Positions 1 through 64,000 of a stretch of DNA of 64,000 bases are shown here, piece after piece. Made by a program: the position numbers and the translations under genes. Positions within the stretch are counted from its first letter, which is position 1. Each line of letters opens with the position of its first letter. Below the pieces are notes generated by a model that saw only the letters and a program-made list of their open reading frames with translations, had not been told where the DNA came from and searched no databases. This DNA comes from Thalassococcus sp. S3 (GTDB lineage Bacteria; Pseudomonadota; Alphaproteobacteria; Rhodobacterales; Rhodobacteraceae): the NCBI RefSeq assembly GCF_004216475.1, contig NZ_CP022303.1, positions 186,001 to 250,000 of the forward strand, written 5' to 3'.

Positions 1-223
1 CGCGTCGCAGGCGCTGGCGGTGACGAAAGAACTGGGGCTGGATCCGGAGCGGGTAAACCCCAACGGCGGCGCGATTGCGCTGGGTCACCCCGTGGGTGCG
101 ACCGGAGCGATCATCACGCTGAAGGCGCTTTATGAGTTGGAGCGGACCGGAGGGTCGAAGGCGCTGGTGACGATGTGCATCGGTGGCGGGCAGGGGATCG
201 CGCTGGCCCTGGAGCGGCTCTGA
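1..223 (+). CDS. Acetyl-CoA acetyltransferase (thiolase), C-terminal fragment
   Basis: This is the last 73 codons of a thiolase gene whose start lies left of the window; the frame is open from base 2. Two C-terminal thiolase motifs are visible: [16 protein letters not shown], which carries the active-site histidine, and CIGGGQG, which carries the second catalytic cysteine (C of MCIGGG). Thiolases condense or cleave acetyl-CoA and acetoacetyl-CoA (or longer 3-ketoacyl-CoA) in the cytoplasm. The fragment cannot separate a biosynthetic phbA-type enzyme from a degradative one. It converges on ubiB across a hairpin-rich gap. Confidence 0.9.
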
Positions 224-237
224 GTTGAGAGCGGGGA

Positions 238-300
238 GGGGGGCTGTCTGCCCCCCGGCCTGCGGCCTCCCCCCGAGGATATTTTTGACCCAAAGAAGGG
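238..300. repeat. Hairpins plus short intergenic element, variant A
   Basis: Between two convergent genes lie a 7-bp stem (ggggggc 238-244, gcccccc 250-256), a small ggcc/ggcc stem at 257-267, and then GATATTTTTGACCCAAAGAAG (start 278). The last part recurs nearly unchanged at 43796, also in a convergent gap. It may work as a bidirectional terminator. That is inferred from position and structure only. Confidence 0.55.
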
Positions 301-313
301 ATGGACCGAGCGC

Positions 314-1846
314 TTAGGAGAGGGTGTCGATCCCGGCGATCAGGAGTATGGTAGCGACTGAGCCTGTGAGGACGGCGAGCGTGATCCAGCGCCAGAAGGG
401 GCGGCGGGCAGGCGCGCTTCCATTGCTTTGGGCGATGAGCACTTGTTCGACGAGGCCGGGCAGGCGGGGGCCGAAGCGGCTCATCACGCGCGCGGTCTGG
501 GTCAGATCCTTGATGACCGCGCGGGGGCCGATGGACTGCTTGATGTAGTCCTCGACCACGGGTTTCGCGACTTCCCAGATATTGATCTGGGGGTTGAGCG
601 AGCGGGCGACGCCTTCGACGACGACCATGGTGCGTTGTAGGAGGATCAGTTCGGTGCGGGTTTCCATGCCGAAGCGTTCGGTCACTTCAAAAAGATAGGC
701 CAGCAGCTTGCCCATGGAGATGCGGGTGGCATCCATGCCGAAGATCGGCTCTCCCACCGCGCGCAGGGCGCGGGCAAATTCATCGACGTCGCGGTCGGCG
801 GGAACGTAGCCTGCCTCGAAATGCACCTCGGCGACGCGCTTGTAATCCCGCCGGATGAACCCAAAAAGGATCTCGGCATAGACGCGACGTGTGTATTCGT
901 CGATATGGCCCATGATCCCGAAATCATAGGCGATGATATCGCCATTGGCGGCGACCTTGAGGTTGCCCTGATGCATGTCGGCGTGGAAATAGCCGTCCCG
1001 CAGGGCGTGCAGAAGAAAGAGGGTCAACACCCGCTCTCCCAAAACGCGTCGGTCATGCCCGGCAGCGTCAAGCGCGACATTATCCCCCAGAGGCAGGCCA
1101 TCGGCCCAGCCGAGCGTCATGACCCGGCGCGCAGAATAGGGCCAGATGATACGGGGCAGGGTGAAGCCCTTATCCTGGCTTGTATTGTCGGCGAATTCGC
1201 TGGCAGCGGAGCTTTCGAGGCGCAGATCAAGCTCTCCCTGCACGACGCCGTCGAAATGCTCGATCACATCCAGGGGACGCAGCCGACGTGCGGCGGGCGC
1301 AAAGAGGTCGATAATCGAGGCGGCGAGATAGAAGGCATCGACGTCCTTGCGGAAGGCCCGTTCGATGTCGGGGCGAAGGACCTTAACGGCCACTTGCTCT
1401 CCGGTATCGGCGATCCGGGCCTTGTGCACCTGCGCGATGGAGGCTGCCGCAATGGGCTCGCTGAATTCATCAAACATCTGGTCGACGGGCCGGCCAAGCT
1501 CTTTCTCGACCTCGGCCTTTGCCACGTCCTTGGAGAAGGGCGGCAGCTTGTCCTGCAGCACGCGCAGCTCCACCGCCAGCTTGTCGCCAACCACGTCAGG
1601 GCGCGTGGAGAGGATCTGCCCGAACTTGATGTAGGCGGGACCCAGCACGGTCAGGGCACGGGTGGCGGGCGGCATGGATGGATCGCCCTTGTAGCCCAGC
1701 CACATGAACGGCTTGCCGAGGGCATGCGCAACGAACCGCAGAAGCGCGGGCGCCTCGAACGCGTCGAGGACGACATTCATCGCGCCCGTACGCTCCAACG
1801 TGGCGCCTGTCTGGATCAGACGCCAGATGTTGTGAGGGCCGCGCAT
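314..1846 (-). CDS. ubiB: UbiB: ABC1-family atypical kinase for ubiquinone synthesis
   Basis: The 510-residue protein has the ABC1/UbiB hallmarks in order: the KxGQ motif KFGQ at residues 74-77, the alanine-rich loop AAASIAQVH in place of a normal P-loop, HADMHQGN (catalytic loop) and YDFGIMG (metal-binding DFG equivalent). A hydrophobic C-terminus (ITLAVLTGSVATILLIAGI) would anchor it in the inner membrane. UbiB has ATPase activity and helps extract or present ubiquinone precursors to the hydroxylases and methyltransferases. Its ATG comes one base after the ubiE stop codon, so the two genes are almost certainly co-transcribed and translationally coupled. Confidence 0.93.
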   Translation of the reverse strand: MRGPHNIWRLIQTGATLERTGAMNVVLDAFEAPALLRFVAHALGKPFMWLGYKGDPSMPPATRALTVLGPAYIKFGQILSTRPDVVGDKLAVELRVLQDKLPPFSKDVAKAEVEKELGRPVDQMFDEFSEPIAAASIAQVHKARIADTGEQVAVKVLRPDIERAFRKDVDAFYLAASIIDLFAPAARRLRPLDVIEHFDGVVQGELDLRLESSAASEFADNTSQDKGFTLPRIIWPYSARRVMTLGWADGLPLGDNVALDAAGHDRRVLGERVLTLFLLHALRDGYFHADMHQGNLKVAANGDIIAYDFGIMGHIDEYTRRVYAEILFGFIRRDYKRVAEVHFEAGYVPADRDVDEFARALRAVGEPIFGMDATRISMGKLLAYLFEVTERFGMETRTELILLQRTMVVVEGVARSLNPQINIWEVAKPVVEDYIKQSIGPRAVIKDLTQTARVMSRFGPRLPGLVEQVLIAQSNGSAPARRPFWRWITLAVLTGSVATILLIAGIDTLS

Positions 1847-1847
1847 G

Positions 1848-2600
1848 TCAGAGCTTCCAGCCGGAATGCAAAGCGGCGATGCCCATCGACAGGTTGCGGT
1901 ACTTCGCGTTGCCGAAGCCGGCCTCGCGGATCATCGCAAGGAAGGTGTCCTGATCGGGAAACTGCCGGATCGACTCGACCAGATACTGATAGCTGTCGCG
2001 GTCTCCGGCGATCATCTGGCCCATGCGGGGGATCACGTTGAAGCTGTAGAGATCGTAAAGCGTCTGCATGCCCGGATTGGGCAACTGGCTGAATTCAAGC
2101 ACCATCAGCCGGCCGCCGGGGCGCAGCACGCGATACGCCTCCTTCAGCGCGTCGAGGGGGCGGGTGACGTTCCGGATGCCGAAGCTGATCGTGTAGACAT
2201 CGAAGCTATTGTTCTCGAATGGCAGCGCCATCGCATCGCCGGCCACCCAGTCGAGGCTGTCAGCCATCTTTGCCGCTTCGGCGCGCTTGCGCCCTTCGAT
2301 CAGCATCGGCTCGGTCAGGTCGAGCACGGTGGCGTGACCATGGCCGGCCCGTTTGAGAAAGCGAAAGGAGATATCGCCGGTTCCGCCCGCCACATCGAGA
2401 AGTCGCTGGCCCGCACGGGGGGCAAGCCAATCCATCATCGCGTCTTTCCAGAGGCGGTGGATGCCGACGCTCATCACGTCGTTCATGACGTCGTATCTGT
2501 TCGCGACGGAGTTGAAGACCCCCTGCACCCGTCCGGCCTTTTCGCCCTCGGGTACGGTTTCGAACCCGAAATGGGTGGTTTTGTCGTCGCTGTCGGTCAT
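1848..2600 (-). CDS. ubiE: UbiE: demethylmenaquinone/ubiquinone C-methyltransferase
   Basis: This is a class I SAM methyltransferase of 250 residues, the usual UbiE size. Visible motifs are LDVAGGTGD (SAM motif I), GDAMALPF, the UbiE signature YTISFGIRN and [11 protein letters not shown]. It methylates the benzoquinol ring carbon in ubiquinone synthesis. I place the start at [11 protein letters not shown] because homologues begin there; the frame stays open upstream through antisense of mutM, which is not coding. It is divergent from mutM with an 87-bp gap and is followed directly by ubiB. Confidence 0.95.
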
Positions 2601-2687
2601 GAGGCCTTGCCGTCTGTCTGATTTCGCCCTTGTTATAGAGCGCTGCGGGGGAGGCACAATGCGCCCCTTTGGATGAGAAAGGACGCC

Positions 2688-3539
2688 ATGCCCGAATTGC
2701 CAGAGGTTGAGACGGTCCGTCGCGGGCTGGCCCCGGTGATGGAGGGCGATGTGATCGCACGGGCCGACGTGAACCGGCCCGACCTGCGCTGGCCTTTCCC
2801 GGAGCGGATGGCAGAGCGTCTGACCGGCCAGCAGGTGCTGCGGCTGAGACGGCGGTCGAAATATATCCTTGCCGATCTCAGCGGAGGTGAGACGCTGCTT
2901 ATCCATCTGGGCATGACGGGTCGCATGACGGCGTCGGGCGATCCGCTGGGGCAGTTCGTGCATACGCATCCGATGCCGGAAAAGCACGATCATGTGGTGC
3001 TGCATATGAAAAGCGGCGCGCGGATCACCTTTAACGACGCCAGGCGGTTCGGAGCAATGGACCTGATGCCGACCGAAGGTGCCGAGGTGCATAAGCTGCT
3101 CGCAGTTCTGGGGCCGGAGCCCTTGGGCAACGACTTTCACGAACAGCACCTGATTGATGCCTTTCGGGGCAAAAACACGCCGGTCAAGGCGGCGCTTCTG
3201 GATCAGCGCATCGTGGCGGGCCTGGGCAATATCTATGTCTGCGAGGCGCTTTACCGCGCGCGCATCTCTCCCCGCCGCAAGGCCGGGCGCATCGGGGCGG
3301 CGCGGGTGGCGGCACTGGTACCGATCATCCGACAGGTGCTGGCGGATGCGATCGAGGCGGGCGGGTCGAGCCTGCGCGACTACCGGCAGGCGGACGGGGA
3401 ATTGGGCTATTTTCAGCACAGTTTCGATGTCTACGGACGCGAGGGGGAACCGTGCCGCACGCCCGAGTGTTCGGGTCATGTGGGGCGAATCGTGCAGTCG
3501 GGACGGTCGTCGTTCTACTGCGTGCAATGCCAAAGATAA
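2688..3539 (+). CDS. mutM: Formamidopyrimidine-DNA glycosylase (Fpg/MutM)
   Basis: The enzyme excises 8-oxoguanine and formamidopyrimidines from DNA by a beta,delta-lyase mechanism. The start is fixed by chemistry: the mature protein must begin Pro-Glu ([10 protein letters not shown]), because the proline amine is the nucleophile, so an in-frame ATG 15 bases upstream is rejected. The conserved helix-two-turn-helix region and a C-terminal four-cysteine zinc finger (CRTPEC and CVQC) are present. The 283-residue length is normal. It lies in the conserved alphaproteobacterial run leading to rpsT and dnaA. Confidence 0.95.
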
Positions 3540-3603
3540 CTTGAACCGCTGCCCCAGCGTGTTAGGGAATCGGATTTGAACGGAACAACCGAAAGCACTC
3601 TCC

Positions 3604-4380
3604 ATGGCCTTTGAGACGATTATCGTCGAAGTTGAAGACCACGTTGCCCTGATCAAACTGAACCGCCCCGATGCCCTGAACGCGCTCAACCAGCATTTGC
3701 TGGGTGAGCTCTGCACCGCGTTGGAGGAGGCCGATGGCAACGACAAGGTGCGCTGCATCGTCATCACCGGTTCGGAAAAAGCCTTTGCCGCTGGTGCCGA
3801 CATCAAGGAAATGTCGGAGATGTCCTATGTGGACGTCTTCACCACCAACCTTTTTGCCGATGCGAGCGACCGCATCATGGGCATCCGCAAGCCGATCATC
3901 GCCGCCGTGGCGGGCTATGCGCTGGGCGGCGGGTGTGAGCTGGCGATGGCCTGCGATTTCATCATCGCCGCCGACACGGCCAAGTTCGGTCAGCCCGAGG
4001 TCAATCTGGGCGTCATCCCGGGCATGGGCGGTACCCAAAGACTGACCCGCTATGTGGGCAAGTCGAAGTCGATGGACATGAACCTGACCGGTCGCTTCAT
4101 GCCGGCGGACGAGGCGGAGCGTGCGGGGCTGGTCAGCCGTGTGGTGCCGGCCAAGAAGCTGATGGAAGAGGCGATGGGCGCGGCCCAGAAAATTGCCGAG
4201 AAGTCGATGATCGCGACGCTTGCGATCAAGGAAAGCGTCAACCGCTCTTACGAGACGACGCTGACCGAAGGCGTGCTCTTTGAGCGGCGTGTCTTTCACG
4301 GGATGTTCGCGACCGAGGATCAGAAGGAAGGCATGGCCGCCTTTATGGAAAAACGCACCGCTCAGTTCCGCGACAAGTAA
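3604..4380 (+). CDS. Enoyl-CoA hydratase (crotonase family)
   Basis: This 258-residue crotonase-fold protein keeps both catalytic glutamates, in CELAMACD and [12 protein letters not shown]. It also keeps the oxyanion-hole segments AGADIKEM and GYALGGGCE. It should hydrate 2-trans-enoyl-CoA to 3-hydroxyacyl-CoA in beta-oxidation or a related CoA pathway. A short-chain hydratase at this position between mutM and rpsT is common in alphaproteobacteria. The exact chain-length preference cannot be read from the sequence. Confidence 0.9.
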
Positions 4381-4483
4381 AGCGGCTGTTGACTCGGGGT
4401 GGGGCCGCGCGTATCAGCGCGGCTTCACGTGCTTTAGGGCACATAAAACTACCGCACCGATCACATATTGGGACGAGATAATC

Positions 4484-4747
4484 ATGGCAAATTCGCCTCA
4501 GGCCAAGAAGCGGGCCCGTCAGAACGAAAAACGCTTCGCAGTGAACAAAGCGCGCCGCTCGCGCATCCGCACCTACCTGCGCAAGGTCGAAGAGGCTATC
4601 GCGTCCGGAGACAAGTCGGCCGCGGAAACCGCCCTGCGCGCCGCTCAGCCAGAGCTGATGCGTGGCGTCACCAAAGGCGTCTTCCACAAGAACACCGCCT
4701 CCCGGAAAATGTCGCGTCTGTCTGCGCGCGTAAAAGCGCTTGGCTGA
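4484..4747 (+). CDS. rpsT: 30S ribosomal protein S20
   Basis: This is the small basic S20 protein, 87 residues, starting [13 protein letters not shown] and ending [11 protein letters not shown]. It binds the 5' domain of 16S rRNA and helps early 30S assembly. A frame-matched ORF extends upstream, but the [10 protein letters not shown] start is family-typical. It has its own intrinsic terminator about 50 bases downstream, which separates it from dnaA. Confidence 0.97.
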
Positions 4748-4796
4748 TGACACATCGGTCATTGGCTGACCGGAGATCAGATTTATACGTGAATTC

Positions 4797-4827
4797 AAAG
4801 CGCTGCCTCGGGCGGCGCTTTTTCTTT
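4797..4827 (+). terminator. Rho-independent terminator of rpsT
   Basis: An 11-bp stem (aaagcgctgcc, with one G-T pair against ggcggcgcttt) closes a TCG loop and runs into a T-rich tract (TTTTTCTTT). It sits 49 bases after the rpsT stop codon, on the coding strand. Confidence 0.85.
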
Positions 4828-5288
4828 GGTCAAACGCCGTTCGCCGGGTCAGAGATTCTCTGCCCAAAATCCCGAGTCAAGTTTAGAGTTTGATTGCCGC
4901 GTCGCGCGCGAACTTGCTACCTATAGTCCTGCGATTCATTCGCTTGGGGGGACAGGCCGTTTCACTCGGAACATGATCGAGCGATCTCTGAGAGGAACGT
5001 TTGTGGGCGCGTCGTGACATCACGACGAAACGTCGGCTTATGCCGAGGCTGGTGGTCTGCCGGTCGTCGGCCCTGTCAAACATAACTGCGCAGCTGTTGT
5101 GCGGCCATCGACTTTGGAACCTTTGTTCCGGAGAAACATTGGTTTTGCCTTGCTGTGTGGCCCTTCGGGGTTGTCGCTTTCTGTGGGGAAGCGCCAGGTC
5201 CCTTGTGTTTAAATCGTGCCGGTTGGGGAACCGGATCTGGGCACCGGGATCGCGAGATCTCAACAAAAATGGGACGTGTGAGGCACGG
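4828..5288 (+). promoter_or_regulatory. dnaA promoter region and long 5' leader with GANTC sites
   Basis: No gene is supported in this 461-bp stretch. It holds three CcrM methylation sites: GATTC 4854-4858, GAGTC 4874-4878 and GATTC 4933-4937. A possible promoter is TTGCCG (4894-4899), an 18-base spacer, then TACCTA (4918-4923), overlapping the third GANTC area. Stem-loops follow: GTCGTGA/TCACGAC (5011-5026), TCGGC/GCCGA (5033-5046) and CCGGTT/AACCGG (5219-5234). The only DnaA-box-like site I see is TGTGGGGAA (5182-5190), two mismatches from TGTGGATAA, so there is no origin-like cluster. Promoter and box assignments are inferred. Confidence 0.5.
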
Positions 5289-6650
<1,362 letters not shown>

Positions 6651-6667
6651 TCCGCGGACAACTTAAG

Positions 6668-6697
6668 AAAGGGCGCGGGGCCCACCCGCGCCTTTTT
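6668..6697 (+). terminator. Rho-independent terminator of dnaA
   Basis: An 8-bp GC stem (ggcgcggg 6672-6679, cccgcgcc 6685-6692) has a 5-nt loop, an A-tract before it and TTTTT after it. It lies 17 bases beyond the dnaA stop. Confidence 0.85.
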
Positions 6698-6802
6698 CGT
6701 TCCACATGGCTGGAATGCACCAGCGCCGTCGCGAAGGGCCAGCATGGCTTGACGCTGTCTTCAAAGCGCCTCACAAACCCATAACACTCGGTCAAAAAAT
6801 GC

Positions 6803-6830
6803 TTGAGCGGTGACGGCAAAGCGGTACTTT
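6803..6830 (+). promoter_or_regulatory. Possible sigma-70 promoter of dnaN
   Basis: TTGAGC (6803-6808) and TACTTT (6825-6830) are 16 bases apart and lie between the dnaA terminator and dnaN. This would give a leader of about 25 bases. It is a weak pattern match. Confidence 0.35.
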
Positions 6831-6861
6831 GCCAGTCCCGGCGCATCACAGGGGATGGCAC

Positions 6862-7980
6862 ATGAAGATCAGCATTGAACGCGGCACGCTGCTCAAGGCC
6901 GTGGCACAGGCGCAATCTGTCGTGGAACGGCGCAACACCATCCCCATTCTGGCCAACGTCCTCATCGAAGCGGAAGGAGAGATGGTGCAGTTCCGGGCCA
7001 CCGACCTCGATATCGAAGTCGTGGACAAAGCGCCGGCTCAGGTGGAACGGGCAGGCGCGACCACTGTGGCCGCCACGACACTGCATGAGATCGTGCGCAA
7101 ATTGCCGGACGGGGCCCTCGTGACCCTGACCGCCGATAGCGCGGCGGGGCGGCTCACCGTGGATGCGGGGCGATCCAACTTCTCGCTTGCGACGCTCCCC
7201 AAGGAAGACTTTCCGGTCATGGCGTCGTCGGAATATCATTCAAATTTCAGCGCGCCCGCGCCCGTGCTCAGGCGCCTGTTCGACAAGTCCAAGTTCGCCA
7301 TTTCGACGGAAGAAACGCGGTACTATCTCAACGGCGTTTACATGCATGTGGCGGATGCCGAAGACGGCAAGAGCTTGCGTTGCGTGGCCACGGACGGCCA
7401 CCGCCTGGCCCGGATTGACGCGGACCTGCCGGAGGGAGCGGTTGAAATGCCGGGCGTGATCGTACCACGCAAGACCGTCGGGGAGCTTCGCAAGCTGCTG
7501 GATGACGACGATATGCAAATTGCCGTTTCCGTCAGCGAGACCAAGGTCAGGTTTGCGACCCCGGATATCACGCTGACCTCAAAGGTGATTGACGGCACGT
7601 TTCCGGATTACACCCGTGTCATTCCGCACAACAACACCCGCAAGCTCGAAGTCGATGCCTCGGAGTTCGCCCAGGCGGTAGACCGTGTCGCGACGGTCAG
7701 TTCCGAACGGTCCCGCGCGGTGAAGCTGCAACTTGACGAAGATCGGCTGATCCTGTCGGTGAACGCGCCAGACAGCGGCGCGGCAGAGGAAGAGCTTGCC
7801 GTGGCTTACGGTGATGAGCGGCTGGAGATCGGGTTCAACGCGAAGTATCTTTTGGAGATCGCCAGTCAGGTGGACCGTGAAAACGCGGTCTTCATGTTCA
7901 ACTCCGCCGGCGATCCCACGCTGATGCGCGAAGGGACAGATCAGAGCGCGGTCTATGTCGTCATGCCAATGCGTGTGTGA
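6862..7980 (+). CDS. dnaN: DNA polymerase III beta subunit (sliding clamp)
   Basis: The 372-residue clamp protein starts MKISIERGTLLKAV and ends YVVMPMRV, the typical C-terminal clamp ending. The conserved segments VATDGHRLA and FPDYTRVIP are visible. It forms the dimeric ring that tethers DNA polymerase III to DNA and also recruits repair polymerases and Hda/RIDA partners. The upstream in-frame ATG at 6829 adds residues not found in the family. It is followed by recF after an 86-bp gap filled by three stem-loops. Confidence 0.97.
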   Translation: MKISIERGTLLKAVAQAQSVVERRNTIPILANVLIEAEGEMVQFRATDLDIEVVDKAPAQVERAGATTVAATTLHEIVRKLPDGALVTLTADSAAGRLTVDAGRSNFSLATLPKEDFPVMASSEYHSNFSAPAPVLRRLFDKSKFAISTEETRYYLNGVYMHVADAEDGKSLRCVATDGHRLARIDADLPEGAVEMPGVIVPRKTVGELRKLLDDDDMQIAVSVSETKVRFATPDITLTSKVIDGTFPDYTRVIPHNNTRKLEVDASEFAQAVDRVATVSSERSRAVKLQLDEDRLILSVNAPDSGAAEEELAVAYGDERLEIGFNAKYLLEIASQVDRENAVFMFNSAGDPTLMREGTDQSAVYVVMPMRV

Positions 7981-7986
7981 CGCGCG

Positions 7987-8055
7987 CCGGAATTTGTCAC
8001 AAATTCCGGATCGGAAAATGAAACATTTTCTGACACGTTTTCTGTCGCAGAAAAC
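7987..8055 (+). other. Three consecutive perfect stem-loops between dnaN and recF
   Basis: Stem 1 is ccggaatttg/caaattccgg (7987-7996, 8000-8009; loop tca). Stem 2 is gaaaatg/cattttc (8014-8020, 8024-8030; loop aaa). Stem 3 is gttttctg/cagaaaac (8037-8044, 8048-8055; loop tcg). All arms match perfectly. No canonical T-tract follows, so simple intrinsic termination is not obvious. mRNA processing, attenuation of recF, or protein binding to DNA are possible roles. Confidence 0.8.
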
Positions 8056-8066
8056 GGCCCCCGAAG

Positions 8067-11667
<3,601 letters not shown>

Positions 11668-11685
11668 GCCTTATAGGACGAACCG

Positions 11686-12921
11686 GTGAAAATCAGCATC
11701 GTCATTCCAACGCGCGAGCGGATTGCCTATCTGCCCGCGTCCATTCAGACCGCGTTGGATATCGACGATCCCGATATCGAGGTGGTGGTCAATGACAATG
11801 CAAGTCAGGACGGCACGGAAGACGTCGTTCGGGCCATTGAGGATCCGCGGCTGAGATATTTCAACACCGGCCAACGCGTGGCGATGCGCGAGAATTTCAA
11901 CCAGGCCGTGACGAACGCGACCGGAGATTACGTCGTTGTTTTCGGGGATGATGACGGGATCCTGCCGGGACAATTCAGGCATTTGCGCGATGTCCTCGAG
12001 CGTCATCGTCCAGACGGGCTGAGCTGGACAAGGGCGACCTATGGGTGGCCCATTCCCGGTTTCGGCCAAAAGACGGGCGGCATTCGGTTTTACCGGGACG
12101 GCACCTTTGGTGCGCCGCAACCCTATGATCCGTCCCGGAATGAGCGGGCTCTGCTAAGCTGCGATCTCGCCAAGATGGTTCCAAGCGCCAACATCTATCA
12201 CGGCTGTGTTGCCAAGGCTTATCTGGAACGTGTGGCGCCTTCTTCCGGCGTGTTCTTTGACGGCGCCATTCCGGACGTGAATTTCGAATATCGCGCCGCA
12301 CTTGTGGGCGGGGCGTTTCTTCACTGTGATCACCCCTTTTCGATCAACGGGCACAGTCCGGCCAGCAATGGGGGCGCGCAAAAGGGCTTTAAGGCGGATG
12401 ATCCGCGCAGCAAGCCGGCCCAGCAATTCGATGCGGAAAATCGGGCGGATACGTATCAGGACGTGATGGACAATGCCCGTTTCGTTCCATTGGTGCTATT
12501 CTCCACCCTGGAAACATTACGCAGGCGCATGGGGGACGCGCGCCGCCCGGATTTCAAGGCCTGGTATCACATGGTGGTCAGTGGCGCCCGCAACAAACCG
12601 GAGGTTTCCGAAAATGTGGAGGCCATCCTGAAGGCATATGCCGAAGAAACTGGAACAACCGCCGAACTGGCTCAGGCCTATGATCTGCCCGCAAAACGCA
12701 AGAAAACGCTTGGAGAGCGCGTGGCCCGCATCCGGTCCCAGATCAACAGCCTGCGGGTGTCGGCGGAAAAAGACGGCGAAAATACAATTTTGACCGCGGC
12801 GCGGGTCTATGACGAAATCCTGGCAAATGACCTTGGCGCGGTGTTGGACAACACGCTGTCGCGGGACAAAGCGTGGCGCGCCGCTAAGCAGCGCAGCCGA
12901 AACTTCAAGCGTGAGCTATGA
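11686..12921 (+). CDS. Family 2 glycosyltransferase
   Basis: The N-terminal 230 residues form a GT-A domain starting KISIVIPTRER, with the nucleotide-binding VVNDNASQDGT and the metal-binding triplet FGDDDG (residues 87-91). The remaining 180 residues are charged and carry no motif I recognise. It begins with GTG 18 bases after gyrB, with GGACG as a weak ribosome binding site. It converges with the sugar-nucleotide operon, overlapping the last gene by 6 bp. It is therefore the best candidate to transfer the branched deoxysugar made by that operon onto a surface glycan or lipid. Acceptor unknown. Confidence 0.85.
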   Translation: MKISIVIPTRERIAYLPASIQTALDIDDPDIEVVVNDNASQDGTEDVVRAIEDPRLRYFNTGQRVAMRENFNQAVTNATGDYVVVFGDDDGILPGQFRHLRDVLERHRPDGLSWTRATYGWPIPGFGQKTGGIRFYRDGTFGAPQPYDPSRNERALLSCDLAKMVPSANIYHGCVAKAYLERVAPSSGVFFDGAIPDVNFEYRAALVGGAFLHCDHPFSINGHSPASNGGAQKGFKADDPRSKPAQQFDAENRADTYQDVMDNARFVPLVLFSTLETLRRRMGDARRPDFKAWYHMVVSGARNKPEVSENVEAILKAYAEETGTTAELAQAYDLPAKRKKTLGERVARIRSQINSLRVSAEKDGENTILTAARVYDEILANDLGAVLDNTLSRDKAWRAAKQRSRNFKREL

Positions 12922-13686
12922 GATCCGCCGCAGAAACCCGTCATCTGCAACGCTGACCAGCAACTTGTCGGATATGGCGCGATCAATCTCAAATTCAGGA
13001 TGCGTCTTGACGTAGTCCCAGACAGCGGTTTTCGGGTTGTTTCCGGGTCCCCAGTCCCGGTTGGGATAGGCATCGGCGGGCATGTCTTCGATCAATGTGT
13101 CAAACACCACGCAATAGCTACCAACCGATGTCAGAGGTGCGTAGAGTTCCAATTCCTGGCGCACATGATCATGCGTGTGGTTGCTGTCCAGACAGACCAG
13201 AATGCGCGTATGGGCGGACGCGATCTCACGCACTTGCGTGATCACGTCTTCCGCGATGCTGGACCCCTCTATCATCTCGATCCGTGACGCCATGGGATGC
13301 GCGTTGATCGCGGCCCGGTTATGCGTGCGGATATCGATATCGACGCCCAGAACCTTGCGGTTCGACCGGGCCGGATCCAGCTGTGTTCCCGCCTCGATGG
13401 CTTCGGACATGTCCAGCAAGGCAAGCATGGAGGCCGAAAAGATCAATGATCCACCATGGGCGATACCGGTTTCGATGATCAGATCCGGTTTGATCTCAAA
13501 GATCAGCTCCTGCATCGCGACGATGTCTTGCGGGTATTGGATGATAGGCCGGTTCATCCAATGGAAATTGTAGGAATATTGAGGCTGGACAGAGGCTTGC
13601 AGGAACGCCAACGCACTGTCCTTTAGACCGTCATTGGCTGCCATATCGGCAATGCGCGATTTCATTTCGTCTTTGAACTGGCTCAT
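12916..13686 (-). CDS. CmcI/cephalosporin-hydroxylase-like methyltransferase
   Basis: The 256-residue protein matches the CmcI family (annotated as cephalosporin hydroxylase or rhamnosyl O-methyltransferase). Seen are the SAM-site segment LIIETGIAHGGSLI, the acidic VLGVDIDIRTHN and the metal-site region LVCLDSNHTHDHV. In glycan clusters these proteins are usually SAM- and metal-dependent sugar O-methyltransferases. As the last gene of the operon, 19 bases after the reductase gene, it probably O-methylates the deoxysugar before or after transfer. True hydroxylase activity is unlikely. Confidence 0.8.
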   Translation of the reverse strand: MSQFKDEMKSRIADMAANDGLKDSALAFLQASVQPQYSYNFHWMNRPIIQYPQDIVAMQELIFEIKPDLIIETGIAHGGSLIFSASMLALLDMSEAIEAGTQLDPARSNRKVLGVDIDIRTHNRAAINAHPMASRIEMIEGSSIAEDVITQVREIASAHTRILVCLDSNHTHDHVRQELELYAPLTSVGSYCVVFDTLIEDMPADAYPNRDWGPGNNPKTAVWDYVKTHPEFEIDRAISDKLLVSVADDGFLRRIS

Positions 13687-13705
13687 CCAGGCTCCCCCGA
13701 AGCGG

Positions 13706-14533
13706 TCAAGTGCGGTGTCCGACGACGACGGCCGGATCGGTGATGTTATCCGGGCGTGCCCCGAAATTCAGAAGGTCCCGACGGCCATAAAGATCCGCAA
13801 TCTCTTCGGCAAGCTCTCGCACCGTGCGGCGCGAGCCGCTGCAGATGTTCGAGGCGCCTGTCTGCGATCCCATTGCATCGGCCACAAGCAGGCGCGCCGC
13901 GTCGTGGACATCCATGTAGTCGCGGATCTGTGTCCCGCTGGTCATGTCGGCGGCACGCCCGGCTTGCATTTGTTGGTGGAGATAGGGGATCAGCCGCCGG
14001 GCATCTTCGCGTGGGCCATAGAGGTAAAAGAGCCTGCCCCAGAGGAAGGAGACATCGGCAGACGGCAGGAACCGCGACAAGGCGATGTAAGCACCGGCTT
14101 TGGCTGCCGCGTAAGGCGTCTGCGGGTCAAGCGGTGTGTCCAAATAGAGATCCCCCGCGGTCAGATCATATTCAAAGCAGGTTCCGACACCGACAAACCG
14201 TCTGACCCGCGCCGCGACCGCACCCTGGGCCAGAGCCAGCGTGCCCGAGAGACAGTCAAGATTGCGGGAAGACATCAGGTATTTCCCGGGCTCCGCGTAC
14301 CAGGCGACATGCACCACCATGTCCACACCGTGACAGATCTGCGTCCACCAGTCGGCGCTTTCGGCGAAAAGGTCGGGGGTCTCTATGACCTCGTCCCGGT
14401 CCGTTAGACGTTCCAGCCGATCGGTGCTGCCTTTGCGAATGACGCACCGGGTCGGCAATCCCTCGGCTTGTAGCGCCTGAAGAACCGCATGGCCGACGAA
14501 GCCTGTTGCTCCTGTCAGAAGAACGCGCGTCAT
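13706..14533 (-). CDS. NAD(P)-dependent sugar epimerase/reductase (extended SDR)
   Basis: This is an extended short-chain dehydrogenase of 275 residues with TGATGFVG at 7-14 (dinucleotide binding) and catalytic Tyr141/Lys145 (YAAAK). It falls after the 4,6-dehydratase, epimerase and C-methyltransferase in the operon, so it is most likely the 4-ketoreductase that finishes the deoxysugar nucleotide. Its ATG overlaps the methyltransferase stop by 4 bases (ATGA). It could instead be a 4-epimerase; the sequence alone does not decide. Confidence 0.8.
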   Translation of the reverse strand: MTRVLLTGATGFVGHAVLQALQAEGLPTRCVIRKGSTDRLERLTDRDEVIETPDLFAESADWWTQICHGVDMVVHVAWYAEPGKYLMSSRNLDCLSGTLALAQGAVAARVRRFVGVGTCFEYDLTAGDLYLDTPLDPQTPYAAAKAGAYIALSRFLPSADVSFLWGRLFYLYGPREDARRLIPYLHQQMQAGRAADMTSGTQIRDYMDVHDAARLLVADAMGSQTGASNICSGSRRTVRELAEEIADLYGRRDLLNFGARPDNITDPAVVVGHRT

Positions 14534-15750
14534 CCGGTGACCTCAAGCCGGGGAACCGCCGTGACAAAACGGGTCCCGGCCTCTGCGAGGTCCGCGTTTT
14601 GCGCCCGGATCTCCGCCGCGATGTTCCAAGGAAAGATCATCAGATAGTCGGGCCGGTTCTCGCGCAGCAGATCCGGTGACAGGATCGGGATATGGCTTCC
14701 CGGCAGGTACTTCCCAATCTTCGAAGGCGCCGCGTCGCAAACAAACGGCATCAAATCGTGCCGGATCCCGGCGTAATTCATCAGCGTATTGCCCTTCGCC
14801 GCTGCGCCATAGCCGGCGACCGAGTTTCCATTGGCCTTCGCGTCCATCAGAAAGCGGAGCACATCATCCTTTATCCGGTTCGCCGTCTCCTGAAAGGCAT
14901 CGTAAAACAGATCATCGCCCATACCGCGTTCCGCCTCGACCGCGCGGAGGCGCGCCACGTTCGGCGTTTCGAGGCGCGAGGCAGATCTCAGGCATCCATA
15001 GACACGCAGGCTGCCGCCATGGGTCGGCAACTCCTCGACGTCCCAAACCCGCAGACCGGCCGACGCAAAGATGCGCTCCACCGTCAGCAAAGACAGATAG
15101 GAAAAGTGTTCGTGATAGACCGTGTCGAACTGGCCGAATTCGACCAGCCGCATCACGTGAGGGAATTCGAGCGTCACGACGCCTTCGGGCTTCAGGGCGC
15201 GCGCCAGCCCCCTTGTGAAGTCGTTGATATCGGGAACATGCGCATAGACGTTGTTTCCGATGATGAGGTCGGATTTCGGCACGTCCCGCGCGCAGGTCTC
15301 TCCAAAGAAGGCCTGCAGAACCGGAACACCCAGGGCCTCTGCCGCCTTGGCCGTGCTTTCGGTAGGCTCGATCCCAAGACAGGGTATGCCCCGAGGCAGA
15401 AAGTTCTTCAGAAGATAGCCGTCGTTCGAGGCCACCTCGATCACGTGACTGTCCGCGCCCAGGGACAAACGATCACAGATCATCTCCACATAGCGGGCGG
15501 CATGTTCAAGCCAGCTGCGCGAGGTTGACGAAAAGTAGGCATAGTCACGGGTAAAAAGCTCATCCGCCGCGGCGAAGTCTTCGGTCTGAACCAACCGACA
15601 ACTCCGGCAGACCTTAAGCTTCAGCGGAAACGTGACTTCCGGTCGGTCGAGATCCTCGACCGACAGATAGGCGTTCGAAGGCGGGGCATGCCCAAGATCA
15701 AGAAAGTCCTGCGTCAGCGGGGAGGCGCAATGGCGACAGCTTGGGGTCAC
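14530..15750 (-). CDS. NDP-hexose C-methyltransferase (TylC3/NovU-like)
   Basis: The 406-residue protein has the three-part structure of sugar C-methyltransferases. It has an N-terminal zinc site (C5, C8, C48, C51), a SAM domain with VIEVASNDGYLL near 102-113, and a C-terminal domain with GYGAAAKGNTLMNY. The catalytic stretch YHEHFSYLS is intact. Relatives (TylC3, NovU, EvaC) methylate C-3 or C-5 of 4-keto-6-deoxy sugar nucleotides. Start and stop overlap the neighbours by 4 bases. Here the substrate is inferred to be a CDP-4-keto-6-deoxyhexose. Confidence 0.87.
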   Translation of the reverse strand: MTPSCRHCASPLTQDFLDLGHAPPSNAYLSVEDLDRPEVTFPLKLKVCRSCRLVQTEDFAAADELFTRDYAYFSSTSRSWLEHAARYVEMICDRLSLGADSHVIEVASNDGYLLKNFLPRGIPCLGIEPTESTAKAAEALGVPVLQAFFGETCARDVPKSDLIIGNNVYAHVPDINDFTRGLARALKPEGVVTLEFPHVMRLVEFGQFDTVYHEHFSYLSLLTVERIFASAGLRVWDVEELPTHGGSLRVYGCLRSASRLETPNVARLRAVEAERGMGDDLFYDAFQETANRIKDDVLRFLMDAKANGNSVAGYGAAAKGNTLMNYAGIRHDLMPFVCDAAPSKIGKYLPGSHIPILSPDLLRENRPDYLMIFPWNIAAEIRAQNADLAEAGTRFVTAVPRLEVTG

Positions 15751-16289
15751 AGCGGTTCACACTCCTTCAGTCCAGGCAGGGCGGCGTCACGATCCGAAAG
15801 TTGCGAAATTGGAAGGGGCCAGTCGATGGAAAGGCTCTTGTCCAAAGGGTTAATCCCGCCCTCGTCTTGCGGCGCATAGCGGTGGGAGTGCATGTATTGC
15901 AGCTCGGTTTCGTCCGTAAGGGTTTGAAATCCATGCGCAAAGCCTTCTGGAATGTAGATCGCATTGCGGGCCTCGGCATCCAGTTCCAGCGCGCAGTGAT
16001 GCCCGAACGTCGCCGAGCTTTTCCGCAGATCCACAATGACATCCAAGGCCCGTCCGCGCAGGCAGCGCACAAGCTTCACCTCGGCCGATGGCGGGCGCTG
16101 GAAGTGAAGGCCACGGACAGTGCCTTGTTCGGCGCTTAGAGAGATATTCATTTGCACCCAACGCGTGTTGAGCCCTTGGGATGCGAATTCGTCCTCACAA
16201 AAAGTGCGGGCGAAAAAGCCGCGGGCATCCCCACGCCGTTGAAGGGTGACCTCCATCGCGCTATCAAGGGGGAGAGACCGGAAGATCAT
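15747..16289 (-). CDS. dTDP-4-dehydrorhamnose 3,5-epimerase-like cupin (RmlC family)
   Basis: The 180-residue RmlC-like cupin contains RGLHFQRPP with the catalytic histidine (H62), DVIVDLRKSS, and the C-terminal IPEGFAHGFQTL. RmlC-type enzymes epimerise C-3 and/or C-5 of 4-keto-6-deoxy sugar nucleotides. The start is the ATG inside ATGA overlapping the dehydratase stop; a longer frame upstream reads antisense-like sequence and is not used. In this operon the substrate should be CDP-linked. Whether it changes one or both carbons (D or L product) is not visible. Confidence 0.85.
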   Translation of the reverse strand: MIFRSLPLDSAMEVTLQRRGDARGFFARTFCEDEFASQGLNTRWVQMNISLSAEQGTVRGLHFQRPPSAEVKLVRCLRGRALDVIVDLRKSSATFGHHCALELDAEARNAIYIPEGFAHGFQTLTDETELQYMHSHRYAPQDEGGINPLDKSLSIDWPLPISQLSDRDAALPGLKECEPL

Positions 16290-17338
16290 GGTGCGCCAAA
16301 CGCTTCGATCTGCGACAGCGACACATCCCGCGCCTGCGCGCCATCGGCGACATCGCGATACCATTGCACCGTGTGCTTGACGGTTCGGTCAAAGTCCCAG
16401 CGCGGGGCGACGTTCAACACGGCACGGGCCTTTTCGACCGACAGGCTGAGAAGGCCGGCCTCGTGCGGCGCATTGGGGTCAGAGCGGTCGTCCCATGTCC
16501 CGGGCCAATGGTGCAGGACGGCATTCACAAGCGCCTCGGCAGATCGGATATCGCGCGCCTCCGGCCCGAAGTTGAAGCAGTCCTGAAGCCCAGGGTCGGC
16601 ATCGTTCCAGAGATGCTCGGCCAGCTTGAGATACCCCGCCAAGGGTTCCAGGACGTGCTGCCAGGGACGAACCGCACCGGGATTGCGCACCGCGATCGGC
16701 GCACCCTTGGCCAGGGCACGCATGATGTCCGGCAACAGCCGGTTAGCGGCCCAGTCGCCGCCGCCGATCACGTTCCCGGCCCGCGCTGATGCCACGCGCA
16801 CCGGGCTTTCCGTGCCCAAAAAGGACTTGCGCCAACTGTCGACTGCAATCTCCATCGCGGCCTTGCTGGCGCTATAGGGATCGTGCCCCCCAAGGGGATC
16901 GGTTTCGCGGTAAGGGTGATGCCATTCGTGGTTCTGATAGACCTTGTCCGTTGTCACCATCACCACCGCGCAGACCTTGGACCGGGGGCGCAGCGCCTCC
17001 AGCACATGGGCAGAGCCCATCACATTGGTGGCCCAAGTCGTGAGCGGGTCGCGATATGAGGCCAGAACCAAAGGCTGCGCCGCGAGGTGGAAAACGATAT
17101 CGGGATCCGCCTCGGCAACCCGTGCGGCCACGAGGGTCGTGTCGCGGATGTCCCCGATCCGGTGGTCCAGATCTCCTTCGAGAGAGAGCTGTTCGAAGAG
17201 GCTCGGTTGAGTATCGGGCGCCAGGGCCAGGCCATAGACTTTCGCTCCCAGATGTCTGAGCCAGAGAGACAGCCACGATCCCTTGAACCCGGTATGGCCG
17301 GTTACCAGGACCCGTTTGCCGGCCCAGAAACCCGTCAT
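16286..17338 (-). CDS. rfbG: CDP-glucose 4,6-dehydratase
   Basis: This extended SDR converts CDP-glucose to CDP-4-keto-6-deoxyglucose. It has TGHTGFKG (13-20), [14 protein letters not shown] (129-134) and catalytic Tyr155/Lys159 (YSASK). The sequence [10 protein letters not shown] and the pairing with rfbF distinguish it from dTDP-glucose dehydratases. The start overlaps the rfbF stop in ATGA, which rules out the 12-codon longer frame. The length of 350 residues is typical. Confidence 0.92.
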
Positions 17339-18102
17339 TCCCACGTCTTCCACGGGGCGGCACCCGTACTCCACAATTCTTCAAGCTGCTTCTTGTCGCG
17401 CATCGTATCCATGGCAGACCAAAAGCCCGAATGCCGCCAAACCGCCAGTTGTTCGTCCGAGGCGAGGCCGGTGAGCGGTTCTTGCTCAAACACCGTCTCG
17501 TCGCCTGCAATGCGTTCAAGAACCGAAGGCTCGCACACGAAAAACCCGCCGCTGATCCAGCGCCCGTCGCCCTGGGGCTTTTCGAAGAACGATGTCACAC
17601 GATCCCCGTTCAGTCGGATCGCGCCGAAACGCCCGGCCGGCTGGATGGCGGTCACCGTCGCCTCGCATCCTTGCGTTTTGTGAAAGTCGACAAGCGATGT
17701 GATGTCGACGTCGCTCACGCCATCGCCGTAGGTCAGGCAAAAGGTCCCGTCCAGATAGGCGCCGATCCTCTTGATCCGCCCGCCCGTCTGGGTCAGTTCA
17801 CCGGTATCAATCAGCGTGATGCGCCAGGGCTCGGCATTGCGGTGGTGCACCTCCATGTCATTGTTCGACAGGTCAAATGTCACGTCGGACATATGCAGGA
17901 AGTAATTCGCGAAGTATTCCTTGATCACATAGCCCTTGTAACCGCAGCAGATCACGAAATCATGGATGCCATGCGCTCCATAGCTTTTCATGATGTGCCA
18001 GATGATCGGCTTGCCACCGATTTCGATCATCGGCTTGGGTTTGAGATGGCTCTCCTCGCTGATGCGGGTGCCAAGTCCCCCGGCTAGAATGACGGCTTTC
18101 AC
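17335..18102 (-). CDS. rfbF: Glucose-1-phosphate cytidylyltransferase
   Basis: This enzyme makes CDP-glucose from CTP and glucose-1-phosphate, the entry step of the operon. It begins [18 protein letters not shown], with the nucleotidyltransferase G-rich loop, followed by [10 protein letters not shown] and [11 protein letters not shown] place the start at a GTG (giving 255 residues, family about 257); a second GTG four codons upstream is possible. It is the first gene of a six-gene minus-strand operon whose junctions are mostly ATGA overlaps. Confidence 0.92.
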
Positions 18103-18125
18103 GCTCGACTTCACCTTACCTGTCA

Positions 18126-18149
18126 GCGGATGCGCGGATGCGCGGATGC
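18126..18149. repeat. Three tandem copies of an 8-bp unit
   Basis: The octamer GCGGATGC occurs three times head to tail, 24 bases upstream of the rfbF start. It lies in the probable 5' leader of the sugar operon. Such repeats can vary in copy number by slippage; any effect on expression is a guess. Confidence 0.8.
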
Positions 18150-18177
18150 GCGCCGCCGCTGCGTTGATGTTTTCGGG

Positions 18178-18207
18178 TGAATAGACGGTTTTTGCTTTGA
18201 AATGCAA
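18178..18207 (-). promoter_or_regulatory. Possible promoter of the CDP-sugar operon
   Basis: On the minus strand TTGCAT (18207-18202) and TATTCA (18183-18178) are separated by 18 bases. This lies in a locally AT-rich patch between trhO and rfbF. It is a weak match. Confidence 0.3.
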
Positions 18208-18254
18208 AAGGCAAATGCGCGGTCGGAGGCGGCGGACTGCCGAAAAGCCTTTCG

Positions 18255-19154
18255 TCAGCCCGCGATGCGGTTCTGCCGCTCCCGTGTCAGGCGCATTTGC
18301 TTCTGCCGCTCGCGAAAGCGCGCCTTGTCGGCGCTGCTCGTCTCTGCCTCGCAATGATGGCAGGCCACCCCGGCCTCGTATTCAGGGCGCCTTGTGTCTT
18401 CCGGCAGGATCGGTCGGCGGCACCCATGGCAAAGCAGATGAGGGCCTTCGACAAGCCCGTGATCGACGCTGACACGATTGTCAAAAACAAAGCAGGAGCC
18501 TTGCCACGTGCTCTCGTCCTTCGGGACGTCTTCGAGATATTTCAGAATGCCGCCTCTAAGGTGGAATACCTCTTCAACACCCTGTCCCAGCAGAAAGTTG
18601 GTCGATTTTTCGCAACGAATACCGCCGGTGCAGAACATCGCGATCCGCTTGCCTTCGAACTGCGATTTGTGACGCTCCCACCAGTCCGGGAACTCTCCGA
18701 AAGACTGTGTTTGCGGATCGATGGCGCCTTCGAAGGTTCCTATCGCCACTTCATAATCGTTGCGCGTGTCTATGACGGCGACATCGGGCTGTTGGATCAG
18801 TGCGTTCCAGTCCTCCGGCTCGACATAATGACCGACCCGTGCCCTCGGGTCGATGTCAGGCTGGCGCATCGTCACGATCTCACGCTTGAGGCGGACCTTA
18901 AGTTTGCCGAAAGGGGGCGTGTCGCTCTGGCTTTCCTTCCACTCCAGATCCGCGCAATCCGGCAGGCCGCGGATGTAGGCCAAAGCGGCGTCTATCCCGG
19001 CGCGCGACCCGGCAATCGTGCCATTGATGCCTTCCGGCGCCAAAAGCAGCGTGCCTTTCACATCATGACTGCAGCATTGCCGGGCAAGCCCCGGCTTGAG
19101 GGCCGCGGGATCGTCAAACCGTGTGAAATGATAAAGTGCCGCGATCACATACAT
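18255..19154 (-). CDS. trhO: TrhO: rhodanese-type tRNA U34 hydroxylase
   Basis: TrhO (YceA) makes 5-hydroxyuridine at position 34 of certain tRNAs using oxygen. The 299-residue protein has an N-terminal acylphosphatase-like domain, then a rhodanese domain with the active-site loop [10 protein letters not shown] (C175 and C181), and a C-terminal cysteine-rich tail (CHGC and CHHC pairs). I start at [10 protein letters not shown] because homologues do; the preceding codons are not conserved in type. It is divergent from an alpha/beta hydrolase gene and sits downstream of nothing on its strand for at least 95 bases. Confidence 0.9.
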
Positions 19155-19249
19155 ATGGCCGAAATACGCCGCGCCCCCGACCGGCGCAAGGGGGCGCTGC
19201 CGCAACGAAAGATTTGACGAAATCGCCGGACTGCCGTCACGTTCGGCCC

Positions 19250-20107
19250 ATGCTCGCTCCGCTTCGACGTCTGACCGACTATGTCGGGCCCGGCGCCCTT
19301 TATCATGTTGAAGGCCCGGTCGGACCTCCCCCGGTTCTGCTGACGCATGGCACGTTCTCCTCGGCCAGAACCTGTTTGCCAGTTGCCGTTGCCCTGGCGC
19401 GCCATCGGTCCGTTTACATTATCGAATGGCGCGGCCGCTCGCATGGGGTGCGCGCGAAGATGGCGTTCGGCCTTCACGATCTGGCTGACGGCGAGATGAG
19501 CCAGGCCATCGCCCATGTCGCGGATGCCGCAAGCGCGCCTGTTCACATCATGGCCCATTCGGGCGGTGGGCTTGCCATGATCCTCGCCATTGCGCATGCG
19601 GCGCAGATCCGCGACCAGGTGCGCAGCCTGACGACCTTGGGGACACAGGCCACTCATCTTCACCTGGCGCCTTTGCCGTTTCGCCTTGCCCTCCGCGTGC
19701 TCTCCGCACAGGGCAGGTTGACAGGGCGCTGGCCGAACCGGCTGCTTCGGCTGGGAGACAGCGATGAGGCCGCGCAGGTTCTGCGGGATTGGCTGGACAT
19801 GAACGCGGCACGGGATCTCGTTGACCGGTCAGGGCGCAGCGTGTTGCCCCGGCTGGCCGAATTGTCCCTCCCGGCGCTGGTTCTGGCGGGTGCCGCAGAT
19901 CGCCATATCGCCCCCGCCGAAGGATGTCGCGCGCTTGCCCGTGCCTTCGGGCAAAACGGGCGCTTCCATCTTTGCTGCCGGGATAACGGCGACGCAGAGG
20001 ATTTCAGCCATGCCCGTCTCTGGCGCTCGCGTGCGGCGGAACGGACCGTCTGGCCCAGGATCGTTTCGTTCATGAACGAGATTGACGCAGACGCCCTTGC
20101 ATCCTAG
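19250..20107 (+). CDS. Alpha/beta hydrolase
   Basis: The 285-residue alpha/beta hydrolase-fold protein has the oxyanion segment LLTHGTFSS and the nucleophile elbow AHSGGG. Its C-terminal acid is likely in LVLAGAADRHI. The fold suggests an esterase or lipase-like enzyme; substrate unknown. The start MLAPLRRLTDYVG is chosen because the longer frame would overlap trhO on the opposite strand. The stop lies 28 bases before pncA, so the two may be co-transcribed. Confidence 0.8.
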   Translation: MLAPLRRLTDYVGPGALYHVEGPVGPPPVLLTHGTFSSARTCLPVAVALARHRSVYIIEWRGRSHGVRAKMAFGLHDLADGEMSQAIAHVADAASAPVHIMAHSGGGLAMILAIAHAAQIRDQVRSLTTLGTQATHLHLAPLPFRLALRVLSAQGRLTGRWPNRLLRLGDSDEAAQVLRDWLDMNAARDLVDRSGRSVLPRLAELSLPALVLAGAADRHIAPAEGCRALARAFGQNGRFHLCCRDNGDAEDFSHARLWRSRAAERTVWPRIVSFMNEIDADALAS

Positions 20108-20135
20108 CCCTGAGGCGCAGCAAAGGAGGCTTCTC

Positions 20136-20732
20136 ATGACCCGTGCCCTTCTCGTGATCGACGTCCAGAACGATTTCTGCCCTGGTGGCGCGCTTGCGGT
20201 GCCGGACGGCGACGCGATCGTACCGCGCATCAACGCACTGATGGAGGAGGCGGATACGGTCATCCTGACGCAGGACTGGCATCCGACTGGTCATTCCTCT
20301 TTTGCGTCAAGTCACGAGGGAAAGGCGCCCTATGAGTTGATCAGCATGTCCTACGGGGATCAGGTGCTCTGGCCGGATCATTGTATCCAGGGGACGGAGG
20401 GGGCGGCGTTCCACCCCGATCTGCGGGCTGATGGTGATCTGATTATCCGTAAAGGGTTTCGCGCTGGGATCGACAGCTATTCCGCATTCTTCGAGAATGA
20501 CCGGACCACCCCAACCGGTTTGGAGGGGTATCTGCGGACCCGGTCCATAAACGCGCTGACGCTGGTCGGACTGGCGACGGACTTTTGTGTCAACTACTCG
20601 GCGGTTGATGCGGCGCGGCTCGGCTTTGACGTCCATGTCGACCTGAGCGCGTGCCGGGCCATCGATCTTGACGGGTCGCTTGAGACAGCACTTGAGGGCA
20701 TGCGTCAGGCCGGCGTGCAGATTTTCGAATAG
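20136..20732 (+). CDS. pncA: Nicotinamidase PncA
   Basis: PncA deamidates nicotinamide to nicotinate in NAD salvage. The catalytic triad is Asp9 (VIDVQND), Lys106 (IIRKGF) and Cys151 (TDFCV). Metal ligands are in QDWHP (D47, H49) and H82. The start is set by a strong AAGGAGG (20123-20129) six bases before the ATG. The 198-residue length is normal. Its product feeds pncB, which lies about 2.3 kb downstream on the same strand with a hybrid histidine kinase gene between them. Confidence 0.93.
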   Translation: MTRALLVIDVQNDFCPGGALAVPDGDAIVPRINALMEEADTVILTQDWHPTGHSSFASSHEGKAPYELISMSYGDQVLWPDHCIQGTEGAAFHPDLRADGDLIIRKGFRAGIDSYSAFFENDRTTPTGLEGYLRTRSINALTLVGLATDFCVNYSAVDAARLGFDVHVDLSACRAIDLDGSLETALEGMRQAGVQIFE

Positions 20733-20796
20733 TTGCAAATTCTTAAGGTTCCTCCGGCTATTCCTTTCTCCCGGGATGGTCAGGAGGACCCGGTAT

Positions 20797-23022
20797 TTGC
20801 ACCAAGATGAACCGACCGATACCCCGGATGTGATGGCGGATGCCCGCGCCCAGTTTGGCGAGCGGGCACTTTTGGTGCGCTATGCCCGGGGGCGCGTCAG
20901 GTATCTGCTCAGCCGGCAACTCGTGACCCTGCTTGGGGCATCAATCCTCACGATCGTAAGTGGTCCTGTTATCGGTTTCGCCGCTGTCATGCTGTCGCTC
21001 GTCGGGGAAATCGTGGATTGTGGCTATCTCAGGGGGGTTCCGCAAAAGCTCTCCGGCGCTGCGCCAATCGCACCTATTCGCCGGATGAGTGTTGCGACCG
21101 CCGCGTTTCAGGCTCTGACCGTATCGGGATGTGTGGTGCTCGGATGGCTTGCCGCGGCTGATCAATCGGCGCCTCTTTTTGCCATCGCGTTTCTTGCCGG
21201 GGCTGCCATCAATGCCGGTTTGGTGCTTCCGTTTCACAAACAGGCTGCGATGGCCCGTCTGGCCATATTCGTCGCGACACCCATCCCTCTTTTTATCTGG
21301 GAAGCCGTGTTTCACACCCAGGCAGACATGCTGTTTCTGCTTGATGCCGCGGGTGCGATCCTTTTGGCGTACATGGTTCACGCCTTTCTTGGTTTTGTGA
21401 CCTACAGCTTTGAGCGCAACAAGACCGACACGCTTGCGCTTATGGATCAAAGCGTCGTGCTTGAGGAAACAAACCAGCGCCTGCTGACCCGTGAGCGGGA
21501 GGCGCGGCAGCTTTCGCTCGTCGCGCGATATGCGAACGATTCCGTCATTCTGTCGCGCGATGGAGGGCGGATTTTTTGGGTCAACGACGCCTTTACGAAG
21601 ATCACAGGCTACAGCTTGACCGAGGCGCTGGGGTCGCGAACAGGCGATTTGCTCAATGCCCCCGAGACGGACCCGGCCGTTATCGACGCGATTGCACATG
21701 CGATGAACCGGGGGGAGCCTTTTCGGGGGGAGGTTCTGAACCAGACCAAGACGGGCGCGCGGATCTGGGTTGAAACCAACATTGTCCCGGTCCTTGATCA
21801 GGACGGCGAGATCGAGATGACGGTAGCCATTGAGCGTGACGTCACCGAGGCCAAACAGCAAGCCAGTGAACTTGCAGAAGCCAAACGGGCCGCCGAGGAA
21901 GGGGCGCGTGTGAAGGCCGAGTTTCTGGCAACGATGAGCCACGAGATCCGCACACCGATGAACGGCATTATTGGGATGGCCGATCTTCTGGCAGAGACAC
22001 CCATGACCAAGGAGCAGACGCTTTACGCGGACACGATCCGAGATTCGGGCGAGGCGCTGCTGACCATCATCAACGACGTCCTCGATCTTTCTAAGCTCGA
22101 CGCCGACAAGATGGAGCTCAGCCCGGTCGACTTTGATCTGCGGACATGCGTGTCCGGTGTGCTGACGCTGCTGAAACCTCAGGCCGAAAAGAAAGGTCTC
22201 GCGCTCGAGATACAGGGGCTCGAGAGCTTGCCCGATGTGGTCCATGGCGACGACGTGCGGCTGCGACAGGTTCTGGTCAATCTCATCGGCAACGCGATCA
22301 AGTTTACCGAGAAAGGGCGTGTCTGGCTTGAGCTTGAATGCCACCGGGACGCCGGCGGCGATAAATTGTCCTGCGCGGTTTGCGATACCGGCATTGGCGT
22401 GACCAAAGATAAGCTGTCACATGTCTTCGAGAGATTCTCGCAGGCCGACGCCGCGACCACGCGGCGATTTGGCGGAACGGGGCTTGGCCTCACGATTTCA
22501 AAGCTTCTGATCGAGAAGATGGGGGGAGAAATCCTTGCATCTTCGACCCCGGGTCTCGGCTCACGGTTCTCTTTCCACATCCCTCTTCGCGAAGTGTCTG
22601 CCCCGGCGCGCATTTCGGATGGCGGCGCCCCTGCGATGACATGTCTTTCGGGGATGCAGGTCCTGGTGGCCGAGGACAACAAGGTCAATCGCTTGCTGAT
22701 CCGCAAGTATCTTGCCGCTGTTCCCATCACACTCGATTTCGCGCATGACGGTCAGGAGGCAGTGACAAAGACGGCCGCACTGCGTCCGGATCTGGTGTTC
22801 ATGGACATGTCGATGCCCGTGATGAGCGGTCTGGATGCCACCCGTGCCATCCGCAAGTCGGGCGCTCACCAGCCGATCATCGTTGCGCTCACCGCCAATG
22901 CGTTCAAAAGCGATGAGGAGGCATGTCTGCAGGCGGGAATGGACGGTTTTCTGACCAAGCCCATCCGGCGCGGCGATCTGCTCGACTGTCTCTCCAGCCA
23001 TTACTCCGTGCCCCGGGTTTAG
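20797..23022 (+). CDS. Membrane hybrid histidine kinase (PAS-HisKA-HATPase-REC)
   Basis: This protein of about 741 residues has five or six N-terminal membrane segments (roughly residues 30-210). A PAS domain follows (RYANDSVILSRDGG to VAIERDVTEAK), then HisKA with phospho-acceptor His382 (SHEIRTP), a HATPase domain (NLIGNAIKF, DTGIGV, GGTGLGL) and a C-terminal receiver with Asp670 (FMDMSMPVM). I prefer the TTG start at 20797 because AGGAGG (20782-20787) precedes it by 9 bases. An ATG at 20776 lies upstream of that ribosome site. No separate response regulator is adjacent. Its position between pncA and pncB hints at, but does not prove, a link to NAD metabolism. Confidence 0.88.
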   Translation: MHQDEPTDTPDVMADARAQFGERALLVRYARGRVRYLLSRQLVTLLGASILTIVSGPVIGFAAVMLSLVGEIVDCGYLRGVPQKLSGAAPIAPIRRMSVATAAFQALTVSGCVVLGWLAAADQSAPLFAIAFLAGAAINAGLVLPFHKQAAMARLAIFVATPIPLFIWEAVFHTQADMLFLLDAAGAILLAYMVHAFLGFVTYSFERNKTDTLALMDQSVVLEETNQRLLTREREARQLSLVARYANDSVILSRDGGRIFWVNDAFTKITGYSLTEALGSRTGDLLNAPETDPAVIDAIAHAMNRGEPFRGEVLNQTKTGARIWVETNIVPVLDQDGEIEMTVAIERDVTEAKQQASELAEAKRAAEEGARVKAEFLATMSHEIRTPMNGIIGMADLLAETPMTKEQTLYADTIRDSGEALLTIINDVLDLSKLDADKMELSPVDFDLRTCVSGVLTLLKPQAEKKGLALEIQGLESLPDVVHGDDVRLRQVLVNLIGNAIKFTEKGRVWLELECHRDAGGDKLSCAVCDTGIGVTKDKLSHVFERFSQADAATTRRFGGTGLGLTISKLLIEKMGGEILASSTPGLGSRFSFHIPLREVSAPARISDGGAPAMTCLSGMQVLVAEDNKVNRLLIRKYLAAVPITLDFAHDGQEAVTKTAALRPDLVFMDMSMPVMSGLDATRAIRKSGAHQPIIVALTANAFKSDEEACLQAGMDGFLTKPIRRGDLLDCLSSHYSVPRV

Positions 23023-23084
23023 GGGGTGGCCCGCCTTGCATCGCTGGCGTATCACCTTACAAAGGCGTATAAAAAGGGCTCGCC

Positions 23085-24374
23085 ATGGACATCGCCACCC
23101 GTGTCTGGAACCACAAGTGGAAGATCGACCCGATCGTTCGATCTCTGATCGATACCGATTTCTACAAGCTCTTGATGTGCCAGTCGGTCTTTCGCAATCG
23201 TCCCGACACGCAGGTTACGTTTTCCCTGATCAACCGATCCTCGCACGTGCCACTGGCCCGCCTGATTGACGAGGGCGAGTTGCGCGAGCAGCTTGATCAT
23301 ATCCGCACGCTCTCGCTGTCGCGTGGGGAAAGCACCTGGCTGCGGGGCAACACGTTCTATGGCAAACGCCAGATGTTCCGCCATGATTTCATGGAATGGT
23401 TCGAGCAGCTGCGCCTGCCACCCTATTATCTTGAACGGGTCGGCGATCAATACGAGCTGACCTTTGAAGGGGCTTGGCCCGAAGTCATGCTGTGGGAGAT
23501 CCCGGCGCTCGCTGTTCTGATGGAACTGCGGGGCCGTGCCGTCCTGCATGACATGGCCCGGTTCGAGCTTCAGGTTCTCTATGCCCGCGCCATGACCAAA
23601 TTGTGGGAAAAGATCCAGCGCCTTAGACCAAACCCCTCCCTGCGCATTGCCGATTTCGGAACGCGGCGGCGGCATTCCTTCCTGTGGCAGGATTGGTGCG
23701 TGCAGGCGATGGTCGAAGGGCTTGGCCCGCGCTTTGTCGGCACTTCGAACTGTCTGATCGCCAAGAACCGCGACCTCGAGGCGATTGGCACCAACGCCCA
23801 CGAATTGCCGATGGTCTATGCCGCCCTGGCCCAAAGCGACACCGAACTCGCCCGCGCGCCCTACGACGTGCTCAGCGATTGGCACGAGGAGCATGAGGGC
23901 AATCTGCGCATCATCCTGCCGGACACCTATGGCACTGAAGGGTTTCTGGACCGTGCACCGGACTGGCTCACCCAATGGACCGGTATCCGCATCGACAGCG
24001 GTGATCCGGCCGAGGGCGCAGAGACGGCGATCCGCTGGTGGCAGGCCCGCGGCGAGGATCCGCGCGAAAAGCTGGTCATCTTCTCAGACGGCCTGGACGT
24101 CGAGAAAATCCTGGAACTCTCGGCTCAATTCGCCGGCCGGGTAAAGGTATCCTTCGGCTGGGGTACGCTGCTGACCAACGACTTTCGTGGCCTCACGCCG
24201 GACGACAGGCTGGCGCCCTTCTCACTGGTCTGCAAAGCGGTCAGTGCCAACGGGTTTCCGACGGTGAAGCTCTCGGACAACCCCAACAAAGCCATGGGGC
24301 CCACGCCTGAGATAGAGCGCTACAAAAGGGTGTTCGGGGTTGGAGAGCAGGAGCGGATGGAGGTCGTGGTGTAA
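23085..24374 (+). CDS. pncB: Nicotinate phosphoribosyltransferase PncB
   Basis: PncB makes nicotinate mononucleotide from nicotinate and PRPP, with ATP hydrolysis. The phosphorylatable histidine lies in FGTRRRHSFL (H197). The N-terminal LIDTDFYKLLMCQSVF and the phosphate-binding FSDGLDVEKI and VSFGWGTLLTND are typical. The 429-residue length is normal. A 7-bp direct repeat GGCGTAT (23046-23052 and 23064-23070, 18 bp apart) lies just upstream. Transcription ends at a terminator whose stem begins inside the last codons. Confidence 0.94.
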   Translation: MDIATRVWNHKWKIDPIVRSLIDTDFYKLLMCQSVFRNRPDTQVTFSLINRSSHVPLARLIDEGELREQLDHIRTLSLSRGESTWLRGNTFYGKRQMFRHDFMEWFEQLRLPPYYLERVGDQYELTFEGAWPEVMLWEIPALAVLMELRGRAVLHDMARFELQVLYARAMTKLWEKIQRLRPNPSLRIADFGTRRRHSFLWQDWCVQAMVEGLGPRFVGTSNCLIAKNRDLEAIGTNAHELPMVYAALAQSDTELARAPYDVLSDWHEEHEGNLRIILPDTYGTEGFLDRAPDWLTQWTGIRIDSGDPAEGAETAIRWWQARGEDPREKLVIFSDGLDVEKILELSAQFAGRVKVSFGWGTLLTNDFRGLTPDDRLAPFSLVCKAVSANGFPTVKLSDNPNKAMGPTPEIERYKRVFGVGEQERMEVVV

Positions 24375-24387
24375 CGACCTCCTTTTT
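24359..24387 (+). terminator. Intrinsic terminator overlapping the pncB stop codon
   Basis: A 9-bp perfect stem (ggaggtcgt 24359-24367, acgacctcc 24374-24382) with a 6-base loop is followed by TTTTT. The TAA stop (24372-24374) sits in the loop and first base of the 3' arm, so a ribosome finishing pncB would cover the hairpin. Confidence 0.9.
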
Positions 24388-24443
24388 CGGGCACCCTTGC
24401 CGGCGACCTAGGGCCCTCCGTCTTTTGGAGTTGCGACAGCATA

Positions 24444-24860
24444 TCAGAGTTTCCCACGCAGGGCCTTAACTTCCCCGCGCGCCTTTTTTGCCTTGAGCCG
24501 ACGTTCCACCGATCCTTTCGTGGGCCGGGTCGGTCTGCGTTTCTTCGGTACTTCGAGCGCTTGTCTGATCAACTCCGCAAGCCGTGTTCTTGCGATTTCT
24601 CGGTTGCGGGCCTGGCTGCGTGTCTCATCGCACTGGATCACGACCGCGCCTTCTTTCGTCCAGCGCCGCCCGGCTAGACGGCGCAAACGCGTCTTCACAG
24701 GGGCTGGCAAATTCGGCGACCGCCCCGCTTCAAAGCGCAACTCGACGGCAGTCGCCACCTTGTTTACGTTCTGTCCTCCGGGACCCGAGGCGCGGATGAA
24801 GTGTTCGGTCAGCTCCCAGTCCGCGATTGTGATCGTGTCGGTGATGCGCAGCATATCCAT
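24444..24860 (-). CDS. arfB: ArfB: alternative ribosome-rescue peptidyl-tRNA hydrolase
   Basis: ArfB (YaeJ) enters the A site of ribosomes stalled on truncated mRNA and hydrolyses the peptidyl-tRNA. The GGQ motif is present (GPGGQNVNK, residues 26-34). The C-terminal lysine/arginine-rich tail that threads into the empty mRNA channel is intact (VPKKRRPTRPTKG to the end). The length of 138 residues is typical. I start at the first of two close ATGs (MDMLRITDT). An intrinsic terminator ends only 9 bases upstream of the start, so expression must come by reading through that terminator or from an unseen promoter. Confidence 0.92.
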   Translation of the reverse strand: MDMLRITDTITIADWELTEHFIRASGPGGQNVNKVATAVELRFEAGRSPNLPAPVKTRLRRLAGRRWTKEGAVVIQCDETRSQARNREIARTRLAELIRQALEVPKKRRPTRPTKGSVERRLKAKKARGEVKALRGKL

Positions 24861-24869
24861 AGTCCAGCG

Positions 24870-24898
24870 AAAAAGGGCCGCCCCCATGGGACGGCCCC
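24870..24898 (-). terminator. Terminator immediately upstream of arfB (attenuator)
   Basis: On the minus strand GGGGCCG (24898-24892) pairs with CGGCCC (24880-24875), with inner CCC/GGG pairs, followed by TTTTT (24874-24870). The arfB ATG is 9 bases further. Its 5' arm GGGGCCG can instead pair perfectly with CGGCCCC at 24924-24918, which would prevent the terminator. Confidence 0.8.
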
Positions 24899-24973
24899 TT
24901 CGAAAGTTTCAGGAGGTGGGGCCGGTTAGATCCATCGACCCACTTGGGCGGCCTGCAACCGCCAAGGGCTGCC

Positions 24974-25030
24974 TCAGCAGGCGGCCTCCCAAGCTGTTCC
25001 GACACCTCTCTCCAATACCTTTCTCGACAC
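24974..25030 (-). CDS. Putative 18-residue leader peptide
   Basis: A GTG start lies 7 bases after GGAGG of an exceptionally strong Shine-Dalgarno, and the frame reads MSRKVLERGVGTAWEAAC then TGA. Its last codons form one arm of the stem described for the leader, so translation would open that stem. The peptide matches no family I know. It contains one Trp and one Cys near the end, but no run of regulatory codons. It is too short to judge by coding statistics; support comes from the ribosome site and position. Confidence 0.5.
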   Translation of the reverse strand: MSRKVLERGVGTAWEAAC

Positions 25031-25104
25031 TGGATCACCTCCTTTCGTTTTGTTGAACTCAATATCAGCCTGCCACGGTAAGGCCTATCTGACAAACAAA
25101 ATCT

Positions 25105-25734
25105 TCAGGCAAGCCGTCCGTGAGGATCAAGACGCGCAACAATGAGGCGGAAGGGGATCAGAGCGGCCAGCGCCAGCGACAGCTTTACGCCCCAATCCGC
25201 CACGGCGAGCGACACCCAAAGCGGCACGACAGGGCCAACGCCCAGAAGCGGCAGCGCCTCGTTGGCCCATGCCACATCCGTGCCAGGATCGACCCAAGCC
25301 AGCGAGGCCGAAAACGCGATAGAGAAGAAAAGGGCGGTATCGACCGAAGAGCCGACGAGGGTGGAGGCCAGCGGCGCCTTCCACCAAACGCCCCGGCGCA
25401 GGGCGGAAAAGATGCCCACATCCAGCAATTGGGCGGTCAGGAACGCGATGCCGGAGCCGATGGCGATGCGGAACGTGACCAGAGGCCCGAATTCTCCCAT
25501 GATCTGCGTGCCGACGAGAGAGCAGAACACACCCACGAGGAAGCCCACGAAGACCACGGTGCGCGCGGGACCCGCGCCATAGATGCGGTTCATCAGATCG
25601 GTGACAAGGAAAGCCAGCGGATAGGTGAAGGCGCCCCAGGTCAGCCATTGGCCAAAGAGGAACTGAACGAGGATGTTCGAGGCGACGACGATAGCCGCCA
25701 TGGCAATAATGCCGGGAAGATGTGCACGTGTCAT
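25105..25734 (-). CDS. VUT/YhhQ-family transporter (queuosine precursor)
   Basis: The 209-residue membrane protein has about six hydrophobic segments. The conserved stretches NILVQFLFGQ, TYPLAFLVTDLMNRIYG and LVGSSVDTALFF mark the VUT (YhhQ, former DUF165) family. E. coli YhhQ imports the queuosine precursors preQ0/preQ1. I start at MTRAHLPGII; the 28 codons upstream are not family-like. The stop is 59 bases upstream of the arfB leader, and the gene follows the phytase-like lipoprotein gene on the same strand, so a long operon is possible. Confidence 0.85.
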   Translation of the reverse strand: MTRAHLPGIIAMAAIVVASNILVQFLFGQWLTWGAFTYPLAFLVTDLMNRIYGAGPARTVVFVGFLVGVFCSLVGTQIMGEFGPLVTFRIAIGSGIAFLTAQLLDVGIFSALRRGVWWKAPLASTLVGSSVDTALFFSIAFSASLAWVDPGTDVAWANEALPLLGVGPVVPLWVSLAVADWGVKLSLALAALIPFRLIVARLDPHGRLA

Positions 25735-25819
25735 GGTTAATGCCCGTTTTATCAAGGTTGCGGCGACTTGGTCCGGTAAGACAGCAGGCGGGGTAATGGG
25801 TTGCGACAATCTGCGCAAG

Positions 25820-26707
25820 TCATTCCGTGATCACATATTCCACAATTTCCGTCTGAAGCATCCGCCAGAAGTTGTCGTCGGCGACGAGCGTCAGGCGCAG
25901 ATGCCCCGCAGTATCCCGCCAGACTGACAGGCCCTCAAGATTGCCATGCAAGCCGGGACGGCTGCGCAAGATCACTGTCTCGTCCGTTGGTCCGTCAGCG
26001 CCTATGTGCCACCGCCGTACGCGGCTTTGGAACCCCAGCGGCGTGATGCGTCGTTCCAACAGATAGAATGCGCCATCGGGCCCGAAATCCGCGCCAACGG
26101 CCAGAAAACCGTTGCGCGGTGGGAGCGAGAAGGCTCGCCTCCACGCGACCCCGTCGAATGCATAGACGGGAAAACCGCTGCGTCCTGACAGGGGCCGTTC
26201 CGGCAAGGTGAAAAGCGTGCCATCCTCGGCGATGGCGAGGGCCTCCAGCGAACCGTTCAGCCGAAAGAGGTCAAAGTTCTGATGTGCTGGCAGACGTTCA
26301 GCAATCGGGCCGTTTGCGTAGCGCAGCACCCGATGTTTGTTCTCGAACGAAACGAACATCGTGCCGTCTGGCGCAATCGCCAGACCTTCGGCATCGGCAT
26401 AGTCGCCCTTGATCGGCCAGCCGGACGTGTTCAGCAACGCGCGCGATGTGTCGAGGGTGACCCCGGAAAGCGTTCCACCCTGACGGGTCAGACGTGCCTC
26501 GATCAGGCGTGCGGAATCCGTGATCGCCACGACCCGGGTGCCGTTGTCCCTGACGGAAAGGGCGGAAAGGCCGCCGAACCAGTCCGCGTCATGCGTCCAG
26601 ACCAGCTCGCCAGCCAGCCGCGCCGCATATTGCGGGGGATCGCTGGCAGGAAAACAGGCCGGGATGAGAAGCGCCGCGCTCAGCGCGAGCGCAGGACCGT
26701 AGCGCAT
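25820..26707 (-). CDS. Lipoprotein of the phytase-like esterase family
   Basis: The 295-residue protein has a lipoprotein signal (lipobox IPAC, C18). It then has a beta-propeller-like domain of the phytase-like family (PF13449-type) with segments such as DYADAEGLAIAPDG, SLEALAIAEDG and HGNLEGLSV. It should sit on a membrane face in the periplasm. Its enzymatic role is unproven, and the family name rests on similarity to a phytase fold. Its start overlaps the end of mepA by 28 bases. Confidence 0.78.
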   Translation of the reverse strand: MRYGPALALSAALLIPACFPASDPPQYAARLAGELVWTHDADWFGGLSALSVRDNGTRVVAITDSARLIEARLTRQGGTLSGVTLDTSRALLNTSGWPIKGDYADAEGLAIAPDGTMFVSFENKHRVLRYANGPIAERLPAHQNFDLFRLNGSLEALAIAEDGTLFTLPERPLSGRSGFPVYAFDGVAWRRAFSLPPRNGFLAVGADFGPDGAFYLLERRITPLGFQSRVRRWHIGADGPTDETVILRSRPGLHGNLEGLSVWRDTAGHLRLTLVADDNFWRMLQTEIVEYVITE

Positions 26708-27546
26708 TGTTGAGGCAGATCGGCCAGAACCAACTCACGTCTGGGCGCGCGCCGGGGTGCATTCGGATCTGGCGGCGGCGGGTTGAGGATGTTGCTTACC
26801 CATTGCTGCGCCTCCGCACATCCATCGCCTCGCGGCGGGGCGTCCTGGTTGACGCAGCCGGCCATGCCGCGCGGGCAGGACAGGCGGACGTGGAAGTGAT
26901 AGTGGTGTCCCCACCAGGGTCGCACCTTGCGCAGCCAGTTGCGGTTGCCTCGCTCATCGTTGCACATCTGCACCTTGGCGCCCGGAAAGACGAAAATGCG
27001 CGCGACGCGCCGGTCCTTGGCGGCTTCCTTGATGATCTCGTGATGCGCGCGGGTCCAGGCGCTGTTGACATAGGCCCCTTTGGCGCGGCGCAGGGAGATG
27101 GAGGAGATGTTCTCTCTCTGGTTTCGGCTTAGGTCGAGCCGATCCGCAGGTCTCATCCAGATGTCGATGTCCAGGCCAATCTGGTGGCTGCGGTGCCCGG
27201 TCAGCATCGGCCCGCCCCGGGGCTGGCTGATATCGCCGATATAAAGCCCACGCCATCCAGGCTGCCTTGCCGCGAATGCGCTGAGATCCTTGACGAAGTC
27301 GATGGCCTCGGGATGCCCCCAATTGCGGTTGCGCGACAGGCGCATGGCCTGCCAGGTCGGTCCGGTCTCGGCCAGTTGTTCCGCCCCCGCGACGCAGCCG
27401 CGCGAATAGCTGCCGAACGGCGCGGGCTGGTGGGCCGAAGCGGCACGTTGTGCGCCGAATTGCTGTTTGGCCAGCGGCTCAGCTGTGGCGGGTGCGGCCA
27501 GGGCAAGGCATAGGCCTAGAAGTGCGAAGGGGCGAAAGAGGCTCAT
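26680..27546 (-). CDS. mepA: Penicillin-insensitive murein endopeptidase MepA
   Basis: MepA is a LAS-type zinc metallopeptidase that cuts D-Ala-mDAP cross-links in peptidoglycan. A signal peptide (cleavage near ATAEP, residue 23) exports it. The zinc ligands lie in GHRSHQIGLDIDIW (H121, D128) and the C-terminal HHYHFHVR (H217/H219). Paired cysteines occur as in E. coli MepA. Length 288 is typical. It is co-transcribed with the MFS gene (4-base ATGA overlap) and the lipoprotein gene. Confidence 0.92.
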   Translation of the reverse strand: MSLFRPFALLGLCLALAAPATAEPLAKQQFGAQRAASAHQPAPFGSYSRGCVAGAEQLAETGPTWQAMRLSRNRNWGHPEAIDFVKDLSAFAARQPGWRGLYIGDISQPRGGPMLTGHRSHQIGLDIDIWMRPADRLDLSRNQRENISSISLRRAKGAYVNSAWTRAHHEIIKEAAKDRRVARIFVFPGAKVQMCNDERGNRNWLRKVRPWWGHHYHFHVRLSCPRGMAGCVNQDAPPRGDGCAEAQQWVSNILNPPPPDPNAPRRAPRRELVLADLPQQCATVLRSR

Positions 27547-28931
27547 GTGTGCTGTTCTCCGTCCGGTTTCACCCAGAGTAGCAGAACCAGCCCCAATGCG
27601 AAGAGCCCGATAAGCGGTGTGACGCCCAGCCGCTGACTGCCGGTCAGATCACTGGTGATCGCGATCAGCATCGGCGCAAGGAATGACGTCGCCTTGCCCG
27701 ACAGCGCATAGAGACCGAAAGCTTCTGTCATCCGCTCGGGATTGCCCTGCCGCGTGAGCATGTTCCGGCTCGACGATTGCAGGACCCCGCCGGCCGCCCC
27801 GATCAGGATGCCCGCGACATAGAAAAGCTGATCGGGCAGGGGGGAGCCTTCGGGCAAGGCGACCCCAAAGGCGGAGGTCGGGGTGAGGGAGATGATCAGA
27901 CCCGCCGTTCCGATCAGGATGATGCAGCAGGTCACGATCACCGGCTTCGGCCCGATGGCCCGGTCGATATAGCCCGCGATCCAGCAAAAGATGGCTCCGC
28001 TGAGCGCCGCGATGATACCGAAGACACCAACCTGCACGATGGACCAGCCGAGCACGCCAAGCGCATAGATGCCCCCGAACGTATACATCCCGTTCAATGC
28101 GTCGCGGTAGAACATCGACGAGCCGAGATAGGCCAGAAGGCTGGGGTTGCCCGGCAGGTTGATCAGCGTGTGATAAAGCTCCCTCATCCCGTTGCCGAAG
28201 CGGTAGGGCAGGCGCGGCTCATGCGGTTCGTCCCGGACCCAGAGGAAGAACGGGATCATGAAGACCGCAAACCAGACCGCCGCCAGCGGCCCGACGATGC
28301 GCGTATCTGCCCCGGTTTCTGTGTCCAGACCGAAGAGAGGTGTCAGACCGGCCATGGTTCGCCCATTCTCTCCCGCTTGGAACAGCAGGAGCATTACCAC
28401 CAGCGCCAGCACGCCGCCCACATAGCCGAACGCCCAGCCGGAGCCCGAGATGCGCCCCAACTCGTCCTTTGGACCCATCGAGGGGAGGTAGGAATTGGTG
28501 AAGATGGTGGCAAACTCCATCCCGATCAGGCCAATGCCAAAGAAAACGAGCGCCCACAGGACCGAGAAGCTGTCGGGTGCGGTCCACCAAAGTCCGAAAG
28601 ACCCCACGAAATAAAGGACGGAGAACAGCCAGATCCAAGGCATTCGCTTGCCCGTGCTGTCGGCAATGGCGCCCAGGATCGGAGCCAGTATGGCAATGGC
28701 AATCCCCGAGGCTGTCAGGCCGTAGCCCCAATAGGCCTGCGCCTGTGCCTCTGCGGCGAGTTCAGACATGCCGCCGGCCATCAGGCTTTGGGTGGCGGTC
28801 TGCGCGAAATAGGGGCCGAAGATGAACGTCAGAAGGAGCGTGTTGTAAGGCTGGCTCGCCCAGTCAAAGAAGTACCAGCCCCAAATCCGCTTGCGGATCG
28901 GAATTGCCGGTGCTGTTGCAATATCCGCCAT
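27543..28931 (-). CDS. MFS transporter, UMF1/Atg22-like
   Basis: The 462-residue polytopic protein has about 12 hydrophobic segments. Its N-terminus WGWYFFDWASQPYNTLLLTF is the hallmark of the UMF1 (unknown major facilitator / Atg22-like) family, a set of predicted effluxers. A conserved loop PFFLWVRDEPHE follows the sixth helix. The substrate is unknown. It lies upstream of mepA with an ATGA overlap, so the two are translated together. Confidence 0.85.
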   Translation of the reverse strand: MADIATAPAIPIRKRIWGWYFFDWASQPYNTLLLTFIFGPYFAQTATQSLMAGGMSELAAEAQAQAYWGYGLTASGIAIAILAPILGAIADSTGKRMPWIWLFSVLYFVGSFGLWWTAPDSFSVLWALVFFGIGLIGMEFATIFTNSYLPSMGPKDELGRISGSGWAFGYVGGVLALVVMLLLFQAGENGRTMAGLTPLFGLDTETGADTRIVGPLAAVWFAVFMIPFFLWVRDEPHEPRLPYRFGNGMRELYHTLINLPGNPSLLAYLGSSMFYRDALNGMYTFGGIYALGVLGWSIVQVGVFGIIAALSGAIFCWIAGYIDRAIGPKPVIVTCCIILIGTAGLIISLTPTSAFGVALPEGSPLPDQLFYVAGILIGAAGGVLQSSSRNMLTRQGNPERMTEAFGLYALSGKATSFLAPMLIAITSDLTGSQRLGVTPLIGLFALGLVLLLWVKPDGEQHT

Positions 28932-28982
28932 CTCGCCCCCTGTTTTCCGCCGATATGACAGGGGAAGTGTTAACGGGGCAAG

Positions 28983-29525
28983 TCATTCCTGCGTCATCGG
29001 CGGCCATGGGCGCTGGCTCTCCGCTTCGATCCAGGCGGCGATCCAGCCGGGGATCGGGGGCGATTGCGGATCCTGCCCCATTGCCTCCAGCACGCGCGTG
29101 GGCGGCACGGCCCGGCGCTTGTCGATCACCGCCGCGCGATAAAGGACGTGGCTGGCACAGTCTCCGTTCCGCTTCCACATCGACTGTTCGAGGTAGACGA
29201 ACCTTTCGTCCCAGCAAACCGCCCGGCTGCGCATCTCGAACCGCTCGAACCCGGTGATCCGGCGGCGATAGCGCACGCTGGCCCCCGCCATGGTCAGCGC
29301 CCAGCCATTGTCGAAAAGAGCCTTGATCAGCCCGCCGCGCTGCGCCGTCATGAAGCGCCCCAGATCGTAGAGCGTGAGCATCCGACCGTTATTGAGCTCC
29401 ATGAACATATCTAGATCCCAAGGCCAGCAGATGTGGTGGGAAACATGAACATCCGTCAACCGCTCCAAAGGCGGCATGCGGCGTGCCAGAAGCAGGTCCT
29501 TGGCAAATCGGATAAAGGGAAACAT
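28983..29525 (-). CDS. Hotdog-fold acyl-CoA thioesterase-like protein
   Basis: The 180-residue single-domain protein of the 4HBT_2/THEM6-like thioesterase type carries the helix segment WDLDMFMELNNGRMLTLYDLGR. The Asp/Asn region corresponds to the hotdog active-site helix, with VRYRRRITGFE strands after it. Proteins like this probably hydrolyse acyl-CoA esters. The substrate is unknown. It precedes the MFS gene by 51 bases on the same strand and is divergent from yggT. Confidence 0.78.
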   Translation of the reverse strand: MFPFIRFAKDLLLARRMPPLERLTDVHVSHHICWPWDLDMFMELNNGRMLTLYDLGRFMTAQRGGLIKALFDNGWALTMAGASVRYRRRITGFERFEMRSRAVCWDERFVYLEQSMWKRNGDCASHVLYRAAVIDKRRAVPPTRVLEAMGQDPQSPPIPGWIAAWIEAESQRPWPPMTQE

Positions 29526-29648
29526 CGCGCGGGTCCTTTTGGACGCGATAGATGACGCAGGTCACGCCTGCGTCAACGGCTGTCCTTGCGGCACTTGCCC
29601 TCGCGGCTCAAGCGGCTTAGGTCAGGGACACGTGGAAGAGGGCCGCTT

Positions 29649-29936
29649 ATGCAATCGCTGTTTCAAATCCTGATGCTGATCCTGGACGTCGTCTGGTTCT
29701 TTATCATTGCCCATGTGATCATGAGCTGGCTGATCAATTTCCAGGTGATCAACCTGCATCAATCCCTGGTAGCGCAGATCTGGCACGCTCTGAACCGGAT
29801 CCTTGAGCCCATTTATGGGCCGTTGCGCAGGATCATCCCGCCCGTTTCCGGTATCGACCTAGCGCCTCTTGTGGCCCTGATCGCGGTCTACGCGCTGCGG
29901 ATCATTCTCGCCAATAACATCGGCGCGTTCTACTGA
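29649..29936 (+). CDS. YggT family membrane protein
   Basis: The 95-residue protein with two hydrophobic segments (about 3-30 and 67-90) belongs to the YggT family (LNQ/NxILEPIYGPLRRIIPPVSGID signature region). Members affect osmotic or ion balance and cell-division-site membranes, but the bacterial function is not settled. The ATG at MQSLFQ is preceded by GGAAGAGG at 29632-29639. A longer frame from 29586 is not family-like. Confidence 0.85.
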   Translation: MQSLFQILMLILDVVWFFIIAHVIMSWLINFQVINLHQSLVAQIWHALNRILEPIYGPLRRIIPPVSGIDLAPLVALIAVYALRIILANNIGAFY

Positions 29937-29955
29937 CCGCGACCGTTGGGTTTTT

Positions 29956-29980
29956 CCGTATTTTTATCGAGAAGAAGGGG
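29956..29980. repeat. Short intergenic element, variant B
   Basis: CCGTATTTTTATCGAGAAG (start 29956) followed by AAGGGG resembles the copy at 52851, CCGTATTTGGATCGAGAAG. This copy lies between co-directional genes, and a GGGG/CCCC hairpin follows it (29977-29992). Confidence 0.6.
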
Positions 29981-30010
29981 GACCCTGCCCCTTGTTCACT
30001 GAATCTTAGT

Positions 30011-30025
30011 GTGAGACTGTCTCAC
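30011..30025. promoter_or_regulatory. Perfect 15-bp palindrome upstream of recQ
   Basis: GTGAGAC, one central T, then GTCTCAC: 7-bp perfect arms 40 bases before the recQ ATG. The form fits a dimeric repressor operator (for example TetR type). No regulator gene is adjacent. Confidence 0.55.
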
Positions 30026-30064
30026 TCAAGAGCAGATTGAATAAAATTCGACAGGGTTTCCGCG

Positions 30065-32104
30065 ATGACCGGCGCTGCCACGCTTTTGCGCGATGTGTTT
30101 GGATTCGATGACTTTCGTCCAGGTCAGGGCGAGATTGTCAACGCGGTGAGCGCCGGAGAAAACGTGCTGGCCATCATGCCCACGGGCGGCGGCAAGTCGC
30201 TCTGCTTCCAATTGCCTGCGCTGATGCGCGACGGGGTGACGGTGGTGATCTCTCCGCTCATCGCCCTGATGCGGGACCAGGTCCGCGCCTTGCAGGAGGC
30301 GGGCGTGGCGGCAGGCGCTCTGACCTCGGGCAACACGCCCGAGGAAACGGATGCTGTCTGGGATGCGCTGGAGCGGGGGGAGCTGAAACTTCTCTACATG
30401 GCGCCCGAACGGCTCGCAGCGGGGTCCGCCATGGGTATACTGCGGCGTATCGGCGTGTCGCTGATCGCGGTGGATGAGGCGCATTGCGTTAGCCAGTGGG
30501 GCCACGATTTCCGCCCCGACTACCTGCGCATCGGTGCCTTGCGGCGGGCCCTGGACGTGCCGCTTGCCGCATTCACCGCCACGGCGGATGCGGAGACGCG
30601 GGAAGAGATCGTCCAGAAGCTTTTCGATGGTGTGCCGCCCCGCAGCTTCCTACGCGGTTTTGACCGGCCCAATCTGCATCTGGCCTTTGCTGCCAAGAAC
30701 GGCCCGCGCAGTCAGATCCTGAACTTTACCGCCGCGCGCAAGGGGCAGTCGGGCATTGTCTATTGCGGAACTCGCGCCAAGACCGAAACTCTGGCCCAGG
30801 CCCTGCGGGAGGCCGGGCACAGTGCCTGCCATTATCACGGCGGGATGGAGGCGGAGGATCGCCGCATCGTCGAAACCCGCTTTCAGCGGGAGGACGGCCT
30901 GATCGTCGTGGCGACCGTGGCCTTTGGCATGGGCATCGACAAGCCCGATATCCGCTGGGTCGCTCATGCCGACCTGCCCAAGAGCATCGAGGCCTATTAT
31001 CAGGAGATCGGCCGTGCGGGCCGGGACGGCGCGCCGTCCGAGACACTGACGCTGTTCGGGCCGGACGATATTCGCCTGCGCCGGTCGCAGATCGACGAAG
31101 GCCTCGCGCCGCCGGAACGCCGGATGGCGGATCATGCGCGGCTGAACGCGCTACTCGGCCTGGCCGAGGCCCTGGAATGCCGCCGCAAGACGCTGCTGGG
31201 TTATTTCGGTGAGGCGGCGGAGGCCTGCGGCAAGTGTGACCTCTGCGACAGCCCGGCGGAGGTGTTCGACGGCACCACCGCCGTGCGCAAGGCGCTGTCG
31301 GCCATCCTGCGCACCGACGAATGGTTCGGGGCGGGCCACCTGATCGACATTCTCACCGGCACCGATACCGACAAGATCCGCGCCAGGCGTCACGATCAAT
31401 TGCCGACCTATGGGGTCGGCACTGAATATGACCGTCGGCAGTGGCAGGCGGTGTTCCGCCAGATGATGGGCCATGACCTTGTGCGGCCCGATCCCGAACG
31501 CCACGGCGCCCTGCGCATGACGGACACGGCCCGTCCGATCCTGCGGGGTGAGGCGTCGATCACGCTGCGGCGCGATACGATCAAGACCGCCACGCGTCGC
31601 CCTGCCGTCAAGGCGCTGGTGTCGGAAGAGGACGCACCGCTTCTGTCGGCGCTCAAGGCCAAGCGCCGTGCGCTCGCCGAAGCTGCCAAGGTGCCGGCCT
31701 ATGTCATCTTCAACGACCGCACGTTGATCGAAATGGCCGAGCAGCGCCCCGCCACGCTTGACGCCATGGCCCAGGTCAGCGGTATCGGGGCGAAGAAGCT
31801 CGAACGCTATGGCGCCACCTTTCTGGAGGTGATCACCGGTGCGCAGGAGGAGGTGCATCCCGCTCGCCGCAAGCTGGCCGGGCGAGATGCCGGAACGCTT
31901 TACGACCGGCTCCTTGAAGTGCAGGCCGATCTCGCGCGCGGCGCCGATGGTGTGGACAAACCGCTGAGCTGTTCCGCCTCGCTTCTGGCCAAGGTCGCGC
32001 AGATGCGCCCAAATGACGAACATGCGTTGGAGCGGCTGCTGGGCGAGCGTCGGACCGAGCGTTTTGGCGCTGCGTTTCTGGACGTTTTGCGGGCAGCGAG
32101 CTAG
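30065..32104 (+). CDS. recQ: ATP-dependent DNA helicase RecQ
   Basis: This superfamily 2 3'-5' helicase acts in recombination and fork repair. Walker A MPTGGGKS is at 39-46, the DEAH box VDEAHC near 137-141, motif V/VI GMGIDKPD and QEIGRAGRDG are present, and a zinc site CRRKTLLGYF...CGKCDLCDSP follows. A winged-helix region comes next, then an HRDC domain (YVIFNDRTLIEMA) and a second HRDC-like helical segment at the end. At 679 residues it is longer than E. coli RecQ (about 609), which fits the extra C-terminal helical part. Confidence 0.93.
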   Translation: MTGAATLLRDVFGFDDFRPGQGEIVNAVSAGENVLAIMPTGGGKSLCFQLPALMRDGVTVVISPLIALMRDQVRALQEAGVAAGALTSGNTPEETDAVWDALERGELKLLYMAPERLAAGSAMGILRRIGVSLIAVDEAHCVSQWGHDFRPDYLRIGALRRALDVPLAAFTATADAETREEIVQKLFDGVPPRSFLRGFDRPNLHLAFAAKNGPRSQILNFTAARKGQSGIVYCGTRAKTETLAQALREAGHSACHYHGGMEAEDRRIVETRFQREDGLIVVATVAFGMGIDKPDIRWVAHADLPKSIEAYYQEIGRAGRDGAPSETLTLFGPDDIRLRRSQIDEGLAPPERRMADHARLNALLGLAEALECRRKTLLGYFGEAAEACGKCDLCDSPAEVFDGTTAVRKALSAILRTDEWFGAGHLIDILTGTDTDKIRARRHDQLPTYGVGTEYDRRQWQAVFRQMMGHDLVRPDPERHGALRMTDTARPILRGEASITLRRDTIKTATRRPAVKALVSEEDAPLLSALKAKRRALAEAAKVPAYVIFNDRTLIEMAEQRPATLDAMAQVSGIGAKKLERYGATFLEVITGAQEEVHPARRKLAGRDAGTLYDRLLEVQADLARGADGVDKPLSCSASLLAKVAQMRPNDEHALERLLGERRTERFGAAFLDVLRAAS

Positions 32105-32134
32105 CTTCTGGATCAGGCAAATCTGGAGGGCGCA

Positions 32135-32929
32135 ATGCTGGTTGTCATCTCACCCGCGAAACGGCTGGACTGGGCAGAGCGGGAGGTTTCCGTCACCGAG
32201 CCGGACTTTCAGGACGATGCGATCCGGCTGGCCAAAACTGCGCGTAATCTGACGCTGAAGGATCTTCAGGCCCTGATGGATATCAGTCCCGACCTTGCCA
32301 AGCTGAACCGGGATCGCTTTCGCAGCTTTGCCGAGACACCGGAGGCTGACGCCGTCCGCCCTGCCGCGCTTGCCTTTGCGGGGGACACGTATCAGGGGCT
32401 CGAAGCGGCGTCGCTGGATGAGGATGAACTGGGCTGGGCGCAGGATCACCTGCGGATCCTGTCGGGCCTCTATGGTGTGCTTCGCCCACTGGATGCGATC
32501 CAGCCCTACCGGTTGGAGATGGGCTCTCGCCTGAAAACCCGCCGGGGCGGGTCGCTCTACGCCTATTGGCGCGACCAGTTGTCAAAGGCGCTGAACGCGC
32601 AGGCGGAGGAGACGGGGACCGGCATCCTCGTCAATTGTGCCAGTCAGGAGTATTTCGGCGCGGTCGATCTGGATGCGCTGAAGCTGAAAGTCATCACACC
32701 CGTTTTCATGGAAGAAAAGCCCGCAGGTCCCAAAATCGTGAGCTTTTTTGCCAAGAAGGCGAGGGGCGCGATGGCGCGATTTATTATTCAGAACCGGTTG
32801 ACCGATCCTGCCGCGCTCCTGGACTTCAGCACCGGCGGCTACGCGTACCGCGCCGAGCTGTCCGACCCCGAAAAGCCCGTTTTCGTGCGTCCGGCAGAGG
32901 AGGCCAAGAAGGGGATGGCGGCATCCTAG
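32135..32929 (+). CDS. yaaA: Peroxide stress protein YaaA
   Basis: The 264-residue YaaA (DUF328/UPF0246) protein starts MLVVISPAKRLDW. Conserved stretches include AFAGDTYQGLEA, DHLRILSGLYGVLRPLD, NCASQEYF and FFAKKARGAMARF. E. coli YaaA lowers free iron during hydrogen peroxide stress and limits DNA damage. It has a DNA-binding helix-hairpin-helix-like element in the fold. It follows recQ by 30 bases and is likely co-transcribed, making a DNA damage/oxidative-stress pair. Confidence 0.9.
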   Translation: MLVVISPAKRLDWAEREVSVTEPDFQDDAIRLAKTARNLTLKDLQALMDISPDLAKLNRDRFRSFAETPEADAVRPAALAFAGDTYQGLEAASLDEDELGWAQDHLRILSGLYGVLRPLDAIQPYRLEMGSRLKTRRGGSLYAYWRDQLSKALNAQAEETGTGILVNCASQEYFGAVDLDALKLKVITPVFMEEKPAGPKIVSFFAKKARGAMARFIIQNRLTDPAALLDFSTGGYAYRAELSDPEKPVFVRPAEEAKKGMAAS

Positions 32930-32935
32930 ACCCTG

Positions 32936-35218
32936 TCATTTATCACTGAGCCCGCGCGCCGGATCCTCTGCATCCGCGGGGCAATGCTCGGCGATCCGTG
33001 CGTGAATGGCCGTCTTGCGCAGTGGCTTTGTCAGGTAAAAGTCTAGACCAGCATCTAGAATACCTTGCTCGTCCCCATCCATTGCGTGTGCTGTTAATGC
33101 CACGATGGGCACGTGACTGCCCGACCCGGCCTCGATTTTTCTGATCTCACCGGTGGCTTCCTTGCCGTCCATTTTGGGCATTGAGATGTCCATGAAAATC
33201 AGGTCTGGCGCGAAATCGACGTATGCCTGAACCGCCTCGAGCCCATTATTGGCGAATTTCAGCTCGACCTCGAGATCCTTGATCATCTTCCGGAACACGA
33301 GCTGATTGGTCTTATTGTCCTCGGCGGCCAGGATGCGCATCAGGCGCTTGGCCGGGCTGTCGGGCCCCGTCTGTGCGGTCGGTGGTTGGGCTGAGGACGC
33401 CTTAGGCTCTGCCGGGGTTTCCGCCTTATGTGAAACCACAGCGTCGACCTTGTGTGCAGAAGATGGCTTGCCCGCGTCCCCCGCGGGTCCCTGCTGACCG
33501 TCCAGTTCCGCAAGCTTTGCGAAAAGGTCCCGACGTGGGATCGGTTTTTGCAAAACCGCATGCAGATATTGCCGGGCCGGGTCGGTCTGCTGGTGCGTGG
33601 CATTGGAGGACAACATCACGATGGGCACGTCGTTACCGCCCTCCCTCAAGAGAGTTGCGAGCTCATAGCCGTCCATGCCCGGCATGTTGTGATCGGTGAT
33701 GACCAGATCGACGCTGTCATCGATCTGCCTGATCGCCTCGTGCCCGCTTTCGCAGGCGGTCACGCGGACATCCAGCAGATCCAGTTGTTTCGCCAGGATC
33801 GCGCGATTGATCTCAAGATCGTCGACGACGATTGCGTGCCGCAACCCCTCCGGCATCTTTGGCGTATCGGGGATCGCTTCATCCGTCATCGGCATCACGA
33901 CCTTGAAGCCAAAGCAGGAGCCCTTGCCGTCCTCGGACTCCACCCAGACCGAGCCTTTCATCATCTTTACAAGCCGTTGAGAGATTGCGAGGCCAAGCCC
34001 CGTCCCTTCGAACTGCCGGTTTCGCTCATCCTCCACCTGATTGAACTCTCCGAAGATGTGGTCGATTTTATCCGGCGGAATGCCGATCCCCGTATCCTCG
34101 ACCGAGATATGAATGTCGCAGTCCAACCCATCCTTGGCCGCGATTCCGGTGACGCGGATCAGGACATGACCCTTGCGCGTGAATTTTACCGCGTTGCCGA
34201 CGATATTGGTCAACACCTGCCGGACGCGACCCGGATCACCGATAAAGCGGGTGGGCAGAAAAAGGTCGTAATCCACGATCAGCGCCAGCCCCTTGTCCCG
34301 CGCCGTGGGCTGCAGCAGCATGACCACCTCATGGATGCACCGCTCCAGATCGAAGGGTTCGGGATGCAGGACCAGTTTGTCCGCCTCGATCTTCGAATAG
34401 TCAAGCACATCATTGATGATGACCAACAACGCTTCGCCTGAATTCTTGATGGTGTTGGCGTAAAGACGCTGTTCCTCGTCCAGATCGGTATCGGTGAGCA
34501 GCTCGGCCATGCCTACGACACCATTCATCGGCGTTCGGATCTCATGGCTCATATTTGCCAGAAAGGCCGATTTCGCGCGGTTCGCGGCCTCGGCTTTTTC
34601 CCGCGCTGACTTTAGGTCCTTCTCGTAGCGCACGCTGGCGGTGATGTTCAGCGCCAGGCTGACCACGTCGCCGCCATGCCCGCGCTGGTCTATCAGCTTG
34701 ATATATTGGTCGTTCCACAGCCGGATCACGGTGGGCTGGGGGTTCGGCGCGTGCCAGCGATCGGCCATCTGTGCCCGCCAATCTGCCGGGCTCTGGCGCT
34801 CGCAATTCACGATGCCTTCGTCGGTGAGGATTTGCAGCATCCGCATGTAAGAGATGCCCGGGCCCACCTCTTCCAGACCCTCAAACACGCTTAGATAGGC
34901 GGTATTCGCCCCGATCATCAGATTATCGGCATCAAAGAAGGCAAATCCGTCCTGGATCGTCTGGATTGAATGCCAAAGCCGTCGTTCCGCGATTTCAATC
35001 TTGGCATTGGCGACCGTCAGGTCCGACTTCACACGCTCGTTTTCGGTCCGGACAGTTGCAACCTCTGCCTCCGACTGGCCGATCTTCTTGGTCAGCGCCA
35101 GCGCGTGCTTGCCCAGTTTGCGGTTGGCGGCCTGAAGCTCCGACTGCTTGAGTTCCAGCAGGCGTTCGGCGGCCAGGCGCGCGCGCCGTTCCTCGGCAAG
35201 TTTGTTGGCAAGGCTCAT
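32936..35218 (-). CDS. Cytosolic hybrid histidine kinase with two receiver domains
   Basis: The 760-residue protein has no membrane segment. A coiled coil (about 1-75) leads to a PAS-type domain ([16 protein letters not shown]), then HisKA with His225 (SHEIRTP), a HATPase domain ([27 protein letters not shown]), receiver 1 with Asp509 ([11 protein letters not shown]), a proline/alanine-rich linker, and receiver 2 with Asp677 ([11 protein letters not shown]). I start at [12 protein letters not shown], with AGGGA nine bases upstream; ATGs 6 and 39 bases earlier are alternatives. It converges with yaaA, six bases apart. Two receivers suggest a phosphorelay that needs an external Hpt protein. Signal unknown. 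Confidence 0.88.
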
Positions 35219-35376
35219 AGGCATTGTCCCTGTCACGGGGTTTGTTGCCGCCAGCATCGGATATGGTGGTAAAGAAAGTGCTTAAACTGCCGATCAAAAA
35301 ACCCCGCTCCGGGAATCGTTGCCAAGGCGCCAAACCCCGTGCCACCCTTGGCCCATTGAGTTTGGAGGGTTTTGGT

Positions 35377-38300
35377 ATGCGCGGTTTTGCGGGATTTCTT
35401 GCGTGGCTGTTTCTGGTTCCCGCGCTCGCGGCGCAAAACGCGCTGCCGGAGGGGCGCTATCTGGTGACCCGCGATGTCGATTTCTACGGCGCGGATCTCG
35501 AAGCTCTCTTCGATACCGATCTGAGCGCTTGTATTCGCGCGTGTTCGGCCAACAGCGCCTGTCAGGCTTTCACGTTCAATGCCCGGTCGAATGCCTGTTT
35601 TCCAAAAAGCACCGTCAGCGACCGCACGCCCTATGAGGGCGCGGTTTCCGCCGAGAAGATCGCGACAGGCCCAGATCTGATCACCGCGGCCCCCGCACTG
35701 GCCGCCAATCTCGATTTCCTGCCGGGCGGCACCATGGCTCGGGCTGCGAACGAAGCGCGAGATCTGGGCTTTCGCCACCCTTGGTCGGGTCAGCCGCTTG
35801 ACGCGCTTTTGCAGGCCGCACGGACCCGCGCGGCGGCAGGCGATCCGACGGGTGCCATGCGCTGGACGGGTATCGCGGTCAGCCTCAGCGACAGGTCCGA
35901 TCTCTGGCTCGACTATGCGCGGTACCTCATGGCGATCAATCCGTCCTCCGGGCAGGACCGTCGCCGCTATCGGGACCGCGGGCTACTGGCCACCGTGAAC
36001 GCTTATCTGCGGGGCACGTCGGGTGCCGCGCGGGCCAATGCGCTGGTGACCATGGCCCAGACGCTTGAGGCGCAGGGCAGGGGCCGCGCGATGATCTCCG
36101 CCCTGCGGCTTGCCTTGACGGAAGCGCCGCGACAGGACATCGAAACGGCGCTGGACGCCGCAATCGCCAAACACGGCTTTCGGGTGACCGCCACCAAGGT
36201 GGAAAGCGACGCGGCACAGCCCCGGATCTGCTTGGAATTCTCCGAACCGCTCGTCAAGGCCGGGGTCGATTACGAGCCTTTCGTGCGTCTGCCCTCCCCC
36301 GATCTGACCGTCGAGGCCGACGGCGCGCAGCTTTGTGTGGACGGTGTTGCACACGGCGCGCGCTATCAGTTGACGATCCGCGCCGGCCTTCCCGCCGAAA
36401 GCGGAGAGACCCTGCATAAGGATTACCCCGTCACGCAATATGTCCGTGACCGCCGCCCGCAGGTGCGGTTTCCCGGTCGCTCATATGTGCTGCCCAAGAC
36501 CGCCGATGCGGCGCTGCCCGTAGAGACCGTCAACGTCACCGGTCTTGACCTGCGCCTGCGCCGGATCAGCGACCGTAACCTTTTGCGCGCGGTGCAGGAC
36601 GGATATTTTGGCCGGCCCCTCTCGCAGTATCAGGATCAGCGTTTCGGCGCCGAGATTGCCGAGAATGTTTGGACCGGCACCGCCGAAATAACAAGCGAGC
36701 TGAACAGGGATATGACGACGCGCCTGCCTCTTCGGGCGGCCATCGCCGGTCAGCCTGCAGGCATCTATGCACTGACCGCCCGTGTGCCGGGCGCTGATCC
36801 TTATGACGATCCCGGTGCGACGCAATGGTTCGTTCTATCCGACCTGGGCCTGTCGAGCTTGCAGGGCAATGACGGCCTGCACGTCAACGTCCGCGCGCTC
36901 TCCGACGCGGCGCCCCGGGCAGGGGTGACTGTCACGCTCGTCTCCCGTGCCAATGCCGTGCTGGGCGAGGTTGAGACGGGCGCCGACGGCTATGCGCTGT
37001 TCGCGCCCGGGCTTGTGCGGGGCACGGGCGGTGCGGCGCCAGCGATGATCCTGGCCGAAAGCGGTGTCGAGGATATCGGCTTTCTGTCTCTGACCGAGCC
37101 GGCTTTCGATCTTTCGGACCGGGGGGTCCAAGGGCGCCCGTCTGCTGGTTCCATCGACGTTTTCCTGACAACGGATCGCGGTGCCTATCGCGCCGGAGAG
37201 ACCATCTTCGCCACCGTGCTGGCCCGTGATCCGCAGGTCAAGGCGCTGGGCGGCGTACCCCTGATCGCTATTCTCAACCGCCCCGACGGGGTCGAGCATG
37301 CGCGTGAGGTCTCTGTCAGGGATCTCGCAGGCGGGCATGTCTTTAGCCTGCCCTTGTCCGCGACCGTGCCACGCGGGACATGGCGGCTTCAGGTCAAAAG
37401 CGATCCCGACGGGCCGCTTCTGGCCAGCCAGACCCTTCTGGTCGAGGATTTCTTGCCCGAACGCATTGATTTCGACCTCAGCCTGCCCGACGCGCCCCTG
37501 CGCGCCGGCGACACGCCGCCCCTGACGATCTCCGCCCGTTACCTCTTTGGCGCGCCAGGCGCGGATCTGCCGATTGACGGAGAGGTCGTGCTGCGCCCGA
37601 TCCGGCAAAGCGCCGATTGGCCGGGCTTCCTCTTCGGCCGATACGATGCCGAGACGAGGCCCTTGCGCACGACATTCGGTGGTCAGCGCACCGGTCCGGA
37701 CGGGCAGGCCTCTGTCCCTGTGACGCTGCCTTTGCCGGAAACATCCGACCGCCCGATGGAGGCACAGATCATCGCGCGGCTCTCCGAAGGCTCCGGCCGC
37801 CCGGTGGAGCGAAACCTGACCGTGCCCGTTCAGCCCGCAGGCCCGGTGATCGGCCTGCGCCCTCTCTTTGATGATGTCGTGTCCGAAGGGGGCGAGGCGG
37901 CGTTCCGGATGATCGGCCTGTCGCCTGACCTGACGCCCCAGCCGATGCGCGTACGCTGGACGCTCAACCGCGTCGAGACGCGGTATGAATGGTATCAACT
38001 CTACGGCAACTGGAATTGGGAGCCCACCACCCGCCGGACCCGTATTGCCACGGGCGAAGTCGAGCTGGACACGACGCCCCTAGAGATCTCGCAGCCGGTG
38101 GAGTGGGGCGAATATGAGCTGGTTGCCGAACGGCTCGACGGGACCTATGCCGAAACCGCGATGCGCTTTTATGCGGGCTGGTATGCGCCCGCCGATGCGT
38201 CCTCCACCCCCGACACGCTGGAATTGTCCCTCGACAAACCCAGCTACCGACCCGGCGAAACGGCCCAGCTTCGCATTGTTCCGCGCCATGCAGGCACTGC

Positions 38301-40797
38301 CTTGATCCAGGTCGTCTCCGACCGTTTGATCGAGCGTCACGCGGTCGAGGTGGAGGCGGGCGAGGCGCTGATCCCGCTCGACGTAACCGAGGAATGGGGG
38401 AAGGGCGCCTATGTCTCCGCCACCGTGCTGCGGGCCATGGATGTCCCGGCCGGGCAGATGCCCGCGCGGTCGCTTGGGATCGCCCATGCCGCGATAGATC
38501 CGGGCGATGCGGCCCTGTCGGTCGCTTTGTCCGTGCCTGATAATCCGCGCCCCCGGCAGGATATGCGGGTCCGCGTCTCCGTCTCCGGCGGGGCGGAGGG
38601 AGAGATGGCGTGGGTCACGCTGGCCGCCGTCGATCTGGGGATCCTCAATCTCACCGGTTTTCAAAGCCCCGACCCTCAAGGCCACTATTTCGGCCAGCGC
38701 CAGTTGGGGATGGAGATGCGGGATGTCTATGGACGTCTCATCGACGGGATGAACGGCGCGCTTGGCGTCGTACGATCGGGGGGCGATGCGGGATCCGGCA
38801 TGCGCCGCCAATCCCCGCCCCCCACGCAGAACCTGATGGCGGTCTTCTCCGGCCCCGTGGAGATCGGGCCAGAGGGCGAAACCTTCATCAACGTTCCTGT
38901 CTCTGCTTTCAACGGCACTGTGCGCCTGATGTCGGTCGCCTGGTCTGACACCGGTGTCGGGCAGGCAACGACGGATGTTGTGCTGCGCGATCCGGTCGTG
39001 GTCACGGCAAGCCTGCCGCGTGTGCTTGCACCCGGCGACAGCAGCCGGCTGCGGCTGGAGCTTGCTCATGCCGAAGGGCCAGCGGGGGAGATGCAGGTCA
39101 CGCTGACGGCCCCGTCCGCTCTTCGCTTTGCCCAGATGCAGGCCAGTGTCACGCTGATCGAAGGGGGCCGAGCCACGTTGGATTTACCCGTCGAGGCTTT
39201 GGAAATCGGCGATCACGTGATGACCGCGACGCTCACCACGCCTGCGGGCCGGACGCTGTCGCAAAAGCTCACCCTGCCCGTCCGCGTCAACGATCCCGCC
39301 GTGGCCACCACGCGCCGCTTTTCGCTGGGCGCGGACGAGACCTTTACGCTGGACGAGGAGGTTTTTGCGGATCTTCGGGCAGGCACCGGCTCTGCGCTGA
39401 TCTCCGCCGGGCCTCTGGCCCGGTTCGACGCGCCGGGCTTGCTGAGCCAACTGGATCGTTATCCCTATGGCTGCACCGAACAGGTCACGTCCCAGGCGAT
39501 GCCGCTCCTCTATCTGAGTTCCGTGGCGGAGGCGTCCGGTCTGGGCACTGCCCCCAAGGTCGATGCCCAGATTGCAGAGACCATCGCGCAAATCCTGACC
39601 CGGCAGGCGTCGAACGGGGCCTTCGGTCTTTGGCGGGCGCAGTCGGGGGAGTTCTGGCTGGACGCATATGTCGGCGACTTCCTCAGCCGCGCCCGCGCCC
39701 AGGGTCATGAGATGCCTGACCGCGCTTTCCGGCTGGCCATGGACAATCTGCGCAATCGTGTGAACTTCGCGCCCGATTTTGACCGGGGGGGTGAGGACAT
39801 TGCTTATGCGCTGATGGTGCTGGCTCGCGAAGGGGCCGCGTCGATGGGTGATCTGCGCTACTATGCCGATGTCAAAGGCGATGCTTTCGCAACGCCCCTC
39901 GCGGCGGCACAGCTGGGTGCGGCATTGGCCTCTTACGGAGATCAGACGCGGGCCGACCGGATGTTTGCCCGCGCCGTGCGTCTGCTCCTGTCGGATCAGG
40001 ACCCCGACACACCGGTCTGGCGCGCCGATTTCGGCACTTCGTTGCGGGATGCTGCCGGTGTTCTGACGCTAGCCGCGGAAGCGGGCAGTCAGGTTGTCGA
40101 CACCACCGCGCTCAGCCGTCGGATTGCCGCGCAGCCCGGTCGCCGCTCTACGCAGGAGGCGGCCTGGTCGCTTCTGGCGGCCCATGCGCTGATCGACGGT
40201 CCGGGGGCTGAAGGACTTGAGGTGAACGGGGCGCCTGTTTCCAGCCCCTTCGTGCGTCTGCTTGAGGCAGGCATGGCCAACGGCAGTTACGCTGTCACAT
40301 CGTCCCGGCCGACCGATATCACGCTGACCACCATCGGGGTGCCGCTCACCCCGCCTGGGGCAGGCGGGACCGGGTTTTCCATCGAACGCTCCTATTTCGA
40401 TCTCGACGGCCAGCCGCTCGATCCTGCCGCCCTTGGAGTCGGACAGCGGTTTGTCACGGTGCTTGAGGTCGTGCCGTTCGAAGAGACCGGCGCGCGGCTC
40501 ATCATCGACGATCCGCTGCCCGGCGGGGTGGAAATCGACAATCCCAACCTATTGCGGGCCGGTGATGTGCGTGCGCTCGACTGGTTGGAGCCGTCGCGCG
40601 TCGAACATGCCGAGTTCCGTTCTGACCGCTTTGTGGCCGCGGTCGACTTGCGGGGCAGCCGGACCGTACGGCTAGCCTATGTCGCGCGCGCCGTCACGCC
40701 GGGCGCTTATCATCATCCCGCCGCCTCTGTCGAAGACATGTATCGCCCTCGCTTTCGGGCCCGCACCGCAACAGGTCGGGTGGTCGTGACAGAATGA
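35377..40797 (+). CDS. Alpha-2-macroglobulin family protein with N-terminal PAN domain
   Basis: The 1806-residue periplasmic protein has a type I signal peptide (cleavage near ALAAQ) and then a cysteine-paired PAN/Apple domain (residues 28-90; C52, C56, C62, C74). A long array of macroglobulin beta domains follows, then the thioester site GCTEQ (C1366, Q1369) inside an alpha-toroid, and a C-terminal receptor-like domain. Bacterial A2Ms trap attacking proteases and work with PBP1C to guard or repair the wall. Unlike E. coli YfhM, there is no lipobox cysteine. GGAGGG (35364-35369) sets the start. pbpC overlaps by 4 bases. Confidence 0.92.
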   Translation: MRGFAGFLAWLFLVPALAAQNALPEGRYLVTRDVDFYGADLEALFDTDLSACIRACSANSACQAFTFNARSNACFPKSTVSDRTPYEGAVSAEKIATGPDLITAAPALAANLDFLPGGTMARAANEARDLGFRHPWSGQPLDALLQAARTRAAAGDPTGAMRWTGIAVSLSDRSDLWLDYARYLMAINPSSGQDRRRYRDRGLLATVNAYLRGTSGAARANALVTMAQTLEAQGRGRAMISALRLALTEAPRQDIETALDAAIAKHGFRVTATKVESDAAQPRICLEFSEPLVKAGVDYEPFVRLPSPDLTVEADGAQLCVDGVAHGARYQLTIRAGLPAESGETLHKDYPVTQYVRDRRPQVRFPGRSYVLPKTADAALPVETVNVTGLDLRLRRISDRNLLRAVQDGYFGRPLSQYQDQRFGAEIAENVWTGTAEITSELNRDMTTRLPLRAAIAGQPAGIYALTARVPGADPYDDPGATQWFVLSDLGLSSLQGNDGLHVNVRALSDAAPRAGVTVTLVSRANAVLGEVETGADGYALFAPGLVRGTGGAAPAMILAESGVEDIGFLSLTEPAFDLSDRGVQGRPSAGSIDVFLTTDRGAYRAGETIFATVLARDPQVKALGGVPLIAILNRPDGVEHAREVSVRDLAGGHVFSLPLSATVPRGTWRLQVKSDPDGPLLASQTLLVEDFLPERIDFDLSLPDAPLRAGDTPPLTISARYLFGAPGADLPIDGEVVLRPIRQSADWPGFLFGRYDAETRPLRTTFGGQRTGPDGQASVPVTLPLPETSDRPMEAQIIARLSEGSGRPVERNLTVPVQPAGPVIGLRPLFDDVVSEGGEAAFRMIGLSPDLTPQPMRVRWTLNRVETRYEWYQLYGNWNWEPTTRRTRIATGEVELDTTPLEISQPVEWGEYELVAERLDGTYAETAMRFYAGWYAPADASSTPDTLELSLDKPSYRPGETAQLRIVPRHAGTALIQVVSDRLIERHAVEVEAGEALIPLDVTEEWGKGAYVSATVLRAMDVPAGQMPARSLGIAHAAIDPGDAALSVALSVPDNPRPRQDMRVRVSVSGGAEGEMAWVTLAAVDLGILNLTGFQSPDPQGHYFGQRQLGMEMRDVYGRLIDGMNGALGVVRSGGDAGSGMRRQSPPPTQNLMAVFSGPVEIGPEGETFINVPVSAFNGTVRLMSVAWSDTGVGQATTDVVLRDPVVVTASLPRVLAPGDSSRLRLELAHAEGPAGEMQVTLTAPSALRFAQMQASVTLIEGGRATLDLPVEALEIGDHVMTATLTTPAGRTLSQKLTLPVRVNDPAVATTRRFSLGADETFTLDEEVFADLRAGTGSALISAGPLARFDAPGLLSQLDRYPYGCTEQVTSQAMPLLYLSSVAEASGLGTAPKVDAQIAETIAQILTRQASNGAFGLWRAQSGEFWLDAYVGDFLSRARAQGHEMPDRAFRLAMDNLRNRVNFAPDFDRGGEDIAYALMVLAREGAASMGDLRYYADVKGDAFATPLAAAQLGAALASYGDQTRADRMFARAVRLLLSDQDPDTPVWRADFGTSLRDAAGVLTLAAEAGSQVVDTTALSRRIAAQPGRRSTQEAAWSLLAAHALIDGPGAEGLEVNGAPVSSPFVRLLEAGMANGSYAVTSSRPTDITLTTIGVPLTPPGAGGTGFSIERSYFDLDGQPLDPAALGVGQRFVTVLEVVPFEETGARLIIDDPLPGGVEIDNPNLLRAGDVRALDWLEPSRVEHAEFRSDRFVAAVDLRGSRTVRLAYVARAVTPGAYHHPAASVEDMYRPRFRARTATGRVVVTE

Positions 40798-42833
40798 GAC
40801 GCTGGGGCCTGATCGCGCTTGCGCTGCTGCTGTTGGTCGCGGCGGGCGCGCGGGACGCGTTCGATGCCTGGATCGCGCGGACGGATCTTCCGCTGCTCCT
40901 GGCCGAAACCTCTGTCGAGGTGCGGGACCGGAACGGGGCACTTTTGCGCGCCTATCAGGTGGAGGAGGGCCGATGGCGCATGGATCTGTCAGTCGAGGCC
41001 GTCGATCCCCGGTATCTCGAGATGCTGGTGGTCTATGAGGACAAGCGGTTTTGGCGCCATGGCGGCGTCGATCTGCTGGCTCTGGCACGCGCCGTCGGAC
41101 AGGTGGCCTGGAACGGCCGGGTGGTCTCAGGCGGATCGACACTGACGATGCAGGTGGCGCGCCTTCTGGAGAACAGCGGCACCGGGGCCTGGCCCGGAAA
41201 GCTGCGCCAGATGCGGCTGGCCTGGGCGCTGGAGCGACGGATGAGCAAGCGGGAGATCCTGACGCTCTATCTGCTCCATGCGCCTTACGGGGGGAATATC
41301 GAAGGTCTGCGGGCGGCGACCCTGTCCTGGTTCGGCAAGGAACCGCACCGCCTGACGCCGTCCGAGGCTGCGTTTCTTGTTGCGCTGCCTCAGGCGCCCG
41401 AAGCCAGGCGACCGGACCGAGCGCCACAGGCCGCTCTTGCAGCACGCGACCGGGTGCTGAGCCGCCTTGCGCGGGCCGGAGTGCTGACCGGCGAAGAGCA
41501 AGACGCCGCGCGAGAGACCCGGCTGCCGGACCGCATGCGACCGATGCCGCGATATGCGCCTCACCTTTCCGATCGAGTGGTCCGGTCCCGCCCCGGCACG
41601 ATGCGCCATGATCTTACCGTGGACCTGCCGGTACAGCGCGCGATGGAGGTGCTGTTGCGCGAGGCGGTGCGCGGCAAGGCGGGCCGCCTGTCGGCCGCGA
41701 TTGTCGTTGCGGATCACAGAAGCGGGGAAGGTCTGGCGTCTGTCGGGTCTCCGGTCTATGCGGCGGGTGCGCATCAGGGTTTTGTCGATATGACCCGGGC
41801 GTTGAGATCGCCGGGGTCGACGCTGAAGCCGCTGGTCTACGGGCTGGCCTTCGACCGGGGGCTCGTCCATCCCGAAACGCTGATCCATGACGGGCCGGTG
41901 CAGATCGGACGATATGCGCCGCGGAATTTCGACGGGATCTTTCGGGGCGATATACGGATCCGCGATGCATTGACGCTGTCGCTGAATATTCCGGTCGTGT
42001 TGCTGACGCAGGAGATGGGCGCCGCGCGCCTGATGGTGGCCCTGAGGCGTGCGGGGGTGCCGGCACGACTGTCGGGTGGCAAGCCGGGTCTTGCCGTCTC
42101 TCTTGGTGGCGTTGGCGTGAGCCTTGAGGGTCTCGTGCAGCTTTACGCGGGTCTGGCAGGTGGCGGCGAGGGCCGGCCGTTGCGCTGGTCCGCGGATGTG
42201 AAGCCGGCCCCGGTCAAACGGGTGATGGGGGAGGTGGCGGCCTGGCAGGTGGGTCATATCCTGGCCGGCCTCGCGCCGCCGCCTGGCGCGGCAGCGGGCG
42301 TGCTGGCTTACAAGACGGGGACGTCCTACGGGCATCGCGACGCATGGGCCATTGGCTGGGATGGACGCCACGTGATCGGCGTCTGGATGGGGCGCGCGGA
42401 CGGAACGCCGGTTCCGGGCGCCTTCGGCGGCGATCTTGCCGCACCGGTTCTGTTCGAGGCTTTCAACCGGCTCAAGCCACGCTTCGATCCGCTGCCGCCG
42501 CCTCCGGCGGCGACGCTTCTGGTCGGTGCTGCGCACCTTCCGCCACCGCTGCAAAGGTTTCGGCCAAGGGGCGCGGGCTTCGCCCGCGATGCCGCTGCGC
42601 CGCAGCTTGTCTTTCCGCCGGACGGTGCAGTCCTCGCCTCCGGCTCGGATCCGCTGACGCTCAAGCTCAGGGGCGGCACGCCTCCCTTCGCGGTGCTGCG
42701 GGACGGCGCGCCGCTGCGCACCGGCATCCGGCAGCGGGAGGTCGAGGTGCCACGTCCGGGACCAGGTTTTGCGACGTTCAGCGTGGTGGATGCCGCGGGC
42801 CAGGCTGATCGCGTTCAGATCCAACACCGATAA
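40794..42833 (+). CDS. pbpC: Penicillin-binding protein 1C (bifunctional)
   Basis: PBP1C carries a glycosyltransferase (GT51) domain with EDKRFWRHGGVD and GGSTLTMQVARLLE. Its transpeptidase has SxxK at Ser342 (STLK), SxN at Ser396 (SLN) and KTG at 507-509. It also has the PBP1C-specific C-terminal beta domain (LRGGTPPFAVLRDG). A single N-terminal helix anchors it in the inner membrane. At 679 residues it is slightly short for the family. It starts within ATGA at the end of the A2M gene, so the two are translationally coupled, as in E. coli yfhM-pbpC. Confidence 0.94.
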   Translation: MRRWGLIALALLLLVAAGARDAFDAWIARTDLPLLLAETSVEVRDRNGALLRAYQVEEGRWRMDLSVEAVDPRYLEMLVVYEDKRFWRHGGVDLLALARAVGQVAWNGRVVSGGSTLTMQVARLLENSGTGAWPGKLRQMRLAWALERRMSKREILTLYLLHAPYGGNIEGLRAATLSWFGKEPHRLTPSEAAFLVALPQAPEARRPDRAPQAALAARDRVLSRLARAGVLTGEEQDAARETRLPDRMRPMPRYAPHLSDRVVRSRPGTMRHDLTVDLPVQRAMEVLLREAVRGKAGRLSAAIVVADHRSGEGLASVGSPVYAAGAHQGFVDMTRALRSPGSTLKPLVYGLAFDRGLVHPETLIHDGPVQIGRYAPRNFDGIFRGDIRIRDALTLSLNIPVVLLTQEMGAARLMVALRRAGVPARLSGGKPGLAVSLGGVGVSLEGLVQLYAGLAGGGEGRPLRWSADVKPAPVKRVMGEVAAWQVGHILAGLAPPPGAAAGVLAYKTGTSYGHRDAWAIGWDGRHVIGVWMGRADGTPVPGAFGGDLAAPVLFEAFNRLKPRFDPLPPPPAATLLVGAAHLPPPLQRFRPRGAGFARDAAAPQLVFPPDGAVLASGSDPLTLKLRGGTPPFAVLRDGAPLRTGIRQREVEVPRPGPGFATFSVVDAAGQADRVQIQHR

Positions 42834-42852
42834 TCAAAGAGGGAGAGAGACG

Positions 42853-43689
42853 ATGTTTCGATTTTTCAGTGCCATGTGTCTGGGCGCGTTAGCGGCTGGT
42901 TCAGCGCTGGCCGCCTGTGCAACGGATGCGCAGATCTCGGCCTTTGTGGAGGATTACATGGCCAACACGCCGACGGCTGCGTTGGCGGCGGATGGCACGA
43001 TGGAGGATGCGCTTTGCACGCAAGCCAAGGTGGCGGAGGCGCTGAGCGCCAAGATGGGGCCGGTCATTGGCTACAAGGCGGGGCTGACCAGTCGCCCTGC
43101 GCAGGAGCGGTTTGGCGTGGAGGAACCGGTGCACGGCGTGCTGTACCGGGACATGATGCTGGAGGATGGCGCGTCGGTGCCGGTTCAGTTCGGCGCGATC
43201 CCGATGTTCGAAGCGGATCTGGTCCTTGTGGTCGGCAGTGAAGCCATCAACCAGGCCCAGAACAGCCGGGAGGTGATGACGCATCTTTCAGCCATCCACC
43301 CCTTCATCGAATTGCCGGATCTGACCTATGCACAGGGTGAGCCGATCAACGCTGTCACGCTGACCGCCATCGGCGTGGCGCCGAAGCTGGGTGTTCTTGG
43401 GCCGGCGCTGGACGTCCCGGATCATGACGCATTGTCGGAGATGAACGTGACGGTCACCGCAGCGGACGGCACCCTGTTGGCGGAGGCCCCGGGGGCCGCG
43501 GTGCTGGGGCATCCAGCGAATTCGGTGCTTTGGCTGGTTTCAAAGGGGATTGAATTGAAGCCCGGTGATCTGGTGAGCGTCGGATCCATCGGCCCCCTGA
43601 TCCCGCCGGCGAAGGCCAAAGGGGGCGCAACTGTCCGCTACCTGGGTCTGCCGGGCGATCCCGAGGTCAGCGTGGTCTTTGAAGAATAG
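42853..43689 (+). CDS. Exported 2-keto-4-pentenoate hydratase/FAH-like protein
   Basis: The 278-residue protein has a signal peptide (LGALAAGSALA, cleavage before ACATDA). The mature part belongs to the MhpD hydratase branch of the fumarylacetoacetate hydrolase superfamily: GYKAGLTSRPAQERFGV, FEADLVLVVG, and the C-terminal LKPGDLVSVGSIGPL. Cytosolic relatives hydrate 2-oxopent-4-enoate in aromatic breakdown with a divalent metal. Export to the periplasm is unusual for the fold, so its job here is unknown. GGGAGAGAG upstream of the ATG acts as ribosome site. It follows pbpC by 19 bases. Confidence 0.75.
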   Translation: MFRFFSAMCLGALAAGSALAACATDAQISAFVEDYMANTPTAALAADGTMEDALCTQAKVAEALSAKMGPVIGYKAGLTSRPAQERFGVEEPVHGVLYRDMMLEDGASVPVQFGAIPMFEADLVLVVGSEAINQAQNSREVMTHLSAIHPFIELPDLTYAQGEPINAVTLTAIGVAPKLGVLGPALDVPDHDALSEMNVTVTAADGTLLAEAPGAAVLGHPANSVLWLVSKGIELKPGDLVSVGSIGPLIPPAKAKGGATVRYLGLPGDPEVSVVFEE

Positions 43690-43695
43690 CAGTTT

Positions 43696-43820
43696 CGCCG
43701 CGCGGTGCGCGGCGACCGACCGTGGGACTGCGTCCCCCGGACCCCCGCGCTGCCTCCATGCAGGACGTGTCACAGTGCGTGAGAGGTCCTGGTTTGGATA
43801 TTTCTGACCCAAAGAAGGGA
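43696..43820. repeat. Hairpins plus intergenic element, variant A
   Basis: A perfect 8-bp stem (cgccgcgc 43696-43703, gcgcggcg 43707-43714) is followed by a C/G-rich stretch. Then comes GGATATTTCTGACCCAAAG (start 43796) with AAGGGA after it. The next base begins TCA, the stop codon of the converging exporter gene. Compare the copy ending at 300. Confidence 0.6.
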
Positions 43821-44741
43821 TCAGCGCGGGCGCCATGATGTCCATCCAAGCGCGACAAGCAGGCCGAGCGTGGCAATGATTGCGCCCATAATTTCGGTCA
43901 AGCTTGGGATTTCACCGCTGATAGGCGCGCCGATTGTCAGCGTGAAGACTGGAACAAGTGCGGGAAAAAGAGCTGCGGTGCCTGCCCCTAAAAGTGCAAC
44001 GGCGCGTCCGAACGCCAAGATCGCCAGCACGCTTGCGCAAAGTCCGTGAACGATCATCTGCACCAGAAGGACCTGCGTGGGCAAAGCCTGGATCGGCGCC
44101 CATCCGAACAGCAAAAGACAGAGCGGCGCGATGGTCAGACCGGACAGGACTGCGATTGCCGCGGCGGCCTGCAGCCCACCGATCTGCCAGTGCTTGAGCA
44201 GCAGTGTGAAGACCGCCCAGCAGAGGCCCGCGCCTATGAAGAGCAGATCGCCCCGCCAGGCGCCGTCCAACGGAACGCCGCTTTGCCCGAAACCGATAAA
44301 GAGAAGGCCCAGCACGATCAGCCCTGCTCCGGCAAAGCGGACCAGAGGCGCCCGTTCGCCCAACACCAGCGCCGCTCCGATCAGACTGCTGAGCGCGGCC
44401 ACCGATGGCTGGATCACAGCACCGTGGGCCAGCGGGGCGTAGGTATAGCCTAGCACCGTAAGGCCAAAAAACGGAGGGCCTGCAAAGAGGCTGAGCGCGA
44501 TGCCTCGTCGCCATCCCACGCCCCCCAGATCACCGATCCCCCGAGCGAGCACCCAGGGAAGGACGATCAAGGCCGCGGTTCCAAAACGCAGGACCAGAAG
44601 GTCCGATGGTCGCAGACCGGCTATTGTGCCGGTGCGGGTGGCGATCATGAAGCTTGCCCACATGACCGACGCCGCGACACCATAAAACACACCCGCACGC
44701 CACGCGGCAGTCGGGTCTGCGGAAGAAGTGGGGACGGACAT
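43821..44741 (-). CDS. EamA-family (DMT) transporter
   Basis: The 306-residue protein has ten hydrophobic segments in two EamA repeats (VMWASFMIATRTG and LCWAVFTLLLKHW openings). This is the drug/metabolite transporter superfamily. Members export amino acids, sugars or other metabolites. The substrate cannot be read from the sequence. Its TGA stop is the first three bases after the variant A intergenic element. Confidence 0.85.
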   Translation of the reverse strand: MSVPTSSADPTAAWRAGVFYGVAASVMWASFMIATRTGTIAGLRPSDLLVLRFGTAALIVLPWVLARGIGDLGGVGWRRGIALSLFAGPPFFGLTVLGYTYAPLAHGAVIQPSVAALSSLIGAALVLGERAPLVRFAGAGLIVLGLLFIGFGQSGVPLDGAWRGDLLFIGAGLCWAVFTLLLKHWQIGGLQAAAAIAVLSGLTIAPLCLLLFGWAPIQALPTQVLLVQMIVHGLCASVLAILAFGRAVALLGAGTAALFPALVPVFTLTIGAPISGEIPSLTEIMGAIIATLGLLVALGWTSWRPR

Positions 44742-45152
44742 GGCATGGCCTTCGCATGTACACTTTGGGCTGACCTATCAAGGTGCCGGGAGGAAGGCGA
44801 GGTGAAGACCGTGCGAGCTTGTTGCGGCCCAGGAGCGAAAGCAGGATGTTCCAGCCGTCGACACTGGGCTGACAGCGTTCTGCCTGTTGACGGTTGAGGG
44901 CTTCAGGGGCGGTAAAGCAACGCTGCCGCATTCCATCGAAGCGCAATTGTCCAGAAAGTCGACCTCAACGGTCGTTGTTGGGACAATGCTGAGGAACCGG
45001 AACGAACTGTCATATGAGACGGGAGACTTTGGGCCGTCCCTTTGCGCACATGTCCACAAAGCGGCATCAGAGCTTCTTTGCTGTTGAAGGAGGCGCTCCC
45101 TGCCGGGGGGACGCTTGTCAATCCAGGCTGCCTGTGAGGCCGCAGCGCCCGC
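44742..45152. other. Unassigned 411-bp stretch between exporter and membrane operon
   Basis: I cannot support a gene here. Both strands hold short overlapping open frames of 66-138 codons that share no motif with families I know and lack clear ribosome sites. I found no terminator, tRNA-like fold or repeat. It could be decayed coding sequence or an untranslated region. Confidence 0.5.
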
Positions 45153-47195
45153 CTAGCGACGACCTTCCCGCAGCCAACCGCCGACGATAAAGGCCGAGGC
45201 GAGGAGCAGAACCAGCCAGGCCGGCATCAGCGGCAATTGTGTTACATCCCGCGTCTCGTAGGCTTCTCTCGGCGTCAGCCCGATCCAGCCCCGTCCGGCT
45301 GCCGGACGACCCTCGCGTACGTTGCGCAGGTTCGGCAGGCCGTCTTCAAGACTGAGAATACCGCCACGCAGCGGGTTGATCACCGGGGCCAGCACGTCGC
45401 CGGTGGCAATGGTCTGTTCGAACTCGCGAGGGGCTGCCGGGCCGAGGCCGATAACAGCCTCCTGATCGCCTTCACTCAGCCGGTAGAGCCCGATTTCCGG
45501 TCCATCGTACAAAGCCTCGAACCGACCGGGCGACACTTCGTCCAGATCAAGCTCCACCGTTTCCCCGTTGGGCCTTGTGATGGTCACCGGGCCGATCTCT
45601 TCATCCAATGTCCGGCGGATGATGCGCATGCGCTGACCGGTTGCTTCGGCTGACAAGGCTTCCTCCTCCAGTTCCGGTTCCTTCATCATCCAATGGGCAA
45701 GCCGGCGCAGCAATTCAAGTTGCGGCCCGCCGCCCTCGAACCCCCGGTTCCAGAGCCAGGCGTGGTCGGAGGCGAGCATGGCAACGCGTCCTTCGCCGAC
45801 GCGGTCGAGGATGAGAAGCGGCCGTTCCTCGGTGCCGGACATCACCACGTCACCCGATCTGGGATCGACATCAATCTGACGCAACCAAGGTCCCCAGCTT
45901 TCGGCATCGCCCAGATCGGCGGTCACAGGATGGCGGTTGCCGATATCCGTGACGCTGGGTTGATAGCGCTGTTCGATCACCCTTGCGCTGGGCTGGGCGG
46001 GTAGGATGCGGCTGAGCGGAGACCGATAGATACTGTCCGCGCTTGCGAAATCAGGCCCAGCCGCGACCAGAACCGCGCCCCCGGCATCGACGTAATTCGC
46101 GACGTTGTCGAGATAGATGGCGGGCAGAATGCCGCGTCTCTTGTAGCGGTCGAAAATGATCAGGTCGAAATCGTCGATCTTTTCCAGAAACAGCTCCCGC
46201 GTCGGGAAGGCGATCAGGCTCAGCTCTCCCACCGGCACGCCGTCCTGCTTTTCCGGTGGGCGCAGGATGGTGAAATGCACCAGATCGACGGAGCTGTCGG
46301 ATTTCAGAAGGTTGCGCCAGGTGCGTCCGCCCTGATGCGGCTCGCCCGAGACCAGAAGCACGCGCAGCCGGTCGCGCACGCCGTTCATTTGGATCAGCGC
46401 GGTGTTGTTGCGGTCGGTGAGCTCGCCCTCTGCTTCGGGTACGGTGAATTGCAAGACGTTTCGCCCGCCGTGGGGCAGCGTAACGGGCAGCTCGATATCT
46501 TCGCCGACTGGTACTTCGAAGCGCTGCGCCTCTTCCCCGTCGACAGAAATGTCGAGCGGTGCCATGCGGGGCCCTTCGGGTGCGGCGCCGCTGTCTTCGA
46601 TCCGCAGGGTCAGGGTGACCGGCTCGCCGATAATGGCGAAAGCCGGTGCGTTTCGTACGATAAGGCGCCGGTCCCAATCATCTTCCCGACCGGTCATCAG
46701 CAGATGCATGGGCGCGGGCAGCACGGGCGCGCGCTCAAGATCATGCAGGCGCCCATCGCTCAGCGCAATGATGCCGGCGATCCGCGCACGCGGTTCTTCG
46801 GCCAGCACATCGTTGAGTGCGGTCATCAGCTCCGTGCCGGAATTGCCTTCGCCGTCGCGAACCGTGACACGCCGCAATTCGGTGTTGTCCCGCGCCTCGA
46901 TAGCCGCCGCAAGTTGGTTCGCTGCGGTTTCCGTCTGCTCGGCCCGATCCGAAAGTTGCTGACTGGCGCTCTCATCCTCCAGCATCACCATGATATCGGT
47001 GAGCGGTGCGCGATCTTCCTCTTGATAGACGGGACCGGTCAGTGCGGCGAGGATGATCAGTGCGGCAAGGCCACGCAAAGCCCAGCCCGACAGACCACGC
47101 CAAAGCGCAAGGCCAATCGCGACGACGGCAATGGCGCCCACGATGGCCAGCACGGGCCAGGGCAGGAGCGGATCAAAGAGCACCGTCCCGTTCAT
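45153..47195 (-). CDS. Membrane protein with glutamine-amidotransferase-like domain
   Basis: The 680-residue protein has two N-terminal membrane helices and one at the C-terminus (LPLMPAWLVLLLASAFIVGGW). The large middle domain has VWA/BatA-like features (IMVMLEDESASQ) and a class I glutamine-amidotransferase-like fold (LRVLLVSGEPHQGG, VDAGGAVLVAAGP, LLILDRVGEGRVAMLASDHAWLW) without an obvious catalytic Cys. It is the last gene of the MoxR operon, with a 4-base overlap. It probably works with the DUF4159 protein in the inner membrane. Function unknown. Confidence 0.7.
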   Translation of the reverse strand: MNGTVLFDPLLPWPVLAIVGAIAVVAIGLALWRGLSGWALRGLAALIILAALTGPVYQEEDRAPLTDIMVMLEDESASQQLSDRAEQTETAANQLAAAIEARDNTELRRVTVRDGEGNSGTELMTALNDVLAEEPRARIAGIIALSDGRLHDLERAPVLPAPMHLLMTGREDDWDRRLIVRNAPAFAIIGEPVTLTLRIEDSGAAPEGPRMAPLDISVDGEEAQRFEVPVGEDIELPVTLPHGGRNVLQFTVPEAEGELTDRNNTALIQMNGVRDRLRVLLVSGEPHQGGRTWRNLLKSDSSVDLVHFTILRPPEKQDGVPVGELSLIAFPTRELFLEKIDDFDLIIFDRYKRRGILPAIYLDNVANYVDAGGAVLVAAGPDFASADSIYRSPLSRILPAQPSARVIEQRYQPSVTDIGNRHPVTADLGDAESWGPWLRQIDVDPRSGDVVMSGTEERPLLILDRVGEGRVAMLASDHAWLWNRGFEGGGPQLELLRRLAHWMMKEPELEEEALSAEATGQRMRIIRRTLDEEIGPVTITRPNGETVELDLDEVSPGRFEALYDGPEIGLYRLSEGDQEAVIGLGPAAPREFEQTIATGDVLAPVINPLRGGILSLEDGLPNLRNVREGRPAAGRGWIGLTPREAYETRDVTQLPLMPAWLVLLLASAFIVGGWLREGRR

Positions 47196-49948
47196 TGGCC
47201 CAACCTGTCAAGGAGCGCGGGCACATGGACCTGATCGGATTTATAATTGCCTGTCAGAACGTGCATGACGAGGTTCACACCGAAACGAAAGGCCAGTTCT
47301 CTCTGCCGTTCTCCTGCAAATCCGCGTCCGATGGGCAAAAGCGTGCGTCCCTGGTCGTCCACCGCCCAGGCCGAGGCCCAGTCGTTCCCACCGATCACCA
47401 CGGGGGTAACCCCGTCATTCAGATTGCGAAATGGCATGCCCTCGATCTGCTCTGCATCCGGGGGGGCGGCTTCCACCCAGACACCGTCACCCGTGTGGCG
47501 CCCAGGGAAATCCTGCAGAAGGTAAAACGTGCGCGTCAGCACGTGATCGGCGGGCAGTGGCTCTAGCGGTGGTACGTCCAGGGGGCCCGCGATCTGCTGC
47601 AGCTTTCGTCCGTTGGGGCTGGCCGTGCCATAGCGCGCGATGTCCGCGTCCCGTGTGTCAAAGAGGATCAGACCACCCGACCGCAGATAGGCGTTCAGTT
47701 TGGCATAGGCCTCGGCTGACGGGGTGGGTTGCGAGGGGACGATGGGCCAGTAGAGGATGGGAAAAAACGACAGCTCGTCACGTTCCAGATCCACGCCAAT
47801 CGGGTTTGCCGGTTCCACCGAGGTCCGGAAGAAAAGGGTGTCGGACAGTCCGCGCAGACCGGCCCTTGCGATGTCGTCGATCCGACCATCACCCGTGATG
47901 ACATGCGCAAGAACCACTTCCGATGTGGCTTCGATGGCGCGCGCGTCTTCCTGGGCGGCAACTGGGGATGTGTGGAACGCGGCGATGACGAATGCGGTGA
48001 CGGGAACGGCTGTGCGCGCGGCCCCGAGGCGGCCCGACAGGGCCAACGAGGCAATCACGTCCAGCAGTAGAAGACCGATAGCAAGGCTCAGCAGCACACC
48101 GCCAAGCGGAACCTCCTCACGCACAGTCAGACCCTCCACGGGAATGCGGGCCGGCCAGAATGCGGGGGTCAGAACCGCGTCCGGGGTCAGTACGTTTCGG
48201 GCCAGCGTGCGGTCGCCTGTCTGGTAAAGGCCGGGAAGCATCTCGGGTCCGATCGGCGCATCGACAAGGCGGGGTCCGTCCACGCCGGGCAGGTTTCCGG
48301 CCTCCTCCATCCGTCCGTAACCGTCCAGCACCTGCACCGGGGTCCAGACCGTACCTTCCAGATCTCCTGCTTCAGGAGTTTGGGCCGCCGATGACACGGC
48401 CAAACGTTCCAGCATTTCGACGAAGAGGCCAGACAGGGGCAGGCTGGACCATTCGGCATTGGCCGTGACGTGGAAAAGGACCACCTGCCCTTGTCCGATC
48501 TCCTTGCGTGTCACCAATGGTGTTCCATCGGTCAATGCAGCGATGACCCGTTCGGCAAGCGTGGGATCCGGCTGGGCCATCACTTGCGCCGAGACGGCGA
48601 CATCCGGCGGGACCCGCAAGCCGAAAAAGGGCGAACTCTCTGGAAAGGGCGCCAACGCTTTCGGTTCCCCCCAACTCATCGCCCCTCCGACGCTGCGCCC
48701 CCCGGCACGCAGACGCACAGGCATCAAGGGATGCTCGTCCGTTCGGCTGATGTCACTCGCTGCGAGGCGGGGCCCGGCAAATCGCAGCAGCATGCCACCG
48801 TTTTCGACCCACTCGCTCAGCGCGTCCTCTTCGCCCGGTGCGAGCGTTGCGACGTCAGCCAGAACGATCACGTCGGGATTGGCAGGCAAAAGATCCAGGA
48901 TCGCCCCGTTGAGCAGATCCGCGGTCGGAAGCAGGGCCTGCCTCAGGTAGTGGAGGGGCGAGAGAAGCTCCAACCCCTCGCGATCTTCGCGTCCCGCGAT
49001 CAGTGCGACTTCGCGGCGGCGCAGGCTGTCATCGGTCAGTGTCACGGCACCTGCCGCGCGCTGTCCCTGGATTTCAAATCGCGTGATCCGCCCGCGCAGC
49101 TCCGAGGGCAAGGACAACGCGGTCTGTGCGCTGTCCGACCCTCCTTCGAAGGTGGCCGTGGCGCTTGCCAGCGTACGTTCGACCCCTGCCGGATCGCGGC
49201 CTTGCGCCACGATTGTGATCTCTCTCTCGCTCGTGGTTTCAGAGCGCGTGGCATTAAGCTGCACTGCGCCGTCCTCGAACGCTGCCGGTCTCAGCCCAAC
49301 CACGGACGACCCTGTCTGGAACACCCGCACCTCGCCACGGGCTTCGAGCGCTGCAAGAACGGCATCGCGCCCCGGATGGGTCAGCCCGTCGCTCAGCCAG
49401 GCGGTATCGAAATCCGTCTCTCCGAACGCGGCAATCATGGTTTCGACCTGCGCCTCGCCCGGCTGCCATGGCGTTGGTGACAAGCCTGCAATGCGGCTCA
49501 TCCAAACATCGGCGGCCTGGAATACCGGCGCTTCCGGTCGGGTGAGCTGTACGATGGCCACGGTCCGACCCGCGCGCCCTGCATCGGTCAACTCCGCCTC
49601 GAGACGCTCCATCTTCTCCTGCCAGCGTGTTGCGCCCGCCCAGCTTCCGTCCAAAAGGATCAAAAGCGGGCCCCGCCCCGCTGTTTCGGCCTGCGGATTA
49701 AGAACCGGTCCGGCGAGCCCCAGGATAATCGCAGCGACCGCCAGCATGCGCAGCAACAAAAGCCACCAGGGTGTCCGATCCGAAACCTGCTCGTCATCCT
49801 TGAGGCCCAGCAGCAGCACGACACCGGGAAAGAGCCTGCGGATCGGAGCGGGCGGAACGGCGCGCAGGATCAGCCAGAGGATCGGCAAGGCGAGAAGTCC
49901 CAGCAAAAGCCAGGGCGCGGTAAATCCGATGCCGCCCAGAACCGTCAT
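47192..49948 (-). CDS. BatA-like membrane protein with C-terminal DUF4159 domain
   Basis: The 918-residue protein begins with the BatA/Aerotolerance N-terminal pair of helices (WLLLGLLALPILWLILRAVPP and WWLLLLRMLAVAAIILGLAGP). It has a VWA-like segment (PLLILLDGSWAG) and more helices near residue 620-680. The DUF4159 domain at the end (FFPILYWPIVP, LRSGGLILFDTRDAD, LTRTFYLLQDFPGR) is a glutamine-amidotransferase-like fold. The start is set by ATGA overlap with the DUF58 gene. Such proteins accompany MoxR chaperones in Rhodobacterales. Their substrate is not known. Confidence 0.8.
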   Translation of the reverse strand: MTVLGGIGFTAPWLLLGLLALPILWLILRAVPPAPIRRLFPGVVLLLGLKDDEQVSDRTPWWLLLLRMLAVAAIILGLAGPVLNPQAETAGRGPLLILLDGSWAGATRWQEKMERLEAELTDAGRAGRTVAIVQLTRPEAPVFQAADVWMSRIAGLSPTPWQPGEAQVETMIAAFGETDFDTAWLSDGLTHPGRDAVLAALEARGEVRVFQTGSSVVGLRPAAFEDGAVQLNATRSETTSEREITIVAQGRDPAGVERTLASATATFEGGSDSAQTALSLPSELRGRITRFEIQGQRAAGAVTLTDDSLRRREVALIAGREDREGLELLSPLHYLRQALLPTADLLNGAILDLLPANPDVIVLADVATLAPGEEDALSEWVENGGMLLRFAGPRLAASDISRTDEHPLMPVRLRAGGRSVGGAMSWGEPKALAPFPESSPFFGLRVPPDVAVSAQVMAQPDPTLAERVIAALTDGTPLVTRKEIGQGQVVLFHVTANAEWSSLPLSGLFVEMLERLAVSSAAQTPEAGDLEGTVWTPVQVLDGYGRMEEAGNLPGVDGPRLVDAPIGPEMLPGLYQTGDRTLARNVLTPDAVLTPAFWPARIPVEGLTVREEVPLGGVLLSLAIGLLLLDVIASLALSGRLGAARTAVPVTAFVIAAFHTSPVAAQEDARAIEATSEVVLAHVITGDGRIDDIARAGLRGLSDTLFFRTSVEPANPIGVDLERDELSFFPILYWPIVPSQPTPSAEAYAKLNAYLRSGGLILFDTRDADIARYGTASPNGRKLQQIAGPLDVPPLEPLPADHVLTRTFYLLQDFPGRHTGDGVWVEAAPPDAEQIEGMPFRNLNDGVTPVVIGGNDWASAWAVDDQGRTLLPIGRGFAGERQRELAFRFGVNLVMHVLTGNYKSDQVHVPALLDRLGQ

Positions 49949-50820
49949 CTCGTGCCTCCGTCCAAAGCGCGGTAAAGCCACAGCAGGGCAGCCTGTGCGC
50001 TGTCGCCGGTGTGGTGCAGGCCCAGTTGCCAGCCGGTGGCACGGGTCAGCCGGGTCAGCGCATCCTTGCGCTCTGCCAACCGGTCAAGATAGCGCTGCCG
50101 CAACTCCCCGGCCTTCAGGGTCTCATGGGCCAGTGTGCCGCCCATGCTTTGGAAGATGGTCCGCCCCCGATAGGGAAACACTTCCTCGCTTGGATCGAGG
50201 ATCTGCAAGAGAACGCCGCGAACGCCGCGATCTGCGGCCTTGGTGAGGGCCAGTTCCACCTCCGCCAGATCTCCGAGGAAGTCCGACATAAAAAGAGCCC
50301 GTGCATGCGGGATCATTGCCCGGTGTTCGGGGGCGGCGTAGTCTGACGCATCATCGACGCTGAAGGCCTCGGCCAGCCTGATGATCTGCGCATTGCCCCG
50401 GCGGGGCGGCAATGTGGTGCCGGTGAGCCCGACCCGTTCGCCGCCTCGCACCAGCAGGATCGCCGTGGCCAGGGTCAAAAGGCGCGCGCGGTCCGCTTTG
50501 CTGGGCAAACCCGCATCCGAGGCAAAACGCATCGACGCGCCCTGATCGACCCAGAGCATCACAGATTGCGCGATCTGCCATTCGCGCTCGCGCACGAATT
50601 GCTGGTCGCCGCGTGCGCTGCGGCGGTGGTCGATCAGCCTGCGGCTGTCTCCCATCTGGGCGGGGCGGTATTGCCAGAAATCGTCTCCCAACCCCGCGCG
50701 GCGGCGCCCGTGATCACCCAGAAGGACAGTCCCGGCCAGATGTTCCGCCCGCGCGAGAAGCGGCGGCAGGCGGCTGGCTTCGGCTTCCGAGCGTTCGCGA
50801 AGGGTCAGGACTGGGCTCAC
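49945..50820 (-). CDS. DUF58 domain protein
   Basis: The 291-residue DUF58 (VWA-related) protein contains FWQYRPAQMGDSRRLIDHRRSA and LWVDQGASMRF, the latter resembling a degenerate MIDAS opening. DUF58 proteins are routinely encoded next to MoxR ATPases and are thought to be their partners or substrates in metal insertion or complex assembly. Both ends overlap the neighbouring genes by 4 bases (ATGA), so translation is coupled across the operon. Confidence 0.85.
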   Translation of the reverse strand: MSPVLTLRERSEAEASRLPPLLARAEHLAGTVLLGDHGRRRAGLGDDFWQYRPAQMGDSRRLIDHRRSARGDQQFVREREWQIAQSVMLWVDQGASMRFASDAGLPSKADRARLLTLATAILLVRGGERVGLTGTTLPPRRGNAQIIRLAEAFSVDDASDYAAPEHRAMIPHARALFMSDFLGDLAEVELALTKAADRGVRGVLLQILDPSEEVFPYRGRTIFQSMGGTLAHETLKAGELRQRYLDRLAERKDALTRLTRATGWQLGLHHTGDSAQAALLWLYRALDGGTR

Positions 50821-51824
50821 GCGGCGGCCTCGGTCCGCGCCAGCCCGCCTGCGGTGCTCTCGATCAGGTCGGCAAGGCTGTCACCCCGGGCACGCGCGGC
50901 GAAGTTCAGCGCCATCCGGTGGCTCAGAACCGGGCGGGCCATGTCGATCACGTCCTCTGCATTGGGCGCCAGACGCCCCTGCAGCAGCGCGCGGGCGCGG
51001 ACGGTCAGCATCAGCGCTTGCGCGGCACGTGGGCCGGGGCCCCAGGCCACGGTGTCGCGCACCCGCTCGGACACGCCGGCCTCCTCCGGGCGGAAGGCCC
51101 GGACGAGATCGAGGATCATTTCCACGACCGACTCGCCCACCGGCATCCGCCGCAGCAGGGTTTGCGCGGCCAACAGATCGCTCTGCGTGAACACGGCGGA
51201 GGCTTCGGCCTCGCTTACGCCTGTCGTGGCCAGCAGGATGTCCCGTTCGGTGTCGCGGTCAGGGTAGCTGACGTCGATCTGGACGAGGAAGCGGTCGAGC
51301 TGTGCTTCGGGCAGCGGATAAGTGCCTTCCTGCTCGATCGGGTTTTGCGTGGCCAGCACGTGGAACGGCACACCCAGCGCGCGGTCTTCGCCTGCAACGG
51401 TCACGGTCTTTTCCTGCATCGCCTGCAGCAGGGCGGACTGCGTCCGCGGCGAGGCGCGGTTGATCTCGTCCGCCATCAGAAGCTGGCAGAAGATCGGGCC
51501 GGGCACGAAGCGGAAGGCACGGGTGCCGTCCTCCATCGTGTCGAGCACCTCGGAGCCGAGGATGTCGGCGGGCATTAGGTCCGGCGTGAACTGGATGCGG
51601 TTGCCGTGCAGACCCATCACCGTGCTCAGTGTTTCGACCAGCCGGGTTTTGCCCAGACCGGGCAGGCCGATCAAGAGGGCATGGCCACCGCACAGAAGGG
51701 ATGTCAGCGTCAGGTCCACGACCCGCTCCTGACCGATGAAGCGGCGCGTGATCGAGGCGCGCGCCTCGGCGAGCTTGTCTTCCAGCGCTTCGATGCCGGC
51801 TACCAGATCCGTCGCGTCGGACAT
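50817..51824 (-). CDS. MoxR-family AAA+ ATPase
   Basis: The 335-residue MoxR-type AAA+ chaperone has Walker A GLPGLGKT (53-60), Walker B LLMADEINRASPRTQ and the sensor region VLATQNPIEQEGTYPLPEAQLDRF. MoxR proteins act as chaperones for cofactor or metal insertion into partner complexes. It is the first gene of a four-gene minus-strand operon (MoxR, DUF58, DUF4159, GATase-like). It is divergent from the DUF1285 gene, with about 35-58 bases between starts. Confidence 0.92.
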   Translation of the reverse strand: MSDATDLVAGIEALEDKLAEARASITRRFIGQERVVDLTLTSLLCGGHALLIGLPGLGKTRLVETLSTVMGLHGNRIQFTPDLMPADILGSEVLDTMEDGTRAFRFVPGPIFCQLLMADEINRASPRTQSALLQAMQEKTVTVAGEDRALGVPFHVLATQNPIEQEGTYPLPEAQLDRFLVQIDVSYPDRDTERDILLATTGVSEAEASAVFTQSDLLAAQTLLRRMPVGESVVEMILDLVRAFRPEEAGVSERVRDTVAWGPGPRAAQALMLTVRARALLQGRLAPNAEDVIDMARPVLSHRMALNFAARARGDSLADLIESTAGGLARTEAAA

Positions 51825-51882
51825 GACTTTCCTTTCCTGCCGCTTATAGTTTCATCTAGTGAGTGTATCCCGACAAACCAAA

Positions 51883-52476
51883 ATGGCAAAAGCAATGAGC
51901 GCACAAAAAGCTGTGACACCATCCGCCGAGGGGTTGGCTGCCTCTGTCAGGGCAAGCGGCAGCAAGGCCTTGCCGCCTGTGCATCTGTGGAACCCCCCGT
52001 TCTGCGGCGATCTCGACATTCGCATTGCGCGGGACGGCACGTGGTATTATCTAGGCACGCCCTTTGGCCGGCCGGAACTGGTCAAACTGTTCTCGTCGAT
52101 TCTCAAGAAAGAGGACGGCAAGTATTTTCTGGTCACGCCGGTTGAAAAGGTCGGCATCACAGTTGAGGACGCGCCTTTCGTGGCGGTGGATTTCGATGTC
52201 GTGGAAGAGCGAGGGGCCCAGGCGCTGCGCTTCGTCACGCAGGTGGGCGACGAGGCAATGGCAGGCCCGGATCACCCCATCCGGGTGGAACGTGACGCCG
52301 AGACCGGAGAGCCGTCGCCCTATATCATGATCCGCGCCAATCTCGAGGCGCTGATCGACCGGAAGAGCTTTTACCGGCTGGTCGATCTGGGCGCGCATCA
52401 CGAGGGGTGGTTCGGCCTCTGGTCGCAGGGGACGTTTTTTCCGATCATCCCGTCCGAAGAGCTGGAAGAGGCATAA
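51883..52476 (+). CDS. DUF1285 domain protein
   Basis: The protein of about 197 residues matches the DUF1285 family: VHLWNPPFCGDLDIRIARDGTWYYLGTPFGRPELVKLFSSIL, read as consecutive conserved parts, and later FVAVDFDV and GLWSQGTFFPIIP. Its role is unknown. Genes of this family are often next to MoxR operons in Rhodobacterales, and here it is divergent from moxR. The start is uncertain: ATGs at 51883 and 51895, or a GTG at 51859 just after TATAGT (51845-51850), are possible, and none has a clear Shine-Dalgarno. Confidence 0.8.
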   Translation: MAKAMSAQKAVTPSAEGLAASVRASGSKALPPVHLWNPPFCGDLDIRIARDGTWYYLGTPFGRPELVKLFSSILKKEDGKYFLVTPVEKVGITVEDAPFVAVDFDVVEERGAQALRFVTQVGDEAMAGPDHPIRVERDAETGEPSPYIMIRANLEALIDRKSFYRLVDLGAHHEGWFGLWSQGTFFPIIPSEELEEA

Positions 52477-52536
52477 AGGTCTGGTCTTTGGTCAGGCCGT
52501 GCGGCATCAGGGCGCTAACTCAGAGGAGCCGTTTGA

Positions 52537-52767
52537 ATGCTACCAGCCCGCTTTGCGCCCGTTCTCTTCGGCCTGATCCTGTCGGGATTGATGTCGTGTA
52601 TCGTGTCAGGGATTGCGACCCTGCGCGCCCTGGGTCTTGCGGAGGGCGCGTTCGGGGCCTGGATGACGTCCTGGGCCTTTAGCTGGGCGGTGGCCTTTCC
52701 GGTGGTCCTGATCGTGGCGCCGGTGACCCGGAGGCTGGTTGCGAAACTCGTTACTCCGGCACCCTAA
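52537..52767 (+). CDS. DUF2798 small membrane protein
   Basis: The 76-residue protein has two membrane helices (about 8-27 and 46-64). The family-typical features are FGLILSGLMSCIVSGIATLRA and a C-terminal basic PVTRRLVAKLV. Function unknown. GAGGAG (52522-52527) lies nine bases upstream of the ATG. It is followed by hairpins and a variant B intergenic element against the converging DUF1428 gene. Confidence 0.8.
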   Translation: MLPARFAPVLFGLILSGLMSCIVSGIATLRALGLAEGAFGAWMTSWAFSWAVAFPVVLIVAPVTRRLVAKLVTPAP

Positions 52768-52807
52768 GCCCTTTCAAATCGAGCGCCTGCGGCGCACACG
52801 ATGTTTG

Positions 52808-52880
52808 CCGCACGTGACCGTGCGGGTTGGGGGCCAGCCCCCAAACCCCCGCCGTATTTGGATCGAGAAGAAGCAGGGGA
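52808..52880. repeat. Hairpins plus intergenic element, variant B
   Basis: Two stems precede the element: ccgcacg/cgtgcgg (52808-52814, 52819-52825) and ttggggg/cccccaa (52827-52833, 52838-52844). CCGTATTTGGATCGAGAAG (start 52852) follows. The TCA right after base 52880 is the stop codon of DUF1428, as with the exporter gene at 43821. Confidence 0.65.
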
Positions 52881-53240
52881 TCAGCGGTTGAAGATGACCT
52901 CGAACCCGCCCCACATCATGCGTTTCATGTCGAAAGGAGCGTCGGAGGGGTCGCCCATTTCCTGCCAGCGCGGATCGGTTTCCATCGAGGCGGCACAGGC
53001 CTCGTAGGCGGCCTTGTCCCGCCACTCGATCCAAGAGAAGGCGACCACTTCGCCTTTTTCGGCCTTGACCGCCATCGGGAAGGAGGTGTGTTCGCCGTCG
53101 GGGACATCCTCGCCCCAGCATTCGCGGGTCGAGAGCGCGCCGTAATCCTGAAAAATGGGCCAGGCCTTTTCTGCCATCTCGATATAGGCCGCTTTCTGGT
53201 CGACTGGGACGGGGCTGAGGAAGCCTTGGATATAGGGCAT
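52881..53240 (-). CDS. DUF1428 domain protein
   Basis: The 119-residue protein matches DUF1428 (ferredoxin-like/dimeric alpha-beta barrel): MPYIQGFLSPVPVDQKAAY, LSTRECWGEDVPDG, FSWIEWRDKAAY and DMKRMMWGGFE. The function is unproven; the fold resembles small monooxygenase-like or RNA-signal proteins. It is divergent from a marR gene across a palindrome that may control both, so it is a plausible MarR target. Confidence 0.87.
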   Translation of the reverse strand: MPYIQGFLSPVPVDQKAAYIEMAEKAWPIFQDYGALSTRECWGEDVPDGEHTSFPMAVKAEKGEVVAFSWIEWRDKAAYEACAASMETDPRWQEMGDPSDAPFDMKRMMWGGFEVIFNR

Positions 53241-53283
53241 GTCGGTCTCCTGTTTTTCGAATGGCGGAAGGTTGACATGATTC

Positions 53284-53301
53284 TATGTTGATATCAACAT
53301 A
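53284..53301. promoter_or_regulatory. 18-bp perfect palindrome, likely MarR operator
   Basis: TATGTTGATATCAACATA is self-complementary over all 18 bases, in the 67-bp gap between DUF1428 and marR. TTGACA (53272-53277) precedes it as a good -35, so the site would cover the -10 region of marR. Binding is inferred. Confidence 0.7.
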
Positions 53302-53307
53302 TATGCT

Positions 53308-53751
53308 ATGATGCGTTCTGATCTGCCGCTTTCCGCCACACATGAAGTGCGTGACCGTTGCCTCTGTCTGCATGTCCAGCGCGCGGCGCGGGCACTGGGG
53401 CGGAGGTTTGACGAGGCGCTTCGGCCCTTTGGGCTGACCCATGGGCAATATTCGATGATGATCGCGCTGAACCGGCCCGAAGCGCCGCGGATCAGCGATC
53501 TGGCACCCTTTCTGGCGATGGATCGGACAACACTAACCGCGGCGCTGAAACCGCTCACCCGGCGCGGGCTGGTGGAGGTTGTGGCCGATGAGAAGGACCG
53601 CAGGTCAAAGCGGCTCAGGCTGACAGAGGCGGGGCGGGATGTGCTGGTCGAGGCGCTGCCGGTTTGGAGGGACACGCATGACCGGCTTGATGAAGAGTTG
53701 AAATCGCCGGACCCGCTGCAGTTGCGGGCTGATCTGCGGGCGCTGGGTTAG
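53308..53751 (+). CDS. MarR-family transcriptional regulator
   Basis: The 147-residue winged-helix repressor has RAARALGRRFDEALRPFGLTHGQYSMM (dimer helix and approach, in adjacent parts), the recognition-helix segment FLAMDRTTLTAALKPLTRRGLV and the wing EKDRRSKRLRLTEAG. MarR proteins usually repress a neighbouring gene and release DNA on binding a small molecule. The promoter (TTGACA at 53272) would put the transcript start close to the ATG, so the mRNA may be nearly leaderless. Likely targets are itself and DUF1428. Confidence 0.9.
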   Translation: MMRSDLPLSATHEVRDRCLCLHVQRAARALGRRFDEALRPFGLTHGQYSMMIALNRPEAPRISDLAPFLAMDRTTLTAALKPLTRRGLVEVVADEKDRRSKRLRLTEAGRDVLVEALPVWRDTHDRLDEELKSPDPLQLRADLRALG

Positions 53752-53774
53752 ACTGATACGTGTGACGCCTTTCG

Positions 53775-54284
53775 TTAAGGCACGGACGCGGTATCTGTCA
53801 GGCGTGTGATGAAGCGCTGATCGGACGAAGCATAGACCACGCCTGCCATTTTTTCGTCCGCATAAGCCGTACGATTGGTCACGTGGCTGTCATATGGTCC
53901 GGCTTTGATGAGTCTTTCGCCCTTCTCCCACACAAGCCAGAGACCGTGCTCGCTCTCCCAATCGCACGCCGCCATGATCGCGATGAAGATTGTGTCGGGA
54001 TATTCCGGTCTCGTTTTGAAATAGAGATGCCGGGGACGCACATGGTCCCAAATCGCTTCAGGACTGTCCGGTATGCCCATTTCGGCATCCAGCCCGTCCT
54101 CGCCGTCGACGGCGCTCTGAAAGTCCTTGTAATAGGAATAGACATGGATCGTGTCGGCCAGACGGTGCCGGTGATCGAGCGCCAGAAATGCATTCAGCGA
54201 GGACTCCTCCTCGGGCGTGGCAGGCTCCCGCTCCAGCGCAAATTCATGATCGTCGAAATAGCGCGGCTTGATGGTCAGCTCCAT
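53775..54284 (-). CDS. Hypothetical protein downstream of polA
   Basis: I do not recognise this 169-residue protein. It is acidic, soluble and without a signal peptide; DRHRLADTIHVYSYYKDFQSAV and IFIAIMAACDWESEHGLWLVWEKG are its best ordered parts. The ATG overlaps the polA stop codon by one base (TGATG), so it is probably translated with polA. It could be an immunity-like or DUF6985-like protein, but this is a guess. Confidence 0.65.
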   Translation of the reverse strand: MELTIKPRYFDDHEFALEREPATPEEESSLNAFLALDHRHRLADTIHVYSYYKDFQSAVDGEDGLDAEMGIPDSPEAIWDHVRPRHLYFKTRPEYPDTIFIAIMAACDWESEHGLWLVWEKGERLIKAGPYDSHVTNRTAYADEKMAGVVYASSDQRFITRLTDTASVP

Positions 54285-57085
54285 CAATGCGCTTCAGCCC
54301 AGTTTTGGCCCTGGCCTGCATCCACGATCAGGGGCACATCCAGATGCACGGCGGGTTTGGCGGCGGCTTCCATCACCTCCTTGGCGGTGACGATCAGGTC
54401 GTCGATGCCGGCATCGTCCACTTCGAAGAGCAGCTCATCGTGGACCTGCAGCAGCATGCGGGCCGGCTGTCCCTCGATTGCGGCGGGCATACGGATCATC
54501 GCGCGGCGGATGATGTCTGCGGCTGTGCCCTGGATCGGCGCGTTGATCGCCGCGCGGTAGGCGAAGCTGGCGCGGGGACCCTTTGCGTTGATCTCGGGTG
54601 TGTGGATCTTGCGGCCGAAGAGGGTCTGGACGTAGCCATGTTCCTTCGCGAAGGCCTTGGTGTCGTCCATATAGGCGCGGATGCCCGGGAACCGTTCGAA
54701 ATACCGGTCGATGAAGCCCTGCGCCTCCCCACGTGGGATGCGCAGGTTGCGGGCGAGGCCGAAGCCGGAAATGCCGTAGATCACGCCGAAATTGATGGCC
54801 TTGGCGCGGCGGCGCACTTCGGGTGTCATCTGGTCGAGCGGTACGTCGAACATCTCGGACGCGGTCATCGCGTGGATATCGAGCCCGTCGGCGAAGGCCT
54901 GTTTCAGGGCCGGGATGTCGGCGATATGGGCGAGGATGCGCAGCTCGATCTGGGAATAGTCGAGGGCCACCAGCGTTTTGCCTTCTTCGGAGACAAAGGC
55001 CTCGCGGATGCGGCGGCCTTCTTCGGTCCGGATCGGGATGTTCTGCAGGTTCGGGTCGGTGGAGGCGAGCCGACCGGTCGAGGCACCTGCGATGGAATAG
55101 GACGTGTGCACGCGTCCGGTATCGGTGTTGATGTGGTCCTGCAGCGCATCGGTATAGGTCGATTTCAGCTTGCTGAGTTGGCGCCAGTCCAGAACGCGGG
55201 CGGGCAGTTCGTGTTCGGTCGCCAGATCCTCCAGTACATCGGCGCCTGTCGCGTAAGCGCCTGTTTTACCGCGCTTTCCGCCTTCGATGCCCATCTTGTC
55301 AAAGAGGATCTCGCCCAATTGCTTGGGTGAGCCCACGTTGAACGTCTCCCCGGCCAGTTCGTGGATCTCCGCCTCAAGCCCCGCCATCTTCTGGGCAAAG
55401 GCGTTCGACATGCGGCTGAGCGTGTCGCGGTCGACCTTGATCCCGTCCCTCTCCATCTGCGCCAGCACCGGTACCATCGGACGTTCCAGCGTCTCGTAGA
55501 CCGTCGTGACCTTGCCGCGATGGAGTTGCGGCTTGAGAAGCTGCCAGAGGCGTAGGGTGATGTCGGCATCTTCGGCGGCGTATTTCGTTGCGTCGTCGAT
55601 GGGGACCTTGTCGAAGGTGATCGCCGATTTGCCGCTGCCCAGCAGGGGTTTGATCGGGATCGGCGTGTGACCCAGATACCGCTCGCTCAGCGTGTCCATG
55701 CCGTGGCCGTGCATGCCGCCATGCAGCACGTAGGACAGCAGCATCGTGTCGTCGATGGGCGCCACATCCACGCCGTAGCGGGCAAAGATCTTGGCATCGT
55801 ACTTCATGTTCTGGCCGATCTTAAGGATCGCTTCATCCTCAAGCACCGGTTTCAGGATCTCTAATGCAGCTTCTGTCCCGATCTGCCCCTCGGCCAGCTT
55901 GGGGGAGCCGAAAAGATCGTCGCTCGCTCCGTCCTTGTGAATCAGCGGGATGTAACAGGCCTCCCCCGCCTCGACGCAGAGCGAGATGCCCACCAGTTCC
56001 GCAATCATTTCGTTGAGACCGGTCGTCTCGGTATCGACCGCGACCCAGCCGCGCTCGCGGATCTTCTCGACCCAGGTTTTCAACGTTTCCGCATCGCGCA
56101 CGCAAGTATAAGTGGCCGCGTCAAACGACGGGGCCTCCGGCGCGTCGCTTTCTTCGGGCTGGACCGGTTTGTCCTCGATCACCGGTGCTTCGACGCCCAG
56201 GTGGTCGGCGATGCGTTTGGACAGGGTGCGAAACTCCATCTCCGCCAGAAACGCCATCAGTTGGTCCGGCTTGGGGTCTCGGACCTCCAGATCGTCCAGC
56301 GTGAAGTCCAGCGGGGTCTCGCAATCCAGTTGCACCAGCCTCTTGGACAGCTCGATCTGATCCCGCATGTCGATCAGGGTCTGGCGCCTCTTGGGCTGCT
56401 TGATCTCTTCGGCGCGGTCCAGCAGCTCTTCCAGCGAGCCGAACTCGTTGATCAGCAGCGCCGCCGTCTTGATCCCGATCCCGGGCGCTCCGGGGACGTT
56501 GTCCACGCTGTCTCCGGCCAGCGCCTGCACGTCCACCACGCGCTCCGGGCCGACGCCGAATTTCTCCATCACGCCGTCGCTGTCGATGCGGCGGTTCTTC
56601 ATCGCATCCAGCATCTCGACCCCGTCACCGACAAGCTGCATCAGGTCCTTGTCCGAACTGATAATCGTCACGCGCCCCCCGGCCTCTCGGGCCTGTACCG
56701 CCAGTGTGGCGATGATATCGTCGGCCTCATAGCCTTCCTTTTCCTTGCAGGCGATGTTGAACGCCTCCGTCGCCGTGCGGGTCAGCGGGATCTGGGGCCG
56801 CAGATCTTCCGGCATCTCATCGCGGTTGGCCTTGTACTGATCGTACATCTCGTTCCGGAACGTGTGGCTGCCCTTGTCGAAGATCACCGCCACGTGGGTG
56901 GGTGCTTCCGGCCCGTTGTTCCCTTCGACATAGCGGTGCAGCATGTTGCAGAACCCGCTCACCGCGCCAATCGGCAACCCGTCCGACTTGCGCGTCAGCG
57001 GCGGCAGCGCGTGATAGGCGCGGAAGATAAAGGCCGAGCCGTCGATCAGATGCAGATGGCAGCCCTTGCCGAATGATGAAGACAT
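54284..57085 (-). CDS. polA: DNA polymerase I
   Basis: The 933-residue enzyme has all three activities. The 5'-3' exonuclease domain starts HLHLIDGSAFIFRAYHALPP. An active 3'-5' proofreading domain follows, with its DEDD residues visible in VDTETTGLN, NMKYDAKIF and YAAEDADIT. The polymerase domain has DYSQIELRILAH (motif A), RRRAKAINFGVIYG (O helix, with Phe, so strong ddNTP discrimination) and LLQVHDELLFEV (motif C). It fills Okazaki and repair gaps. The start MSSSFGKGC has GGGTAAGGG upstream; a longer frame from 57343 is not conserved in character. Confidence 0.95.
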   Translation of the reverse strand: MSSSFGKGCHLHLIDGSAFIFRAYHALPPLTRKSDGLPIGAVSGFCNMLHRYVEGNNGPEAPTHVAVIFDKGSHTFRNEMYDQYKANRDEMPEDLRPQIPLTRTATEAFNIACKEKEGYEADDIIATLAVQAREAGGRVTIISSDKDLMQLVGDGVEMLDAMKNRRIDSDGVMEKFGVGPERVVDVQALAGDSVDNVPGAPGIGIKTAALLINEFGSLEELLDRAEEIKQPKRRQTLIDMRDQIELSKRLVQLDCETPLDFTLDDLEVRDPKPDQLMAFLAEMEFRTLSKRIADHLGVEAPVIEDKPVQPEESDAPEAPSFDAATYTCVRDAETLKTWVEKIRERGWVAVDTETTGLNEMIAELVGISLCVEAGEACYIPLIHKDGASDDLFGSPKLAEGQIGTEAALEILKPVLEDEAILKIGQNMKYDAKIFARYGVDVAPIDDTMLLSYVLHGGMHGHGMDTLSERYLGHTPIPIKPLLGSGKSAITFDKVPIDDATKYAAEDADITLRLWQLLKPQLHRGKVTTVYETLERPMVPVLAQMERDGIKVDRDTLSRMSNAFAQKMAGLEAEIHELAGETFNVGSPKQLGEILFDKMGIEGGKRGKTGAYATGADVLEDLATEHELPARVLDWRQLSKLKSTYTDALQDHINTDTGRVHTSYSIAGASTGRLASTDPNLQNIPIRTEEGRRIREAFVSEEGKTLVALDYSQIELRILAHIADIPALKQAFADGLDIHAMTASEMFDVPLDQMTPEVRRRAKAINFGVIYGISGFGLARNLRIPRGEAQGFIDRYFERFPGIRAYMDDTKAFAKEHGYVQTLFGRKIHTPEINAKGPRASFAYRAAINAPIQGTAADIIRRAMIRMPAAIEGQPARMLLQVHDELLFEVDDAGIDDLIVTAKEVMEAAAKPAVHLDVPLIVDAGQGQNWAEAH

Positions 57086-57235
57086 GTGACCCTTACCCCC
57101 TGTTGCGCCGCGCCATACTGTCATCTGCCACCGGAAGGTGCCAGCCGCCTCTTGCAGGTTTTCCGCGCTCTTTCGCTTGCCTTTTGACTCCCGGCCACAA
57201 TCTGCAACACTGCATGACATTAGGGAGGAGACATC

Positions 57236-58219
57236 ATGCTCAACAAAGTCGCTTTTGGCGCCGCCATTACCTTTGCTCTGTCCACCGGGGCGTTCGCTCA
57301 GGAAAAGATGCGGATTTCGCTGCAATTGCCGCTGACCAGTCACCTGGGCGAGAACCTGACCCTTTTCGAACAGGAAGTCGAAAGCCGCACCGGTGGTGCC
57401 ATTGATGTCGAGATCTACGACAGCGCCACGCTTTATAAGGACAAGGAAGTGCCCGCCGCCGTTGGCTCCGGCGCGATCGAGGCCGGGGTGGCCTCTCTGA
57501 CCCGCTATGTGGGCGATGCGCCCGTGGTCGATATCTTCTACATGCCCTTCCTCTTCAACACCGAAGAGAAGGTGCGCGCCGCCGTGGCCGAAGGGTCAAC
57601 CGTGCGCGACACGCTCGAAGCCGAGATCGCCAAGACCGGGGGCGAGGTTCTCTACTGGCAGGCCTATGGCGGCGCGATCCTTCTGTCGCAGGACGAGCCC
57701 ATTCGCACGCCTGCCGATCTCGAAGGCAAAAAGGTCCGCGTGTTCGGCAAGACTTTGGGTGATTTCGTCTCTGCCGCAGGCGGGGCGCCGACGCTCATCT
57801 CCGGCTCTGAACAATACCTTGCCTACCAGCGCGGCACCGTGGATGTGGGCATGACAGGCGTGTCCGGCGTCAAGTCCCGCAAGCTGTGGGAGGTGATGGA
57901 CACGATCACCAGGACCAACCATGCCAACATCGAATTCGTCGTGGTGGTCAACAGCGACTGGTGGGCCGGCCTCTCGCCCGAGATCCAGGGGCAGATCCGC
58001 GAAGCCGCCGCAGTGGCGCAGGAAGATGTGCGGGACCGCATGGCCTCTATCGAAGAGGCTGCGTATCAAGCCGCCATGGACAATGGCATGACCGTGGTCG
58101 ACCTGACCGATGAAGAGCTTGCTGCCTGGCAGGCCGTGGCCCAGCCCGTCTATGACGCCTACCTCGCCGCCGCCGGAGAGCCCGGTGCGACGGTGCTCAA
58201 CGCCATGACCGGCAACTAA
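57236..58219 (+). CDS. dctP: TRAP transporter substrate-binding protein (DctP)
   Basis: The 327-residue periplasmic binding protein has a clear signal peptide (cleavage near GAFAQEK) and DctP/TRAP features: VEIYDSATLYKDKEV, the specificity-helix region KKVRVFGKTLGDFVSAAGG, and GTVDVGMTG. It binds an organic acid or similar ligand and delivers it to the DctQ-DctM membrane unit encoded next. GGGAGGAG at 57223-57230 is the ribosome site. Ligand unknown; the typical arginine for carboxylate binding is probably in KKVRVFG. Confidence 0.92.
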   Translation: MLNKVAFGAAITFALSTGAFAQEKMRISLQLPLTSHLGENLTLFEQEVESRTGGAIDVEIYDSATLYKDKEVPAAVGSGAIEAGVASLTRYVGDAPVVDIFYMPFLFNTEEKVRAAVAEGSTVRDTLEAEIAKTGGEVLYWQAYGGAILLSQDEPIRTPADLEGKKVRVFGKTLGDFVSAAGGAPTLISGSEQYLAYQRGTVDVGMTGVSGVKSRKLWEVMDTITRTNHANIEFVVVVNSDWWAGLSPEIQGQIREAAAVAQEDVRDRMASIEEAAYQAAMDNGMTVVDLTDEELAAWQAVAQPVYDAYLAAAGEPGATVLNAMTGN

Positions 58220-58261
58220 AGAAGCGCCGGGCAGGGGCGACCCTGTCCGACCCCCGTTCCC

Positions 58262-58759
58262 ATGACAATGATCACGACCCTTTCGCGGATCGCGGGCCTT
58301 GCCGCGGCGATCCTGCTGGCTTTCACCGGCGCGATGCTCACCTACGAGGTGATCGCGCGCTATTTCTTTGTCCGCCCCACGATCTGGGCGGCCGAACTCA
58401 GCCAGCTTTGCCTCATCTGGGGCTGCCTTCTGGCGATGGCCCACGTGCTGCATCTGCGCCGCCACATCACCGTGAACGCGGTGACCAACCTGCTGCCATC
58501 CAGCGGACAGAAGATCTGCGCGGCGCTTTCGCTGATCGCCGTGATCGTCTTTTCGCTGATCGTCATGATCTGGGGCTGGGACATCTTTCATGAGAGTTTC
58601 GTGCGTGGCCGCACCACCGGCTCGCTCCTCAATCTGCCCGTCTGGATTGCCGAATTGTCGGTGCCCGTCGGGTTTGGTCTGCTCGCCGCGCAAGGCGTGG
58701 TCGAACTGATCGGTCTGCGCGGCAGCGATGCAGGGTCTCTGGGGGCAAGCCACGAATGA
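58262..58759 (+). CDS. dctQ: TRAP transporter small permease (DctQ)
   Basis: The 165-residue small subunit has four membrane helices (AGLAAAILLAFTGAMLTYEV, ...AELSQLCLIWGCLLAMAHVL, CAALSLIAVIVFSLIVMIWGW, VPVGFGLLAAQGVVELIGL). RRHITVN in the loop after helix 2 is typical. It couples with the large permease, whose ATG overlaps its stop by 4 bases. Confidence 0.9.
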   Translation: MTMITTLSRIAGLAAAILLAFTGAMLTYEVIARYFFVRPTIWAAELSQLCLIWGCLLAMAHVLHLRRHITVNAVTNLLPSSGQKICAALSLIAVIVFSLIVMIWGWDIFHESFVRGRTTGSLLNLPVWIAELSVPVGFGLLAAQGVVELIGLRGSDAGSLGASHE

Positions 58760-60030
58760 GCATTCTTCTGATCCTCGCGATCCTTTTCGGGCTGCTGCTT
58801 CTCGGCGTGCCCGTGGCCTTTGCGCTGGGTGGGCTGGGCCTTGGCATGCTGCTCGCGGGCGGGTTCTCCCCCCTGATGGCGCCGCAATCCATCCTGTCGA
58901 CGCTGGACGGGTTCATCCTGCTTGCCGTGCCTTTGTTCCTTCTGATGTCGAACGTGCTGCTGAAAGGCGGCGTTGGGCGGGACCTCTTCGCGGCCGTCCA
59001 GGCCTGGGTCGGCCATTGGCCCGGCGGGCTGGCAGTTGCGACGATCCTCAGCTGCGCGCTCTTTGCCGCCATCTCCGGCTCGTCGGTGGCCACCGCTGCC
59101 ACCATCGGCACGGTCGCCATCCCCGAGATGATTAGTCGCGGATACGAGAAACGCTTTGTCTACGGCCTGCTCGCGGCCGGCGGTACGCTGGGCATCCTGA
59201 TCCCGCCGTCGATCCCGATGATCGTCTATGGTTTCGTGACCGAGCAATCCGTAATTGCGCTGTTCCTCGCCGGCATCGGACCCGGCATTGTGCTCGTGGT
59301 GCTGTTCGTGCTCTTCGCGATGTTGCATGCGCGCTTTTCCGACGCCTACCAGCCAATGGAGAAAGCTAGCTGGTCCGACCGTCTCGCCGCCACCCGTCGC
59401 GCCACCCCGTCCGTGGCTTTGGCCCTTCTGGTGATCGTGGGGCTCTATTCCGGTGCGTTCACCCCGACCGAGGCCGCCGCCATCGGCTTTGCCGCCGCCC
59501 TCCTGATCACCACGCTCTGGCTGCGCACCCTGACCTGGGCCACTTTCTGGGAGGCGATCCGCGAATCCGCCATCACCACCGTCGCGATCCTGCTGATCGT
59601 CGCGGGGGCCAAGGTCTTTGGCAAGGCCATCGCCCTCTACCGCATCCCTCAGGACATCTCGGCCTTCATCGCCAATGCCATCGACGGGCCGCTGATGTTC
59701 ATCGTCGTGGTGGCCATCGTGCTGCTGATCATGGGGCTGGTGTTCGAGGCGCTGTCGATGATCCTGATCATGACGCCCGTTCTTCTGCCCGCGGCCCTCG
59801 GGCTGGGCTTCGATCCGATCTGGTTCGGCATCTTTATGGTCATCATGGTCGAGGTCGCCTTGATCACACCGCCCGTGGGTCTGAACCTCTATGTCATCCA
59901 GTCGGTGGCCCGGACGACGCTGGCGAATGTGGCGCGCGGGGTCTGGCCCTTCCTTCTGCTGATGCTGGTGACAGTGGCCCTTCTTTACGCCGTGCCCGAT
60001 CTGGCGCTTTATATACCGTTCAAATGGTGA
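58756..60030 (+). CDS. dctM: TRAP transporter large permease (DctM)
   Basis: The 424-residue DctM-family permease has about 12 helices. Family markers are FALGGLGLGMLLAGG, FAAISGSSVATAATIGTVAIPEM and GILIPPSIPMIVYG. It drives sodium-coupled import of the ligand brought by DctP. The three TRAP genes form one plus-strand operon between polA and a minus-strand pair. No ligand-metabolism gene is adjacent, so the substrate is open. Confidence 0.93.
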   Translation: MSILLILAILFGLLLLGVPVAFALGGLGLGMLLAGGFSPLMAPQSILSTLDGFILLAVPLFLLMSNVLLKGGVGRDLFAAVQAWVGHWPGGLAVATILSCALFAAISGSSVATAATIGTVAIPEMISRGYEKRFVYGLLAAGGTLGILIPPSIPMIVYGFVTEQSVIALFLAGIGPGIVLVVLFVLFAMLHARFSDAYQPMEKASWSDRLAATRRATPSVALALLVIVGLYSGAFTPTEAAAIGFAAALLITTLWLRTLTWATFWEAIRESAITTVAILLIVAGAKVFGKAIALYRIPQDISAFIANAIDGPLMFIVVVAIVLLIMGLVFEALSMILIMTPVLLPAALGLGFDPIWFGIFMVIMVEVALITPPVGLNLYVIQSVARTTLANVARGVWPFLLLMLVTVALLYAVPDLALYIPFKW

Positions 60031-60098
60031 CCCGCTAACCTGGGCACAGTGGATGCTTGGGGGGCGCCCGCCAACCGCGCGGTCTCTTTTGAAAGAAG

Positions 60099-60782
60099 TT
60101 AATGCGCCGCTTCGGGCGCCTTCGCCATATGCAGCCGGTGCGCGAGCGTTACCGCAAAGGGTGTCGGTGTCCAGGCACCAAACGGCAGCCCTGCCTCTCG
60201 CAGCACAGAGCCGACCCAGCTGTTGCACGTGCGCAGCAGGTTGAAACGCCCCCGTGCCTCAAAAAACATATCGCTGCCTGAAAACCCCGGATGATCGAGC
60301 GCGATCACCCGACCCTCTCTATCCCTTGCAAAGCTGTCCCCGATCGCATCCAGAAGCCGGATATAGTGCTCTTTGTCCATCGCGATCCGTGTCGTTTCCA
60401 GATCCGCGGGCAGGGGGCCTGTCAGATCCACCCGCAGAACCGAGCTGTCTCCGAAAATGGCCTTTAAAACAGCGTCTAAACTGACATCCTTGTAGGTGCC
60501 CGTGGTCGTATAGAACGCTTTGGCCCCCCAGCCGACGATCAGCCACCGCGCCCCGGGATGGCTCAGTGGCAGGTCGGGGGCGTCCATCTCGGCAAACCGT
60601 GCGCGGGTTTCGCCATCAAGCGGGAGGAGCAGGTCATAGTGGATCGGTCCGGCGATCAGATGCACCGTGACCGGGCCCTTTCGATGCGCGTCACCTCCTG
60701 CAGGCCAAAGTGCTCCGATCAGAGCAGCAAAGAGATAAAGGATCGGTATCGCAAGGAGGATCAGACCGGCCCTGCGCCACAC
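60099..60782 (-). CDS. TIGR02117/DUF2459 family protein
   Basis: The 227-residue protein has one N-terminal membrane helix (LILLAIPILYLFAALIGALW). The DUF2459 (TIGR02117) body carries HLIAGPIHYDLLLPLD, GWGAKAFYTTTGTYKDV and LRTCNSWVGSVLREAGLP. The role is unknown; the cysteine and histidines hint at an amidase/peptidase-like fold. I start at a GTG four bases after the zinc-finger gene, because the upstream part of the open frame overlaps that gene in another frame. Confidence 0.75.
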   Translation of the reverse strand: MWRRAGLILLAIPILYLFAALIGALWPAGGDAHRKGPVTVHLIAGPIHYDLLLPLDGETRARFAEMDAPDLPLSHPGARWLIVGWGAKAFYTTTGTYKDVSLDAVLKAIFGDSSVLRVDLTGPLPADLETTRIAMDKEHYIRLLDAIGDSFARDREGRVIALDHPGFSGSDMFFEARGRFNLLRTCNSWVGSVLREAGLPFGAWTPTPFAVTLAHRLHMAKAPEAAH

Positions 60783-60786
60783 CCGG

Positions 60787-60969
60787 CTAGCTGACCTTGT
60801 CGGCAAAATCGCGGTGGATGTATTTGCAGTCGCAATAGCCGCACTCGACCCAGCCGGTATCGAGAGGGATCTGCAGCCAGACCCGCGGATGCCCCAGCGC
60901 ACCTTCCCCGCCGTCGCACGAGACCCGGTACTTATCCACGATCTTGGTTTCCGGAGCCTCAATCGTCAT
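60787..60969 (-). CDS. CHCC zinc-finger protein (NDUFS6-like)
   Basis: The 60-residue protein has Cys18, His27, Cys43 and Cys46 as zinc ligands in [17 protein letters not shown] and [10 protein letters not shown]. This is the zf-CHCC family. Its mitochondrial relative NDUFS6 is a complex I accessory subunit, and alphaproteobacterial versions are proposed complex I subunits. It overlaps no gene and probably heads a two-gene unit with the DUF2459 gene. Confidence 0.88.
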
Positions 60970-61057
60970 CGGGCGGGGTCCTTTCGGTATTGTCGCTATG
61001 CGTCCAGTGGCTTACGTGCCCTTATGAGCGAAGGGGAATCCGGGGGCAAGGGTCACG

Positions 61058-61987
61058 GTGACACAAGATGCGATCACAGTCTCGGGCCTGCGCAAGACCT
61101 ATCGCGGCGGCAAGGGAGAGCCGGAAAAGGAGGCGTTGAAAGGCATTGACCTGTCGATCCCGCGCGGCTCTGTCTTTGGCCTTCTGGGACCGAATGGGGC
61201 GGGAAAATCCACCTTGATCAATGTCCTTGCCGGACTGGTCGTGAAGACATCCGGCAGCGTCACGATCTGGGGCTTCGATCAGGATCGCAATCCCCGTCAG
61301 TCCCGCGCGGCCATCGGGGTGATGCCTCAGGAGCTGAACCTCGATCCGTTCTTTACCCCGCGCGGCGCGCTGGAGGTGCAGGCGGGTCTTTACGGGGTAC
61401 CCAAGGCGCAGCGTCGCAGTGATGAGATCCTCGCCATGGTGGGTCTGACCGACAAGGCCGAGGCTTACGCGCGCACGCTTTCCGGCGGCATGCGGCGACG
61501 GCTGTTGCTGGCCAAGGCGCTCGTCCACGCGCCCCAGATCCTCGTGCTGGACGAACCCACGGCGGGTGTGGATATCGAACTGCGGCAGATGCTCTGGGCC
61601 AATATCCGCAAGCTGAACGAGGAGGGGATGACGGTGATCCTGACGACCCATTACCTCGAAGAGGCCGAAGAGATGTGCGACCAGATCGCCATCATCAATC
61701 AGGGCAGCGTCGTCGCCCGTGACAGTACCGTCAACCTGCTTGGGCGACTGGACGCCAAGACGATGGTGATCGAAACCGATGGCGCCATGCCAGATCTGCC
61801 TGAAGAGGCCGGGATCGAAGCCGCAAGGCGCGCCGATGGCACCCTTGCGCTGACCTATCATCGTCAGAAGACCAGTGCCGAAACCGTGCTCGACGCGGTG
61901 CGGGCTGCGGGCATCACGATCCGCGATGTGAAAACCGAGGAACCCGATCTTGAGGACGTGTTCCTCGCCCTGACGGCCTCGCGCTAG
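61058..61987 (+). CDS. ABC transporter ATP-binding protein (ABC-2 type)
   Basis: The 309-residue ATPase has Walker A GPNGAGKST, signature LSGGMRRRLLLAK, Walker B ILVLDEPTAGVD and the H-loop TTHYLEEAEEM. The C-terminal extension resembles DrrA/NodI-type exporters that pair with an ABC-2 permease. It begins with GTG. No permease gene lies on either side: upstream is a divergent zinc-finger gene, downstream a converging DUF1203 gene overlapping by 4 bases. The partner must be encoded elsewhere. Confidence 0.88.
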   Translation: MTQDAITVSGLRKTYRGGKGEPEKEALKGIDLSIPRGSVFGLLGPNGAGKSTLINVLAGLVVKTSGSVTIWGFDQDRNPRQSRAAIGVMPQELNLDPFFTPRGALEVQAGLYGVPKAQRRSDEILAMVGLTDKAEAYARTLSGGMRRRLLLAKALVHAPQILVLDEPTAGVDIELRQMLWANIRKLNEEGMTVILTTHYLEEAEEMCDQIAIINQGSVVARDSTVNLLGRLDAKTMVIETDGAMPDLPEEAGIEAARRADGTLALTYHRQKTSAETVLDAVRAAGITIRDVKTEEPDLEDVFLALTASR

Positions 61988-62448
61988 TCTCTGTCCACCC
62001 GCGCCTGATAGCAATTGTTCCTGGCCGACCGGACGTGGATGTATTTTACTGCCGGATCTTCGAAGATCTGCGCGACGCGGTCCTGCATCGCCTTTGTTTC
62101 CACCACTGCGCCTGTGCCGTAAACGATGCTGTCCTGATCGTTGTATCCCTTGATCAGATAGTCCGGCGAGGTTTTCAGGATCGGAGGCAGGTCTGTCTCT
62201 TCGTAACGCGCGCAGGCCTTCGCACACAGAAAGATCGGTCCCGTCTCGGCATAGGGATGCAGATCCGCGAAGGGCCGGTAGGCGAGGATCAGCATCTCCT
62301 CCCCTTCCGGGATATTCTCCAGGCAGTGACGGCAGGGCGTGCCGGGCCCCGGCGACACACCGCGCCGGGCGGGCTGCCCGTTTGCGTCCGGTGCGCCGTT
62401 GCGAAACGCCTCGACCTCGTTGGTCGGCATGGCTTCAAATCTGGGCAT
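61984..62448 (-). CDS. DUF1203 domain protein
   Basis: The 154-residue DUF1203 protein contains PCRHCLENIPEGEEMLILAYRPF and IFLCAKACARYE, with cysteine pairs that may bind metal, then IHVRSARNNCYQARVDR at the end. Function unknown. AAAAGGAGATCC just upstream of MPRFEAMP sets the start; the long frame to 62826 is antisense to gpmI. Confidence 0.87.
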   Translation of the reverse strand: MPRFEAMPTNEVEAFRNGAPDANGQPARRGVSPGPGTPCRHCLENIPEGEEMLILAYRPFADLHPYAETGPIFLCAKACARYEETDLPPILKTSPDYLIKGYNDQDSIVYGTGAVVETKAMQDRVAQIFEDPAVKYIHVRSARNNCYQARVDRD

Positions 62449-62620
62449 CGTGGATCTCCTTTTGCATGTGCCGAACATGGCAGACCCCGCCCCTGGCCAT
62501 CGACCCGGTTCCTGCGCATTGGCGCGGAGGAAAAGATGCCGCGTCGGGTGGGAAAGCGGTTCAACCCTGCGACGCGGCCCTGTAGAACGCTCCAGACTTC
62601 GCAGAAGGGAAAGTTGCGCG

Positions 62621-64000
62621 ATGCCGACACCGAAGCCTGTTGTTCTTTGCATCCTCGATGGCTGGGGCCTGTCCGATGAGGAGAGGGGCAACGCGCCACG
62701 CCTGGCCAACACTCCGAATTTCGACGCGATGTGGGCCCAGGGACCTGCTGCCCAGCTTGTCACGCATGGGCCCGATGTGGGGCTGCCCACGGGCCAGATG
62801 GGCAATTCAGAGGTCGGGCACACCAATATTGGTGCAGGCCGGGTGGTGGCGATGGATCTGGGCCAGATCGACCTTGCGATCGAAGACGGTTCCTTTTTCG
62901 AGAACGCCGCTCTTCAGGACTTCATCACGCGGTTGCAGGACAGCGGCGGCACGGCACATCTGATGGGCGTCGTCTCCGATGGGGGGGTGCATGGTCACCT
63001 CAACCATATCATTGCCGCGGCAAAGGCGGTTGCGGAGGCAGGCGTGCCCGTGGCCCTGCACGCCATCACCGACGGGCGCGACGTGGCGCCGAAATCGGCG
63101 GACCGCTTTGTCGAGGAGCTGACCGCGCGCCTGCCGGATGGCGCGCGCGTCGTTACGGTCGTTGGGCGCTACTTTGCGATGGACCGCGACAATCGCTGGG
63201 CACGGGTGCAACAGGCCTATGACGCGATGATTAAGGGGCAGGGGCGACATGCGCCGGATGCCGCTGCGGCGGTTGACCAGGCCTACGCCAAGGACGAGAC
63301 GGACGAATTCATCGCACCGACCGTTTTGGCGGATTATGAGGGCATGGCGGATGGCGATGGGCTCTTCTGCCTCAACTTCCGGGCAGACCGGGCGCGAGAG
63401 ATCCTCGCAGCTATCGGCCAGCCCGATTTCGATGCGTTCGACACCGGACAGCGGCCCGCGCTGGCGGCTCGTCTGGGGATGGTGGAATATTCCGATGATC
63501 ATAACGGATATATGACGACGGCCTATCCAAAGGCTGAAATCGTAAACACGCTGGGGGCTTGGGTGGCGGATCAGGGCTTGCGCCAGTTTCGTCTGGCAGA
63601 GACCGAGAAATACCCGCATGTGACGTTCTTCCTGAACGGAGGCAAGGAAGTGCCGGAGGTCGGCGAAGACCGGCACATGCCGAAGTCGCCAGATGTGGCC
63701 ACTTATGATATGCAGCCTGAGATGTCGGCAGATGACGTGACAGAACAGTTCGTTCAGGCAATCCGCGACGGTTACGATTTAATCGTGACCAACTACGCGA
63801 ACCCGGACATGGTCGGCCATACCGGCGACCTGGATGCCGCGATCGCGGCCTGCGAGGCGGTTGATCGGGGCCTCGGTCAGGTCGCCGAGGCGTTGCGTGA
63901 CGTCGGTGGAACGATGATCGTGACCGCAGACCACGGCAATTGCGAAACGATGATAGATCCCGAAACGGGCGGCGCGCATACGGCCCATACTCTGAACCCG
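62621..64000 (+). CDS. gpmI: Phosphoglycerate mutase, cofactor-independent (partial, runs off the right edge)
   Basis: GpmI interconverts 3- and 2-phosphoglycerate in glycolysis using two manganese ions. 460 codons are present, about 45-50 short of the usual length near 505. The catalytic serine is Ser63 (GQMGNSEVGH). Metal ligands appear in ILDGWG (start), VSDGGVHGHLNH, DGRDV, NFRADRARE, NPDMVGHTGD and TADHGNCE; the final HTAHTLNP is at the edge. GAAGGGAAAG before the ATG is the ribosome site. It is divergent from the DUF1203 gene across 172 bases without other visible genes. Confidence 0.93.
   Translation, partial: MPTPKPVVLCILDGWGLSDEERGNAPRLANTPNFDAMWAQGPAAQLVTHGPDVGLPTGQMGNSEVGHTNIGAGRVVAMDLGQIDLAIEDGSFFENAALQDFITRLQDSGGTAHLMGVVSDGGVHGHLNHIIAAAKAVAEAGVPVALHAITDGRDVAPKSADRFVEELTARLPDGARVVTVVGRYFAMDRDNRWARVQQAYDAMIKGQGRHAPDAAAAVDQAYAKDETDEFIAPTVLADYEGMADGDGLFCLNFRADRAREILAAIGQPDFDAFDTGQRPALAARLGMVEYSDDHNGYMTTAYPKAEIVNTLGAWVADQGLRQFRLAETEKYPHVTFFLNGGKEVPEVGEDRHMPKSPDVATYDMQPEMSADDVTEQFVQAIRDGYDLIVTNYANPDMVGHTGDLDAAIAACEAVDRGLGQVAEALRDVGGTMIVTADHGNCETMIDPETGGAHTAHTLNP

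Follow-up and report, generated by a model that had tools for sequence, protein, structure and literature searches.

A probable stand-alone small RNA related to CC2171, with a conserved 18-codon reading frame, precedes arfB in Thalassococcus sp. S3

Introduction

Leader-peptide attenuators, of the trpL and ermC type, contain a short open reading frame (ORF) whose translation alters the pairing of the RNA. SgrS/SgrT is a dual-function small RNA with a short ORF. In the CcsR or cuckoo small RNAs, which are not known to be coding, a copy of the anti-Shine-Dalgarno (anti-SD) sequence is followed by a terminator. The Escherichia coli arfA gene is controlled by its own terminator or by cleavage, with the signal located inside the coding region.

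The Rfam entry text describes CC2171 (RF01867) as a Caulobacter small RNA and mentions no ORF. Schrader et al. 2014 (PMC4117421) report, in a passage that names neither of them, that two earlier predicted Caulobacter non-coding RNAs are translated. The same paper states that most Caulobacter non-coding RNAs are not conserved outside the Caulobacteraceae and that only a few are found in other alphaproteobacteria; the name CC2171 does not occur in its main text.

Here, we analyze the minus-strand stretch between a transporter gene and arfB in a 64,000-nucleotide window of the Thalassococcus sp. S3 genome (Rhodobacteraceae; contig NZ_CP022303.1, positions 186,001 to 250,000). A first-pass annotation had proposed that this stretch is a ribosome-sensing attenuator of arfB, with an independent small RNA that has its own terminator as the fallback. 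Every string on which that proposal was built is present on the minus strand at the coordinates given for it (Table 1), and Pfam identifies the flanking genes as had been named: an RF-1 domain for arfB, and Vut_1 for the transporter. The comparison with relatives points to the fallback: the sequence preceding arfB most likely constitutes a small stand-alone RNA that is related to others across the alphaproteobacteria.

Methods

The ORF and its genomic context were counted in 144 loci, 133 of which contain the RNA by blastn; the 11 without it by this measure are L046, L057, L058, L061, L066, L068, L070, L071, L073, L076, and L077. The covariation screen and the antiterminator count used 117 of the 133, all complete and with the usual spacing and 18 codons, and 40 of these 117, picked for diversity, make up set A2. 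The codon-frame test used the 123 loci with 18 codons. Set A1 consists of 29 of 30 RF01867-type loci; the other, L113, lies on a short contig and fell outside the coordinate range.

Two models were used in genome searches. Model R1 covers the whole RNA and was built from 40 family members. Model R2 was built from the 29 aligned RF01867-type relatives alone, all of which are outside the family of the window. RNAalifold, applied to 46 of 47 full sequences (the first 46), gave a poor partial consensus. For this reason, candidate pairings came from visual inspection and from a covariation screen, and were then counted.

Results

The RNA is a divergent homologue of CC2171

At curated thresholds, Rfam gives no match anywhere in the window. 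A permissive search matches the leader to CC2171 across model positions 1-159, at 40.7 bits (E 2.5e-7), as compared to a curated gathering cut-off of 75 bits. The attenuator proposal would have been undone by an already-named RNA family with another function that matches this leader; a named family, CC2171, does match, but with a score under its own cut-off. Model R2, which contains no family sequences, matches the window RNA at 65.1 bits (E 4.2e-13). The likeness includes the full-length alignment, the 5' block AACAA..GAAAGGAGGTGATCCAGTGTC, the place of the P1 helix, and the terminator. As in CC2171, a helix joins the start of the RNA body to the linker before the terminator, with a negative swap test for this helix inside the family. 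The differences are in the sequence of P1, and in the internal CCUCC and usual position before arfB that characterize the family RNAs. Judged by sequence, the window RNA is a full-length, divergent homologue of CC2171, yet its score is under the curated cut-off, and for this reason we do not class it as a formal member of RF01867.

The distribution of the RNA was assessed with all three models. Among 289 class genomes, RF01867 finds a match in 69 at E<=0.01, and 9 of these reach the cut-off. R2 finds a match in 74 of 279 class genomes at E<=0.001 and in 49 at E<=1e-6, counts that include the genomes that supplied its training sequences. Beyond the class, in 249 genomes of the phylum, R2 matches are weak (E 2.7e-5 or worse). 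Within the family, R1 matches 336 of 388 genomes at E<=1e-10 and 370 of 388 at E<=0.01. The former value, counted from the match table, is the safer frequency because weak R1 matches in the window's own genome (E 3e-4 to 6e-3 among others) resemble bare terminators of other genes; weak matches to RF01867 and R2 may likewise be bare terminators. An early search matched 367 of 394 at E<=0.1, but we do not take this as a measure of frequency, as its weak matches may be antisense 16S. The element occurs far beyond chance. Further genomic copies of the RNA were rejected, since the 7 other weak matches resemble terminators of other genes.

Table 1. Features of the RNA and its flanks, ordered along the minus strand
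Feature	Position	Strand	Evidence or remark
Vut_1 transporter gene stop	25107-25105	minus	
-35-like element TTGTCA (relatives: TTTGACA)	25090..25095	minus	conserved in upstream regions of relatives; strict sigma-70 scan negative
-10-like element CAGGCT (relatives CAnnCT, TGTG before it), 17-base spacer	25067..25072	minus	conservation
Putative stand-alone RNA, CC2171-like, ~190 nt	24870..25060	minus	homology and model searches
Extended Shine-Dalgarno GAAAGGAGGTGATCCAG	25046-25030	minus	17 bases complementary to 16S 3' end
P0 5' strand GGAGGTG	25036..25042	minus	pairing count
H1, start-codon hairpin TCCAGTGTC/GGTATTGGA	25011..25034	minus	93.4% of cells paired (8 pairs counted), changes mostly one-sided
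GTG start codon	25030-25028	minus	
18-codon ORF, GTG to TGA (VSRKVLERGVGTAWEAAC)	24974..25030	minus	start and stop conservation, frame test, relatives outside family
P1 5' strand GAAAG, ORF codons 3-5	25019..25023	minus	top covarying pair in unbiased screen; same place outside family
P2 5' strand GTCGG, partner CCGGC 24925-24921	24999..25003	minus	90.5% of cells paired
P3 CTTGGG/CCCAAG, encloses H4	24943..24993	minus	both-sided changes in 5/6 pairs
H4 GCTGAGG-CAGC-CCTTGGC, holds stop codon	24961..24978	minus	both-sided changes in 4/7 pairs; 76.4% of cells paired
ORF stop TGA	24976-24974	minus	
CGGCCCC	24924-24918	minus	
Anti-SD copy CACCTCCT	24918-24911	minus	
P0 3' strand CACCTCC, copy of 16S anti-SD	24912..24918	minus	98.8% of cells paired
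P1 3' strand CTTTC, linker before terminator	24902..24906	minus	covariation
GGGGCCG	24898-24892	minus	
Intrinsic terminator GGGCCGTCCC-ATG-GGGGCGGCCC-TTTTT	24870..24897	minus	94.4% of cells paired; both-sided changes in 8/10 pairs
CGGCCC	24880-24875	minus	
T-tract	24874-24870	minus	
arfB ATG	24860	minus	
arfB (RF-1 domain), downstream neighbour outside the RNA	24447..24860	minus	Pfam

A conserved 18-codon ORF follows an extended ribosome site

The ORF begins at the end of an extended Shine-Dalgarno (SD) sequence that is complementary to the 16S 3' end, CTGGATCACCTCCTTTCT. The 16S gene of the window genome was not found in the assembly examined. Because the 16S 3' end is identical across other Rhodobacteraceae records, for example those of Rhodobacter CZR27, Gemmobacter, and Alloyangia, the window genome very probably has the full 17-base complementarity. 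The computed duplex energy of this site with 16S is -35.2 kcal/mol, as compared to -14.0 kcal/mol with the internal anti-SD. The 13-base core of the site has one further copy in the 5.0 Mb genome, in surroundings that are coding-like and not 16S. Outside the family, GAAAGGAGGTG is invariant across the 29 aligned relatives, the placement of which used the string AGGAGGTG; among 20 further loci, one (L251) is without any GGAGG.

The start codon is in place in all 133 family loci with the RNA (126 GTG, 3 TTG, and 4 ATG) and the ORF is exactly 18 codons long in 123 of them, with the remainder ranging from 12 to 24 codons; as the sequences are related by descent, these counts do not represent independent events. 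The stop codon of the 123 varies in identity (TAG in 54, TGA in 47, TAA in 22), and TGG, a sense codon that is one step from two of the stops, never appears at this position. In 8 loci the SD spacing is 1-2 bases shorter, and 7 of these start with TTG or ATG. Outside the family, the 29 aligned relatives start with ATG (16) or GTG (13). Here, the frame closes after 18-30 codons in every case, whereas in the other two frames the position of the first stop ranges from 0 to 45, or there is none. The thirtieth outside relative, L113, has an SD, a GTG, and 25 codons, and 19 of the 20 further loci have the start codon. The strong ribosome site and the real short GTG ORF of the original proposal are borne out by these data. 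At the level of sequence, the GTG frame and its translation are under selection. We infer that the ORF is translated, because its start and stop are strictly conserved.

Strict start and stop codons and a fixed length of 18 codons would also be anticipated for a plain microprotein gene, where the 18-residue peptide does the work and the fold provides translational control only. Consistent with this, frame 0 has a modestly larger share of synonymous changes than the other frames (0.40 vs 0.27 and 0.32), and S-R and L-E-x-x-V-G-T are conserved among the 123 loci. However, in the same loci the entropies of codon positions 1, 2, and 3 are equal (0.84, 0.85, and 0.83 bits), with almost no constraint on residues 13-18. 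Several of the conserved residues fall in the paired segments H1 and P2; by eye, no relationship is apparent to the peptides of other families (VSHCH..., MSSDF...); and the family alignment shows conservation in parts of the RNA beyond the ORF. A microprotein gene is therefore possible but unlikely. The peptide sequence appears to be weakly constrained, with some selection on the peptide possible; because of this weak constraint, it is probably translation itself, and not the peptide, that matters. The RNA shares with SgrS/SgrT the combination of a small RNA and a short ORF, and differs in that the ORF is at the 5' end, the ribosome site lies within the conserved fold, and the peptide is weakly conserved.

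A covarying helix connects the ORF to the terminator region

In a screen of all column pairs across 117 sequences, the pair between codon 4 and the linker before the terminator ranks first, with a z of 21.8 and 98% canonical pairs against 76% expected. Several other high-ranking pairs are non-canonical, including the second (29-140, 26% canonical), indicating that shared ancestry contributes to the covariation ranking. Taken alone, the P1 helix has 19 both-sided changes as compared to 7.4 after shuffling, and the whole structure has 154 as compared to 46.6; in each case, none of 500 shuffles is as high. Sliding P1 out of register lowers pairing from 78% to 32-57%, a comparison that favours the counted structure in that this was drawn on the window's own sequence.

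Outside the family, P1 and the terminator together have 61 both-sided changes against 17.4 in shuffles (0/500), and swapping the P1 strands weakens pairing from -9.25 to -6.49 kcal/mol. Within the family, no signal comes from the P1 swap test (native -6.51 and swapped -6.71 kcal/mol, rank 0.52). The in-family support for P1 is column-wise. This helix also changes one detail of the earlier reading, in which TTTCG extended the SD pairing through the CGAAA before the SD: the comparison instead pairs TTTCG with GAAAG inside the ORF.

The pairing between the SD and its internal copy (P0) and the terminator hairpin, both of which had been read from the window, stand up in the relatives (Table 1). 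P0 cannot covary because the SD does not change. In the family, the complementarity of the SD to its own RNA exceeds that of shuffles, with a mean z of -1.7 (n=117; 71 below -1.5), and the 29 outside relatives exceed shuffles on average (mean z -1.2; 12 below -1.5). P0 and P1 cross each other, and are thus either alternatives or a pseudoknot; the loop of H1 contains most of the P1 strand, an arrangement in which P0 and P1 might form together. In terms of sequence comparison, P1, P3, H4, the terminator, and the conserved start and stop are demonstrated, while P0, and largely H1 and P2, are supported.

The internal CCUCC copy is near-invariant in the family. This would suit a trans-acting anti-SD small RNA of the cuckoo type (CcsR and similar), where the CCUCC strand binds mRNAs and the ORF is incidental. 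CcsR1 (RF02791, with the CCUCCUCCC motif in its Rfam title) has the same succession of an anti-SD copy and a terminator. Its Rfam model gives no significant match to the window RNA, at 10.7 bits vs a cut-off of 65.3, and this sub-threshold likeness, like that to suhB/mmgR at 15.1 bits, probably reflects the terminator and CCUCC only. In addition, the start and stop of the ORF are too strictly kept for an incidental ORF, and in the alignment of outside relatives the CCUCC motif is not general. These considerations render a cuckoo-type RNA improbable.

The RNA has putative transcription signals of its own and is not always followed by arfB

In most of the family members compared, the sequence upstream of the RNA carries TTTGACA or a close variant, then a spacer of ~17 and TGTGnCAnnCT; AACAA and the SD come next. 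This arrangement suggests a transcription start near 25060. A strict consensus scan of the window detected neither a sigma-70 promoter nor a terminator at this site; the putative promoter of the RNA rests on conservation, and the terminator is well supported by conservation together with covariation. The RNA may be transcribed independently, from the conserved promoter-like element to the terminator, as in the fallback reading of an independent small RNA.

The gene that follows is less constant. Of the 90 family loci fetched by the RNA, 79 have arfB downstream in the same orientation, an arrangement consistent with a connection between the two; in the other 11, arfB was not found within the 0.5-1.7 kb of downstream sequence examined. 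For 10 of these 11 (L180 was omitted), one open frame per locus was compared with Pfam, giving LysR, RimK, EamA, two flavodoxin-like proteins, DUF2799, an OMP barrel, and three frames without a family. In the RF01867-type loci of other alphaproteobacterial families, arfB was not found in any of 30, with ~1.5 kb on either side examined for most. A leader that serves arfB would always be in front of it. Model R1 was also used to search 31 arfB loci without a BLAST match to the RNA, comprising 11 from the family-like set and 20 of 26 arfB loci from other groups; the RNA was found only in L076, which, like L068, has little sequence available before arfB.

In the proposed ribosome-sensing attenuator, occupancy of the ORF would allow CGGCCCC to pair with GGGGCCG, so that the terminator fails and arfB is transcribed. 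The window itself offers some encouragement. The start of arfB is 9 bases past the T-tract, and the antiterminator forms in the computed fold of the window RNA when the whole ORF is held open. However, forcing the antiterminator on the free window RNA has a computed cost of ~18 kcal/mol, and the pairing is complete in 3 of the 117 relatives. The failures are mainly at one position that is A instead of G in many relatives and at the last position, which rarely pairs; the longest possible pairing barely exceeds that in shuffles (4.9 vs 4.5). Attenuation of arfB by a conserved antiterminator was rejected on this basis, and the persistence of the RNA at loci where arfB was not found, as well as its own promoter-like element, also argue against it.

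A promoter for arfB after the terminator had been identified as a further observation that would count against attenuation. Of 110 relatives, 29 have a TAnnnT box 5-8 bases ahead of the arfB start (shuffles average 3.6 and reach at most 10), suggesting that in these relatives a leaderless arfB transcript may start after the terminator; this leaderless-promoter box was not seen in the window itself. An arfB attenuator is accordingly quite improbable, and the RNA probably does not switch arfB. In the window, some local influence on arfB is possible, because the window antiterminator forms in the model with the ORF held open. Like leader-peptide attenuators, the RNA has a short ORF whose translation would change RNA pairing; unlike them, RNAs of this type have neither a conserved downstream gene outside the family nor a conserved antiterminator. 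As in the control of arfA, a terminator adjoins a rescue-factor gene, but here the terminator ends a separate RNA.

Discussion

Taken together, these comparisons lead us to favour, with moderate confidence, a ribosome-gated stand-alone RNA gene of ~190 nt that is homologous to CC2171 and whose conserved design is not that of an arfB attenuator. If the RNA works in this way, its action likely involves: transcription from its own promoter to its own terminator; a folded state that hides the ribosome site; and opening of that fold by a translating ribosome. In the folded state, the SD would be hidden against the internal anti-SD copy. The GTG would be held in a hairpin, and the loop region of this hairpin would pair with the linker before the terminator.

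The 18-codon ORF sits behind a ribosome site that would match the whole 16S tail. Through this long match, the 30S subunit could win the competition for the SD. As the ribosome moved across the 18 codons, it would unfold the 5' half of the structure and free the anti-SD strand. As the peptide is weakly constrained and translation appears to matter, the output is probably made by the RNA in trans; one conjecture would be that the freed CCUCC strand makes it.

A decoy or trap for 30S subunits, where the 16S-tail match holds ribosomes and translation is a by-product, could account for the invariance of the site outside the family and the strength of its 16S duplex, but is very improbable in that a single-copy RNA would need very high abundance to matter and a stop codon kept at one place would not be needed. 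The rival explanations discussed here overlap with the best explanation.

The ribosome-gated RNA gene can be framed more specifically as a two-state regulator that keeps its match to the 16S tail behind the internal anti-SD copy and a start-codon hairpin locked by the loop-to-linker pairing, opens only under a good supply of 30S subunits, has its state set by a short ribosome transit of fixed length and not by the peptide, and acts in trans on other messages. We offer this form tentatively, as a possibility that is less likely than not.

Most genomes of a very large family retain the RNA, and it has relatives elsewhere in the class. With its defining tiny ORF placed after a ribosome site that matches the 16S tail, the RNA is a candidate link from ribosome supply to RNA control. 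The catalogued small RNA family CC2171 may really be a translated RNA. If the two-state form is true, the RNA would serve specifically to sense 30S subunits that are free or mature.

Flanks of the CC2171-like RNA

At the arfB end of the RNA resembling CC2171 (RF01867), a TAnnnT box lies 5-8 bases ahead of the start of the ribosome-rescue gene arfB in roughly a quarter of the relatives compared (29 of 110). In these 29, the position of the box would suit a leaderless arfB mRNA beginning directly past the RNA terminator. The box is absent from the window's own sequence around the arfB start (24854-24880).

While the RNA is present in most genomes of the family, it was not found near arfB at four Paracoccus loci (L066, L070, L071 and L073).

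On the other side, the RNA is preceded in the window by a transporter gene (table below). In some relatives (L011, L039, L079 and L085), the spacer of the conserved promoter-like element of the RNA contains TTATCCACA, which resembles a DnaA box and may reflect either chance or regulation; a near form of this motif lies upstream of the RNA at L007.

Neighbouring feature in the window
Feature	Coordinates	Position
Vut_1 transporter gene	25108-25818	upstream of the RNA

A longer frame behind the same ribosome site

At one alphaproteobacterial locus (L257, minus strand, 445-256), the identical extended Shine-Dalgarno sequence, GAAAGGAGGTGATCC, is again accompanied by a GTG start. Here, the frame that opens at this GTG is longer, has a signal-peptide-like beginning (MKTLAVASVLMFGSAISGAALAEC...) and has a terminator after it. 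The ribosome site may be common to the RNA and a small secreted protein gene.
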